A DNA stretch of 50,200 bases from Microscillaceae bacterium. Its GTDB lineage: Bacteria; Bacteroidota; Bacteroidia; Cytophagales; Microscillaceae. The position numbers and the translations under genes were made by a program. The stretch spans positions 1 through 50,200 of the forward strand of contig JAAUUB010000006.1 in assembly GCA_012031215.1 (NCBI GenBank). Reading direction: 5' to 3'. Of this stretch, positions 1-50,200 are shown piece by piece; within the stretch, counting starts at the first letter, position 1; every line of letters starts with the position of its first letter. The notes under the pieces were generated by a model. It saw only the letters and a program-made list of their open reading frames with translations. It was not told the DNA's origin and made no database searches.

Positions 1-241
1 CATTGTGCCGGGCATCTTGTGATTGCCGAAAGTAGGGAAAAAAGCGGTCGGCGATGTTGAAAACCCCCAAACTGCCAAAAGAGAGGAAAGTCCAGGCCGC
101 TGCTTCCAGAAAAGTCAGCATGCCAATTTGCTCACGGGTGAGGTAGCGCGGATACAGCCACAATATGGTGAAGGCACTAATGCCAATGCCGGCAAAAGAA
201 ATCAGAGAACTGCGGGTGCTTTGCCGGATGATAATGCCCAT
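1..241 (-). CDS. Polysaccharide/O-antigen flippase-type membrane protein, N-terminal part
   Basis: Reading the minus strand from the ATG at 241 gives 80 codons open to the window edge. The product starts MGIIIRQSTRSSLISFAGIG and continues with a hydrophobic helix, then LTREQIGMLTFLEAAAW and a further hydrophobic stretch. This arrangement, a short basic start, a first membrane helix and a conserved L-x-x-E-Q-x-G turn before helix two, is what I know from the Wzx/MATE-like lipopolysaccharide or polysaccharide flippases of Bacteroidota, which move lipid-linked glycans across the inner membrane. Only the first two helices are visible, so substrate and even subfamily are inference. It lies downstream of the fasciclin gene on the same strand, separated by a terminator, so it is probably transcribed on its own. 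Confidence 0.6.
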   Translation of the reverse strand, partial: MGIIIRQSTRSSLISFAGIGISAFTILWLYPRYLTREQIGMLTFLEAAAWTFLSFGSLGVFNIADRFFPYFRQSQDARHN

Positions 242-285
242 ATTCAGAAAGATTGCTACATCAGGAAGTTTTCAGGACGCAAATT

Positions 286-313
286 AAAAAAAAAGCATCC
301 CCATGGAGGATGC
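286..313 (-). terminator. Intrinsic terminator of the fasciclin lipoprotein gene
   Basis: Six-base stem GCATCC/GGATGC (295-300 with 308-313) around a seven-base loop. On the minus strand it is followed by a run of T (complement of the A run 286-294). It lies 67 bases past the fasciclin stop codon. Confidence 0.75.
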
Positions 314-379
314 CCTTTTTTAAAAATTTCAAAATGTAACACTAAAAATCAAATGGAGATTCGGAAGCCCCTTTATTTA

Positions 380-1761
380 TTAAGGAAAAATAGGAAGCAA
401 CACTCGGTCAATGACGTGCACCACCCCATTGCTCATATTGATATCGACACTGGTTACGTTGGTAACCCGGTCTTCGGCATCGGTAATGGTAACGGCCCCA
501 CTCATCATATTGACCGCCGTGGTGATGTCCTGGCCCGCAACGGTTTCAACACCATCATTGGGAACATCCCCTGAGAACACTTCTGCACCCAGCACGTGAT
601 AGGTCAATATGGTTGCCACCTCATCGGTAGTAAAGCCACTCAGGTTGGTAACCCCCAGTTCAGTCAAAAGTGCGGCCACGGCGGCATTGTCAGGGGCAAA
701 AGCGTGAAGGGACCATCGCTGGCCAGGGTGCCCGCAATGTCAATATCAGGGTCGGCATCGGCCACCCCAACTACGCCTAACAAAGAGGCAAATTCTGGGT
801 TGCGAACCACCAGGTCGGTGATGGTTCCCTGACCGATGACCCTATCCACGATATGGATGACTCCATCGGTGGTCAAGATGTCTGTCCCCGTGATTTGGGC
901 TTCATTCACAAAAGCACCGGCAGTGCCAATGCCAAAATACAAACCATTGCCATCGGCGGCTTTTACGGCAATATCACTCACCAAATCATCCGAGAAGGTA
1001 CGTCCGCCCGTTACCACGTGGTAGCTCAAAACCGCTGCCAGCACTTCGGGGGCGGTACTATTGACTACGGCCAGGGTAAGTCCGGCAGCCTCAAAAGCGG
1101 CATCGGTAGGGGCAAACACGGTAAGCGGCCCAGTCAAGGCACTCAAATTGATGCCCGAACGTGTCAAAGCGGCAACCAGAATAGAGAATCCGGCATTGGT
1201 GGCCGTTGTAGCAATATCATTCGGCGGCAAAATGACGTTATCTACTCCGTGTATTACCCCATTGCTCGCTTCAATATTGGCTTCGGTTACCGTTACAGCA
1301 CCATTGATTTTGACCCCACTGGCCACATTGACATACAAAAGGTTGAAATCACTGGCGGCACTGGCGGTGGTGTAGGTCTGTGAGGCCAGTTGGGTGGAAT
1401 TCAATTCCTGTCCCAGAACGTGGTAGAGCAAAATACGGGTTAAGCCGGCATCACCATTGGGCAAAGCTGCAATGGCAGCACTGTTGAAACCAGCCGCTTC
1501 AAAAGCGGCATTGGTAGGGGCAAATACGGTAAAACGGGCCGAAGCATCTTGCAAAACGCTCACCAATCCGGCCTTTTGTACAGCGGCCACGAGCAGCGAA
1601 TAGTTGGGGTCGGCGGCCAACTGGCCTACAATAGTAGTGTCCGGGCTTGCCTCATCGTCATCACCACAAGCCGTAAAAAACAACACGGGTATCAAGAGGC
1701 AAACCAGTAAGCTCAATTTGCGCGCTAATTGAAAAGAATTTTCAAAAATTACTTTTGTCAT
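380..1761 (-). CDS. Lipoprotein with three fasciclin (FAS1) domains, one frameshift
   Basis: Secreted FAS1 protein, a family linked to cell adhesion and surface interactions. A lipoprotein signal ending in FFTAC followed by GDDD is visible near residue 32, so the mature protein is probably lipid-anchored at the outer membrane. Three repeats follow, each with the FAS1 H1 motif TVFAPTNAAF/TVFAPTDAAF and the H2 motif GVIHGVDNVI, GVIHIVDRVI or GVVHVIDRVL. The third repeat is split: at 698-701 a run of four A (T on the coding strand) seems to have lost one base; restoring it reads FTLFAPDNAA and joins both halves into about 460 residues. The ATG at 1761 is preferred over an in-frame one at 1800 because it gives a normal-length signal peptide. 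The gene stands alone between the terminator at 286 and the divergent receiver gene. Confidence 0.85.
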
Positions 1762-1893
1762 GTCTGTTAAAAAATTAGGGTTAAAAAAATTTATATCCAA
1801 TTACAGGTCATGACACTCCTGCTGACCGAATGGTTGGAAGGACGTTTGAAAATTTATCACAAAATATAATCTTGCCTCAATAGCTGCCGGAAG

Positions 1894-1924
1894 TTGAAGA
1901 TTTGAAAAGAAAAAACTACCTTTG
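1894..1924 (+). promoter_or_regulatory. Bacteroidota-type promoter of the receiver gene
   Basis: TTG at 1894-1896, 20-base spacer, TACCTTTG at 1917-1924, matching the TTG/TAnnTTTG consensus of the primary sigma factor of Bacteroidota. The start codon at 1948 leaves a short leader of roughly 20 bases. Confidence 0.7.
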
Positions 1925-1947
1925 CTCACACACAAACCTAGAGCGAT

Positions 1948-2370
1948 ATGCGTGCAGAAGCGCCCAATTCACTTCGTAAAATTTGGATTGTAGATGACAA
2001 TGACATCGATGCGCTTATTTGTAACCGCATTATGGAGCGTTCTGACCCCCACACCCAAATCTCGCATTATGCTGAGGGAGAAGAAGCCCTGCTGGACTTA
2101 CAAAAGAAAATTAAGGAAAACCCTCAGGAATTGCCCGATTTAATCCTGCTTGATTTGTATATGCCCATCGTCAATGGCTGGAAATTCGTCAGCCGATACC
2201 GGGAGATGGGGCACTTACTGCCGCAAAAAATCATCTTACTCTTACATTCTTGCACGGGGCTGGACAGCGACATCCGGCAAGCCTGCGACCAGGCCGAGAT
2301 TGATGGCTTTGTCAATAAGCCTTTTACCCCGGAAAAATATTCGCACATACGCCAAAAATACTTTCGCTAG
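1948..2370 (+). CDS. Stand-alone response regulator receiver (REC) protein
   Basis: 140-residue CheY-like protein with no output domain. The acidic pair D16-D17 (in IVDDND), the phospho-acceptor D69 in LILLDLYMP, S101 at the conserved Ser/Thr position and K124 in FVNKPF are all present, so phosphorylation by a histidine kinase should be possible. The KPF motif and the LLDLYMPIVNGW stretch are typical of the single-domain receivers often found in Bacteroidota next to hybrid kinases. No kinase gene is adjacent here; the partner must be elsewhere. The gene has its own promoter and a strong terminator, so it is a single-gene transcript. The function of the pathway cannot be told from sequence. 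Confidence 0.9.
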   Translation: MRAEAPNSLRKIWIVDDNDIDALICNRIMERSDPHTQISHYAEGEEALLDLQKKIKENPQELPDLILLDLYMPIVNGWKFVSRYREMGHLLPQKIILLLHSCTGLDSDIRQACDQAEIDGFVNKPFTPEKYSHIRQKYFR

Positions 2371-2408
2371 CCTCTTGTATTGAGTAATTTTTCTTCAATT
2401 CTCAACAA

Positions 2409-2435
2409 ACCGGACCTCACCCGTCCGGTTTTTTT
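2409..2435 (+). terminator. Intrinsic terminator of the receiver gene
   Basis: Seven-base stem ACCGGAC/GTCCGGT (2409-2415 with 2423-2429) with a seven-base loop and a seven-base T run. It sits between two convergent genes; on the other strand the T run is weak. Confidence 0.9.
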
Positions 2436-2443
2436 GTGCAAAG

Positions 2444-3622
2444 CTAATAGAGCCAGGAGGGGCGACGAAAAGGGCGGTCGTCTAAAATAGCCCGCAAAAT
2501 GCCCACCAGCTCTTCAAAAACAGGGCAGTTATGATTGGTGAGCAAAATCAGGACGCGCCCACGTTTCGGGTTGCGAATTAGCATCGACTTGAAACCCAGC
2601 CAGCCCCCGGCATGGTAAATTTCTTCGAACTCACTTCCCAAATGCCAACCCCAGCCATAGGGATAAGAAAGCTTGCCGGAGAGGCGGGTAGGGCTTTGGG
2701 CTTTTTGGGCCAGGGGCCTGCCAATGAGCCGGTTTTTTTCCCAGGCTTTGGCCCATCGGAGCAAATCCGTAGTGCTGGCAAAAACACCCTGTTCGCCGTA
2801 AACACGGTCCAAAAAATTTTGGTGAAAGAGCGTTTTTCGGTCAGACTGAAAACCAATGGCCTGATTGGGAAAGGCTCTTTTTTGGGAAAAATCCGGCAGG
2901 TAAGTACGCCTGAGCCCCAAGGGTTTCAAAACGGCTTTTTGCAAATACTTAGGAAAGGAAGTCTTCGTGATTTTCTCGACCAGGGCCGCCAACAACACAT
3001 AATTGGTGGCGCTATAGGCCCAGTCCGTACCCGGGGCAAAATCAGGGTTTGGCTTTTCATTTTCGAGCCAGGCCAGCACATTTTGAAGCCGGGCAAAGGT
3101 CATCATTTCCGAAGAAGCCGTGTAAAAATAGCTCACATAATCGGGCAAGCCTGAAGTATGACTGAGCAATTGCTGCACACGCAGGGAGGGATAGGGCAGG
3201 CGAGGGAAATACTGCCCCAGCGTATCGCGTAGGCCGAGCCTTTTTTTTTGTACCAGTGTCAAAATGGCCATGGCAGTAAAAGTAGCCGAAATGCCCCCTA
3301 GCGAAAAAACGGTTTGGGTATCCAGGCGGGTGCTGTCGCGAAAATCTGCAAAACCATAAGCTTGGTGTAGCAAAACTTCCCCATTTTCCATCACCAGCAG
3401 ATTGCCGTTGAAGAGGCCCTTCTCCTGCAAGCGATTGAGAATGAGGTCTATCTTTGCTTTTTTAATTTCGACCTGGGCCTTGCGGAGCGAATCAAGCCGG
3501 AGAGCCAGCCTATTTTGCGCAGGTGGTTTTCGGTTGCAAGCCAAAGCCAGGCCCAACACCAGCAAACCCAAAAAAAGATTGTGTACCAAGCGAAGCAAGG
3601 GAGTAGTCAGCAAAAAAGTCAT
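2444..3622 (-). CDS. Beta-lactamase-fold (serine hydrolase family) lipoprotein lacking catalytic residues
   Basis: About 392 residues with a lipobox LALAC (Cys 29) and the full class C beta-lactamase/penicillin-binding-protein-like fold signature: LLSHTSGLPDY, a YSATNYVLLAALVEK helix and HAGGWLGFKS. In active relatives the first motif is S-x-x-K inside GS-x-S-K-QFTAMAIL; here the aligned stretch reads LGGISATFTAMAIL, so the Ser is Gly110 and the Lys is Ala113. The second motif Y-x-N is YSA (203-205). Only the H-x-G motif (337-339) remains. All codons are in frame and there is no sign of indel damage here. I infer a non-enzymatic, ligand-binding or structural role, or divergence of the whole active site. 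The ATG at 3622 is preferred to a TTG at 3631. Confidence 0.85.
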   Translation of the reverse strand: MTFLLTTPLLRLVHNLFLGLLVLGLALACNRKPPAQNRLALRLDSLRKAQVEIKKAKIDLILNRLQEKGLFNGNLLVMENGEVLLHQAYGFADFRDSTRLDTQTVFSLGGISATFTAMAILTLVQKKRLGLRDTLGQYFPRLPYPSLRVQQLLSHTSGLPDYVSYFYTASSEMMTFARLQNVLAWLENEKPNPDFAPGTDWAYSATNYVLLAALVEKITKTSFPKYLQKAVLKPLGLRRTYLPDFSQKRAFPNQAIGFQSDRKTLFHQNFLDRVYGEQGVFASTTDLLRWAKAWEKNRLIGRPLAQKAQSPTRLSGKLSYPYGWGWHLGSEFEEIYHAGGWLGFKSMLIRNPKRGRVLILLTNHNCPVFEELVGILRAILDDRPFRRPSWLY

Positions 3623-3641
3623 CAAAAGCAATCCTAAGGAT

Positions 3642-3690
3642 AAAAAAACTGCCCTCCCGACCCCATTTTTGGGAAAAGGAAGAGCAGTTT
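3642..3690 (-). terminator. Intrinsic terminator of the small lipoprotein gene
   Basis: Stem AAACTGC/GCAGTTT (3646-3652 with 3684-3690), extended after a mismatch, with a run of T on the minus strand (complement of 3642-3648). It lies between the small lipoprotein gene and the serine hydrolase-like gene. Confidence 0.65.
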
Positions 3691-3720
3691 GGCTACAAAT
3701 CTATTTGCTAAAAATATCGA

Positions 3721-4050
3721 TTAAGCACCTTTGGCTTGGGTAGTATCTACCGGGGCCACCTGGCTTGAATCGGCGGGGGCCACCGTGCTATCCGTAGTGG
3801 AAGGCGTGGCTTTGTCCAAACCTAAAAATCTTTCTTTGATGGTGGCGGCTCTCTTTTTGCCGTCTTCGGGTTCCGGATATTCGTTTTTCAGTTGGCGGGC
3901 TGGGGCCTCAGGGCCATCGCCATATACGCGCTCATCATTTTCGCGCAGGTCTTCGGTGTCAGCAGTAACCGCATTATAACGGTCAAAACCGCAACTGGCC
4001 AAACCGAAGACCAGGCTCATCAAGACTATCAGAAGGTTTTTGTGATTCAT
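3721..4050 (-). CDS. Small hypothetical lipoprotein
   Basis: 109 residues. Lipoprotein signal with lipobox GLASC at Cys20, followed by a polar chain rich in E, D, R and T with a T/S/P/A-rich tail (repeated PADSSQVAPVDTTQ-like spacing). No domain that I recognise. Such a composition suggests a flexible surface or periplasmic tether, which is inference. The ATG at 4050 is chosen because it gives a normal signal peptide; an upstream in-frame start at 4110 would add a stretch of another kind and overlap the neighbouring gene's 3' end. A -7 element TATTTTTG lies just upstream (4077-4084). Confidence 0.7.
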   Translation of the reverse strand: MNHKNLLIVLMSLVFGLASCGFDRYNAVTADTEDLRENDERVYGDGPEAPARQLKNEYPEPEDGKKRAATIKERFLGLDKATPSTTDSTVAPADSSQVAPVDTTQAKGA

Positions 4051-4076
4051 AAAAATTTCAATAATTGGCTTTGGAG

Positions 4077-4084
4077 CAAAAATA
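4077..4084 (-). promoter_or_regulatory. -7 element before the small lipoprotein gene
   Basis: TATTTTTG on the minus strand fits TAnnTTTG, 26 bases upstream of the ATG at 4050. The -33 TTG is not well placed (closest gives a 17-base spacer). Confidence 0.4.
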
Positions 4085-4110
4085 AGAAAGAATTGCAAAA
4101 TCAAGGGCAT

Positions 4111-4458
4111 TTAATCGGGCTTTTTCCACCACAAGGCCCGAAAACTGTAGCCACTCCAAGCCGCCAAGCCGCCCACCAGCGCCGCAATGCCTAAGGTAAT
4201 GGCAAAAATACCCCAAGTAGGCAGATTGAAAAGTTCCGCAATACGGCCCAGCAAAAGCCCTTCGTTGCGCTGGTTGAGAAAAAAAGCATAGCCCCCCCAT
4301 ACCAGACCAGCACCAAAAAAACCTGCCAGAAAAGCCCCTCCTGCACTCCGTCCTAGCAGTACGGCTCCCACAAAAGCATCCAAGGCCAGCAACCACCACG
4401 AGGAAAAAAGCGATTGGGTAATAAAAACCAAAAGGGCAATTGTGATAAACAGTAGCAT
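4111..4458 (-). CDS. Small hypothetical inner-membrane protein, about four helices
   Basis: 115 residues, nearly all hydrophobic: MLLFITIALLVFITQSLF, a second helix around LLALDAFVGAVLLG, a glycine-rich third (GGAFLAGFFGAGLVWGGYAFF), a short soluble stretch (LNQRNEGLLLGRIAELFNLP) and a last helix ending in a basic tail WWKKPD. I do not recognise the family. The ATG at 4458 is used, because the track back to 4506 adds only polar residues. It precedes the small lipoprotein gene on the same strand by 60 bases, so the two may be co-transcribed, and it follows the radical SAM gene by 190 bases with a promoter-like site between. Confidence 0.65.
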   Translation of the reverse strand: MLLFITIALLVFITQSLFSSWWLLALDAFVGAVLLGRSAGGAFLAGFFGAGLVWGGYAFFLNQRNEGLLLGRIAELFNLPTWGIFAITLGIAALVGGLAAWSGYSFRALWWKKPD

Positions 4459-4546
4459 ATTCTTTTTTTTCCAAATAATTGACCTTTGCCAGCTTATGAG
4501 AACCAAAACTGGGCAATAGCCATGTGGATAGAATTTGTAAATGGCT

Positions 4547-4554
4547 CAAAGTTA
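4547..4554 (-). promoter_or_regulatory. -7 element before the small membrane protein gene
   Basis: TAACTTTG on the minus strand matches TAnnTTTG; the TTTG of a possible -33 box is at 4571-4568, only 13 bases away, so the match is partial. The spacer holds no other coding region that I can see. Confidence 0.4.
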
Positions 4555-4648
4555 GGATATTCTTTTCCAAATTGGCTTGACCCTTAAAAAAAATCCTAAA
4601 AAATCCCGATAAGGCGGCGGGTTATCCGAAGCCTTCTCCTCACACTTT

Positions 4649-5866
4649 TCACATTTTTTGAACCGATGAGCCTGGAAGCGAATAAGTCCGAACCTGTCCT
4701 TTTTTATCTTTTATCCGAAACTGCCGGGAAGACTGCTTTTGCAACCGCCCTCTTTCCAGTAGTTTTTGTAAATCTGCTTCGTTTTCCTGAAAAAACTGAT
4801 ACCGCATTTTGGTAGGTTTACATTCTAAATTGACCTGCGCTGATGAGCGAAGAATAAAAGCCTGACAACCAAAACGACAGATTTTTTTGGCGGGGCAGGT
4901 GGGGCAGTCGAGCCAGTTTTCCGGGACACGAGCCAGAAATTGCTGCCGAGCCCGGGCAAAGGCTTTTTGAGAAACCGCCTGGATTGGGTCTTTCAGATGG
5001 CCCAGAAAATAAGCCTGGTCGTTCCATTGAAAACGACCACAGGGCAACAAATCGCCTTGCGGGCTAATGCCCAGCACCCGGCTCCCGGCTCCACATTGTT
5101 GTTCGTGGCAAAGTGTGGGGGTAGGCTTTGCCCGCCCAAAGTAACGTTCCAGTTCCAATTGCAGATTGTATTCCATAAACTGCCCTTCGCTTTCCATCAT
5201 ATAATGCAAAATGGCTACCTGAGCCTGAAAGACCGCCTCAGGCGGCAAAACAGCCAGTTGCTTTCCCTGTCCTACGGGCAGCATCATATTGGCTTTAAAA
5301 CCCGAAAGGCCCATTTCCTGGTGCAAAAACCGACAGATTTCCGGGAATTTATCAAAATTTTGGGTGTGAATGGTGCTCAGTACCCCCACCTGCAATCCGG
5401 CGGCTTTAAGCTTCTGATAATTTTGCAAAACCTTGCTTTCTGGGCCCCGCCAGCTTTGTTGGGGGTCTAGTAGCCCATCCAGGCTAATGCCAATTTGAAA
5501 GCGGTGTTTTTGGTAAAGGGCTATTTTAGCCGCAGAAAGATGCTGAAGATTGGTTTGGATGGAAAAATAAACCTGCTTTTGGTGCTTTTGGCCTTGCTGG
5601 CAGGCTGCGGCCAGGGCGGCCTCGTACCAGTCATTGGAAAGCAGGCCAGGCTCACCGCCGTGGAATAAAAAGGTGATTTTGGGCGAGCGGCTCTGCGCGC
5701 AAACGGCTTCGGCCAAGTGGGCAAACAAGGCCAGGGGCATGTCCTGGCCTTTCTTCTGGATGTTTTCATAGCAATAAAGGCAATCCAGATTGCACCGATT
5801 GGTAACTTTTACCACCAGGGTTTCAACCTGGGCAAAACGGCGGTCGGCGGGGCGAAAAGTCCACAT
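4649..5866 (-). CDS. Radical SAM/SPASM enzyme, probable peptide- or protein-modifying
   Basis: 405 residues. The radical SAM cluster motif C-x3-C-x2-C is C25-C29-C32 in NRCNLDCLYCYE, followed by LFHGGEPGL (SAM binding) and ISLDG. The C-terminal part has a SPASM-type cysteine set: CHEQQCGAG, LLPCGRF, DCPTCPAKKICRFGC and a last LECKP, enough for two extra iron-sulfur clusters. Enzymes of this build include anaerobic sulfatase maturases and RiPP maturases, which install cross-links or oxidise side chains. No sulfatase gene and no obvious precursor peptide lie beside it in this window; the gene seems to stand alone, divergent from the LRR gene. Which substrate it serves is open. A basic C-terminal extension of about 35 residues follows the last Cys region. 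Confidence 0.85.
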   Translation of the reverse strand: MWTFRPADRRFAQVETLVVKVTNRCNLDCLYCYENIQKKGQDMPLALFAHLAEAVCAQSRSPKITFLFHGGEPGLLSNDWYEAALAAACQQGQKHQKQVYFSIQTNLQHLSAAKIALYQKHRFQIGISLDGLLDPQQSWRGPESKVLQNYQKLKAAGLQVGVLSTIHTQNFDKFPEICRFLHQEMGLSGFKANMMLPVGQGKQLAVLPPEAVFQAQVAILHYMMESEGQFMEYNLQLELERYFGRAKPTPTLCHEQQCGAGSRVLGISPQGDLLPCGRFQWNDQAYFLGHLKDPIQAVSQKAFARARQQFLARVPENWLDCPTCPAKKICRFGCQAFILRSSAQVNLECKPTKMRYQFFQENEADLQKLLERGRLQKQSSRQFRIKDKKGQVRTYSLPGSSVQKM

Positions 5867-5967
5867 TTTACCAAATGATTATTTTTGGAAGGTAAGAACG
5901 TCATAAATTTCAGAAATTCCTTAGCTTCACCAAAAATTTATAAGCCCTGCAAAAACGGGATTTATCT

Positions 5968-7106
5968 ATGTGGTATGTTTATCTGTTGATTTGGTTTTTG
6001 GGGGGAATGTGGCTGGCTCACCCCTTGCGGGCGCAAAATAACCTGCTCCCGCTAGAAGCCCTGGAAGAAGTAAAGTTTTTTACCAATCTGGACGAGGCCC
6101 TCGAGAAGCCCGATGAGGTCTTTGCGCTTCAGCTTCGCAACCAGGGACTAGAAAATGTGCCCCGAGAAATTGAAAAATTTAAGAACCTGCAATACCTTGA
6201 CCTGGCCCTCAATCCTATTCAACAATTGCCCAAAGAGCTTTTTGGCCTTCGCAATTTACAGGTGCTCGACCTTTGGGGCGCACAATTGCAATCCCTGCCC
6301 CCGCAGTTGAAAGACCTTTTAAACCTGCGACTGCTCTACCTCGATTATAATCAGTTAATGCGCTTGCCCGAGGAGATTGGGCAACTCAAAAAACTGGAAG
6401 TGCTGGACCTGGCCGGCAATCAATTACAAAGCCTGCCTGTACAGCTAGGGAATTTATCCAATCTACAAGTCTTGGGCCTCAAGCAAAATCAATTGGTAAA
6501 ATTGCCGCAAAGGCTGGACAGCCTAGACCGCCTACGGGTTTTAGACCTGGAAGCCAACCAATTGCAAAGTCTTTCGCCGGGCCTGGCCCAACTCAAAAGC
6601 CTGGAGTATCTCTACCTGAGCCATAATTTGTTGGAAGACTTTCCCGCGGAAATAGGCCAGTTAAGCCAGTTGCGGTTTTTGTTTTTAGAACATAATCAAA
6701 TCAAGCGTGTGCCAGCCGATTTGCCAGATATGCCCCGGCTTGAGGTTTTGCAAATGGGAGATAACCAATTGAAAAGCCTGCCCCTGGGTTTGTGCAATTT
6801 GCGTTCGCTACCCGTATTGGGGCTAAAAAATAATTTATTGGAAACCCTCCCTGCGGAAATGCGCCAGATGCAAGCCCTCAAAACCCTGCTCCTGGAAAAC
6901 ACCAGGCTGGAAAGTTTTCCGATGGTATTGTTAGAATTGGAAAACTCGAGCTGCTTAGCCTGCGCGATAATCAGCTCAAAACATTGCCACCCGAAATCAA
7001 AAGCCTGAGGCGGCTGAGGGAGCTAAATCTTCGTAAAAATCCGCTTTCCGGCCAGGAAATTGGGAATCTTCGGCGAGAGATGCGCTGGTGCAATATTGAT
7101 TTTTAG
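5968..7106 (+). CDS. Secreted leucine-rich repeat protein, one frameshift
   Basis: About 379 residues after correction. A signal peptide (MWYVYLLIWFLGGMWL then HPLRAQ) is followed by a dozen or so 23-residue repeats of the form LPxxLxxLxxLxxLxLxxNxL, the bacterial LRR pattern that builds a protein-binding solenoid. At 6941-6944 a run of four A seems one base short (VLLELEKLELLSLRDNQL on restoration); reading on gives two more repeats and a C-terminal cap ending in RWCNIDF with the stop at 7104-7106. Without the repair the chain stops at 7008 in unrelated residues. The protein is probably periplasmic or exported. Binding partner unknown. Divergent from the radical SAM gene with about 100 bases between. 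Confidence 0.85.
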
Positions 7107-7269
7107 GCAGCATCCAGCCTTTTTCACATTTCCCCCCCATTTCTCCGGGTATTTTTATTGGGGCCGTATAAATCTCGGAAACATCGTGGGCGTTTACATT
7201 TTCCGGATAAATATCCAATGCCCAATCCTCCGTTTTAGCTTTTGGCAATCATTTTTTGTCTTTTTCTGG

Positions 7270-7709
7270 TCAACTGCTATGGTCGGCAATGATGACCCAC
7301 TCGCCATTTATTTTTTTCCAGGTCAGGGAAAAATAGCCCTGGGGGGCATCTTTTTTTCTTTGCAAGAACCATCGGCCAAGCACCAGCGCGGCTTCGGGGC
7401 CAAGCCAGGCCAGACGAATGATTTCAAAGCGGAGTTGGCCCATTTTTCCGGGGTGGGGTAGTTGCTGCGGTAGTTGTCCAGGGTGGCCTGCCATCCGTAG
7501 GTAATGCCGCTTTGCCCGATAAAAGCCAGCGAATCTGAATGCCAGTAGCCTTCCATAAATTGTTCCAAATGGCCCTTGTTCCAGGCCTCGGTCTGGCCCC
7601 GGAGAATATCTCGGATGGCTTGCGCATCATTTTCAGTTTGGGCAAAAACAAAAGATTGAAGGGCCAGCCAGCTTGCCAGTCCTAACAAAAGTTTAGAAAA
7701 AATTTGCAT
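7270..7709 (-). CDS. Secreted NTF2-like (DUF4440/SnoaL-type) protein, one frameshift
   Basis: About 146 residues. Signal peptide MQIFSKLLLGLASWLALQSF then VFAQ; the mature part starts with an amphipathic helix (IRDILRGQTEAWNKGHLEQFMEGYW) and continues through SDSLAFIGQSG to TWKKINGEWVIIADHSS, the usual order of a cystatin-like NTF2 fold. Such proteins are small ligand-binding or hydrolase-like proteins; no activity can be assigned. At 7443-7447 (five T on the plus strand) one base appears lost: restoring it reads PTPEKMGQLRFEIIRLAWLG and joins both halves. The ATG at 7709 gives the best signal peptide. It lies 14 bases downstream of the acyl-CoA synthetase gene, so the two are likely one transcript. 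Confidence 0.75.
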
Positions 7710-7723
7710 TTTATCCGGGGGAA

Positions 7724-9436
7724 TTAAGCCCAAATGAAGGTCTCGGCTCGGTCAAACCATTTTTCAAAAGCCGCCCCGTATTTATCCTCAATAGCATTGC
7801 GCTTAATTTTGAGCGTGGGGGTCATGATGCCGGTTTCTACATTCCAGGCATCGGGCACAATGATGAGCCTTTGGATGCGCTCATAAGGAAATACCTGCCC
7901 GTTTACTTCGGAAAGCGAAGCCATAAGGCCATCCTCTATCTCCTTTCGCGCTTTTTTCTTGCCCTCATCCGACAATACTACCAGGGCCATCGGCTGAGGC
8001 ATTCCTGCCCCCACCACACAAATTTGCTCTATATCCGGGTTGGTTGCAAAGCCCGATTCCAGGGTAAAAGGAGAAACATATTCGCCCTTCGCGGTTTTGA
8101 ACAATTCTTTGACCCTTCCGGTAATAATCAGGAATCCATCTTCATCAATCCGACCCCGGTCGCCTGTGTAGAGCCAGCCATCGCGCAATACCTGGGCGGT
8201 GAGTTCAGGTTGTTTGTAATAGCCCTCCATGACCCATTCGCACTTCATCAGAATTTCACCCGTGTTGGGGTCAATTTTTAGCTCAACCCCTTCCTGTGGT
8301 TCTCCTACGGTGCCAAACTTGATACGGTCGAGGCGCATAGAAGTACAGGCGGCCGTGTTTTCCGACATACCGTATCCTTCCCGAATGGGTACGCCCAGCG
8401 TGCGATACCAGCGAAACAAGGCTTCGGGCATAGGGGCGGCACCCGTGAGTACATATTTGGCCCGGTCCAGGCCCAGGGTTTTTTTGATTTTTTTCTTAAT
8501 CATTCCCGAGAGAATCGGGATTTTAAAGAGGCGGTTCAGTTTTTTGGGAGGAATCTTGGCAAACACCCCTTGCTGAAACTTGGTCCAGATGCGTGGCACG
8601 GCCAGGAAGTGTGTAGGGCGGGTTTCGGCCAGGTTACGGGCAAAGGTGTCCAGGGATTCGGCAAAAGCAATCATGCCCCCGCTGGCCAGGCTGGCCGATT
8701 CTACCACGAGGCGCTCGGCCATGTGATTGAGGGGTAAATACGAAAAATAAACAATCTCCGGCAGTTCATTGCCCAATTGGTCTTTGACCGATTCTTGCAA
8801 GGTGGCAAAGGCATAATAGCTCAGCATCACTCCTTTGGGCACGCCCGTGGTGCCCGAAGTATAGCAAATGGTCATCAGGTCGGCATGTTGGGGGATATAG
8901 TTGTTTTGGAGTGCGGGATATTGGGCCATCAGGTCGTCCCATTTCAGGAAGTGATCGCCCGCCACGGGGGCTCCTCCCGAATAGGGGGGATAGGTAATGA
9001 CGGGCATCGAAGCCGGAATCCCTGCTTTCATTATGTCCCAGCTGTCCAGTTTGCCAACAAACAGCACCTGCGTATCGCTGTGCTCCAGCACTGCCTGGAG
9101 CTGGTCGGCGGTCAGGGTAGGGAAAAAAGGCACCGAAATATGCCCGGCCATCATAATGGCCAAATCGCTCATAACCCAGTGGGCACAGTTTTTTGAGATA
9201 ATCCCAATATGGCTTTTGGGTGCTAAGTCCATCGCTTTGAGGGCCATCGCCATACGACGGGCCTGCTCGCCCACCTCACGCCAGGTATATTCAATCCAAA
9301 GGTCGCCTATGGGCTGGCGCAGATAAACAGCGTGGGGCTTTTGTTGCTCCCATTTATAAAAATGCTCAATCAAAGTGGGCAAGCCACAATGGTCCATTTT
9401 GAACTTTCTCTCTGTATTGATGGCAACTGCTTCCAT
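7724..9436 (-). CDS. AMP-forming long-chain acyl-CoA synthetase
   Basis: 570 residues of the ANL adenylating superfamily. The phosphate-binding loop is YTSGTTGVPKG (about 192-202), the adenine/acyl motif is YGMSEN (about 350), then YTGDRGRIDEDG and the hinge ITGRVKELFKTAKGEYVSP, which is the form seen in fatty acid CoA ligases of the FadD15/long-chain type. It activates a fatty acid with ATP and CoA, probably at the inner membrane for lipid synthesis or breakdown. The start at 9436 is favoured over 9466 because a TATTTTTG promoter element (9464-9471) overlaps the upstream start. The gene is intact, in contrast to many neighbours. Confidence 0.9.
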   Translation of the reverse strand: MEAVAINTERKFKMDHCGLPTLIEHFYKWEQQKPHAVYLRQPIGDLWIEYTWREVGEQARRMAMALKAMDLAPKSHIGIISKNCAHWVMSDLAIMMAGHISVPFFPTLTADQLQAVLEHSDTQVLFVGKLDSWDIMKAGIPASMPVITYPPYSGGAPVAGDHFLKWDDLMAQYPALQNNYIPQHADLMTICYTSGTTGVPKGVMLSYYAFATLQESVKDQLGNELPEIVYFSYLPLNHMAERLVVESASLASGGMIAFAESLDTFARNLAETRPTHFLAVPRIWTKFQQGVFAKIPPKKLNRLFKIPILSGMIKKKIKKTLGLDRAKYVLTGAAPMPEALFRWYRTLGVPIREGYGMSENTAACTSMRLDRIKFGTVGEPQEGVELKIDPNTGEILMKCEWVMEGYYKQPELTAQVLRDGWLYTGDRGRIDEDGFLIITGRVKELFKTAKGEYVSPFTLESGFATNPDIEQICVVGAGMPQPMALVVLSDEGKKKARKEIEDGLMASLSEVNGQVFPYERIQRLIIVPDAWNVETGIMTPTLKIKRNAIEDKYGAAFEKWFDRAETFIWA

Positions 9437-9463
9437 AAAGCACAAATTTTTCTTTGTTTTTGA

Positions 9464-9471
9464 CAAAAATA
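9464..9471 (-). promoter_or_regulatory. -7 element of the acyl-CoA synthetase gene
   Basis: TATTTTTG on the minus strand. A TTG-like -33 lies at about 9495-9500 with a slightly long spacer (23). It supports the ATG at 9436 as the true start. Confidence 0.45.
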
Positions 9472-9604
9472 GTAAAACAATCTTAAAAAGTTGGCAAAAA
9501 CCAAAAAAACAGCGGCTTTCTTTCTTCTAGCTTTAAAAAAGACAAAAAAAGCCTTCGTTTTTAGAATAAATCTGTATTTTTAAGAATTTTCAGGCCAAAA
9601 TTCA

Positions 9605-10309
9605 ATGACAATGCAAATAGAAGCCATTCTGGATCTCTTTGAGAAAACCTTTGAAGACCGCCAGTTGACCCGGGGCGAAAGACAGGCCCTTTCCCAGATT
9701 TTGCAGGATACAACGCTTTCACCCCAAAATATAGGGTATCTGCGCAACCAGATTTTTACTTTCGCCAAAGAGCATTTGCTGAGCTTCAGTGCGATTCAAG
9801 TCCTGGATTGGCTGGAGAAGGCCAACAAACTGCTGGCCAGCCAACAAAAGGTCGAATTGCGCCCGGCAGAAGCTTATTTTAGCCCGGGTGAGGAATGCCG
9901 CCAGGCTTTGCTGCGCTATATCCGGCAGGCACGCCAACAGCTTTGGGTATGCGTATTTACCATTAGTGATGATTTGATTACCGAAGCCCTGCGGGAGGCT
10001 TTTCGCCGGAAAGTCAATCTGCGGATATTGACCGATGATGATAAAAGTTTTGACAAAGGTTCGGATATTCGGGATTTGGCTCTGACCGGAGTGCCGGTCA
10101 GGATGGACAATACCCCCAATCACATGCACCACAAGTTTGCCCTCATTGACCAGGAGGTACTCATCACCGGCAGCTATAACTGGACTCGCAGCGCCGCACG
10201 CTACAATCATGAGAACATTGTAATTTTGTACGAACCCACGCTCATCGAAACCTTTACCCGGGAATTTGAGCGGCTCTGGGGAGAAATGGTAGATTTTAAG
10301 ATGTATTGA
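9605..10309 (+). CDS. Phospholipase D-like (single HKD) protein
   Basis: 234 residues. An alpha-helical N-terminal region of about 85 residues precedes a PLD-like domain with the catalytic motif H175-x-K177-x4-D182 (HHKFALID) and the following GSYNW (189-193). A single HKD motif is the form of the Nuc/MitoPLD group, which act as dimers on phosphodiester bonds of nucleic acids or lipids. There is no signal peptide, so it is likely cytosolic; a nuclease role is more probable than lipid hydrolysis, but that is inference. Two ATGs lie two codons apart; the first is taken. It is divergent from the acyl-CoA synthetase gene and convergent with menA. Confidence 0.85.
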   Translation: MTMQIEAILDLFEKTFEDRQLTRGERQALSQILQDTTLSPQNIGYLRNQIFTFAKEHLLSFSAIQVLDWLEKANKLLASQQKVELRPAEAYFSPGEECRQALLRYIRQARQQLWVCVFTISDDLITEALREAFRRKVNLRILTDDDKSFDKGSDIRDLALTGVPVRMDNTPNHMHHKFALIDQEVLITGSYNWTRSAARYNHENIVILYEPTLIETFTREFERLWGEMVDFKMY

Positions 10310-10315
10310 ATCAGA

Positions 10316-11216
10316 TCAGTCCCATAAATTTCCCAGACCAAATAACAATACAAAAAGCAGGGTAGTCAGGGCCAATTGCCTCAGATAGGGGTCGAGGGCA
10401 AGGGCTTGGGTATGCTTTTTCACGGCCCAGGCATTGCGTCCGAGCAAAGGCAATACTAACAAAAAAATTCCCTGCAAGGGGATGCCGATACTGGCTGGCG
10501 GTATAGACCAGGGCCGTCAGCAATGCCAATGCCAACAAAATCCAGTGATACCAGACTGCATAACGGCGGCCCAGCCGAACCGGCACAGACTTTTTGCCTG
10601 CTTGTTGGTCGGAGTGAAGGTCGCGGATATTGTTGAGGTTGAGCACCCCCACCGCCAAAAAACCACAGGCAGCAGCGGGAAGCAATATAGCGGGTTTAAA
10701 CTGCCCCACGTGCAGGTAATAAGTGCCCCCAACCGCCACCAGTCCAAAAAAAACAAACACGGAAGCATCGCCCAGTCCCACATAACCATAAGGTTTGCGC
10801 CCTACGGTGTAGGTAATGGCGGCCAGAATTGCCAAAAGCCCCAAACCGAGGAAAAACAAGAAATCGGCCCAGGTATGCAATGCTAGCCACAAAAGCCCCA
10901 ACCCGGACCCCAGCGAAAGCAAGCTGAAAAGTACCAATGCCTGGGCCATTTGCAGACGTGAAATTTTGCCCGTTTGTACCAGCCGGGCAGGCCCTTCGCG
11001 CTGGGCTCCGTCCACACCGCTCACACTGTCGCCATAGTCATTGGCAAAATTGGAAAGGATTTGCAGGAAGAGCGTGGTCAATATGCAAAGTGCAAAAACC
11101 CAGCCCCGGAAGGCACCTTCGTGCGCGGCCAGAAAGCTTCCCATCCCTATGCTGGCCATCGCCAGGGGCAGTGTGCGAAGGCGGGCTGCCGCCAGCCAGT
11201 CTTGTATGCTTGCCAC
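10316..11216 (-). CDS. menA: 1,4-dihydroxy-2-naphthoate prenyltransferase (MenA), one frameshift
   Basis: UbiA-superfamily membrane prenyltransferase that attaches the polyprenyl tail to DHNA in menaquinone synthesis. About 299 residues and eight or nine hydrophobic helices. The first aspartate motif is NFANDYGD (followed by SGVDG), the second is NNIRDLHSD; the AARLRTLPLA start and GRKPYGYVGLGD loop are typical of MenA rather than of UbiA. At 10478-10481 a G run (C on the coding strand) seems to have gained one base; removing it gives HPLQGIFLLVLPLLGRNAW and a hydrophobic last helix ending GNLWD with a stop at 10316-10318. The start is GTG at 11216 or TTG at 11219; no ATG fits. A TACGTTTG -7 site at 11287-11294 could drive it. 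Confidence 0.85.
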
Positions 11217-11331
11217 CAATCAGAAAATTATAGTTGAAAAAAAACCTTGTTCAGCTTCATTGCCCGGCTTGCGCCTTATCAGGGGGCAAACGTAAGCCCG
11301 GCAACTGCGATTTGATACGGCCTGAAAGCAA

Positions 11332-11367
11332 ATATGAAACCCGCGCATTTAGGCCCAGGTTTCATAT
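11332..11367 (-). terminator. Ten-base-pair hairpin after the glutathione peroxidase gene
   Basis: Perfect inverted repeat ATATGAAACC/GGTTTCATAT (11332-11341 with 11358-11367), 16 bases past the stop at 11383. The downstream tract on the minus strand (TTGCTTTCAGG) is only weakly T-rich, so termination is uncertain. Confidence 0.45.
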
Positions 11368-11382
11368 CAAGTGGAGGACAGC

Positions 11383-11966
11383 TTATTGAATAGCGCCCAA
11401 AATATCGTCGCCCAGGGGATCTACGCCCGAAGCAAAAAACTTGAGCAATTCACCTTTTTCATTCACCAAGTACTTGCAGAAGTTCCAGCCCGGGGCCTGG
11501 TCATTCCAACCATTCATTTCTTTTTTGGAGAGCCACTGGTAGAGGGCGTGTTGGTCTTCGCCTTTGACTGAGATTTTTTCAAACATCTGAAAAGTTACAC
11601 CATAATTCTTTTGCAAAACTCAGCGATTTGTTCGTGCGAGCCGGGTTCCTGGCCGCCAAAATTATTGGCCGGAAAACCTAATACGACCACTTTGTCGCCA
11701 TACTGCTCGTGAAGTTTTTGCAGTTTTTCATATTGTGGCGTGAAACCACAGCGCGAAGCTACATTGACCAGCAATACTTTTTTGCCTTTGAAACGGGCAA
11801 AATCAATTTCTTCGTTGCCTTCCAGCGATTTGAGCTTAAAGTCATAAAAAGAGTCCTTTGCATTCAGATTTGCCATACTTGCTGTATCGGGTTTGGTTTT
11901 AATTTCTTTGAGGCCACAAGCAGCCAGGCTGGCCAGCATTAAAAAAGCAATCAGTGTGAAGCGCAT
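11383..11966 (-). CDS. Glutathione peroxidase-family lipoprotein, one frameshift
   Basis: About 194 residues. Lipobox LASLAAC at Cys17, so exported and lipid-anchored. The thioredoxin-like GPx fold shows NVASRCGFTPQYEKLQ with the peroxidatic Cys73, LGFPANNFGGQEPG with Gln106, and WNFCKYLV holding the catalytic Trp/Asn. Cys in place of selenocysteine is the usual bacterial form, which normally takes electrons from thioredoxin. At 11609-11612 (four T) one base appears lost; restoring it reads EFCKKNYGVTFQMF and joins the two halves. It should detoxify hydrogen or lipid peroxides in the envelope. It has no operon partner visible. Confidence 0.9.
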
Positions 11967-12156
11967 ATTTTTTGAATTTTTATTTTAAAAACCCGGAAAG
12001 GCAAAGATTGTTTTTTTGAGCAGGTGCTGGCTATGACCCTTGCTTCAGGCGGGCAGAGGGCACCTCGGGGGCAGTGGTTTGCAAACCAGCAATTTTCTCT
12101 AAAAAATTTTATTTGGCGGCTTGTCCACCTTTTATTTATTTTAGCCCCATACTTAT

Positions 12157-12303
12157 ATGCAAAGAACAAGGCGAATGTCCCATCCTGCACAAACACTTTG
12201 GCGCAAATTTTTTTCGAGCTGGCCTTTTGTATATGCGCTGGTGTTGTTTACACTGGGCTTGTATATTGTATTTTTTTATTGGTTTTCTGGCTGGTATCGC
12301 TAG
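12157..12303 (+). CDS. Tiny single-helix membrane protein just upstream of the symporter
   Basis: 48 codons from ATG 12157 to TAG 12301-12303. The product has a basic start (MQRTRRMSHPAQTLWRKFF), one hydrophobic helix (VYALVLFTLGLYIVFFYWF) and a short tail SGWYR, which predicts a single membrane pass with the N-terminus inside. It ends 18 bases before the symporter start on the same strand. Small subunits before SSS transporters are known (for example the DUF485 and DUF4212 families), but this one is shorter and I do not recognise it as either. The other two frames across this stretch look less protein-like. I rate it as a probable real small gene. Confidence 0.5.
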   Translation: MQRTRRMSHPAQTLWRKFFSSWPFVYALVLFTLGLYIVFFYWFSGWYR

Positions 12304-12321
12304 CCTGGGGGTAAATTTGGT

Positions 12322-14062
12322 ATGGAAATTCTGGACTGGTTGGTGTTGCTGGGCAGCACTTTTGGCATTGTTTGGTATGGTCTCTGGAAAAGCCGGGGGG
12401 AAAAGAACATAGATGATTATCTCAGGGGGGGGCATAGTTTGCCCTGGTACACCATCAGCCTGTCGGTGATTGCCACGCAGGCCAGCGCAATTACCTTTCT
12501 ATCGGCACCTGGCCAGGCCTATGTAGATGGTATGCGCTTTGTCCTTTTTTATCTGGGACTACCCATTGCGATGGTTGTCATATCGGCGGTGATGGTGCCC
12601 TTATATTATAGGCTAAATGTGATTACGGCCTACGAATTTCTGGAAAACCGCCTGGATTTGAAAAGCCGGGTGCTCACCGCTTTTTTCTTTTTGATTCAGC
12701 GGGGGCTGGCGGCTGGGGTAAGCATTGCCGCTCCGGCCATTGTTTTGTCCGTGGTACTCAATTTCAACATTACCATCATTAATTTTTTCATCGGGCTGGT
12801 GGTTGTGCTCTACACTGTTACGGGCGGCTCGCGGGCCGTAAGCCAGACCCAAAAGTTACAAATGATTACCATACTGGGCGGCATGGCCTGGGCCGGCTAT
12901 CTGGTCATTGCGCTTTTGCCAAAAGAAGTGGGCTGGGAAGGGGCGATGTATCTGGCCGCCCAGACGGATAAATTCAACACGATGGATTTTTCTTTTGATT
13001 TAAACAACCGCTACACGCTTTGGTCGGGCTTATTGGGGGGCTTTTTTTTACAGATGGCTTATTTTGGTACTGACCAGTCGCAGGTAGGGCGTTATCTGGG
13101 GGGCACCTCTTTGAGGCAAATACGGCTGGGCCTGCTCTTTAATGGAGTATTTAAAATTCCGATGCAATTTGCCATCTTATATATTGGGGCCATGCTCTTT
13201 ATTTTTTATCAGTTTCAGGCCCCCCCCTCATTTTCAATACCTCCGTTGAGCAAAAATTGTCCAAAACGGTTACACTGAAGAACTCCGGCAATTGGAACAA
13301 AGGCAAAAGGCGATTTTTCAGGAAAGAGAAGAAGCGGCCCAGGCTTTGCTCCGGGCAAGGCACAACCCGGAAAAGGAGGCGGTTTTGCCCAAGCAGCGCT
13401 ATCTGGAAGCGCACGAAGCCGCCAAAGCCCTGCGTGCCGAAACGGGTCGCCTCATCCAAAAGGCGGAGGGCAGAAGCCCTGCTGCGCCAAATTTTCAAAA
13501 AGACCTCGATTACATGAATAATATAGATGCCAACTATATTTTTCTCTCCTTTGTAACCCGTTTTCTTCCAGCCGGGCTGGTGGGTTTGCTGATTGCCGTT
13601 ATTTTGATGGCTTCTATGTCCACTACGGCCTCAGAACTCAACGCCCTGGCTTCTACCAGTACGGTGGATATTTATAAACGCTTGCTTCGCCCTGATGCTT
13701 CCGAAAAACATTATTTAGCGATTTCCCGTCTGCTTACCTTGTTTTGGGGCGGTCTGGCCATATTTTTTGCCCAATTGGCCAGCCACCTGGGCACACTCAT
13801 TGAGGCAGTCAATATTTTAGGCTCTTTATTTTATGGAACCATTCTGGGGATTTTCTTACTGGCCTTTTGGCCACGCCGGGTTTCGGGGCATGCCGCTTTT
13901 GGCGCAGCCATATTGACCGAGCTATTGGTCGTTCTCGTTTACCTGGAGCTTTTCGGCTTCAAAATCGCCTATCTCTGGCTCAATATGCTGGGCTGCGGAG
14001 GGGTTGTGCTCTTTGCGCTTTTTTTAGAAATGCTGCTTCAGGGGCGTAAACTACTGCGATAG
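12322..14062 (+). CDS. Sodium:solute symporter (SSS family) with large cytoplasmic/periplasmic loop, two frameshifts
   Basis: About 580 residues after repair. The N-terminal half has the SSS features LGSTFGIVWYGLWKSRG, YLRGGHSLPWY, SVIATQASAITFLSAPGQAY and AYEFLENRLD, and a later GTDQSQVGRYL motif of the LeuT-like fold. Two bases appear lost: in the C run at 13220-13227 and at 13270-13271. Restoring them joins a hydrophilic, helix-rich segment of about 90 residues (EQRQKAIFQEREEAAQALL and following, to about 13510) to the last helices, FLPAGLVGLLIAVILMASMSTTASELNALA and onward. Sodium drives uptake of an organic solute; which one is unknown. The long charged loop between helices 8 and 9 is a known trait of some Bacteroidota members of the family. 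Confidence 0.85.
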
Positions 14063-14165
14063 CCCGGCTTGAGGAGGCGTTTTGTCGAGCCTTTCATCAT
14101 TTTATTAAATTGCATCATCAACAAAAACAATCAAAACGGGAAACAACTTTCTCAAAAAGCTGTTG

Positions 14166-14173
14166 TATATTTG
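14166..14173 (+). promoter_or_regulatory. -7 element before sufB
   Basis: TATATTTG fits TAnnTTTG; about 46 bases upstream of the sufB ATG. The -33 position is T-rich rather than a clean TTG. Confidence 0.45.
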
Positions 14174-14218
14174 CTTAGATTATAATAAGTCTAAATAAAC
14201 CCCGAACCTCACCTAATT

Positions 14219-15663
14219 ATGAGCAAAGAAGTGGACGTATTAGAACAACATATAAATTCGGATTATAAATACGGCTGGGAAACCAAAATCGAGATGGAAT
14301 CAGCCCCCAAAGGGCTGAATGAGGACACCATACGGTTTATCTCAGCTAAAAAGAATGAGCCCGATTGGATGCTGGAGTGGCGGCTCAATGCCTATCACCA
14401 CTGGCTCACGATGAAAGAGCCTACCTGGCAAAATGTCAGTTTCCGCCCATCAATTACCAAGATGTGATTTATTATGCGGCTCCCAAGCAAAAAGTACAGC
14501 CTAAAAGCCTGGATGAAATAGACCCAGAATTGCTGGCTACCTTCGAGAAATTGGGCATTTCGCTCAACGAGCAGAAACGCCTGACCGGAGTGGCCGTGGA
14601 TGCCGTAATGGACAGTGTTTCCATCGGCACTACTTTTAAGGAAAAACTGGCCGAAATGGGCATTATTTTTTGCGCTATGAGCGAAGCCATTCAGGAGCAC
14701 CCCGAGCTGGTGCGCCAATACCTGGGCAAGGTAGTGCCTACCAATGACAATTATTTTGCTGCTCTCAACTCGGCTGTTTTTAGCGATGGCTCCTTCTGCT
14801 ATATTCCCAAGGGCGTGCGTTGCCCTATGGAGCTTTCCACATATTTCCGCATCAATGCGGCCAATACTGGTCAGTTTGAGCGTACCTTGCTTGTGGCCGA
14901 TGCGGGTAGCTATGTGAGTTATTTGGAAGGCTGTACGGCTCCTATGCGTGATGAAAATCAACTTCATGCCGCCGTAGTTGAACTGATTGCGCTGGAAAAT
15001 GCCGAAATCAAATATTCTACCGTCCAAAATTGGTATCCGGGCAACAAAGAAGGCAAAGGCGGAATTTATAACTTCGTAACCAAAAGGGGCATCTGCGAAG
15101 GTAATCATTCAAAAATCTCCTGGACGCAGGTTGAAACGGGCTCAGCCATCACCTGGAAATACCCCAGTTGTATTCTTAAAGGGGATTATTCTATTGGTGA
15201 ATTTTATTCGGTGGCTGTTACCAATAACCACCAGCAGGCCGACACCGGCACCAAAATGATTCATATTGGCAAAAACACCAAGAGTCGGATTGTTTCCAAG
15301 GGCATCTCGGCGGGCAAAAGCCAAAACTCTTACCGGGGCCAGGTGAAAATCTTCAAAAGAGCAGAAAATGCCCGCAATTTTTCTCAATGCGATTCACTGC
15401 TGATGGGCGACCAATGCGGGGCCCACACTTTTCCTTATATCGAGGTAGATAACCGCACCGGAACCGTTGAACACGAAGCTACCACCTCTAAGATTGGCGA
15501 AGACCAACTCTTTTACTGTACCCAGCGAGGCATTGACCCCGAAACGGCAGTAGCCCTGATTGTCAATGGCTATGCCAAAGAGGTCTTGAAACAATTGCCG
15601 ATGGAGTTTGCCGTAGAAGCCCAAAAGCTGCTGGCCATCAGCCTGGAAGGCAGTGTAGGCTAA
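14219..15663 (+). CDS. sufB: Fe-S cluster assembly scaffold SufB, one frameshift
   Basis: 481 residues after repair. SufB is the scaffold of the SufBC2D complex that builds iron-sulfur clusters in the cytosol. Landmarks are [18 protein letters not shown] at the start, [74 protein letters not shown] and [17 protein letters not shown]. One base is missing near 14435-14437 (expected [18 protein letters not shown]), which otherwise breaks the gene into two overlapping pieces. A terminator follows at once, and no sufC, sufD or sufS follows, although these normally form one operon. The rest of the system must lie elsewhere in the genome. Confidence 0.95.
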
Positions 15664-15692
15664 GCCTCCAATATAATACTGGTCTTTTTTTG

Positions 15693-15719
15693 AGCCTTCC
15701 AGAGATGGGAGGCTTTTTT
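15693..15719 (+). terminator. Intrinsic terminator of sufB
   Basis: Stem AGCCTTCC/GGGAGGCT (15693-15700 with 15707-15714, one G-T pair) followed by six T. It starts 30 bases past the sufB stop. Confidence 0.85.
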
Positions 15720-15814
15720 GTTGGATAAAACCCTTTGGGAAGCAAGGCCGACAGACATAAGAATGGAAAGAAAACGAAATAAAATGTCTTGATTGCCTGT
15801 CTAAACCTTTTCTA

Positions 15815-15851
15815 CATAAAAAACCCCTGATAATTTAGTGATTATCAGGGG
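15815..15851 (-). terminator. Intrinsic terminator after the initiator tRNA gene
   Basis: Eleven-base perfect stem CCCCTGATAAT/ATTATCAGGGG (15824-15834 with 15841-15851), loop of six, and a T run on the minus strand (complement of the A run 15818-15823). It ends the tRNA-Met transcript. Confidence 0.85.
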
Positions 15852-15869
15852 TCTATCGGCTTTACTTCG

Positions 15870-15942
<73 letters not shown>

Positions 15943-15988
15943 CTGTTATTAGGCTACAAAGATGCTGGCTTTTTCCGAGAAAAACAAG

Positions 15989-15996
15989 TATCTTTG
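15989..15996 (+). promoter_or_regulatory. -7 element of era
   Basis: TATCTTTG, 15 bases upstream of the era ATG at 16012. The -33 region is T-rich only. The spacing implies a very short leader for era and shares the spacer with the divergent tRNA-Met gene. Confidence 0.5.
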
Positions 15997-16011
15997 CCAA
16001 AAAATATTTTT

Positions 16012-16929
16012 ATGGCCGAAATGGCAGACGCACCTCAAGCCGCCTTGCTGCATAAAGCGGGCTTTGTCAGCATCATTGGCAAGCCCAATGTGGGCAAATC
16101 TACCCTGATGAATCAGATGGTGGGCGAGCGCCTTTCCATCATCACGCCCAAAGCCCAAACCACCCGCCACCGTATTATGGGTATTCTCAATGGCGAGGAT
16201 TTCCAGATAGTCTATTCGGATACCCCCGGCATTATAGAACCAAAATATGCCTTGCACCAGTCTATGATGCATTTTGTCAGAATGGCCCTCGAAGATGCCG
16301 ATGTGCTCATCTGGCTCACCGACATTCACGAAAAGCACGATGAAAGCCCCGTGCAGGCCCTGCTTCAAAATGTGCGTGTGCCGGTTTTCTTGCTTATCAA
16401 TAAAATTGACCTCTCCAACCAGGCCGAAGTAGAGGCCAAAGTGGCGCATTGGGAGGCGCAGTTGCCTTTTTTGAAAGCCATTATTCCGCTTTCGGCCCGG
16501 GAAAACTTTAACGTGGACACGGTTTTGCAGCAAATCAAGGACTGCCTGCCCGAACACCCGCCTTTCTTCTCCAAAGACGAAGTTACGGACAAACCCGCCC
16601 GCTTTTTTGCTTCCGAAATCATTCGCGAAAAAATCTTTCTCAATTACAAACAGGAAATTCCTTACTCTTCTGAGGTGGTCATCACGGCTTTTAAAGAGGT
16701 CAAAGACATTATCCGAATCAGTGCCGAAATAATGGTGGAGCGTGTCAGTCAGAAAGGCATCCTGATAGGAAAAGGCGGGGCATCGCTCAAAAAAGTAGGC
16801 ATAGAAGCCCGCCAGGACTTGGAAGCCTTTTTTGGCAAACAGGTATTTTTAGAACAATTTGTGAAAGTAGAAGAAAGATGGCGCAATGAACCCAAAAAAC
16901 TGAAAAGATTTGGCTACAGCGGCGGCTAG
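16012..16929 (+). CDS. era: GTPase Era
   Basis: 305 residues. Era binds the 3' end of 16S rRNA and helps 30S subunit assembly. The P-loop is GKPNVGKST (23-31), switch/G3 is DTPG (70-73), G4 is NKID (130-133), and the KH RNA-binding domain carries the GKGG loop (253-256). The ATG at 16012 is preferred to the long upstream read-through, which would run through the tRNA-Met gene on the other strand. Intact. It is followed on the same strand by an alpha/beta hydrolase and der, so three genes likely share a transcript. Confidence 0.95.
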   Translation: MAEMADAPQAALLHKAGFVSIIGKPNVGKSTLMNQMVGERLSIITPKAQTTRHRIMGILNGEDFQIVYSDTPGIIEPKYALHQSMMHFVRMALEDADVLIWLTDIHEKHDESPVQALLQNVRVPVFLLINKIDLSNQAEVEAKVAHWEAQLPFLKAIIPLSARENFNVDTVLQQIKDCLPEHPPFFSKDEVTDKPARFFASEIIREKIFLNYKQEIPYSSEVVITAFKEVKDIIRISAEIMVERVSQKGILIGKGGASLKKVGIEARQDLEAFFGKQVFLEQFVKVEERWRNEPKKLKRFGYSGG

Positions 16930-17028
16930 CCCTCGGAACTTGGATAAATCGGTCTTTTATCATCAGGAAAACAAAATATCCTCATACCAATTGCTTGCGC
17001 TGAAAGCAAGGTGCTAATCCATAAAAAA

Positions 17029-17538
17029 ATGAAAACGCTTTATATTCACGGATTTGGCGGGAGTGTACCCGAAGAAAAGCTCAATATACTCAAAGCCCAG
17101 GGTCTGGAGGTCTATGCTCTGCACCTGAAGTATGACCACCAGTCTTATTTTTTGCTCAAAGACTATATCCTGGGAAATAACCTGGAATATCTGGTAGGTT
17201 CCTCTCATGGTGGCTTTATGGCATATTGGTTGGCGGAGGAATTGGCCTTGCCCTGCTTATTGCTCAATCCACATCTTTCTTTAAGTGCCCGAAAAAAAGT
17301 GAGTCCCACTGTGAGCCAGCTTTCCTGTCCGATTTGTACTGTGGCCCTGGGAGGCGAAGACCAATTGGTGGACCCTAACCGCTCATTACAATACCTAGAA
17401 GCCGAGCAGCGGCCCGATAAGGTTGTCAAGATAAAATGGGTGGAAAGGCAAGGCCACAGTTTTGACCTGGAAGTGTTACAAGAAATTGTGGCCTGGAGCC
17501 TGGAAGAAATAAAAATATTTTACAAAGAAAAGGGATAA
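17029..17538 (+). CDS. YqiA-like alpha/beta-fold esterase
   Basis: 169 residues. Small single-domain alpha/beta hydrolase: MKTLYIHGFGGSVPEEKL supplies the oxyanion loop, GSSHGG holds the nucleophile Ser59, a D follows in LGGEDQLVDP and the catalytic His lies in RQGHSFD. This is the UPF0227/YqiA pattern; the E. coli relative hydrolyses short acyl esters. The substrate here is unknown. The ATG at 17029 is chosen over 17011 since it starts right at the first strand of the fold. It lies between era and der, ends two bases before the der start, and is probably co-transcribed with them. Confidence 0.8.
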   Translation: MKTLYIHGFGGSVPEEKLNILKAQGLEVYALHLKYDHQSYFLLKDYILGNNLEYLVGSSHGGFMAYWLAEELALPCLLLNPHLSLSARKKVSPTVSQLSCPICTVALGGEDQLVDPNRSLQYLEAEQRPDKVVKIKWVERQGHSFDLEVLQEIVAWSLEEIKIFYKEKG

Positions 17539-17540
17539 TC

Positions 17541-18852
17541 ATGACAAATATTGTGGCCATAGTGGGCCGACCCAATGTAGGCAAATCTACCTTATTCAAC
17601 CGCTTGATTGAAGACCGACAGGCCATCATGGACGACCAGAGCGGCATCACCCGCGACCGTCTCTATGGCGAAGCCGAGTGGACCGGGCGTTATTTTACGG
17701 TAGTTGATACGGGCGGATATGTAGTAGGCTCCGAAGATGTTTTTGAGGAGGCCATTCGTAAGCAGGTAGAAATTGCCCTGCTTGAGGCCAGCGTGGTGCT
17801 GTTTATGGTAGATTGCCGGGTAGGACAGACCCCGCTCGACGATGAATTTGCCCAGGTCATTCGCCGTAGCCAGAAGCCGGTTCTGGTAGTGGCTAATAAA
17901 GCCGATGAAGCAATGAAAACCCACCTGGCCGCCGAATTTTATGCCTTGGGCTGGGAAAAAGTATTTCCTATCTCCGCCGAAAATGGACTTGGCACGGGCG
18001 AGTTGCTTGATGAAGTTGTGCAGCTTTTACCCGATGCCCCCTCCGAAGAAGAATCGCAGGAGCATATCCCCAAAATTGCCATTTTGGGTAGGCCCAATGT
18101 GGGCAAATCGTTCTTTGGTCAATGTACTTATAGGCGAAGAGCGAAGCATCGTTACTGACATTGCTGGCACCACACGCGATGCCATTCACTCGCATTACAA
18201 AGCCTTTGGGCGTGAATTTATCTTGATTGATACGGCCGGGATTCGCAAAAAAAGCCGGGTGCGCGAAAATATTGAGTTCTATTCCGTGATGCGGGCCATC
18301 AAAGCTCTCCATGAAGCCGATGTCTGTATAATCATCCTAGATGCTACCCGAGGCCTGGAGGCTCAGGATGTCAACCTGTTGTTTTTGGCCCATCGCAATG
18401 GCAAGGGGATTCTCCTAATGGTCAATAAATGGGACCTCATTGAAAAAGATACCCATACTGCCGACACTTATAAAAAGGCTATTTTAGAACGACTGGCCCC
18501 GCTGGATTATCCGCCCATTATTTTTACCTCAGTACTCAACAAACAACGCATTTATAAGGTAGTAGAAAAAGCTGAGCAGGTTTATCACAATTTACGCAAA
18601 CGGGTACCCACTTCTCAGCTCAACGAGGTTTTGCTGAAAGAAATAGAACGATACCCGCCGCCGGCGCTCAAAGGAAAGTATATTCGTATCAAATACGTTA
18701 CGCAGTTGCCGGGCCGAAGACCCAGTTTTGCTTTTTTTTGCAACCTGCCGCAGTATGTCAAAGAACCTTATCTGCGCTTTTTGGAAAACCAAATCCGCCA
18801 TCACTTTGATTTTGAAGGCGTGCCCATCCAGGTCTTTATGCGAAAAAAGTAG
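17541..18852 (+). CDS. der: GTPase Der (EngA), one frameshift
   Basis: 436 residues after repair. Der has two tandem G domains and a KH-like C-terminal domain and acts in 50S subunit assembly. First P-loop GRPNVGKS (9-16), NKAD (119-122); second P-loop GRPNVGKS (183-190), followed by DTAG and NKWD. Near 18111-18112 (TT) one base has been gained; removing it reads [19 protein letters not shown] and restores the reading of the second G domain. Without this correction the second domain is out of frame, which an essential gene cannot tolerate. Two overlapping partial frames (to 18158, and from 17941) are the two halves of the same gene. Confidence 0.95.
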
Positions 18853-18882
18853 CCCTGAGTTTTAATTCTGGGCAAATCATCT

Positions 18883-18890
18883 TAAGTTTG
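18883..18890 (+). promoter_or_regulatory. -7 element of the acidic lipoprotein gene
   Basis: TAAGTTTG, 38 bases before the ATG at 18929; the -33 region (about 18861-18864) is TTTA rather than TTG. Confidence 0.5.
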
Positions 18891-18928
18891 CAAGGCAAAT
18901 AATTTTTGAATCATCTAATTTTTTTAAA

Positions 18929-19183
18929 ATGAAAAAGCTATTTTTATTCTTTGCAATTCTGGGTGTATTGCACTTTGCTACCGCTTGTGGTGGTGGAAGT
19001 GAAGCAGACGAGGCCACAGAAACCGAAGAAACGGAAGATGCTGAAAGTGAAGAGACCGAAAAGGAGCCAGAAGAAGCGGATGAACCCGAACCCACTGGCA
19101 GCGATGAATCCATTGAGGACGATGCTACTCCGGTAGATACCACCCTCAATGAAAGCCCTACTGAAACGCCCGAGGAGGAATAG
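18929..19183 (+). CDS. Small, extremely acidic lipoprotein
   Basis: 84 residues. Lipoprotein signal with lipobox FATAC (Cys20) followed by GGGS; the rest is almost only E, D, T, S and P, for example EATETEETEDAESEETEKEP. There is no fold to be expected; it looks like a disordered, highly negative surface or periplasmic chain. I do not recognise a family and such low-complexity tails evolve fast, so homology searches may be misleading. It has its own promoter-like site and a strong terminator, so it is a single-gene unit between der and the tRNA cluster. Confidence 0.7.
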   Translation: MKKLFLFFAILGVLHFATACGGGSEADEATETEETEDAESEETEKEPEEADEPEPTGSDESIEDDATPVDTTLNESPTETPEEE

Positions 19184-19211
19184 TCTTTGTCTTGCATATT
19201 TGTTGTCAAAG

Positions 19212-19230
19212 AAGGGGATTTCCCCTTTTT
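19212..19230 (+). terminator. Intrinsic terminator of the acidic lipoprotein gene
   Basis: Stem AAGGGG/CCCCTT (19212-19217 with 19222-19227), four-base loop, followed by T run. Confidence 0.75.
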
Positions 19231-19324
19231 TGTTTTTTGCCAGGTAAATCTTTGAATCTTCAGCTCATAAAAGAGCTTGCCGCACAAAAATTACCACTAT
19301 TTTTATCAAAAAAAATAGCTTCCA

Positions 19325-19355
19325 TTTGATTATAAAAAAATAAGATGTAAATTTG
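19325..19355 (+). promoter_or_regulatory. Bacteroidota-type promoter of the tRNA-tuf unit
   Basis: TTTG at 19325-19328, 19-base spacer, TAAATTTG at 19348-19355; a near-ideal match. Transcription would begin a little upstream of tRNA-Tyr at 19392. Confidence 0.75.
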
Positions 19356-19391
19356 CATCCACTTTTGGGCATAAGGCCCAAAACAAGAGTA

Positions 19392-19474
19392 GGGGAGATA
19401 CCAAAGCGGCCAACTGGGGCAGACTGTAAATCTGCTGTCTTATGACTTCACAGGTTCGAATCCTGTTCTCCCCA
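19392..19474 (+). tRNA. tRNA-Tyr (GTA)
   Basis: 83 bases with the long variable arm of a class II tRNA, acceptor GGGGAGA/TCTCCCC, anticodon GTA in CTGTAAATC and T arm CAGGTTCGAATCCTG. The next three bases are CCA (19475-19477), which may be an encoded tail. Confidence 0.95.
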
Positions 19475-19547
19475 CCAAAAAAAAGCCGCAAAGAGTAGGC
19501 CTGAGTGCCCTTCGCCTCAACTATTTTTTGTTTTATTTTTCTCAAAA

Positions 19548-19620
19548 GCGGGAGTAGCTCAGTTGGTAGAGCGACAGCCTTCCAAGCTGTAGGTCGCGGG
19601 TTCGAGCCTCGTCTCCCGCT
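19548..19620 (+). tRNA. tRNA-Gly (TCC)
   Basis: 73 bases; acceptor GCGGGAG/CTCCCGC, D arm AGCTCAGTTGGTAGAGC, anticodon TCC in CCTTCCAAG, T arm CGGGTTCGAGCCTCG. No encoded CCA. Confidence 0.95.
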
Positions 19621-19648
19621 CTGTTTTTTTATAACTGACTGTTATCAA

Positions 19649-19720
<72 letters not shown>

Positions 19721-19795
19721 CTGATTTAGTCGAAATATTTTAGGTTTTTTTAAAAATTTTTTTCATTACCCATTAAAATTTGAGGATTTTCAAAA

Positions 19796-20983
19796 ATGGC
19801 TAAAGAACATTTCGACCGTTCCAAACCCCACGTAAACATTGGAACTATCGGACACGTTGACCACGGAAAAACAACGCTTACCGCCGCAATTACCAAAGTA
19901 CTTGCCGAGAAGGGTTTGTCGGAGGCCCGTAGCTTTGACTCTATTGACAATGCCCCCGAAGAAAAAGAGCGGGGAATTACCATCAATACCTCGCACGTGG
20001 AATACCAGACGGCTAATCGCCACTATGCCCACGTGGACTGCCCCGGACACGCTGACTATGTAAAAAACATGGTAACGGGAGCCGCCCAGATGGATGGTGC
20101 TATTCTGGTAGTAGCCGCTACAGATGGTCCTATGCCCCAAACCCGAGAGCACATTCTGCTGGCCCGCCAGGTAGGGGTGCCAGCCCTGGTTGTTTTTATG
20201 AACAAAGTGGACCTTGTGGACGATGAGGAGCTTTTGGAACTGGTAGAAATGGAAGTGCGCGAATTGCTGGATTTCTACGAATTTCCCGGAGATGATATTC
20301 CTGTCATCCGTGGTTCAGCCCTGGGAGGCTTGAACGGCGAGCCAGAATGGGTAGATAAAATCATGGAATTGATGGAAGCCGTTGACAATTATATTCCCCT
20401 GCCTGAGCGAGCGGTTGACAAAGACTTCCTGATGCCGATTGAAGACGTGTTTTCAATTACTGGTCGTGGAACCGTCGCAACCGGACGGATCGAGCGCGGA
20501 GTAATCAACTCTGGTGACCCGGTACAAATTCTGGGTATGGGTGCCGAAAACCTTACTTCTACCGTTACCGGGGTGGAAATGTTTCGTAAGATTCTGGACC
20601 GTGGTGAAGCCGGCGACAATGTAGGCCTTCTCCTGCGTGGGATTGAAAAAACCCAAATCCGCCGCGGAATGGTAATCTGCAAGCCCAATACAGTGAAACC
20701 CCACGCCAAGTTTAAGGCCGAGGTATATGTCTTGTCAAAAGAAGAAGGGGGCCGTCATACGCCTTTCTTCAATAACTACCGCCCTCAGTTTTACTTGCGT
20801 ACCACTGACGTAACGGGTACGGTGAAACTGCCCGACGGAGTAGAGATGGTAATGCCTGGGGATAACATCACCCTAGAAATCACGCTGCTCAACACGGTCG
20901 CGCTCGAAAAAGGTCTTCGCTTTGCTATTCGTGAAGGCGGGCGTACCATCGGTGCTGGTCAGGTAACAGAGATTTTAGACTAA
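19796..20983 (+). CDS. tuf: Elongation factor Tu
   Basis: 395 residues, intact. EF-Tu brings aminoacyl-tRNA to the ribosomal A site. P-loop GHVDHGKT (19-26), RGITI switch I region, DCPGH (81-85), NKVD (136-139), and domains II and III in the usual order, ending [19 protein letters not shown]. It follows tRNA-Tyr, -Gly and -Thr and precedes tRNA-Trp and secE, the order typical of bacterial tuf loci. A terminator-like hairpin after the stop probably reduces read-through into secE and nusG. Confidence 0.98.
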
Positions 20984-21006
20984 TATTAAAAACAGGCAGG
21001 CCTGCC

Positions 21007-21039
21007 AAAAAGCACTTTTGTAAAGAAAAGTGCTTTTTT
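21007..21039 (+). terminator. Intrinsic terminator after tuf
   Basis: Stem AGCACTTTT/AAAAGTGCT (21011-21019 with 21026-21034) with a six-base loop and a T run; flanking A and T lengthen the stem. It lies before tRNA-Trp, so downstream genes need read-through or their own start. Confidence 0.85.
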
Positions 21040-21054
21040 GGCCGCTTGCTTTAC

Positions 21055-21127
21055 ACGGGTGTAGCTCAATTGGTAGAGCGACGGTCTCCAAAACCGTAGG
21101 CTGCGGGTTCGATTCCTGCCACCCGTG
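21055..21127 (+). tRNA. tRNA-Trp (CCA)
   Basis: 73 bases; acceptor ACGGGTG/CACCCGT, anticodon CCA in TCTCCAAAA, T arm GCGGGTTCGATTCCTGC. Discriminator G73. No encoded CCA. Confidence 0.95.
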
Positions 21128-21145
21128 CTTACTATTATCAAGATT

Positions 21146-21337
21146 ATGAATCGGTTTGTGAGTTTTTTCCGGGAGTCTTACCAGGAGTTGACCCTCAAAG
21201 TTACCTGGCCTAAGCGCAATGAATTGCAAAATAATTCTACTTTGGTCTTAGTTGCTTCGGCAATTTTTGCTTTGGTGATTTTCGGGATTGACCGGGTTTT
21301 TGAAACACTACTGGGTTGGTTTTACGGTACTTTTTAG
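21146..21337 (+). CDS. secE: Preprotein translocase subunit SecE
   Basis: 63 residues with one membrane helix near the C-terminus (STLVLVASAIFALVIFGIDRVFETLLGWFYG) and the conserved amphipathic stretch ESYQELTLKVTWPKRNEL. SecE clamps the SecY halves in the translocon. The ATG at 21146 is preferred over upstream starts at 21125, which overlap tRNA-Trp. Placement between tRNA-Trp and nusG is conserved across bacteria. Confidence 0.95.
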   Translation: MNRFVSFFRESYQELTLKVTWPKRNELQNNSTLVLVASAIFALVIFGIDRVFETLLGWFYGTF

Positions 21338-21382
21338 CCGTAGTACCTGCCGAAATTCTAAGAGGCGCAGTGCGATTTGAGT

Positions 21383-21943
21383 ATGAGCGAAATGAAGTTA
21401 AATTGGTATGTGGTTCGGGCTATTTCCGGGCAAGAGAAGAAAATCAAGAGCTATCTGGAAACAGAAATCAACCGACGCAAGATTGGCGATTTTATTCCCC
21501 AGATTCTGATTCCCTCGGAGAAAGTCTATGAAATGCGAAATGGCAAAAAGTATCAGCGCGAACGTACTTTCCTGCCGGGTTATATACTCATTCAAGCGGA
21601 TTTGACACACGGAGAGGTGGAACCCCTCATTACCAATATCCCCGGAATTATCGGTTTTTTAAGTGAAAATCACGGCACTAGCAAGCAGCCTATCCCCATC
21701 CGGCAGAGTGATATTAACCGCATCCTCGGTCGGGTAGATGATGCCAACAGCGATGAACCTCAGCTGGAAGCCAGTTTTATTGTGGGAGAGGCGGTTAAAG
21801 TAATTGATGGTCCTTTTAGCGGATTTGTAGGCACCGTAGAAGAGGTATTTGAAGAACGGAAAAAGCTCAATGTAACCGTGAAAATCTTTGGAAGAAACAC
21901 GCCCATGGAGCTCAACTATATGCAAGTCGAAAAACAGGAATAA
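21383..21943 (+). CDS. nusG: Transcription termination/antitermination factor NusG
   Basis: 186 residues. The NGN domain starts LNWYVVRAISGQEKKIK, with FLPGYILIQ and IPGIIGFLS; the KOW motif follows as VGEAVKVIDGPFSGFVGTVEEV. NusG bridges RNA polymerase to Rho or to the ribosome. The ATG at 21383 is taken; a TTG at 21377 is only a few codons upstream. Intact. Confidence 0.97.
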   Translation: MSEMKLNWYVVRAISGQEKKIKSYLETEINRRKIGDFIPQILIPSEKVYEMRNGKKYQRERTFLPGYILIQADLTHGEVEPLITNIPGIIGFLSENHGTSKQPIPIRQSDINRILGRVDDANSDEPQLEASFIVGEAVKVIDGPFSGFVGTVEEVFEERKKLNVTVKIFGRNTPMELNYMQVEKQE

Positions 21944-21969
21944 GAACAAGCGTTTGGCGCTACAAGATA

Positions 21970-22060
21970 TTGAACCTCAACTTTGCGAACTCCGACAACC
22001 ATTTGGGGAGGGTGAATGAACTGAATGGATGCTTCCTGTCGTCGTAGGGCCAAGGTTCAA
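21970..22060 (+). promoter_or_regulatory. Candidate structured leader between nusG and rplK
   Basis: The 168-base spacer between nusG and rplK is much wider than other gaps of the block. It holds an outer stem TTGAACCT (21970-21977) with AGGTTCAA (22053-22060) and a nested CGACA (21993-21997) with TGTCG (22037-22041). This is compatible with a ribosomal-protein leader; in other bacteria L1 represses the rplK-rplA messenger by binding such a leader. The pairing is seen, the function is inference. Confidence 0.35.
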
Positions 22061-22111
22061 AACCGCTTCTTGCGAAGCACACTAATTTTTTATCAGTTTT
22101 AAAAACGGATT

Positions 22112-22558
22112 ATGGCTAAAGAAGTAGCGGGTTATGTAAAACTTCAGGTCAAAGGCGGGCAGGCAAATCCTTCCCCACCCATTGGCCCGGCACTTGGTTC
22201 CAAGGGTATCAACATCATGGAGTTTTGCAAGCAATTCAATGCACGTACCCAGGAGAAGCAAGGCCAAGTGCTTCCGGTTTTGATTACTTATTACAAAGAC
22301 AAGTCATTTGACTTTGTGGTCAAAACCCCGCCCACGGCCGTACTTATCTTGGAAACCCTCAAGCTTAAAAGCGGTTCGGCTGAGCCAAACCGTAAAAAAG
22401 TAGGGGCACTTACCTGGGACCAAGTCAAAGAAATTGCCGAAATCAAGATGCCTGATCTCAACGCTTTTACCGTAGATGCAGCTATGCGCATGGTAGCTGG
22501 CACAGCCCGAAGCATGGGCGTTACGGTATCGGGAGAAGCTCCCTGGAACCAGAAATAG
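22112..22558 (+). CDS. rplK: Ribosomal protein L11
   Basis: 148 residues, intact. L11 binds the 23S rRNA GTPase-associated centre. Conserved [15 protein letters not shown]-type start is seen as [20 protein letters not shown], then [13 protein letters not shown] and the C-terminal [18 protein letters not shown]. The ATG at 22112 follows the structured spacer. Confidence 0.98.
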
Positions 22559-22603
22559 TTTGACAAATCTCGGATTTAAACCGCAGGCAAAGCCTAAATT
22601 GTA

Positions 22604-23301
22604 ATGGGAAAGTTGCCAAAAACCAAAAAATAGTACTCCAAAAGTACGACCCCGCCAAGCCTTATTCACTGAAAGAGGCTGTGTCGCTGGTCAAAGACAT
22701 CACTTATACCAAGTTTGATGCCTCTGTTGACGTAGATGTACGCCTCGGCGTAGATCCACGAAAAGCCGACCAAATGGTGCGTGGCACCGTTGCCCTGCCC
22801 CATGGCATAGGCAAAGTGGTGCGGGTTTTGGTGCTTTGCACCCCAGACAAGGAGGAAGAAGCCCGCGAAGCGGGAGCCGACCACGTGGGCATGGACGAAT
22901 ATATCCAAAAAATAGAGCAAGGCTGGACGGATATTGACGTGATTATTACGATGCCCACGGCAATGGCAAAAGTGGGTAAGCTAGGACGTATTCTGGGTCC
23001 TCGTGGCTTGATGCCCAATCCCAAATCGGGTACGGTTACGATGGAAGTGGGACAGGCCGTGCGCGAAGTAAAAGCTGGTAAAATCGACTTTAAGGTAGAT
23101 AAAACGGGCATTATTCACGTAGGCATTGGCAAAGTCTCCTTTAACCCAGAAATGCTGGAAGGAAATGCCCTTGAATTGATTAATACCTTAGCCAGGTTAA
23201 AGCCATCCAGTTCAAAAGGCACTTATTTCCAGAGCATTCATTTGTCAAGTACTATGAGTCCCTCTATTCAGATTGACAAAAGCTCAATCGCAGGGATTTA
23301 A
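22604..23301 (+). CDS. rplA: Ribosomal protein L1, one frameshift near the start
   Basis: About 232 residues after repair. The ATG at 22604 starts [20 protein letters not shown] only if one A is added to the run at 22625-22630; as given it reaches a stop at once and an artificial start at 22681 cuts off the N-terminus. Downstream the chain is normal: [66 protein letters not shown] and a closing [24 protein letters not shown]1 binds 23S rRNA and its own messenger. Confidence 0.97.
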
Positions 23302-23330
23302 GTTTGCAGGCACTTTAACATTTTACACTC

Positions 23331-23897
23331 ATGACCAAAGAAGAAAAAGGAGTCCTGCTGGAAGAGCTTTCTCAAAAGTTTGCCCAATATAGCAACTATT
23401 ACTTTTTGGATGCCGCCGGAATGACCGTGGCGCAAACCAATAAGTTTCGTCGCTTTTGTTTTGAAAAAGGCATAGAGTATAAAGTTGTCAAAAACTCCCT
23501 TATCAAAAAAGTACTGGAATCGATGCCCGGAGATTACACTCCGCTTAACAAACAGGTTCTCAAAGGCTTTTCTGGGGTATTGTTTTCTGACAATGGCAGT
23601 GCGCCCGCCAAATTTCTCAAAGAATATCGTAAAACCGGAGTTGACAAGCCCTTATTGAAAGGGGCTTCTATTGATGCTTCAATTTATGTAGGCGAGGAAA
23701 GCCTGGATGCACTGACCAAGGTGCGTTCAAAACAAGACGTATTGGCCGAACTAATGGGCATGCTCCTGTCTCCTGGGGCCAAACTGGTGGGCGCCCTCAA
23801 GTCTCCACCACAAAAACTGGTTTCGGCCCTGCAAAGTGGCCAAAACAATCTGACGGGTCTTCTCAAAGCCTTAGAGGCCAAGAAAGAAGCCGCCTAA
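23331..23897 (+). CDS. rplJ: Ribosomal protein L10
   Basis: 188 residues, intact. L10 anchors the L7/L12 stalk. It begins MTKEEKGVLLEELSQKF, with YYFLDAAGMTVAQTNKFRR, and ends LSALQSGQNNLTGLLKALEAKKEAA, the usual alpha-helical stalk-binding tail. It lies 30 bases after rplA and 47 before rplL. Confidence 0.97.
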   Translation: MTKEEKGVLLEELSQKFAQYSNYYFLDAAGMTVAQTNKFRRFCFEKGIEYKVVKNSLIKKVLESMPGDYTPLNKQVLKGFSGVLFSDNGSAPAKFLKEYRKTGVDKPLLKGASIDASIYVGEESLDALTKVRSKQDVLAELMGMLLSPGAKLVGALKSPPQKLVSALQSGQNNLTGLLKALEAKKEAA

Positions 23898-23943
23898 TTT
23901 TTCTCACTTAACCTTTTGTAATTTACATTAAACGGATAAAACA

Positions 23944-24342
23944 ATGGCAGACTTGAAAGAATTTGCAGAGCAGTTGGTTAATTTGACCTTGAAAGAAGTC
24001 AATGAATTGGTAACCATCCTTAAAGACGATTATGGCATTGAACCCGCCGCCGCCGCCCCCATAGCTTTTGCGGGCCCAATGCCAGGTGCTGGTGGAGGCG
24101 ATGATGCTGCGGCTCCTGCCGAAGTAGAAAAAACTGAATTTGACGTAATCCTGAAAGCAGCGGGCGGAGCCAAGCTGAAAGTAGTGAAATTGGTGAAAGA
24201 ACTGACTGGTACTGGTCTTAAAGAAGCCAAAGACCTGGTGGATAATGCCCCCAGCACTATCAAGCAAGCCATTTCAAAAGATGAAGCCGAAGCCCTCAAA
24301 AAACAATTGGAAGAAGAAGGCGCTGAGGTAGAATTGAAATAA
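23944..24342 (+). CDS. rplL: Ribosomal protein L7/L12
   Basis: 132 residues, intact. N-terminal dimerisation helix ([20 protein letters not shown]), an Ala/Gly/Pro-rich hinge, and the C-terminal domain with [19 protein letters not shown] and [17 protein letters not shown]7/L12 recruits translation factors. Confidence 0.98.
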
Positions 24343-24407
24343 TCTTGCAAACTAAACCTTTTTTGTAACCAATTTGAACAAATTACGTTCAAAGTATGTT
24401 AGTCATA

Positions 24408-24435
24408 AGACCTGATTTGCCCAAAAATCAGGTCT
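24408..24435 (+). terminator. Attenuator-like hairpin between rplL and rpoB
   Basis: Nine-base stem AGACCTGAT/ATCAGGTCT (24408-24416 with 24427-24435), ten-base loop, followed by a weak T-rich tract. In E. coli a partial terminator at the same place lowers rpoB relative to ribosomal protein transcripts; a similar role here is inference. Confidence 0.65.
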
Positions 24436-24517
24436 ATTTCTATTTATATTCTATTCAACCTGCTAAACCGGGCTTGTTCTCGAATTGCCATAAACTAAAA
24501 TATAGCCGCCGAACGCA

Positions 24518-27500
24518 ATGCAAAATACCAAAAGAGTTAGCTTCGCCAAAGTAAAACGGATTGCGGATTATCCTGATTTTCTGGATGTTCAACTACAATC
24601 TTTCCAAGATTTTTTCCAATTAGAGACCCCGCCTGAGCAAAGAAGCCGGGAAGGACTGTATCGGGTATTTGCCGAAAATTTTCCTATCTCCGACTCCCGC
24701 GAAAATTTTCTCCTCGAGTTCATTGATTATTCAGTTGACCCGCCCAAGTATTCGGTGGATGAATGCATTGACCGAGGGCTCACTTACTCTGTGCCGCTCA
24801 AGGCTAAGCTGCGCCTCTCTTGTAACGACGAAGACAATGAAGATTTCGAGACCGTAGAGCAGGAGGTGTTTTTGGGCAATATCCCCTACATGACCGAAAA
24901 AGGTTCATTTATAATCAATGGTGCCGAGCGTGTGATTGTCTCACAACTGCATCGTTCGCCCGGGGTGTTTTTTGCGCAAAGCAAACACACCAACGGAACC
25001 AAGCTTTATTCGGCCCGTATCATTCCTTTCAAAGGTTCCTGGATTGAATTTACCACCGATGTCAACAATGTCATGTATGCCTATATCGACCGGAAGAAAA
25101 AATTTCCGGTTACTACTTTGCTTCGTGTCATCGGCTTTTCCACAGATAAGGAAATTTTAGATCTCTTCGAGCTCTCCGAAGAAATTGAAAATAAGCCCGA
25201 AAACGCCGCGCTGATGGTTGACCGTAAATTGGCGGCCAGGGTTTTACGTACCTGGACGGAGGATTTTGTGGATGAGGACACCGGAGAGGTGGTTTCTATC
25301 GACCGCAACGAGGTGCTTCTGGAGCGGGATGCCGTTATCCAAAAGGATGATATAGATACCGTATTGCAATCGGGCGCAAAATCTATCATCGTGCACCGCC
25401 TCAACATCAACGCCGGAGACTACTCCATTATCTACAACACCCTCCAAAAGGATAATTCCAACTCGGAAAAAGAAGCCCTAGAGCAAATTTATCGCCAACT
25501 TCGCAATACCGAAGCCCCTGATGAACAAACTGCCCGGGATATTATCCATAGTTTGTTTTTTAGCGACAAACGCTATGACCTGGGCGAAGTAGGCCGGTAT
25601 CGGATTAATAAAAAATTGCAGTTGAGCATAGACCGCGATGTCAGGGTCTTGACCACCGAAGACATAGTTTCTATTGTCAAGTACCTCATCGGGCTTATCA
25701 ATTCCAAAGCACTGGTCGATGATATTGACCACCTCAGCAACCGAAGAGTACGCACCGTTGGAGAGCAGCTTTACACCCAATTTGGGATTGGGCTGGCACG
25801 TATGGCCCGTACTATCAAAGAAAGAATGAATATCCGGGATAATGAAGATTTCAAACCGGTTGACCTGATTAATGCCCGCACGCTCTCCTCCGTGATTAAT
25901 TCGTTTTTTGGGACCAATCAGCTTTCGCAGTTCATGGACCAAACCAACCCCCTCTCCGAAATTACCCACAAGCGCCGGATGTCGGCACTCGGTCCAGGGG
26001 GCTTATCGCGTGAGCGGGCCGGGTTCGAAGTCCGAGATGTGCATTATACCCACTATGGCCGGCTTTGCACCATAGAAACTCCGGAGGGGCCCAATATTGG
26101 GCTGATTTCTTCCCTCTGTGTGCACGCCAAAATCAATGCCATGGGTTTTATTGAGACCCCCTACCGGCTGGTGAAAGAAGGCGTGGTAACCGAAGAAATG
26201 ACTTACCTCACCGCTGAGGAAGAAGACAAAAACTATATTGCCCAGGCCAATGCCCCCATTGACGAAGAGGGCAATTACTTGAACCCCCGGGTCAAAGCAC
26301 GGTTTGAGGGGGATTTTCCCGTTGTGGAGCCTCTGGACTTGTCTTTTATGGACATTGCTCCCAATCAAATCGTCTCCGTTGCCGCTTCTCTGATTCCTTT
26401 CCTCGAGCACGACGATGCCAACCGGGCTTTGATGGGCTCTAACATGCAACGCCAGGCCGTTCCTCTGCTCAATCCACAAGCCCCCATTGTTGGCACGGGC
26501 TTGGAAGAAAGGGTCGCCATTGATTCGCGTACCCTTGTAGTAGCCGAGCAGGAGGGGGTCATTCATTTTGCTGATTCCGAAAAAATAGTGGTCAAATATG
26601 ATTTTACGGATGAGCAAAGTTTGGTCTCTTTTCAGGATGAATACATTACGTATAATCTCATCAAATTCAGGCGCACCAACCAAGATACGTGCATCAATCT
26701 TCGCCCCATTGTGAAAAGGGTGATCGAGTGCATAAAGGCCAACCACTTTGTGAAGGCTACGCCACCCAACAAGGTGAGCTGGCCCTGGGAGCCAATCTGA
26801 AAGTAGCTTTTATGCCCTGGCGGGGATACAATTTTGAAGATGCTATTGTGATTTCGGAAAGGGTTGTCCGGGATGATGTGTTCACTTCTATTCACATCGA
26901 GGAGTTTGAGCTGGAAGTGCGTGATACCAAGCGTGGCGAGGAAGAATTGACCTCCGAAATTCCCAATGTGAGCGAAGAAGCCATCAAATATCTGGACGAA
27001 AACGGAATTGTGCAAATCGGAACCGTAGTCCGCGAAGGTGATATCCTCATTGGCAAGATTACCCCCAAAGGCGAATCGGACCCCACGCCGGAGGAAAAAC
27101 TCCTTCGGGCAATCTTTGGTGACAAGGCCGGAGACGTAAAAGATGCCTCTCTCAAGGCCCCTCCTTCGCTCAAAGGAGTAGTCATTGACACCAAGCTGTT
27201 TGCCCGCCCCAAACGCGACAAAGACCTGCGTGCCAAAGCCAAAGATGATGTAAAAGGCCTCATGAAGCAATACAGCAAGGAACTTTCTGAGGTGAAAGAT
27301 ACTATGATTGACAAAATGGTGCAAATCCTGGAAGGTAAGCTTTCCCAGGGGGTGCGTCATAAATTTGGCGATGAAATAATTTCCAAGGGCGTTAAGTTCA
27401 ATCGGAAAAATATCACGGAAAATCTCTTTCCGAAGCAAAATCCTTATCGCGACGAAAGCTCTTATAACGTACCCGAAGAATCTAATTTGATTGCCGATGT

Positions 27501-28374
27501 GCTTTTTGACAGTGCCACCGATGACCCGCACACTAATCAATGGCTGATTGAACTGGTAAAAAGCTATAATCGCCGCCGCAATGAAATCTCCGGGCATTTT
27601 AAAAGAGAACGTTTTGCCAAAGAAGTTGGCGACGAACTGCCCGCTGGCATTGTGAAACTGGCCAAGGTGTATATTGCCAAAAAACGCAAACTCAAAGTAG
27701 GGGATAAAATGGCGGGCCGGCACGGAAACAAAGGGGTAGTGGCTAAGATTGTACCCCTTGAAGATATGCCTTTCCTTTCTGACGGAACGCCCATGGACAT
27801 AGTCCTGAATCCACTCGGGGTGCCCTCCCGGATGAACATCGGCCAGATTTATGAAACAGTACTAGGCTGGGCCGGAGAAAGACTGGGTAAAAAATATGCC
27901 ACGCCAATATTTGATGGGGCCACCGAAGAAGATGTGGCCAATGAACTAAAAGTCGCCGAATTGCCCATCAACGGTCGGACATATCTCTATGATGGTTTGA
28001 CAGGGGAGCGATTTGACCAGCCCACCACAGTTGGAATTATCTACATGCTTAAACTAGGTCACCTCGTGGACGATAAAATGCACGCCCGTTCTATTGGCCC
28101 GTATTCTCTCATCACGCAACAACCCCTGGGCGGAAAGGCCCAGTTTGGCGGGCAGCGCTTCGGAGAAATGGAAGTATGGGCCCTTGAGGCTTTTGGTGCC
28201 GCCAACGTCTTGCGCGAAATTTTGACCGTAAAATCGGATGACGTAGTCGGGCGGGCCAAAGCCTATGAAGCCATCGTGAAAGGCGAAAACATTCCCAGTC
28301 CGAATGTGCCTGAGTCTTTCAACGTGCTCGTGCATGAACTCAGAGGGCTTGCCCTGGAAATTACTCTCGAGTAA
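24518..28374 (+). CDS. rpoB: RNA polymerase subunit beta, one frameshift
   Basis: 1285 residues after repair. At 26714-26717 a run of four A has lost one base; restoring it reads [17 protein letters not shown] and joins the halves. The rifampicin cluster has the usual residues: [19 protein letters not shown] then [19 protein letters not shown], so no resistance change is visible. Also seen: [35 protein letters not shown] and the C-terminal [19 protein letters not shown]. The subunit forms half of the polymerase active-site cleft. Part of the rplK-rpoC transcript. Confidence 0.98.
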
Positions 28375-28458
28375 ACCTTATAAGGAAGGCAGGGCGGCGG
28401 CTCGGCCTTCCAATTAGCCGAAATTTCTTTCTTTACACCTTTTAATGTCGGTAATCTA

Positions 28459-31400
28459 ATGGCATTCAAGAAAAACAAAAAAATTAACCACGACTTTCGG
28501 AAGGTAACCATCAGTCTGGCCTCCCCGGAGTCTATTCTCGATTCTTCTTTTGGGGAAGTAACCCAGCCAGAAACCATAAACTATCGTACTTACAAACCTG
28601 AAATGGGCGGGCTTTTTTGCGAGCGCATTTTTGGGCCAGTAAAAGATTGGGAATGTCATTGCGGTAAATATAAACGCATTCGTTACAAAGGCATCATTTG
28701 CGACCGTTGTGGCGTAGAAGTTACCGAAAAGAAAGTTCGGCGGGAGCGTATGGGCCACATCGAGCTGGTGGTACCAGTTGTGCATATTTGGTATTTCCGC
28801 TCTCTGCCCAATAAAATTGGCTATCTCTTGGGCCTGCCTACCAAAAAACTAGACCAAATCATCTATTATGAGCGCTATGTGGTCATTCAGCCCGGAATCA
28901 CGGCCGAAGACGGCATCTCTGAACTGGATTTCCTCAGTGAAGAGGAATATCTCGACATCATAGACAAATTGCCTCGCGAAAACCAGCTACTCGAGGACTC
29001 CGACCCTCAAAAGTTTGTCGCTAAGATGGGGGCCGAGGCGCTCGAAATGTTACTTTCACGCATTCATCTGGACGACCTTTCGGCTCAATTGCGCCACTCG
29101 GCCTCCAACGAAAAATCACAACAACGCAAAGCTGAGGCTTTGAAACGGCTACGGGTTGTAGAAGCCTTTAGGGATGCACAAACCCGTATTCAGAACAATC
29201 CTGAGTGGATGATTATCAAGATGGTTCCGGTGATTCCGCCTGAATTACGCCCACTCGTACCCCTGGACGGAGGCCGTTTTGCTACTTCTGACCTGAACGA
29301 CCTCTACCGCCGGGTGATTATCCGTAACAACCGCTTAAAGCGACTGATGGAAATCAAAGCCCCCGAAGTAATCTTACGCAATGAAAAGCGGATGCTCCAG
29401 GAAGCCGTTGATTCGCTCTTTGATAACTCCCGCAAAGTAAACGCAGTCAGGGCCGATGGCAACCGGGCCTTGAAATCGCTTTCGGATATGCTCAAAGGCA
29501 AGCAAGGACGTTTTCGCCAAAATTTGTTGGGAAAAAGGGTGGATTACTCAGGCCGCTCCGTGATTGTGGTAGGGCCCGAGCTTAAGCTCCACGAGTGTGG
29601 CCTGCCCAAAGATATGGCGGCGGAGTTGTTCAAGCCTTTTATTATTCGTAAGCTGATTGAGCGGGGCATTGTCAAAACCGTAAAATCAGCCAAGAAAATC
29701 GTGGATCGTAAAGACCCCGTCGTATGGGACATTCTTGAGAATGTGCTCAAAGGCCATCCCGTGATGCTCAACCGCGCTCCCACACTCCACCGCTTGGGCA
29801 TCCAAGCTTTCCAGCCCAAATTGATTGAAGGAAAGGCCATTCAATTGCATCCCCTGGCTTGTACGGCTTTTAATGCGGACTTTGACGGCGACCAAATGGC
29901 TGTGCACGTTCCTCTGGGGCACGCCGCCATTATGGAAGCTTCTATCCTGATGTTGTCCTCTCATAACATCCTGAGTCCGGCAAACGGAGCACCGATTGCC
30001 GTGCCTTCTCAAGACATGGTGTTGGGACTTTACTACCTGACCAAAGGCCGCCCTAGCTCCCCCGAAGAGCCCGTTCCTGGTGATGGTATGACCTTTTATG
30101 GCCCCGAAGAAGTGGTAATTGCGGTGAACCAGGGCCGGGTTTCCAAAAACGCCAACATCAAAGTGAAGGTCAATGTCCGCAATGCACAGGGGCAACTTGA
30201 GACCCAAATGGTAGAAACGGTGGCGGGCCGGGTGCTTTTCAACCAATTCGTGCCCGAAGAAGTAGGCTATGTCAATGAGTTATTGACCAAGAAAAAGCTC
30301 CAGCAGATTATTGGGATGATTGCCAAAATCAGCGGGATTGCCAAAACCGCCGCTTTCCTAGACGATATCAAAGACCTGGGCTTTATGACGGCCTACCGGG
30401 GTGGTCTTTCTATTGGCTTGGGGGATATTCTCATCCCAGTTGAAAAAGATGAACTGATTGTGCGGGCGAAAAGCGAAGTGGAAGAAATTCAGTCCAGCTA
30501 CCAAATGGGGCTTATCACCGACAATGAACGCTACAACCAGGTGATTGACGTTTGGACCAAAATCAACTCCCGCCTGACCGAAATCCTGATGGATAAAATG
30601 GCCGAGGATAAGCAAGGTTTCAACTCCATCTTTATGATGATGCACTCCGGAGCCCGGGGTTCGCGCGAGCAGATTCGCCAGTTGGGCGGTATGCGGGGCC
30701 TGATGGCTAAGCCTCAGAAAAACCTGGTGGGTTCGGTGGGCGAAATCATCGAGAACCCTATCATCTCTAACTTTAAAGAGGGCTTGGACGTAATTGAGTA
30801 CTTTATCTCTACGCACGGCGCGCGCAAAGGGCTGGCCGATACGGCCCTCAAAACCGCGGATGCAGGCTATCTGACCCGCCGCCTGGTGGATGTTGCCCAA
30901 GATGTGATTGTAACCGAAGAAGACTGCGGTACTCTGCGGGGCATTGCCATCTCCGCACTCAAAGACAACGAAGACATCGTGGAGCCTCTTTCAGAACGAA
31001 TTTTAGGGCGAGTAGCTGTACACGATGTGTTTGACCCGCTCACCGAAGAGCTGATTGTGGCCTCAGGTGAAGAAATCACCGAAGAAATCGCGGCTCATAT
31101 TGATGAAACCAGCATTGAAACGGTTGAAATCCGTTCGGTGCTTACCTGCGAAACCCGAAGGGGCGTTTGTATGAAGTGCTATGGGCGTAACTTGGCTACT
31201 GGAAGGCTGGTGCAAAAAGGTGAAACCGTAGGCGTAATTGCGGCCCAATCCATTGGCGAGCCAGGCACTCAGCTAACACTGCGTACTTTCCACGTGGTGG
31301 GGTGGCGACCAACATTGCCTCCGAAGCAACCATCAAAGCAAAATTTGATGGCATTATTCAATTTGAAGACATCCGTAAACTCCGTACCACCGATGCAGCC

Positions 31401-32771
31401 AATAATGAAGCGGATGTGGTGATGGGACGCTCCGGCGAAGTCAAAATTCTCTCCAAAGACCGGAGCAAGGTACTTATCTCCAACAATGTGCCTTACGGAG
31501 CTTACCTTCGAGTGGTAGAAGGCCAGGAAGTGAAAAAAGGCGACGAGCTTTGTGACTGGGATGCTTATAATGCCGTTATCCTTTCCGAAATAGAAGGAAC
31601 CATTGAGTTTGATTCTATCATTGAGAGCATCACCTACAAAGAAGAATATGACGAACAAACGGGCTTCCGGGAGAAGGTAATTATTGATACTAAAGATAAA
31701 ACCAAGAATCCGGCCATTGTGGTCAACACGAGCGAAGAAGGGGCTTCAAAAGAGTATAACCTTCCCGTGGGGGCGCACATCTCCGTCCAAGAAGGCAAGC
31801 AAATCAAACCTGGGCAAGTCTTGGCCAAGATTCCACGCACCCTCGGTAAGACCCGCGACATCACGGGTGGTTTGCCTCGGGTAACTGAACTGTTTGAGGC
31901 CCGTAACCCTTCCAATCCGGCAGTGGTCAGCGAAATTGACGGCGTAGTTACCTATGGCGGTATCAAACGCGGAAATCGGGAGATATATGTCGAATCGCGC
32001 GATGGGGTGAAAAAGAAATACCTTGTACCGCTCTCCAAGCATATCTTGGTACAGGACAATGACTTTGTGAAAGCGGGCCAGCCACTTTCGGATGGTGCAA
32101 TCACTCCCTCAGATATTCTGGCCATCAAAGGACCTACGGCTGTTCAAGAATACCTGGTAAATGAGATTCAGGAAGTTTATCGCCTACAGGGGGTGAAAAT
32201 CAATGACAAACACATTGAGTGTATTGTACGGCAGATGATGCAAAAAGTGGAAATTGAGGACCCAGGAGATACCAACTTCCTGCCCGGACAGGTGGTAGAT
32301 AAATTTTCTTTCCGGGAAGAAAATGACAATATCTTGGATAAAAAAGTCGTCATTGATGCCGGGGATTCCACCCGCTTCAAACCCGGCTCTATTGTGAGCA
32401 ATCGAGTGCTAAGGGATGAAAATTCCAGCCTCAAGCGCAAAGACCTTAACCTGATGCAAGTGAGAGAGGCCATTCCGGCGGTTTCGCGTCCTACTTTGCA
32501 GGGCATCACCCAATCCTCCTTGGGCACGGATAGCTTTATCTCGGCTGCTTCTTTCCAGGAAACCACCAAAGTATTGAGCGAAGCGGCCATCAGTGGAAAA
32601 GCAGATTACCTCCTGGGCCTGAAAGAAAATGTGATTGTGGGGCATCTCATTCCGGCAGGGACAGGCTTGCGCGAATACGAAGACCTGATTGTCATCTCGG
32701 ATGAGGCCTATGACCACATGTCAGAGGGGCGCGGTTATCCCGAAATCAAGCAGAAACAATATCAAAAGTAA
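28459..32771 (+). CDS. rpoC: RNA polymerase subunit beta', one frameshift
   Basis: 1437 residues after repair. The first zinc site is in [20 protein letters not shown]; the catalytic NADFDGD (472-478) binds the active-site magnesium; the second zinc site includes [15 protein letters not shown]. At 31296-31297 (GG) one G is missing: the expected reading is [19 protein letters not shown]. The C-terminal third with the Bacteroidota-type long insertions ([21 protein letters not shown]) continues to the stop at 32771. It is the last gene of the operon before a strong terminator. Confidence 0.98.
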
Positions 32772-32791
32772 ATCTGGTTTTTTTATTCAAG

Positions 32792-32826
32792 CACCCTGCC
32801 CTTCAGAAAGGCAGGGTGTGTTTTTT
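32792..32826 (+). terminator. Intrinsic terminator after rpoC
   Basis: Nine-base stem CACCCTGCC/GGCAGGGTG (32792-32800 with 32810-32818), nine-base loop, six T at 32821-32826. It lies 20 bases after rpoC and overlaps the leader of the next gene. Confidence 0.9.
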
Positions 32827-32836
32827 AACTATCATT

Positions 32837-33163
32837 ATGGCCCAAAAAAATCAACCCGAATCCAAAAACCAACTCAATGTGGAGCTAAGTGAAGAAATTG
32901 CCGAAGGCATTTATGCCAATCTGGCGATGATTGCTCACTCGAACAGCGAATTTGTAATTGACTTTATCCGAGTGATGCCTGGTTTGCCCAAAGCCAAAGT
33001 CAAATCGCGCATTATCCTTACACCGGAGCACACCAAAAGGCTCTTTGCCGCTTTGCAAGACAACATCAAGAAGTTTGAAGACAGCTACGGGGCGATTGAG
33101 TCGCCGGGTAGTCAGGATTTTAGCCTTCCCCTTAATTTTGGGGGCACAATGGGAGAAGCCTGA
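32837..33163 (+). CDS. DUF3467 protein
   Basis: 108 residues. LSEEIAEGIYANLAMIAHSNSEFVIDFIRVMP followed by KAKVKSRIILTPEHTKRLFAAL and an amphipathic helix is the DUF3467 pattern, a small protein of unknown function found in Bacteroidota, often beside rpoC. The ATG at 32837 starts right after the rpoC terminator, so its messenger would have only a few bases of leader; residual read-through may feed it. The Ser/Asn/Glu core (AHSNSEFVIDF) and the LTPEH motif are the most conserved parts I recall. No activity can be assigned. Confidence 0.85.
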   Translation: MAQKNQPESKNQLNVELSEEIAEGIYANLAMIAHSNSEFVIDFIRVMPGLPKAKVKSRIILTPEHTKRLFAALQDNIKKFEDSYGAIESPGSQDFSLPLNFGGTMGEA

Positions 33164-33259
33164 GAAAGTCGGGTGCATTGATTTTTTGTTTTCCTTTGCT
33201 TGTATTAACTTGGGAATGCTAGTTTTTCTCTTTGGCTTATGCCCACAAGAAAAGCAGTG

Positions 33260-33291
33260 TTGACCACTTTAATCCACCTAAATTACTTTTG
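33260..33291 (+). promoter_or_regulatory. Bacteroidota-type promoter before an unknown protein
   Basis: TTG at 33260-33262, 21-base spacer, TACTTTTG at 33284-33291. The start codon at 33296 is only five bases away, so the message would be nearly leaderless, or the real start lies further in (an ATG at 33332). Confidence 0.6.
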
Positions 33292-33295
33292 CACT

Positions 33296-34036
33296 ATGGC
33301 CACACTTATCTACAGTACCGATGGAGCCTTGATGGATATACAACAAGAAGGCCCGGACCGAGCCGTGATTGGTAACCAGGAGGTACCCTACATCACGGGT
33401 TCTCAGCTTCGCCAATATGCGGCCACCGTTTATTCAGAGTCATCCTTTATGGGGCTTGTCCGCCAGATTGCCCCCGCCGACCCCCTGGGTGAAATGATGC
33501 GCGAAACCTTCGCCATTACCCTGACAATGTATAACTACGCCATGGCCAAAGGGGCGGCCTTTCAAAGGGCCGGAAGACGCTACGGACTGAATGAACTGCT
33601 TACCGATTCCAATTATACCAAAGGCATTACCAGCCCGGCTCATCATGAGTATTTTACCCCCAATGTGGGCGACGAAACCCGCCGCCGCTTTGCGACCCTG
33701 GCCGTGATTAAACTTTTTACCCGGCAAACCCACGATGTGCAGGAGGTTATTCAGCGCCTGGCCGGGGCCCAGTATTGGGATGGAAACGATTTATTTCGCT
33801 TGTTTCAGGCACATTTTCGGGCTAAAAATGGCTTCGAGCTTTCTGACCCGGCTCACGGCATGATTTATCAGGGTGTTACGGTGGTGCCAGGTGTGCAAAG
33901 CATTAGCACTTGCCCAGCCCAAAACCCTAATGTGGCCCAAAAAAGACAATTTACTTACCGCTCTACCATGACTTGTGGCGGAACGATTTTTTTTCGTATT
34001 CACGAGCAAGCGGCCGCCCAGGGCATTACCTGGTGA
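33296..34036 (+). CDS. Unrecognised 246-residue protein
   Basis: I do not recognise this protein. It begins MATLIYSTDGALMDIQQEG, has no signal peptide or membrane helix, and consists of a mixed alpha/beta part with YITGSQLRQYAATVY, a helical part with PADPLGEMMRETFAITLTMYNYAMAK and RRYGLNELLTDSNYTKG, and a C-terminal part with two cysteines (STCPAQN and MTCGGTIFFRIHEQAA). It is intact, with a strong promoter just before it, and stands between DUF3467 and the DAACS transporter. The promoter spacing suggests that the ATG at 33332 (MDIQQEG) could be the true start. Cytosolic location is likely. Confidence 0.6.
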   Translation: MATLIYSTDGALMDIQQEGPDRAVIGNQEVPYITGSQLRQYAATVYSESSFMGLVRQIAPADPLGEMMRETFAITLTMYNYAMAKGAAFQRAGRRYGLNELLTDSNYTKGITSPAHHEYFTPNVGDETRRRFATLAVIKLFTRQTHDVQEVIQRLAGAQYWDGNDLFRLFQAHFRAKNGFELSDPAHGMIYQGVTVVPGVQSISTCPAQNPNVAQKRQFTYRSTMTCGGTIFFRIHEQAAAQGITW

Positions 34037-34169
34037 TGAAACCAGTTACTTTTCCTGAAAATTTTTTATGAAATTGAGAAAGAGGGAAATTTTTTTGGAG
34101 AATGCCTCCTGTCTTTGATTTGCTTGATTGCCAACGAACACGAAGCTACTTACCTAAATCACCTTACCT

Positions 34170-35399
34170 ATGAAAGGTATTGCCCTCCATTGGCAAATCT
34201 TGATTGCCCTTGTCTTAGCCCTTCCCTTTGGCCTTTTTGCTGCTGACTACGCCGTGTATGTTACCTGGATGGGAGATATATTTCTTCGGGGGCTTAAAAT
34301 GATTATCGTTCCTTTGATTTTAAGCTCCATTATTTCGGGTATAACCAATATCGGAAGTGGCGACAGCCTGGGACGGCTGGGCCTTAAAACGCTGGGCTAT
34401 TACCTGAGCACCAGCCTCCTGGCCATTGTTACGGGTTTGCTCTACGTCAATCTGCTGCAGCCGGGTGTAGGGGCCCCCAAACAACCAGGCACCGACACTT
34501 CTATGCTGGAAAAAGCCTCAGAAACTTCTTTTGGCGATACCCTGATGGAAATGATTCCTACCAATGTGTTTGCTGCCCTTTCGGCAGGCAATATGCTGGC
34601 TATCATCTTTTTTGCCATTCTTTTCGGGTTTTTCACTACCCGGGTAGAGGAAAAATACAGCCGTCTGCTCACCGATTTTTTCAATGCGGTGTTTGAAGTC
34701 ATGATGAAAATTACGATGTTCATCATTTTATTCACTCCTTTTGGGGTTTTTGGCCTGGTGGTTGACACGGTGGCCGAGCAAGCCGGCGATGCAGAAGCCC
34801 TGGCGGCGATGGCGGGCAGTTTGGGAATTTATATGCTTACGGTGGCACTGGCTTTGGCTACTCATTTTTTTCTGAGCCTGCCACTGCTTGTCTATGCCTT
34901 TGCCCGGGTGAATCCGTATCAGCATTTGCGCAACATGGCCACTCCCCTCTTGACAGCTTTTTCTACTTCTTCTTCCAGTGCCACTCTACCCCTTACAATG
35001 GAGGCCGTAGAGCACAAAAGCGGCGTTTCCAATAAAATTTCCAGCTTTACCCTGCCCTTGGGGGCTACGGTCAATATGGACGGCACAGCCCTCTATGAAT
35101 GTGTAGCGGCTTTGTTTATTGCCCAGGCCTATGGGGTAGAGCTATCTTTTGGGCAACAGGTATTAGTGGTCTTCACGGCATTGTTGGCCTCTATTGGGGC
35201 GGCAGGTATTCCGATGGCCGGCTTGGTAATGATTTCGGTAGTGCTCACGGCGGTTGGCCTACCCTTAGAAGGAGTGGGAATGATTTTGGCCGTGGACCGG
35301 GTGCTGGATATGATGCGCACAGCCACCAATGTTTGGAGTGATACCTGCGGAGCAGTGATAGTGGCTAAGTCGGAGGGTGAAGCCCTGAAGCTTTCATAG
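34170..35399 (+). CDS. Dicarboxylate/amino acid:cation symporter (DAACS family)
   Basis: 409 residues, intact. The GltPh/DctA-like fold is clear: IFLRGLKMIIVPLILSSIISG, the Ser-rich hairpin FSTSSSSATLPLTMEA, NMDGTALYE (sodium and substrate site), the second hairpin ASIGAAGIPMAGLVM, and VDRVLDMMRTATNVWSD. It imports an acidic amino acid or a C4-dicarboxylate with sodium or protons; the exact substrate is not readable. The start ATG 34170 gives the usual short N-terminus. Confidence 0.92.
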   Translation: MKGIALHWQILIALVLALPFGLFAADYAVYVTWMGDIFLRGLKMIIVPLILSSIISGITNIGSGDSLGRLGLKTLGYYLSTSLLAIVTGLLYVNLLQPGVGAPKQPGTDTSMLEKASETSFGDTLMEMIPTNVFAALSAGNMLAIIFFAILFGFFTTRVEEKYSRLLTDFFNAVFEVMMKITMFIILFTPFGVFGLVVDTVAEQAGDAEALAAMAGSLGIYMLTVALALATHFFLSLPLLVYAFARVNPYQHLRNMATPLLTAFSTSSSSATLPLTMEAVEHKSGVSNKISSFTLPLGATVNMDGTALYECVAALFIAQAYGVELSFGQQVLVVFTALLASIGAAGIPMAGLVMISVVLTAVGLPLEGVGMILAVDRVLDMMRTATNVWSDTCGAVIVAKSEGEALKLS

Positions 35400-35415
35400 G
35401 TTTCGTCCTTTGATG

Positions 35416-35446
35416 AACCCTGTCGGGGCTATAAAAGGTTTTTTTT
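35416..35446 (+). terminator. Weak possible terminator after the DAACS gene
   Basis: AACC (35416-35419) can pair with GGTT (35437-35440), with a small inner CCC/GGG hairpin, followed by eight T. The stem is short, so this is tentative. Confidence 0.3.
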
Positions 35447-35506
35447 CTGCCCAATGCTCATGTTTTGGCCTTCTCTGTAAGCAAGTAAGTGGAAATACAT
35501 CTTGGT

Positions 35507-36880
35507 TTAAAATCCTACCACTGCTTTTAGGCGCTGATAAATGGCCTCAATATCGAGTTCCTGGATACTTTCTACTTCCCGGCAAATTTGCAAGAGGAAT
35601 TGGTCTTGTTGATTGCCTCGTCGGTGGGCTTCAGCATAGGAGATTTCGGGGTGGAAAGTTACGAGCGAATATTTGGAGTGATAATCCGGGTAGCGCCCTT
35701 CAATGATTTGCTCCAATTGTTTTTGCGCAAAAAGCGGGCTCAGCCACCCCATCGCGCATTTCATAAAAGTTTTCGATGGCCAGGTTGGCAATGGCATCGG
35801 CATTGGGCTTGCGTTGTTTTTCAAACTCAGCAAATAATTCGGCCATATTCCCTTCCCAGTTATCCAGGATATTGTCAAGGACCAGGCAATCTTCAAAAGA
35901 AGCGTTCATGCCTTGGCCATAAAAGGGCACGATGGCATGGGCGGCATCCCCAATGAGCACAAATTTATCCTCAAAATGCCAGGGTTGGCAGCGCACAGTG
36001 CCCAGCAGCCCCAGGGGGTTGCGGAAAAACTCCGTGCCCACCATAGGCATCAAGGCGAGGGCATCCGGGAAATAGGTTTCGAAAAGCGGGTAACCGCCTC
36101 AGGCGTGGGTAAAGCGTCAAAGCTCACGGGTCCTTCTTTGGCCAAAAAAAGTGTTCCCGTAAAAGAGCCGTCATAGTTGGGCAGGGCGATGAGCATAAAA
36201 CTGCCGCGCGGCCAGATATGAAGCGCGTTTGGCTCCATGGCAAAAGCCCCGGCCGCCTCGGGCGGAAAAGTGAGCTCTTTGTAGCCGTGAGGCAAAAATT
36301 CGGAGATACTTTGATAACCCGGCCACTGTTGCGCGAGTGCTTGCCGCACCACTGAGCCGGCCCCGTCGGCGGCAAAAAAGCATCGCCCCACTACTTTTTT
36401 AATTTCTTGCGTGCTTGTATCTAGGATTTCTATGTAGCCTTCTCTGAGAAAAACCTGATGACAACGAGCTTCAAAATGAAACCGAATGCCGGGATAATTT
36501 TCGGCCTGTTCGAGCAAGATTTGATTCAGCCCGATGCGGGAGATGGAATTGATAAATTCGGTTTGGTCTTTACCGTAAGGCATGTAGGTCAGGTCTCCTT
36601 CCTGGCTATGCACCAGGCGACCCCGCATCGGGATAGCTTTTTGCAAAACGGCTTCTACCAGTCCCATTTTTTGCAATGCTTTGAGACCACGATGCGACAA
36701 GGCCAGGTTGATGGAGCGACCTTCTTCGGCTTGGTGGCGGCGGGGGTCGGGTCGCTTCTCATATACTTCTACCAAATAGCCGCGGCGGGCCAGGAAAATA
36801 GCCAGGAGCGAACCCGTGAGGCCCGCCCCAATAATGACAATGGGCAGGGAAGAAGCAGCAGGAGAGTGAGGAGCGTTCAT
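35507..36880 (-). CDS. kmo: Kynurenine 3-monooxygenase, two frameshifts
   Basis: 457 residues after repair. FAD-binding GAGLTGSLLAIFLARRG near the start, then EEGRSINLALSHRGLKAL and the second FAD motif GDAAHAIVPFYGQGMNASFEDC. The family hydroxylates L-kynurenine to 3-hydroxykynurenine with NADPH and oxygen, in tryptophan breakdown or de novo NAD synthesis. Two breaks: a run of four A at 36082-36085 has lost a base (reads VTRFFETYFPDAL), and GGG at 35736-35738 has gained one (reads RDGVAEPLFAQKQLEQ). The ATG at 36880 is preferred to one at 36916, which adds a foreign stretch. No kynureninase or other kyn gene is adjacent. Confidence 0.9.
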
Positions 36881-37002
36881 GTAAAGCAAAAAGGGGTTAA
36901 GCAAAGATTTGGGCACTCAAGCCGGATGAGATGGCGTGGCGTATTGCGTGGAAATAAAAGCTAAACTTGCATAAAGTTAGCCCAAGCCTGCCAAGATAAG
37001 GG

Positions 37003-37033
37003 AAAAGCCTGAGGTTCTACAAAGCCCAGGCTT
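37003..37033 (-). terminator. Possible terminator after siaC
   Basis: Stem AAGCCTG/CAGGCTT (37005-37011 with 37027-37033), loop of 15; short T tract on the minus strand. It lies 19 bases after the siaC-like stop. Confidence 0.45.
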
Positions 37034-37051
37034 GAAAAAAGTACCAAAGGT

Positions 37052-37441
37052 TTAGGCCTCCTCCTGGTCAATCTCAACCATTTCTATGGGCAGTTTCACG
37101 ATTTGTTTAAAATCTTCTCCGGTTTGCAGCATATCTTCATCGTCCACATCGTAAATCCATTTGACCTGGGCCTGGTGGCCGGCCAAGTACATTTTCTCGA
37201 GCTTTTTGAGAATGCCCAAAATGTACATTGAGGAACTGGTATTGAAGTAGTCGAGCTGAAAAGTGAGCAGTGTTACTGCAAACGGCGACTGGGCGTAATC
37301 ATCAAGCCAAGTGAGCAGAGGCTCATAAAACTGGTAAGAGTTTTCGGGGATAGAGCGTCCGCTGATAATAAGCTGACCGGATTCGTGGGTAAAACGCACT
37401 TCGGGAGTTTTGGGCGTGCCCTCTATTTCAATGTTGTCCAT
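37052..37441 (-). CDS. siaC: SiaC-type (DUF1987) phospho-switch protein
   Basis: 129 residues. The core LDYFNTSSSMYILGILKKLEKM is the DUF1987/SiaC signature; T68 in NTSSS corresponds to the threonine that SiaB phosphorylates in Pseudomonas, where SiaC switches the diguanylate cyclase SiaD. The N-terminal beta strands (VRFTHESGQLIISGRSIPENS) are also typical. It follows siaB on the same strand by 36 bases. No siaA (phosphatase) or siaD gene is seen, so the output must be another partner. Confidence 0.9.
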   Translation of the reverse strand: MDNIEIEGTPKTPEVRFTHESGQLIISGRSIPENSYQFYEPLLTWLDDYAQSPFAVTLLTFQLDYFNTSSSMYILGILKKLEKMYLAGHQAQVKWIYDVDDEDMLQTGEDFKQIVKLPIEMVEIDQEEA

Positions 37442-37477
37442 ATAAATTCAAAAGTTTGAAGCCATCTTTGGATAAAG

Positions 37478-38041
37478 TTACACTACTTTTATCAGCATAC
37501 TAAATCGCGACAGTTTTTCGTCCACTTCCTCGAAGCTGAAAGATACCCGATGATGAGCGCGGCGCATTATGTCAATCAAACCTAGACCTGCCCCCCCTTG
37601 TTTGGGCAATTCGTCTTTGTCAAGAGAGCGAATGTAATGTTCCTGCAAGCCTTCATCATCTAGCCGGGTGATTTCATCAATGCGTTTTTTGAGGGCTTCA
37701 GCCCTCTCACGAGTAATCAAATTACCCGTAAGGATGTAATAGGCATCCTCACGATAGCTTACTATCACGTAAGGTGATTCAATAATCATCAGCCAGTCTG
37801 CTTCATTGGGGAGTGAGGCCGTATAGTGATAACTATTCTGCAAGCATTCTACCAGGATATTGATAATTTTTTTCTTGATACGTACGCGTGCGTTGGCCTT
37901 CACCAGCTTTTTGTCGGCTAACTGAATAATAATATCAATCATCTCCCCATCGAGAGCTCCTTGATGAGAGAATATGACACTCTCTTCTTTCAAAACTTCG
38001 TAGCATTTATACAGGTCAACCAAACAGGTTAAACTATTCAT
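37478..38041 (-). CDS. siaB: SiaB-family protein kinase
   Basis: 187 residues. A GHKL-type kinase fold: N-box IINILVECLQNSYHYTA (with the conserved Asn), a G-box GGAGLGLIDIMRRAHH and a closing strand FSMLIKVV. The SiaB family phosphorylates the SiaC-type partner, found directly downstream. Here it is a two-gene operon with a promoter upstream (38096-38125). The ATG at 38041 is the natural start, as there is no upstream in-frame alternative near the promoter. Confidence 0.88.
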   Translation of the reverse strand: MNSLTCLVDLYKCYEVLKEESVIFSHQGALDGEMIDIIIQLADKKLVKANARVRIKKKIINILVECLQNSYHYTASLPNEADWLMIIESPYVIVSYREDAYYILTGNLITRERAEALKKRIDEITRLDDEGLQEHYIRSLDKDELPKQGGAGLGLIDIMRRAHHRVSFSFEEVDEKLSRFSMLIKVV

Positions 38042-38095
38042 CAGGACGGTCTCGAGGGAATATTCGCCCCGCTATTGTTTCCCCTAAGTTTTTAG

Positions 38096-38125
38096 CAAAG
38101 TTAGAAAAATTACAGAGGATTCAAA
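38096..38125 (-). promoter_or_regulatory. Promoter of the siaB-siaC operon
   Basis: On the minus strand TTTG (complement of 38122-38125), an 18-base spacer, and TAACTTTG (complement of 38096-38103). About 55 bases before the siaB start. Confidence 0.6.
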
Positions 38126-38197
38126 TAGCAATTGGCTTTTTGTGAATAATTATATCATTATCTCAAACTTACAGACAAAATAATGCCAAAACCCGCT

Positions 38198-38913
38198 TCA
38201 CTTATCTGCAAGCAGGGCATCGGCCAGATGCAAGGTCTGTATGGGTTTTTGATATTGGGCAAAATACTGGCGCAAGTGCCATAAGCACGCCACCTCCGTG
38301 GAGATTACATAGTCGGCTTGCAGACGGAGCGCAATTTCGGCTTTTTGCTCGGCCAGTGTCTGGGCCCAGGCCGGGTATTGCAGGGCTGCATATCCTCCAA
38401 AGCCGCAGCACTGGCTCATTTCTTCATCTTCTACCAGTGTCAGGCCTGCTACTTCCTGCAAAAGTTGCAAGGGAATGAGTTTGCTGCCGCAGGACTGCCG
38501 ATAGTGGCAGGCATCCAGGAAATAAGCCCGACCAGACAGATGGGGACGGGCCTGGGCAAAATCGGGGCGGAATTCCTGCAAAAATTCACTCAATTCCAGC
38601 GTTTTGGTCGCTACTTGCTGCCATTGGGCCAGCGAAACCTTCGGCGGGGGGGTAGGTAAGCGAAATACCGATGAGCAACGACCTGAGGCAACCACCAGAT
38701 AGTCGAGCTTATCCCATTCTAACCGTCCTAAAAAGGATTGATGTAAATGCCATTGCGTCAGGTCTCCGGCTCGGTAATCTGCCTCACCACAACAAATGGC
38801 CGGAGATAAGACCTCTACAGAATGACCACCCAGCTGAAGCAAACGCAAACGTTTTGGGCGGATTCCGGGAAATAGTGCCGCATAAGGCAGGGTATCAGCA
38901 AGGCAATGTTCAT
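38198..38913 (-). CDS. LutA/YkgE-like (Fe-S)-binding cysteine-rich (CCG) protein, one frameshift
   Basis: 238 residues after repair. Two CCG repeats: SPAICCGEADYRAGD and EEMSQCCGFGGYAAL. The family carries an unusual Fe-S cluster in subunits of lactate, heterodisulfide or glycerol-3-phosphate oxidising enzymes. As given the N-terminus is cut off; with one base added to the T run at 38852-38855 (A run on the coding strand) an ATG at 38913 starts MNIALLIPCLMRHYFPESAQ and reads into RLRLLQLGGHSVEVLS. It lies 41 bases after metF on the same strand and is probably co-transcribed with it. LutB/LutC are not in the window. Confidence 0.85.
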
Positions 38914-38954
38914 CCGCAACGGAGGCTAATTAAGGAGCGCATAGACCCCAATGG

Positions 38955-39907
38955 TCAGAATAACTCTCGCGCAATATTTTTGACCGCTGTGGAGCGGCTC
39001 ATGGAGTAATAATGCAAACAAGGCACCCCAAATTTAATCAGTTCTTTTGATTGATGGATGCCCCACTCAATACCAACTTCGGTAACATCTGCGGTGTCTT
39101 TGCATTTTTCTACTTCCTTGACCAGGTCATCGGGCAGGTCAATATGAAAAATACTGGGCAAAATGGTCAGATGTTTCTTGGTGGTAATGGGCTTAAGGCC
39201 AGGAATAATAGGCACATTGATGCCTATTTCGCGGCAACGTCGGCAAAACTCAAAGTATTTTTGATTGTCAAAAAACATTTGGGTAATGATGTAGTCGGCA
39301 CCTCCATCCACCTTTTTTTGAGATATTGCAAATCTTTCTCAAAATTAGGGGCTTCAAAGTGTTTTTCTGGATAACCCGCCACACCAATACAAAAATTGGT
39401 AGGAGTACTGGTTTTCTGGTCGTCGTCCAGGTAAATGCCCTGATTCATATTATGCACTTGCTCCAGCAGCTCAGAAGCATAATGATGCCCGTTTTTTTTG
39501 GGGCTAAAAGCACCCTCGCTTTTGATGGCATCGCCCCGGAGCACCAGCACATTGTCCACCCCGAGGTAATCAAGGTCTATGAGTGCATCCTCAGTTTCTT
39601 CTTGGTTGAAACCGCCGCAGATCAGATGTGGAACAGCATCTACATTGAAGCGATTCATCACGGCCGCACTGATGCCTACTGTACCAGGGCGTTTGCGCGA
39701 AGTAATTCTTTCCAAAAGTCCATTTTCCCGTTTTTTATAAACATACTCCTCGCGATGATAAGTTACATCAATAAAAGCTGGTTTGAACTCCATCAACGGC
39801 TCAATGGCCGCAAAGAGCTGATGAATACTTTCCCCTTTCAAAGGGGGTAATATTTCAAAGGAGAATAGAGGCTTTTCGGCGTTGCGAAGATGCTCAGTGA
39901 TTTTCAT
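38955..39907 (-). CDS. metF: 5,10-methylenetetrahydrofolate reductase, one frameshift
   Basis: 317 residues after repair. MetF makes 5-methyl-THF for methionine synthesis. Landmarks are FSFEILPPLKGESI, FIDVTYHREEYVY, HLICGGFNQEETEDALIDL, VLVLRGDA and, in the second half, GGADYIITQMFFDNQKYFEF and IPGLKPITTKKHL. The break is at 39313-39319, a run of seven T on the plus strand that has lost one base; restoring it reads LQYLKKKVDGGADYIITQ. A -7 element at 39982-39989 (TACTTTTG) would start a leader of about 70 bases. Confidence 0.95.
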
Positions 39908-39981
39908 ACCAGCAAAAATTATCTGTTTACAATTTTGGGCTTAAACCTATGCCTCAGGCAATTGGTTTTGAATTGAGCAAT

Positions 39982-39989
39982 CAAAAGTA
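39982..39989 (-). promoter_or_regulatory. -7 element of metF
   Basis: TACTTTTG on the minus strand, 75 bases before the ATG. No good TTG at the -33 distance. I see no SAM riboswitch fold in the leader. Confidence 0.4.
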
Positions 39990-40113
39990 AAACAAATAAT
40001 TGAAATTGCTTGAAGCAAATCTGCTCAGTTTTTGTTCTTGGAGCCTAGCCTGGGAAAAAGCGATGGCAAACGAAAAAGAAAAACAAATTGGATAAGCGAT
40101 GTCCCGTCGGGGT

Positions 40114-40287
40114 TTATGATTTGGTCTCCTTAGGTTTAGATTCCTCACTCAATACATCAAACCACTCTTGGGCTCCGTTGCTGGCCACATTAGGGCTAAA
40201 TGCCTCACTTGCGCCCGGTAATTTTGACTGATTTTCAATTTGGGCAATTTCATCAATAAGGTTCAATTTTCTCTTTACAAAGTCCAT
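40114..40287 (-). CDS. Small hypothetical protein, 57 residues
   Basis: An ORF from ATG 40287 to TAA 40114-40116. The product starts MDFVKRKLNLIDEIAQIENQ and ends in a polar tail SEESKPKETKS; the first part is a likely amphipathic helix that looks like the N-terminal helix of short antitoxin-type proteins of Bacteroidota, but a partner toxin gene is not visible beside it. A TAAGTTTG -7 site lies at 40369-40376 on the same strand. I do not recognise the family. The reading frame and codon use look coding-like. Confidence 0.5.
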   Translation of the reverse strand: MDFVKRKLNLIDEIAQIENQSKLPGASEAFSPNVASNGAQEWFDVLSEESKPKETKS

Positions 40288-40624
40288 TTTATAAACAGGT
40301 TTAATTAAAACTTGTCAGTAGCTAAGATACTGCACAGGTTTGATTGATAAATTTCGCAATATATTTCACAAACTTATTGTAAAAAAACGGGAAAAAATAG
40401 AAACCGGTTAATGTAAATCAATTTTTTTCTGTGAAATGTGAGAAATCAAGCACAAAAAGTGAAAATCTGACTGCCAATAATTATTTTTTGCCAGAAAGTG
40501 CGTATTTACCAAATTAAATTAGGTAAAGTAATAAAAAACCCGCCTCATTTTGGACATTAAGCGGGCGGGCTGCGGATATGCAGGTAGTAAATGGATAAAA
40601 GCGGGGGGTTGTGATTCTTTCCCC
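40288..40624. other. AT-rich spacer of 337 bases
   Basis: Between the small 57-residue gene and the flavin reductase gene, both on the minus strand. Seen in it: a TAAGTTTG -7 element (40369-40376, minus) for the small gene, and the terminator of the reductase (40532-40569). I found no further ORF of substance and no tRNA. Confidence 0.6.
40532..40569 (-). terminator. Intrinsic terminator after the flavin reductase gene
   Basis: Stem CCCGC (40539-40543) with GCGGG (40561-40565; alternative register to 40569), loop of about 17, and a T run on the minus strand (complement of the A run 40533-40538). Confidence 0.6.
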
Positions 40625-41708
40625 TCAGTCAATCTCTATCACCACGCCCTCACTAAGCGGGTGTCCTACGCAGGTGAGCACATAACCCTGGGCTAGTTCT
40701 TTGGGGGTGAGGGCATCCTCTTCTTCAAGGCCCACTTTGCCCGCCACACAACGGCCCATACAAGCGGTGCACATCCCACTTTGGCAAGAATAGGGCAAAT
40801 CAATATCGAGGCTAAGGGCGGTTTGCAGGATAGTTTTGTCGGGGGGGGACATCAAAAGTGTATTCTTCGCCAGCGTATTTAACCAGCACAGTGTAGGCAG
40901 GGAGGGCCGAAAGCGTAGCCGCAGGCAGCACAGCGGCCGCTTTTTGGGCGGCTTCTTCGGGACTTACCCCAAAGCTTTCCTTGCGAAGATTGTCGAGGGG
41001 CAGCCCCAATTCGGTAAATGACTGGGTGATTTGTTGCATCATCCCTCCCGGACCACACATATAATACTCCGTATGTGTGCTATCAAAAGAAGGCCAACTG
41101 TCCAGAATTTTTTTGAGAAGTTTGGTGCTTATACGGCCTTTATGGCCTTTATTCCAAAACAAGGGCGCTTTTTCAAGCAAATGCACCACCCGAAAACGCT
41201 CCGGGTATTGGGTTTGGAATTTCTCCAGTGCTTCTTTGAAAATGATGGATTGTGGGTCGCGGTTGGCATAAAGGAGCGAAACCTGGCTTTGGGGCTCCTC
41301 AGCCAGGGCGGCCTTGAGAATGGCCATCAGCGGGGTGATGCCGCTTCCTCCGGCTAACAAAATGAGGTGGCGAGTTTGCTGCGCATCAAAGGCGGTGGTG
41401 AACTGACCCATTGGGGGAAGCACCTCCAGCACAGAACCAGGCCGCAGGGTCTGGTGCAGGTAATTAGAGACAAGGCCTTTTTCAACTTTCTTGACCGTGA
41501 TGGCCGGGTATTCGTCAGTAGTGGGAGAGGTGCACAAGGAATAAGCCCGTCGCACACTTTGCTGTTCTATATTTAGTAATAAAGTGAGAAACTGCCCTGC
41601 TTGGTAAGCCATCTTGCCCGTTTCAGGATGGTCAAAAACAAGGGTAATGGCCTCCGTAGTTTCGGGCACTATCTCTTTAACTTTCAAAAAATAGGTTTGT
41701 AAGCTCAT
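40625..41708 (-). CDS. PaaE-like ferredoxin-NADP(H) oxidoreductase with C-terminal 2Fe-2S domain, one frameshift
   Basis: 360 residues after repair. The FAD domain has RRAYSLCTSP, the NAD(P) domain LLAGGSGITPLMAIL and YMCGPGGMM. The C-terminal ferredoxin domain holds a 2Fe-2S site in PYSCQSGMCTACMGRC with the last Cys in VLTCVGHP. At 40841-40848 a run of eight G has gained one base; with seven it reads FDVPPDKTILQTALSLDIDLP and both parts join. The build is that of the reductase of phenylacetyl-CoA oxygenase (PaaE) and of related class IA oxygenase reductases. No paaABCD genes are in the window, so the partner oxygenase is unknown. Confidence 0.88.
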
Positions 41709-41781
41709 TGTGAGTGTTTCGCGAGTAAACTTGGAATATTTTGCTCTTAAAACAAAAAAAACGGCTTACAGTTTTGAAAGT

Positions 41782-41955
41782 CTAGCCCAGAAAAAGTTTA
41801 TGACTCCGCATGTAGCTCTCAAAGCGGTTCTGGTGCTCCTGAAGCTCTAATATCTTGAGGGTAAAGGCACGGTTGAGCTCTTCCAGCCGGTTGTATTGGC
41901 ACTGAATATTCTGGAAACAATGGACTTGTTTCTCTATTGACTTTTGCTTTTTCAT
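41782..41955 (-). CDS. Small coiled-coil hypothetical protein, 57 residues
   Basis: ORF from ATG 41955 to TAG 41782-41784. The sequence begins MKKQKSIEKQVHCFQNIQCQ and continues with heptad-like YNRLEELNRAFTLKILELQE to a basic end ESYMRSHKLFLG. It is predicted to be one long amphipathic helix with two cysteines near the start. It lies 73 bases upstream of the reductase gene on the same strand, so it may be transcribed with it. Family unknown. Overlapping frames of similar length lack this regular pattern. Confidence 0.5.
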   Translation of the reverse strand: MKKQKSIEKQVHCFQNIQCQYNRLEELNRAFTLKILELQEHQNRFESYMRSHKLFLG

Positions 41956-42000
41956 GACCGAGTTTTGAATTGGTGTTATTTTGAGTAGGGTGTTTGTGTG

Positions 42001-42022
42001 ATAGCATAGCTGCTATTTTTTT
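42001..42022 (+). terminator. Terminator-like hairpin on the plus strand without a plausible gene upstream
   Basis: ATAGCA/TGCTAT (42001-42006 with 42011-42016) with a four-base loop, then seven T. All genes from 35507 to 41955 lie on the minus strand, so this signal would end a plus-strand transcript that I cannot name. Confidence 0.5.
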
Positions 42023-42210
42023 GCCAATCTGTCAAGTACTTGATAATCATAAGCTTTTGTTTTTTTTGTTTTCTTGATTTTATTCCTAAATTTGGAAAAA
42101 ATCCCTAATTGATTTGTTTTCCTATCTTTACACAAAGGCGGATTTGCGCAACTGCAAAAAAATTTGTTATTTAGAGCATCAAATCGGAAAAATCTATAAA
42201 TTTCAACAAA

Positions 42211-43533
42211 ATGGCCAAAATCGCGCCTCAGCCATCGACTCCCCCCTCGCACGAAAACGGGCATATTACGCTACTGCCCGCCGAAGAGATTCATCAAGCT
42301 AAAGCGGAGGAAATGCAAGCCGAAGCCGAGGAAGTGCAGGAAATTCCGGCGGAGATTCAGGCCAATATTTTATTTTGAGGAGTTTTTGATTTAGAGTATG
42401 CCAAAAGTGTTGCCCAGTTTGTCATCACGCCCATAGAGCAATATTATTTTCGGGCCGAGTTTGTAGGCTTTGAGGGGGAGGATTTTCCGGAGCGCAACAA
42501 CCCCAAGCATCCCCTTATTTTTGCCAGTAACCACTCGGGGATGGCCTTTCCCTGGGATGGTATCATTTTCGCCTCGGGACTGATGCGCCTGAATGACTAT
42601 CAACTGCGCCGGGCCACCCGGGGGATGGCTTCGCCGATGCTTTCAAAGACGAAATTGATGAATCCCTTTTTGATACACAATTTTTGGAAAAGGGTAGGCG
42701 GGATAGATGCCACGATGCTCAATTTTGAGACAATGATGCACTACGGCCAGGCCAATGTACTCATTTATCCTGAGGGCGTGCCGGGCATTGGCAAAGGCTT
42801 TAACCGTCGCTATCAGTTGCAGCGCCTTTCTACCTCGGCCCTGCGCCTAAGTATCAAATACAAGACCGATATTATCCCCTTTGCCACGGTCAATGCCGAA
42901 TACATCAATCCCTTTAGCTATAGTATAGATTGGGTCAATGAACTGGTACAAAAAATAGGGGTTCCTTTTTTGCCCCTGGGGCCAACCCTGCTCCTGGCCT
43001 TGCTTCAGCCCTGGATGTTTTATTTTGCTTTCCCGGCCAAGCTGATTTTTGTGAGAGGGCGAAGGGTTAAACCTTACGAAATGGTGAACAAGCCTTTTGA
43101 GGCGCTGAGCCAGGAAGAAATCATCGTGCTAAGGGATAAAATTCACTCCCAGATGCAGGTGGAGCTTAACCGTGCGGTGGCCAATTACGGAACCAAGCCC
43201 TACCATTGGGGCGAGTTTTTGCGTACTGTTGTGCAAAACTGGCGCAAGATACCTTATTTTATGCCTTTTGCCTGGCCGTTCATTTTTATTGAGCACGAAC
43301 GACGCTACCAGGAGCTACAGGCCAAATTGCGAAGGTTTGGGGGCGATACCCCGGAAGATATGGCCCAAAGGCAAGCCGCTCAAGAAGATGTGCACGGAAA
43401 TGAAGAGGAAAGCCTGATGGCAATGGTAAAAACAGCGGCCAAAACCATTGCCCGTAATCCAGAAGTGCTTTTGTTTTATGTGCCGATAGTAGGCTGGATT
43501 CCTACCCTTATCAAAGGCTATCAGAAAGAATAA
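42211..43533 (+). CDS. Lysophospholipid/glycerol acyltransferase-like membrane protein, two frameshifts
   Basis: 440 residues after repair. The acyltransferase motif I is visible as NHSGMAFPWDG (His and Asp), followed later by a P-E-G motif in NVLIYPEGVPGIGKGF. The protein likely transfers an acyl chain to a lipid or other acceptor at the inner membrane. As given it breaks twice: a T run (42373-42376) has gained one base and a G near 42388 is lost; the repaired reading IQANILFEEFLDLEYAKSV links a polar, Glu-rich N-terminal extension to the enzyme. The ATG at 42211 starts this extension, MAKIAPQPSTPPSHENGH. It ends 15 bases before the convergent WecG gene. Confidence 0.75.
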
Positions 43534-43548
43534 AGCTTCGGCAAAGGC

Positions 43549-44355
43549 TTATTCACTTTTGAGTGGATTTAAGTGGGTTGGTGCCGGAGGGCTAAGCTTT
43601 TTGTCGAGACCGACCATTTTGCGCAAGAGCCTTGCGAAAACCAGCCAGAGAAACCAGGAATTATAGACGAGGTAGCGCTTCCAGAGGCGTTTGGGCTCTA
43701 GCCAAAGGCGATAGGCCCATTCCAGTGAATAATCCCGGGCCCATTTTGGCAAGCGTTTTTCCATTCCTGTAAAGGTCAAAAAAGCCTGCCCAACCCCCAG
43801 CATCACGGCCTGCACCCTTCCTTTGTGAGCAGCCATCCATTTTTCCTGCTTGGGGCAGCCCAGGGCCACAAACACCAAATCGGGCTGGGATTCATTAATC
43901 ATCTGTACAATTTCTTCATCTTCTTCGGGGCTCAGCGTCCGAAAGGGCGGTGAATAAGTGCCGGCCAGGCGCACCGCCGGATATTCTTCGGCAATTTTTT
44001 GCTGAATTTTGGCCAGCACGTCTTCAGTAGAACCATAAAAATAAACCGCCGCCCCCTTTTGATTGGCTTCGGCCAAGAGTGCGGGCAAAACATCCATTCC
44101 GGCCGCTCTTTCCTGTTTGATGCCCTCAAAAAGGCGCATATACACCGACACAGGTTTGCCATCCGGGGTAGCAATGTCGGCCTCATTCAAAATTTGGTTA
44201 AAGGCTTTGTCTTGGTAAGATTCCATGACCATGTGCACATTGGCAAAGCAAACATAGGCCGATTGTTTGGCTTCGGCCAGACTAAAAATCTGCTGGATAA
44301 AATCTTGAAAAGTACCCGTTGAAATCCAAGAATTTACTACTTGTCGTTTGTTCAT
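43549..44355 (-). CDS. WecG/TagA/CpsF family glycosyltransferase
   Basis: 268 residues. The family transfers an N-acetylmannosamine-type sugar to a lipid-linked glycan in envelope polysaccharide synthesis. Landmarks: FANVHMVMESYQDKAFNQIL, EADIATPDGKPVSVYMRL, FYGSTEDVLAKI, LVFVALGCPKQEKWMA and MLGVGQAFLTFTG. It is intact. The ATG at 44355 (MNKRQVVNSW) is chosen instead of 44391. It could serve with the flippase at the left edge only in a loose sense, as they are 43 kb apart. Confidence 0.9.
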   Translation of the reverse strand: MNKRQVVNSWISTGTFQDFIQQIFSLAEAKQSAYVCFANVHMVMESYQDKAFNQILNEADIATPDGKPVSVYMRLFEGIKQERAAGMDVLPALLAEANQKGAAVYFYGSTEDVLAKIQQKIAEEYPAVRLAGTYSPPFRTLSPEEDEEIVQMINESQPDLVFVALGCPKQEKWMAAHKGRVQAVMLGVGQAFLTFTGMEKRLPKWARDYSLEWAYRLWLEPKRLWKRYLVYNSWFLWLVFARLLRKMVGLDKKLSPPAPTHLNPLKSE

Positions 44356-44398
44356 AACTTTGTTTGTGAGCCTGCTGTGCCGCCTAAGCACTTGCTTG

Positions 44399-44406
44399 CA
44401 AAAGTA
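44399..44406 (-). promoter_or_regulatory. -7 element of the WecG-like gene
   Basis: TACTTTTG on the minus strand, 44 bases upstream of the ATG; the -33 box is not clear. Confidence 0.4.
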
Positions 44407-44574
44407 GGCCTTTCCGAGTAAATCAGAAAGAACGGTATTTTCTTTCCTCCAACAGGGCTTAACACAATTTTTAACATTTTGCCGGCCTCGATTTAAAGCA
44501 CCTTATCGGGTATTTTTTTATTATTGCGCTATTAATAATTCATATTCCACATTTTTCATCAAACACAAAGCAAC

Positions 44575-47113
44575 ATGACCAAATTCTTACGTATTATTGG
44601 CTTGCTTTTACCCTTCCTTTTGCTGGGCAGCCTAGAAGAGGCCCAGGCGCAAAAGAAAGGCAAAGGACAAACCCCTTCCACTCCACCACCAAAAGAAGAA
44701 AAAAAAACCACTGGCCCCCGGCCTTACCGCGAGCTGATTAATAAAAAAGCCCAAAGCCAGCCAGGCCTGATGGGTGTCCACAAGGTAGAAGACAATGGTA
44801 TTTTGAAATTCCGGATTCACTCTTTGGCCGGGATATCATGACCATCACCCGATTTACCAAAACGGCGGCCGGAGGGGGCATTTATGGCGGCGAAGAGGTA
44901 AACCGCCAGGTGATTGCCTGGGAAAAAGGCCCCGACCAAAAAATATTTCTGCGCTCGGTGAGCTATTTCGTAACCAGCCCCGACAGTACCAAGCCCATCT
45001 TTCAGGCAGTCAAAAATTCTAGCCTGGACCCTATCATTGCGGTTTTTGACATCAAATCCATTCGCAAAGATACCTCGTGGTGATTGATGTAACGGATATG
45101 TTCAAGGGCGATAATCAGGTCTTTTCTATGGGCCCTTTTGACAAGCAGATTTATAAACTCGGCAAGTTTGAGCAAGACCGCTCTTATATTCAATCTATCC
45201 GCAGTTATCCTATTAATACAGAAATTCGTACGGTGAAGACTTTTTCCAGCCAAACCCCCCCGCTCACCCCTTCGCCAACTCCGCAGCCAGGCATTTACTT
45301 GCCCGTAGGGGTCAATACCGGGGTAGTAACGCTGGAATTTAATACATCTATGATTATTCTGCCCAAAGTGCCGATGCGCAAACGTTATTTTGATGCGCGG
45401 GTGGGTTATTTTGCCAATAGCTACGGAACGTTTGAAGAAGAATCGCAACAGGCCGAAAGGGAGGTATTTGCTGTGCGCTGGCGCCTGGAGCCCAAAAACG
45501 CAGAAGAGGCCCAACGTCAGAAAAATGGTGAAATCATCGAACCTGCCCAACCCATTGTGTTTTATATTGACCCAGCTACCCCCGAAAAATGGCGCAAATA
45601 TCTCAAACAAGGGGTAGATGACTGGCAAAAGGCTTTTGAAAAGGCGGGTTGGAAAAATGCCATCCGGGGCGAATATTGGCCCGAAAATGACACCACGATG
45701 AGCCTTGAAGATGCCCGTTTTTCGGTCATTCGTTATTTTGCTGCCGACATCCAGAACGCCTACGGGCCCAATGTACACGACCCCCGCTCGGGCGAAATCT
45801 TGGAAAGCCATATTGGCTGGTATCACAACGTGATGCGCCTCTTGCGCAACTGGTATATGGTGCAGACGGCCGCCGTTGACCCCCGGGCCCGCAGCAAGGA
45901 GTTTGACGATGATCTCATGGGGCAGCTCATCCGCTTTGTGTCTTCGCACGAAGTAGGCCATACCCTGGGCCTGCGCCACAACATGGGCGCCAGTTCGGCT
46001 ACTCCGGTCGAGATGCTCCGCAACAAAGAGTTTGTTGCCAAAAACGGCCACACTTCCTCCATCATGGATTACGCTCGCTTCAATTATGTAGCTCAGCCGG
46101 AGGACGGCCTTACCGACCTTTTTCCCCGCATTGGCGATTATGATGAATGGGCCATTGAATGGGGCTATCGTTATTTTGCGGATGCCAGCAGTGCCGAAGA
46201 CGAAAAGAAACGCCTCAATGACCTCACCAAAGAAAAGGTGAAAAATCCACGCCTGGCCTTTGGGACAGAGGTAAGCCCCCACGACCCCCGCTACCAAACC
46301 GAAGACCTGGGTGATGATGCCATGAAAGCTTCAGAGTATGGCATTATGAATCTAAAGCGGATTTTGCCCAAATTGTCGGAGTGGAGCAAAGAAGATGGCG
46401 AAAGCTATGCCGAGCTTGAGGAGATGTACAATCAGGTGGTGGCGCAATTTCGCCGCTATATGGGCCATGTGACCAAAAATGTAGGCGGTATCTATGATAC
46501 ACCCAAAACCTATGATATGCCGGGCACTGTCTATGAAACCGTGCCAAAAGCCAAGCAAAAAGCAGCAGTGGCCTTTTTGCATAAGCAATTGTTTGAGACC
46601 CCCCAATGGATGCTGGATGCCAATATTCTTAGCCGCATTCGCCCTGACCTGGGCGTGGAAAGCCTGAAAGGCATTCAGGAAGCAATTTTGGGAGGCCTGC
46701 TGGCGGGCGACCGGGCCGTGCGACTGATGGAAACAGCCCAAACTGCCGAGCACTACAACCTGGATGAACTGATGACCGACCTCCGCACCGGAATCTTCTC
46801 CGAATTGACCACCCGCAAGTCCATTGACATCTATCGCCGCAACCTGCAAAAGGTGTTTGTGGAAGGGGTCATAGAACTGCTAGACCCACAGCGGCCCATC
46901 TCTGTCTTTTACATCTCTCCCGGAGGGGCTTATGGCTTCACTCGTCGGTTGGTAGATTTAAAAACGACCGATTTGCCTTCGCTGGCACGGGGGCATCTCG
47001 AGACACTGCTGGCCCAGGTCAGAACCGCTGCTCCAGCCACCGCCGATAAAATGAGCCGCTATCACCTGCAAGACCTGGCCAAGCGCCTGGATTTGGCCCT
47101 GAACCCTCGCTAA
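44575..47113 (+). CDS. Secreted zinc metalloprotease (DUF5117/DUF4953 type), two frameshifts
   Basis: 846 residues after repair. Signal peptide MTKFLRIIGLLLPFLLLGSL then EEAQAQ; a basic, Pro-rich segment; then the DUF5117-like part with a long beta-rich N-terminal domain. The zinc-binding site is HEVGHTLGLRH in FVSSHEVGHTLGLRHNMGA, with the met-turn region TSSIMDYARFNYVAQPEDG. Two bases are lost: near 44815 (reads FRIPLFGRDIMTITRF) and near 45069-45071 (reads IRKDYLVVIDVTDMF). Such enzymes are secreted by Bacteroidota and digest proteins outside the cell. The last 300 residues have no catalytic motif that I can name. Confidence 0.85.
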
Positions 47114-47133
47114 GGGGAATAATTTGAAAGATG

Positions 47134-47169
47134 AAGGCGGTCGGCTTGATTTCCGACCGCCTTTTATTT
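47134..47169 (+). terminator. Intrinsic terminator after the metalloprotease gene
   Basis: Stem AAGGCGGTCGG/CCGACCGCCTT (47134-47144 with 47153-47163), eight-base loop, followed by T-rich TTTTATTT. It also stands next to the convergent apt gene. Confidence 0.85.
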
Positions 47170-47206
47170 GGGGAAAAATAAATCGGGCCATTCGCCAAAA
47201 ATCAAA

Positions 47207-47743
47207 TCAACTGTATTTGATAACTGACCCAACCGAATAGCCTTCCAATGGCTGTCTTCCATTCAAAAAAGCCAGTTCTATCAAAAAAGACAATTGTACG
47301 ACTTTGCCACCTGCTTTCTCTACCAGGTGGGCGGCGGCGGCGGCAGTGCCTCCGGTGGCCAGCAGGTCGTCGTGGATAATGACTTTGGCTCCCGAGGGGA
47401 TAGCATCCTGGTGGATGTGCAGGGTATCAGTGCCATACTCTAGCGCATAGGACTGGGCGTGTGTGGCCGCTGGCAATTTTCCCGGCTTGCGAATGGGCAC
47501 AAAACCCGCCTGTAGCCGCTCGGCCAGAAACATCCCGAACATAAATCCCCGCGACTCGATACCCGCTACGATGTCTATTTTCAGTTCCAGTTCCAGGGCC
47601 AAGCGCACCAGGTCGTTGCCTGCCATTTGCAAAAGCTGTGGATGTTTGAGAAGCGTAGTAATGTCTTTGAATAAAATTCCGGGCTTGGGAAAATCCGGCA
47701 CATCGCGGATGTGGTCTTTGAAAATCTCTTCCAGGTTTGTCAT
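47207..47743 (-). CDS. apt: Adenine phosphoribosyltransferase
   Basis: 178 residues, intact. Adenine salvage to AMP with [31 protein letters not shown], the flexible hood KPGKLP and the PRPP motif [16 protein letters not shown] are as in other bacterial Apt proteins. The ATG at 47743 is used; the upstream in-frame start at 47770 is less typical. It follows tspO on the same strand with an 83-base gap. Confidence 0.95.
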
Positions 47744-47826
47744 CTCGTTTGAAAAAGCGGGTAAATACACGCGCCGTAAAATGGTTAAAAATGAAGGGTA
47801 ATATATAAATAATCACAAAAGGCAAA

Positions 47827-50070
<2,244 letters not shown>

Positions 50071-50132
50071 TTCAGTGCTTGGATGGCTTATCTCAAGGAA
50101 AAGCCGCCCAGTACTTTAATTAATAAGAAAAT

Positions 50133-50200
50133 ATGCATATCAAAGTCATTACGCCCGACCGGAAAGTATTTGAAGGGGAGGTGAGCCAAGCTAAGTTTCC
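50133..50200 (+). CDS. atpC: F1 ATP synthase subunit epsilon, N-terminal part
   Basis: The ATG at 50133 starts MHIKVITPDRKVFEGEVSQA and runs to the window edge (23 codons). This is the usual epsilon start with a beta-strand and the E-G-E turn. The gap to atpD is 62 bases; atpD-atpC as a pair apart from the other atp genes is common in Bacteroidota. Confidence 0.9.
   Translation, partial: MHIKVITPDRKVFEGEVSQAKF

Follow-up and report, generated by a model that had tools for sequence, protein, structure and literature searches.

The window, a 50,200-nucleotide stretch of DNA from a Microscillaceae bacterium (contig C300 in our set), carries a siaB gene followed on the same strand, across a gap of 36 bp, by a siaC gene, and both open reading frames are intact (Table 1). 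A promoter-like element ending 54 nt before the SiaB start matches what we take to be the Bacteroidota promoter consensus, scanned here as TTG-N18-TAnnTTTG. The match hints that the pair has its own promoter, as a preliminary description of this DNA had proposed, although the three consensus matches in the window (1.15 expected) were equaled or exceeded in 14 of 100 shuffles. The gene directly preceding siaB encodes a CCG-domain Fe-S protein and is probably shortened by a frameshift. Inspected by eye, the window genes at 28459-32771, 35507-36916, 38198-38848, and 38955-39907 (rpoC-like, kynurenine-monooxygenase-like, CCG, and metF-like) look broken, in contrast to siaB and siaC, and several such frameshifted-looking genes suggest small indels in the assembly.

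Table 1. Positions of the siaB-siaC pair and associated features in the window
Feature	Position	Strand	Remarks
siaC, SiaC-family (DUF1987) phosphoprotein	37052..37441	-	129 aa; STAS-like fold; T68 conserved
Codon of predicted phosphoacceptor T68 (Y65-F-N67-T68-S69)	37238..37240	-	Coordinate computed from ORF start
siaB, SiaB-family kinase (GHKL type)	37478..38041	-	187 aa
Codon of invariant glutamate E65, aligned with P. aeruginosa SiaB E61	37847..37849	-	Coordinate computed from ORF start
Promoter-like TTG-N18-TAACTTTG upstream of siaB	38096..38124	-	Bacteroidota-type consensus, as assumed here
CCG-domain Fe-S protein, neighbor gene	38198..38848	-	PF02754, 61.8 bits; 216 aa versus 241-251 aa in relatives

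Profile comparisons placed both products in families that are already known, of which they are new members. The window SiaC scored 134.3 bits against the Pfam SiaC family PF09345 (cut-off, 24.5), and the window SiaB scored 128 bits against the NCBIfam model SiaB_fam_kinase (NF038262; cut-off, 85) and 116.2 bits against DUF6272 (PF19788). Against the Pseudomonas-type equivalog models (the pair NF038265/NF038264), the scores of 89.2 bits for SiaC (cut-off, 150) and 68.6 bits for SiaB (cut-off, 225) fall below the thresholds, which identifies the two as family members rather than strict Pseudomonas-type proteins. Pseudomonas aeruginosa SiaC (6kko/6k4f) aligns to residues 1 to 121 of the window SiaC without gaps, so that window residue T68 corresponds to Pseudomonas T68; this threonine is present in all 19 SiaC proteins of the window clade. 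AlphaFold2 models were computed with the window proteins and those of 16 named loci with a close SiaC (65 to 78% identity; recorded as Microscillaceae, Cytophagales, Raineya, or Microscilla, or only as Bacteroidetes, Cytophagia, or bacterium) as input. The SiaC model (mean pLDDT, 89.6) has 6kko as its best PDB match (6kko_D; E=5.0e-12; TM, 0.88), also matches 6k4f and 7e6g, and shows the predicted phosphoacceptor opening helix 2 (residues 68 to 86). The SiaB model (mean pLDDT, 83.1) likewise matches 6kko best (6kko_A; E=5.0e-11; TM, 0.76). Residue E65 of the window SiaB lies in an ungapped alignment with the P. aeruginosa SiaB stretch that contains E61, named as the predicted catalytic residue in the part of PMC7647112 drawn on here, and it is invariant in 11 SiaB proteins of the host genome and in 17 window-type SiaB proteins. 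The kinase-substrate pair with a conserved T68 put forward in the preliminary description is therefore genuine by family, phosphosite, and fold.

The description of a self-contained two-gene module did not hold at the scale of the genome. The host draft assembly (4.81 Mb, 306 contigs, 95.45% complete, and 3.12% contaminated) contains 12 SiaC genes (13 matches, two being pieces of one frame) and 12 SiaB genes (13 matches, two overlapping at one locus), and the window pair is one among these. SiaB lies directly upstream of six of the 12 SiaC genes and is absent from that position in the other six. The search for siaA-like PP2C and GGDEF proteins proposed earlier was run on the whole draft genome. 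It returned 42 SpoIIE/PP2C matches, some of them pieces of broken genes, and no GGDEF match, so that no SiaD is detectable; the same GGDEF search detected the domain in eight of 14 control genomes. None of the SpoIIE/PP2C matches lies on the window contig, and the pair accordingly has no linked siaA phosphatase. The earlier statement that no phosphatase is nearby is thus correct for this contig, but SiaA-like PP2Cs are encoded at other loci, and "without SiaA" fails for the genome. On contig C112 (L019:2545-8565) the gene order is PP2C-SiaB-SiaC-TPR-PP2C-SiaC, and the two phosphatases of this operon score 188.6 and 194.1 bits against the SiaA model NF038263, below its cut-off of 700. The C112 operon resembles a two-step cascade, with the second phosphatase as a possible target of the first SiaC. 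On contig C82 (L020), a broken PP2C precedes another SiaB-SiaC pair.

The lack of a cyclase extends well beyond the host. Among 116 relatives within the order, SiaC was found in 80, SiaB in 78, and GGDEF in one (G166), in which SiaC had no match. In the host family, each of the 15 genomes sampled lacks GGDEF and carries 7 to at least 34 SiaC matches; the upper value is a minimum, reached in G397 and G406, in which 34 of 54 and 34 of 56 candidates were scored. Other families of the order are also rich in SiaC (19 matches in G418, 14 in G410, and 11 in G462). Of 395 Bacteroidota genomes sampled evenly, only 22 contain SiaC, with no more than four matches per genome besides the host (at most 11 candidates scored in each). 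The SiaB-SiaC network without GGDEF therefore belongs mainly to this order, with many copies in every sampled member of the family. The absence of SiaD noted in the preliminary description stands and is nearly general in the order (115/116), and the absence of GGDEF from a 95.45% complete draft and from all but one of the relatives implies that the output of these switches must differ from SiaD. Among the papers listed by open-access literature searches, none was a study of SiaC, DUF1987, or DUF6272 proteins in Bacteroidota. What is new here is the GGDEF-free network and a candidate replacement output, the SiaB and SiaC families themselves being known.

Gene neighborhoods were clustered for 112 SiaC ORF records (108 distinct sequences) from the host genome, 12 other genomes, and the 16 named loci; locus L107 was lost in ORF picking, and the fragment G462:C6:386276 was not fetched. 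Three arrangements recur around SiaC, and the window pair fits none of them. The first comprises a CheB methylesterase, a GAF protein, PP2C, SiaB, SiaC, a TerB-ABC transporter (ABC-2 type), and two proteins of unclear family; seven families of the order have genomes with this operon, parts of which are missing in some members. In the member whose domains were checked (L144:135-10827), the phosphatase has a Cache-HAMP-GAF-PAS-PP2C architecture and scores 214.8 bits against the SiaA model. The host copy, on C82, is cut by the contig end. In this arrangement (L144:135-10827 and host C82), the TerB-domain ABC transporter occupies the place of SiaD. The second arrangement is that of C112. The third consists of SiaB-SiaC followed by a coiled-coil "stalk" protein of 160 to 211 aa in the clustered set, which has two hydrophobic segments (by eye) and the motif VSDRLQ in a helical-looking region; the host copy, on contig C83, reads VSDRLH, with H where SiaD has Q86.

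This motif recalls the segment of SiaD that is bound by SiaC. In the interface description of PMC8457831, SiaC T68 bonds to SiaD S82 and Q86, E110 meets R84, and D79, R103, and D114 are listed against R74, D91, and K77 and R74. The pairings D79-R74, R103-D91, and D114-K77 used below were assigned from the order of that list, and the SiaD motif was derived from the residues named in the text rather than from the full SiaD sequence. A stalk profile search of the 116 genomes gave 52 matches in 41 genomes, partial matches included. The fetched loci contain 31 stalk ORFs of 140 to 225 aa, representing 30 genes (L211 and L234 are one gene), of which 23 lie directly downstream of SiaC with gaps of -8 to 190 bp. 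At the SiaD contact positions these proteins read [VI]-S-D-[RK]-x-Q, the exceptions being L213, where S is replaced by G, and the host copy, which has H instead of Q.

Linked SiaC and stalk proteins were compared in 24 pairs; these are related to each other, and the counts that follow overstate the number of independent events for that reason. T68 is present in 24/24, the stalk serine in 23/24, and the stalk glutamine in 23/24. SiaC D110 faces R or K at stalk position S+2 in every pair (E110-R84 in Pseudomonas). SiaC R79 faces D or E at S-8 in 13 of 13 cases, and K79 faces Q in seven and E in four (Pseudomonas D79-R74). SiaC D103 faces K or R at S+9 in 13 pairs, N in five, S in three, Q in two, and V in one (Pseudomonas R103-D91), while L, I, or V at SiaC position 114 faces L, V, or I at S-5 in 24/24 (Pseudomonas D114-K77). 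By these alignments, the contact residues are complementary and partly charge-swapped relative to Pseudomonas. Stalk proteins without an adjacent SiaC (L194, L202, L208 to L211, L233, and L234), the second fusion copy (L224), and the kinase-like, receiver, propeller, and 7TM matches (L215 to L223 and L225 to L232) were dropped from this count.

Several searches bear on how specific the motif is. A stalk profile searched against the PDB matched SiaD (7e6g_A, chain residues 64 to 100) at E=0.38, sixth of eight and below five unrelated chains, and full-length and trimmed stalk profiles both missed SiaD; the match was not counted as proof. The loose motif [ILVMA]S[DEN][RKQ]x[QH] was found 19 times in 1,459 ORFs around SiaC versus 15.85 times on average in 20 shuffles, so that the loose pattern by itself is meaningless. 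The strict form [IV]SDRx[QH], on the other hand, was confined among these 19 to four stalk proteins, each directly after SiaC. A motif scan at the DNA level in four genomes gave no excess, with 15 matches versus 19 in a reversed control; of the two matches inspected, one is the C83 stalk gene and the other, in G399, lies in a TonB-type receptor (by eye). A shared stalk in the TerB-ABC or TPR-PP2C proteins was considered but dropped, as the loose scan gave it no support; the one match in the C112 TPR-PP2C protein, ALSEKNQ, falls within the TPR part.

Parts of this system are also exchanged between proteins. In G416, SiaC and the stalk are joined in a natural fusion (L214/L224, one gene), a 324-residue frame with SiaC at residues 1 to 126 and the stalk plus hydrophobic part at residues 195 to 318, and SiaB is fused to SiaC in L203, L206, L207, and L134. 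A stalk-related N-terminal stretch occurs in nine proteins of 332 to 348 residues, and the three that were scanned carry HisKA and HATPase domains; five of these nine kinase-like proteins have the strict motif (Q or H), from which L217, L220, L222, and L223 depart. In L225, L226, and L228, receiver domains are attached to the hydrophobic C-terminal module of the stalk protein. This exchange would fit a role of SiaC as the input module for these proteins. The hydrophobic module matched no Pfam family; two Reg_prop/Y_Y_Y proteins end in a similar stretch (the loci concerned are L225:4138-5013, L226:4268-5287, L228:3196-4203, L229:2378-5170, and L230:5608-8373).

The window SiaC itself has no linked stalk protein with [IV]SD[RK]xQ, and no partner for it emerged from the stalk searches of the host genome; the only clear stalk protein there is that on C83, beside a paralogous SiaC. 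In a tree of 106 SiaC proteins and P. aeruginosa SiaC (FastTree support; two frames of >200 aa left out), the window clade, which includes two SiaC proteins of G441, was placed next to the clade that holds the stalk-linked SiaC proteins with a support of 0.877, the protein being a short one. Residues R29, K/R79, D110, and D103 (one E) are common to both clades. A stalk gene adjoins only four of the 12 SiaC genes assigned to the neighboring stalk clade, and five genomes (G399, G403, G404, G435, and G437) have a stalk-clade SiaC and no clear stalk match (E of 0.25 or worse). Of the 14 contact positions, 12 do not vary across 17 window-type SiaC proteins, compared with 42 of 107 other positions (p=0.0012); with the phosphosite segment excluded, the comparison is borderline (6/8 versus 35/98; p=0.053). 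The contact positions rank with the most constant ones in window-type SiaC, which suggests a constant partner. Between window-type orthologs, identity is 64 to 78% for SiaC versus 31 to 49% for SiaB.

The reading toward which we lean is that SiaB, SiaC, and a PP2C form a switch acting on the helical stalk of an effector other than a GGDEF cyclase, and that the window SiaC has a similar stalk partner. SiaB would phosphorylate SiaC on T68, and a SiaA-like PP2C/SpoIIE phosphatase encoded at another locus would sense a signal and take the phosphate off. Unphosphorylated SiaC would then clamp the stalk of the effector, as on Pseudomonas SiaD. The most likely effector for some paralogs of the window SiaC is the stalk protein, in which a coiled coil at the N terminus bears [IV]SD[RK]xQ and the C-terminal part contains two hydrophobic segments, which are probably membrane segments (by eye); in other genomes, this role may fall to a histidine-kinase-like protein whose stalk is related. 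Contact residues of that class are present in the window SiaC too, and this protein therefore probably docks on a comparable helical stalk, in a partner encoded elsewhere.

An unlikely variant is that the window SiaC shares the C83 stalk protein with a paralog, so that several SiaB/SiaC inputs converge on one output. A single clear stalk protein for 12 SiaC proteins in the host, together with the matching contact residues of window-clade and stalk-clade SiaC, would agree with this, but the Microscillaceae-type genomes G399, G403, and G404 keep a window-clade SiaC without a clear stalk protein.

We also find it rather improbable that the pair serves its own neighborhood, with SiaC acting on the CCG Fe-S protein or on HMG-CoA-lyase-like/CCG metabolism instead of a stalk effector. 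A CCG gene directly precedes SiaB-SiaC in the window, in seven of the 16 named relatives, and in L133, which belongs to another family, with CCG-to-SiaB gaps of 6 to 244 bp in the window and these relatives; it lies farther upstream, not directly adjoining, in the named relative L094, and HMGL precedes CCG in L095, L100, and L133. However, no CCG gene was found among the three upstream ORFs in eight of the 16 named relatives with a close SiaC or in L109, and the loose stalk-motif scan had no match in the CCG cluster. L095 and L133 share neighbors on the other side as well, so the linkage may be plain conserved gene order.

That SiaC works as an anti-anti-sigma factor on a sigma/anti-sigma pair, like the STAS proteins of Bacillus, seems to us quite improbable. 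Weak fold matches recall those systems (SiaC to RsbV, E=0.031, and to RsbS, E=0.085; SiaB to SpoIIAB, E=7.6e-4), and one locus would suit such a scheme: on contig C63 (L030:610-1847), a SiaB without a recognized SiaC lies near a frame of 132 aa, perhaps a diverged SiaB partner, whose SpoIIAA-like match is sub-threshold (E=0.0079). Against it, no sigma or anti-sigma family was matched among the 30 neighboring proteins scanned at host-genome loci, and the closest characterized relative acts on a stalk. Finally, a classical SiaABCD system whose GGDEF cyclase is merely missing from the assembly is very improbable: the genome is a 306-contig, incomplete draft, yet the domain is equally absent from the 15 family genomes, its one bearer among the relatives has no SiaC, and the search does detect GGDEF in controls.

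The preferred reading, a stalk-directed switch, can be set against characterized systems. The SiaABCD system of P. aeruginosa, as far as the portions of PMC7647112 and PMC8457831 used here describe it, is alike in the SiaB kinase and SiaC phosphoprotein (by sequence, T68, and fold), in the SiaA-like PP2Cs of the host genome, and in a SiaD-like SiaC-binding motif beside some paralogs. It differs in that the host and 15 family genomes lack GGDEF, the window pair lacks a linked phosphatase, paralogous copies are many here, and the contact residues are not the same, two having a changed charge. The SpoIIAB/SpoIIAA/SpoIIE and RsbW/RsbV/RsbU systems share the logic of a GHKL kinase, a STAS-like target, and a PP2C, with distant fold matches, but the window proteins match Sia far better and no sigma factor was found in the scanned neighbors. 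In Campylobacterota, STAS proteins of kinase/PP2C systems were proposed to act on a c-di-GMP enzyme or a chemoreceptor (PMC9239204); those systems belong to another phylum, and the portion of that account considered here describes neither a stalk motif nor a GGDEF-free setting.

More broadly, SiaC may be a general coiled-coil-clamping phosphoswitch, rather than a c-di-GMP accessory, that has been multiplied in this order, reaching dozens of copies in one family, and turned toward new targets (membrane proteins, histidine-kinase-like proteins, and perhaps an ABC exporter), in part through one conserved helical docking motif. A threonine-phosphorylation network parallel to two-component signaling would result; we regard the case for this wider proposal as evenly poised. 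If it is true, the membrane module fused to receivers means that the same output could run on phospho-aspartate or phospho-threonine input, and the order would hold a large, apparently unstudied threonine-phosphorylation network of Bacteroidota. Whether SiaC is an accessory of c-di-GMP signaling becomes testable in a lineage with many SiaC proteins and no detectable GGDEF, which supplies candidate effectors, a docking motif with changeable or swappable contacts, and a natural SiaC-effector fusion.

Some members of the two families stand in other contexts. On contig C21 (L025:7835-9109), a SiaC frame runs on into an M23 peptidase; since it encloses what looks by eye like a signal peptide, it was discounted as a fusion and is probably a frameshift read-through. 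A SiaB domain lies within a 390-residue frame at G410:C132:3976-4359, a possible further fusion. On contig C18 (L024:8219-9805), a SiaC without SiaB directly follows two genes that match the NADH dehydrogenase chain 3 and 20 kDa families.
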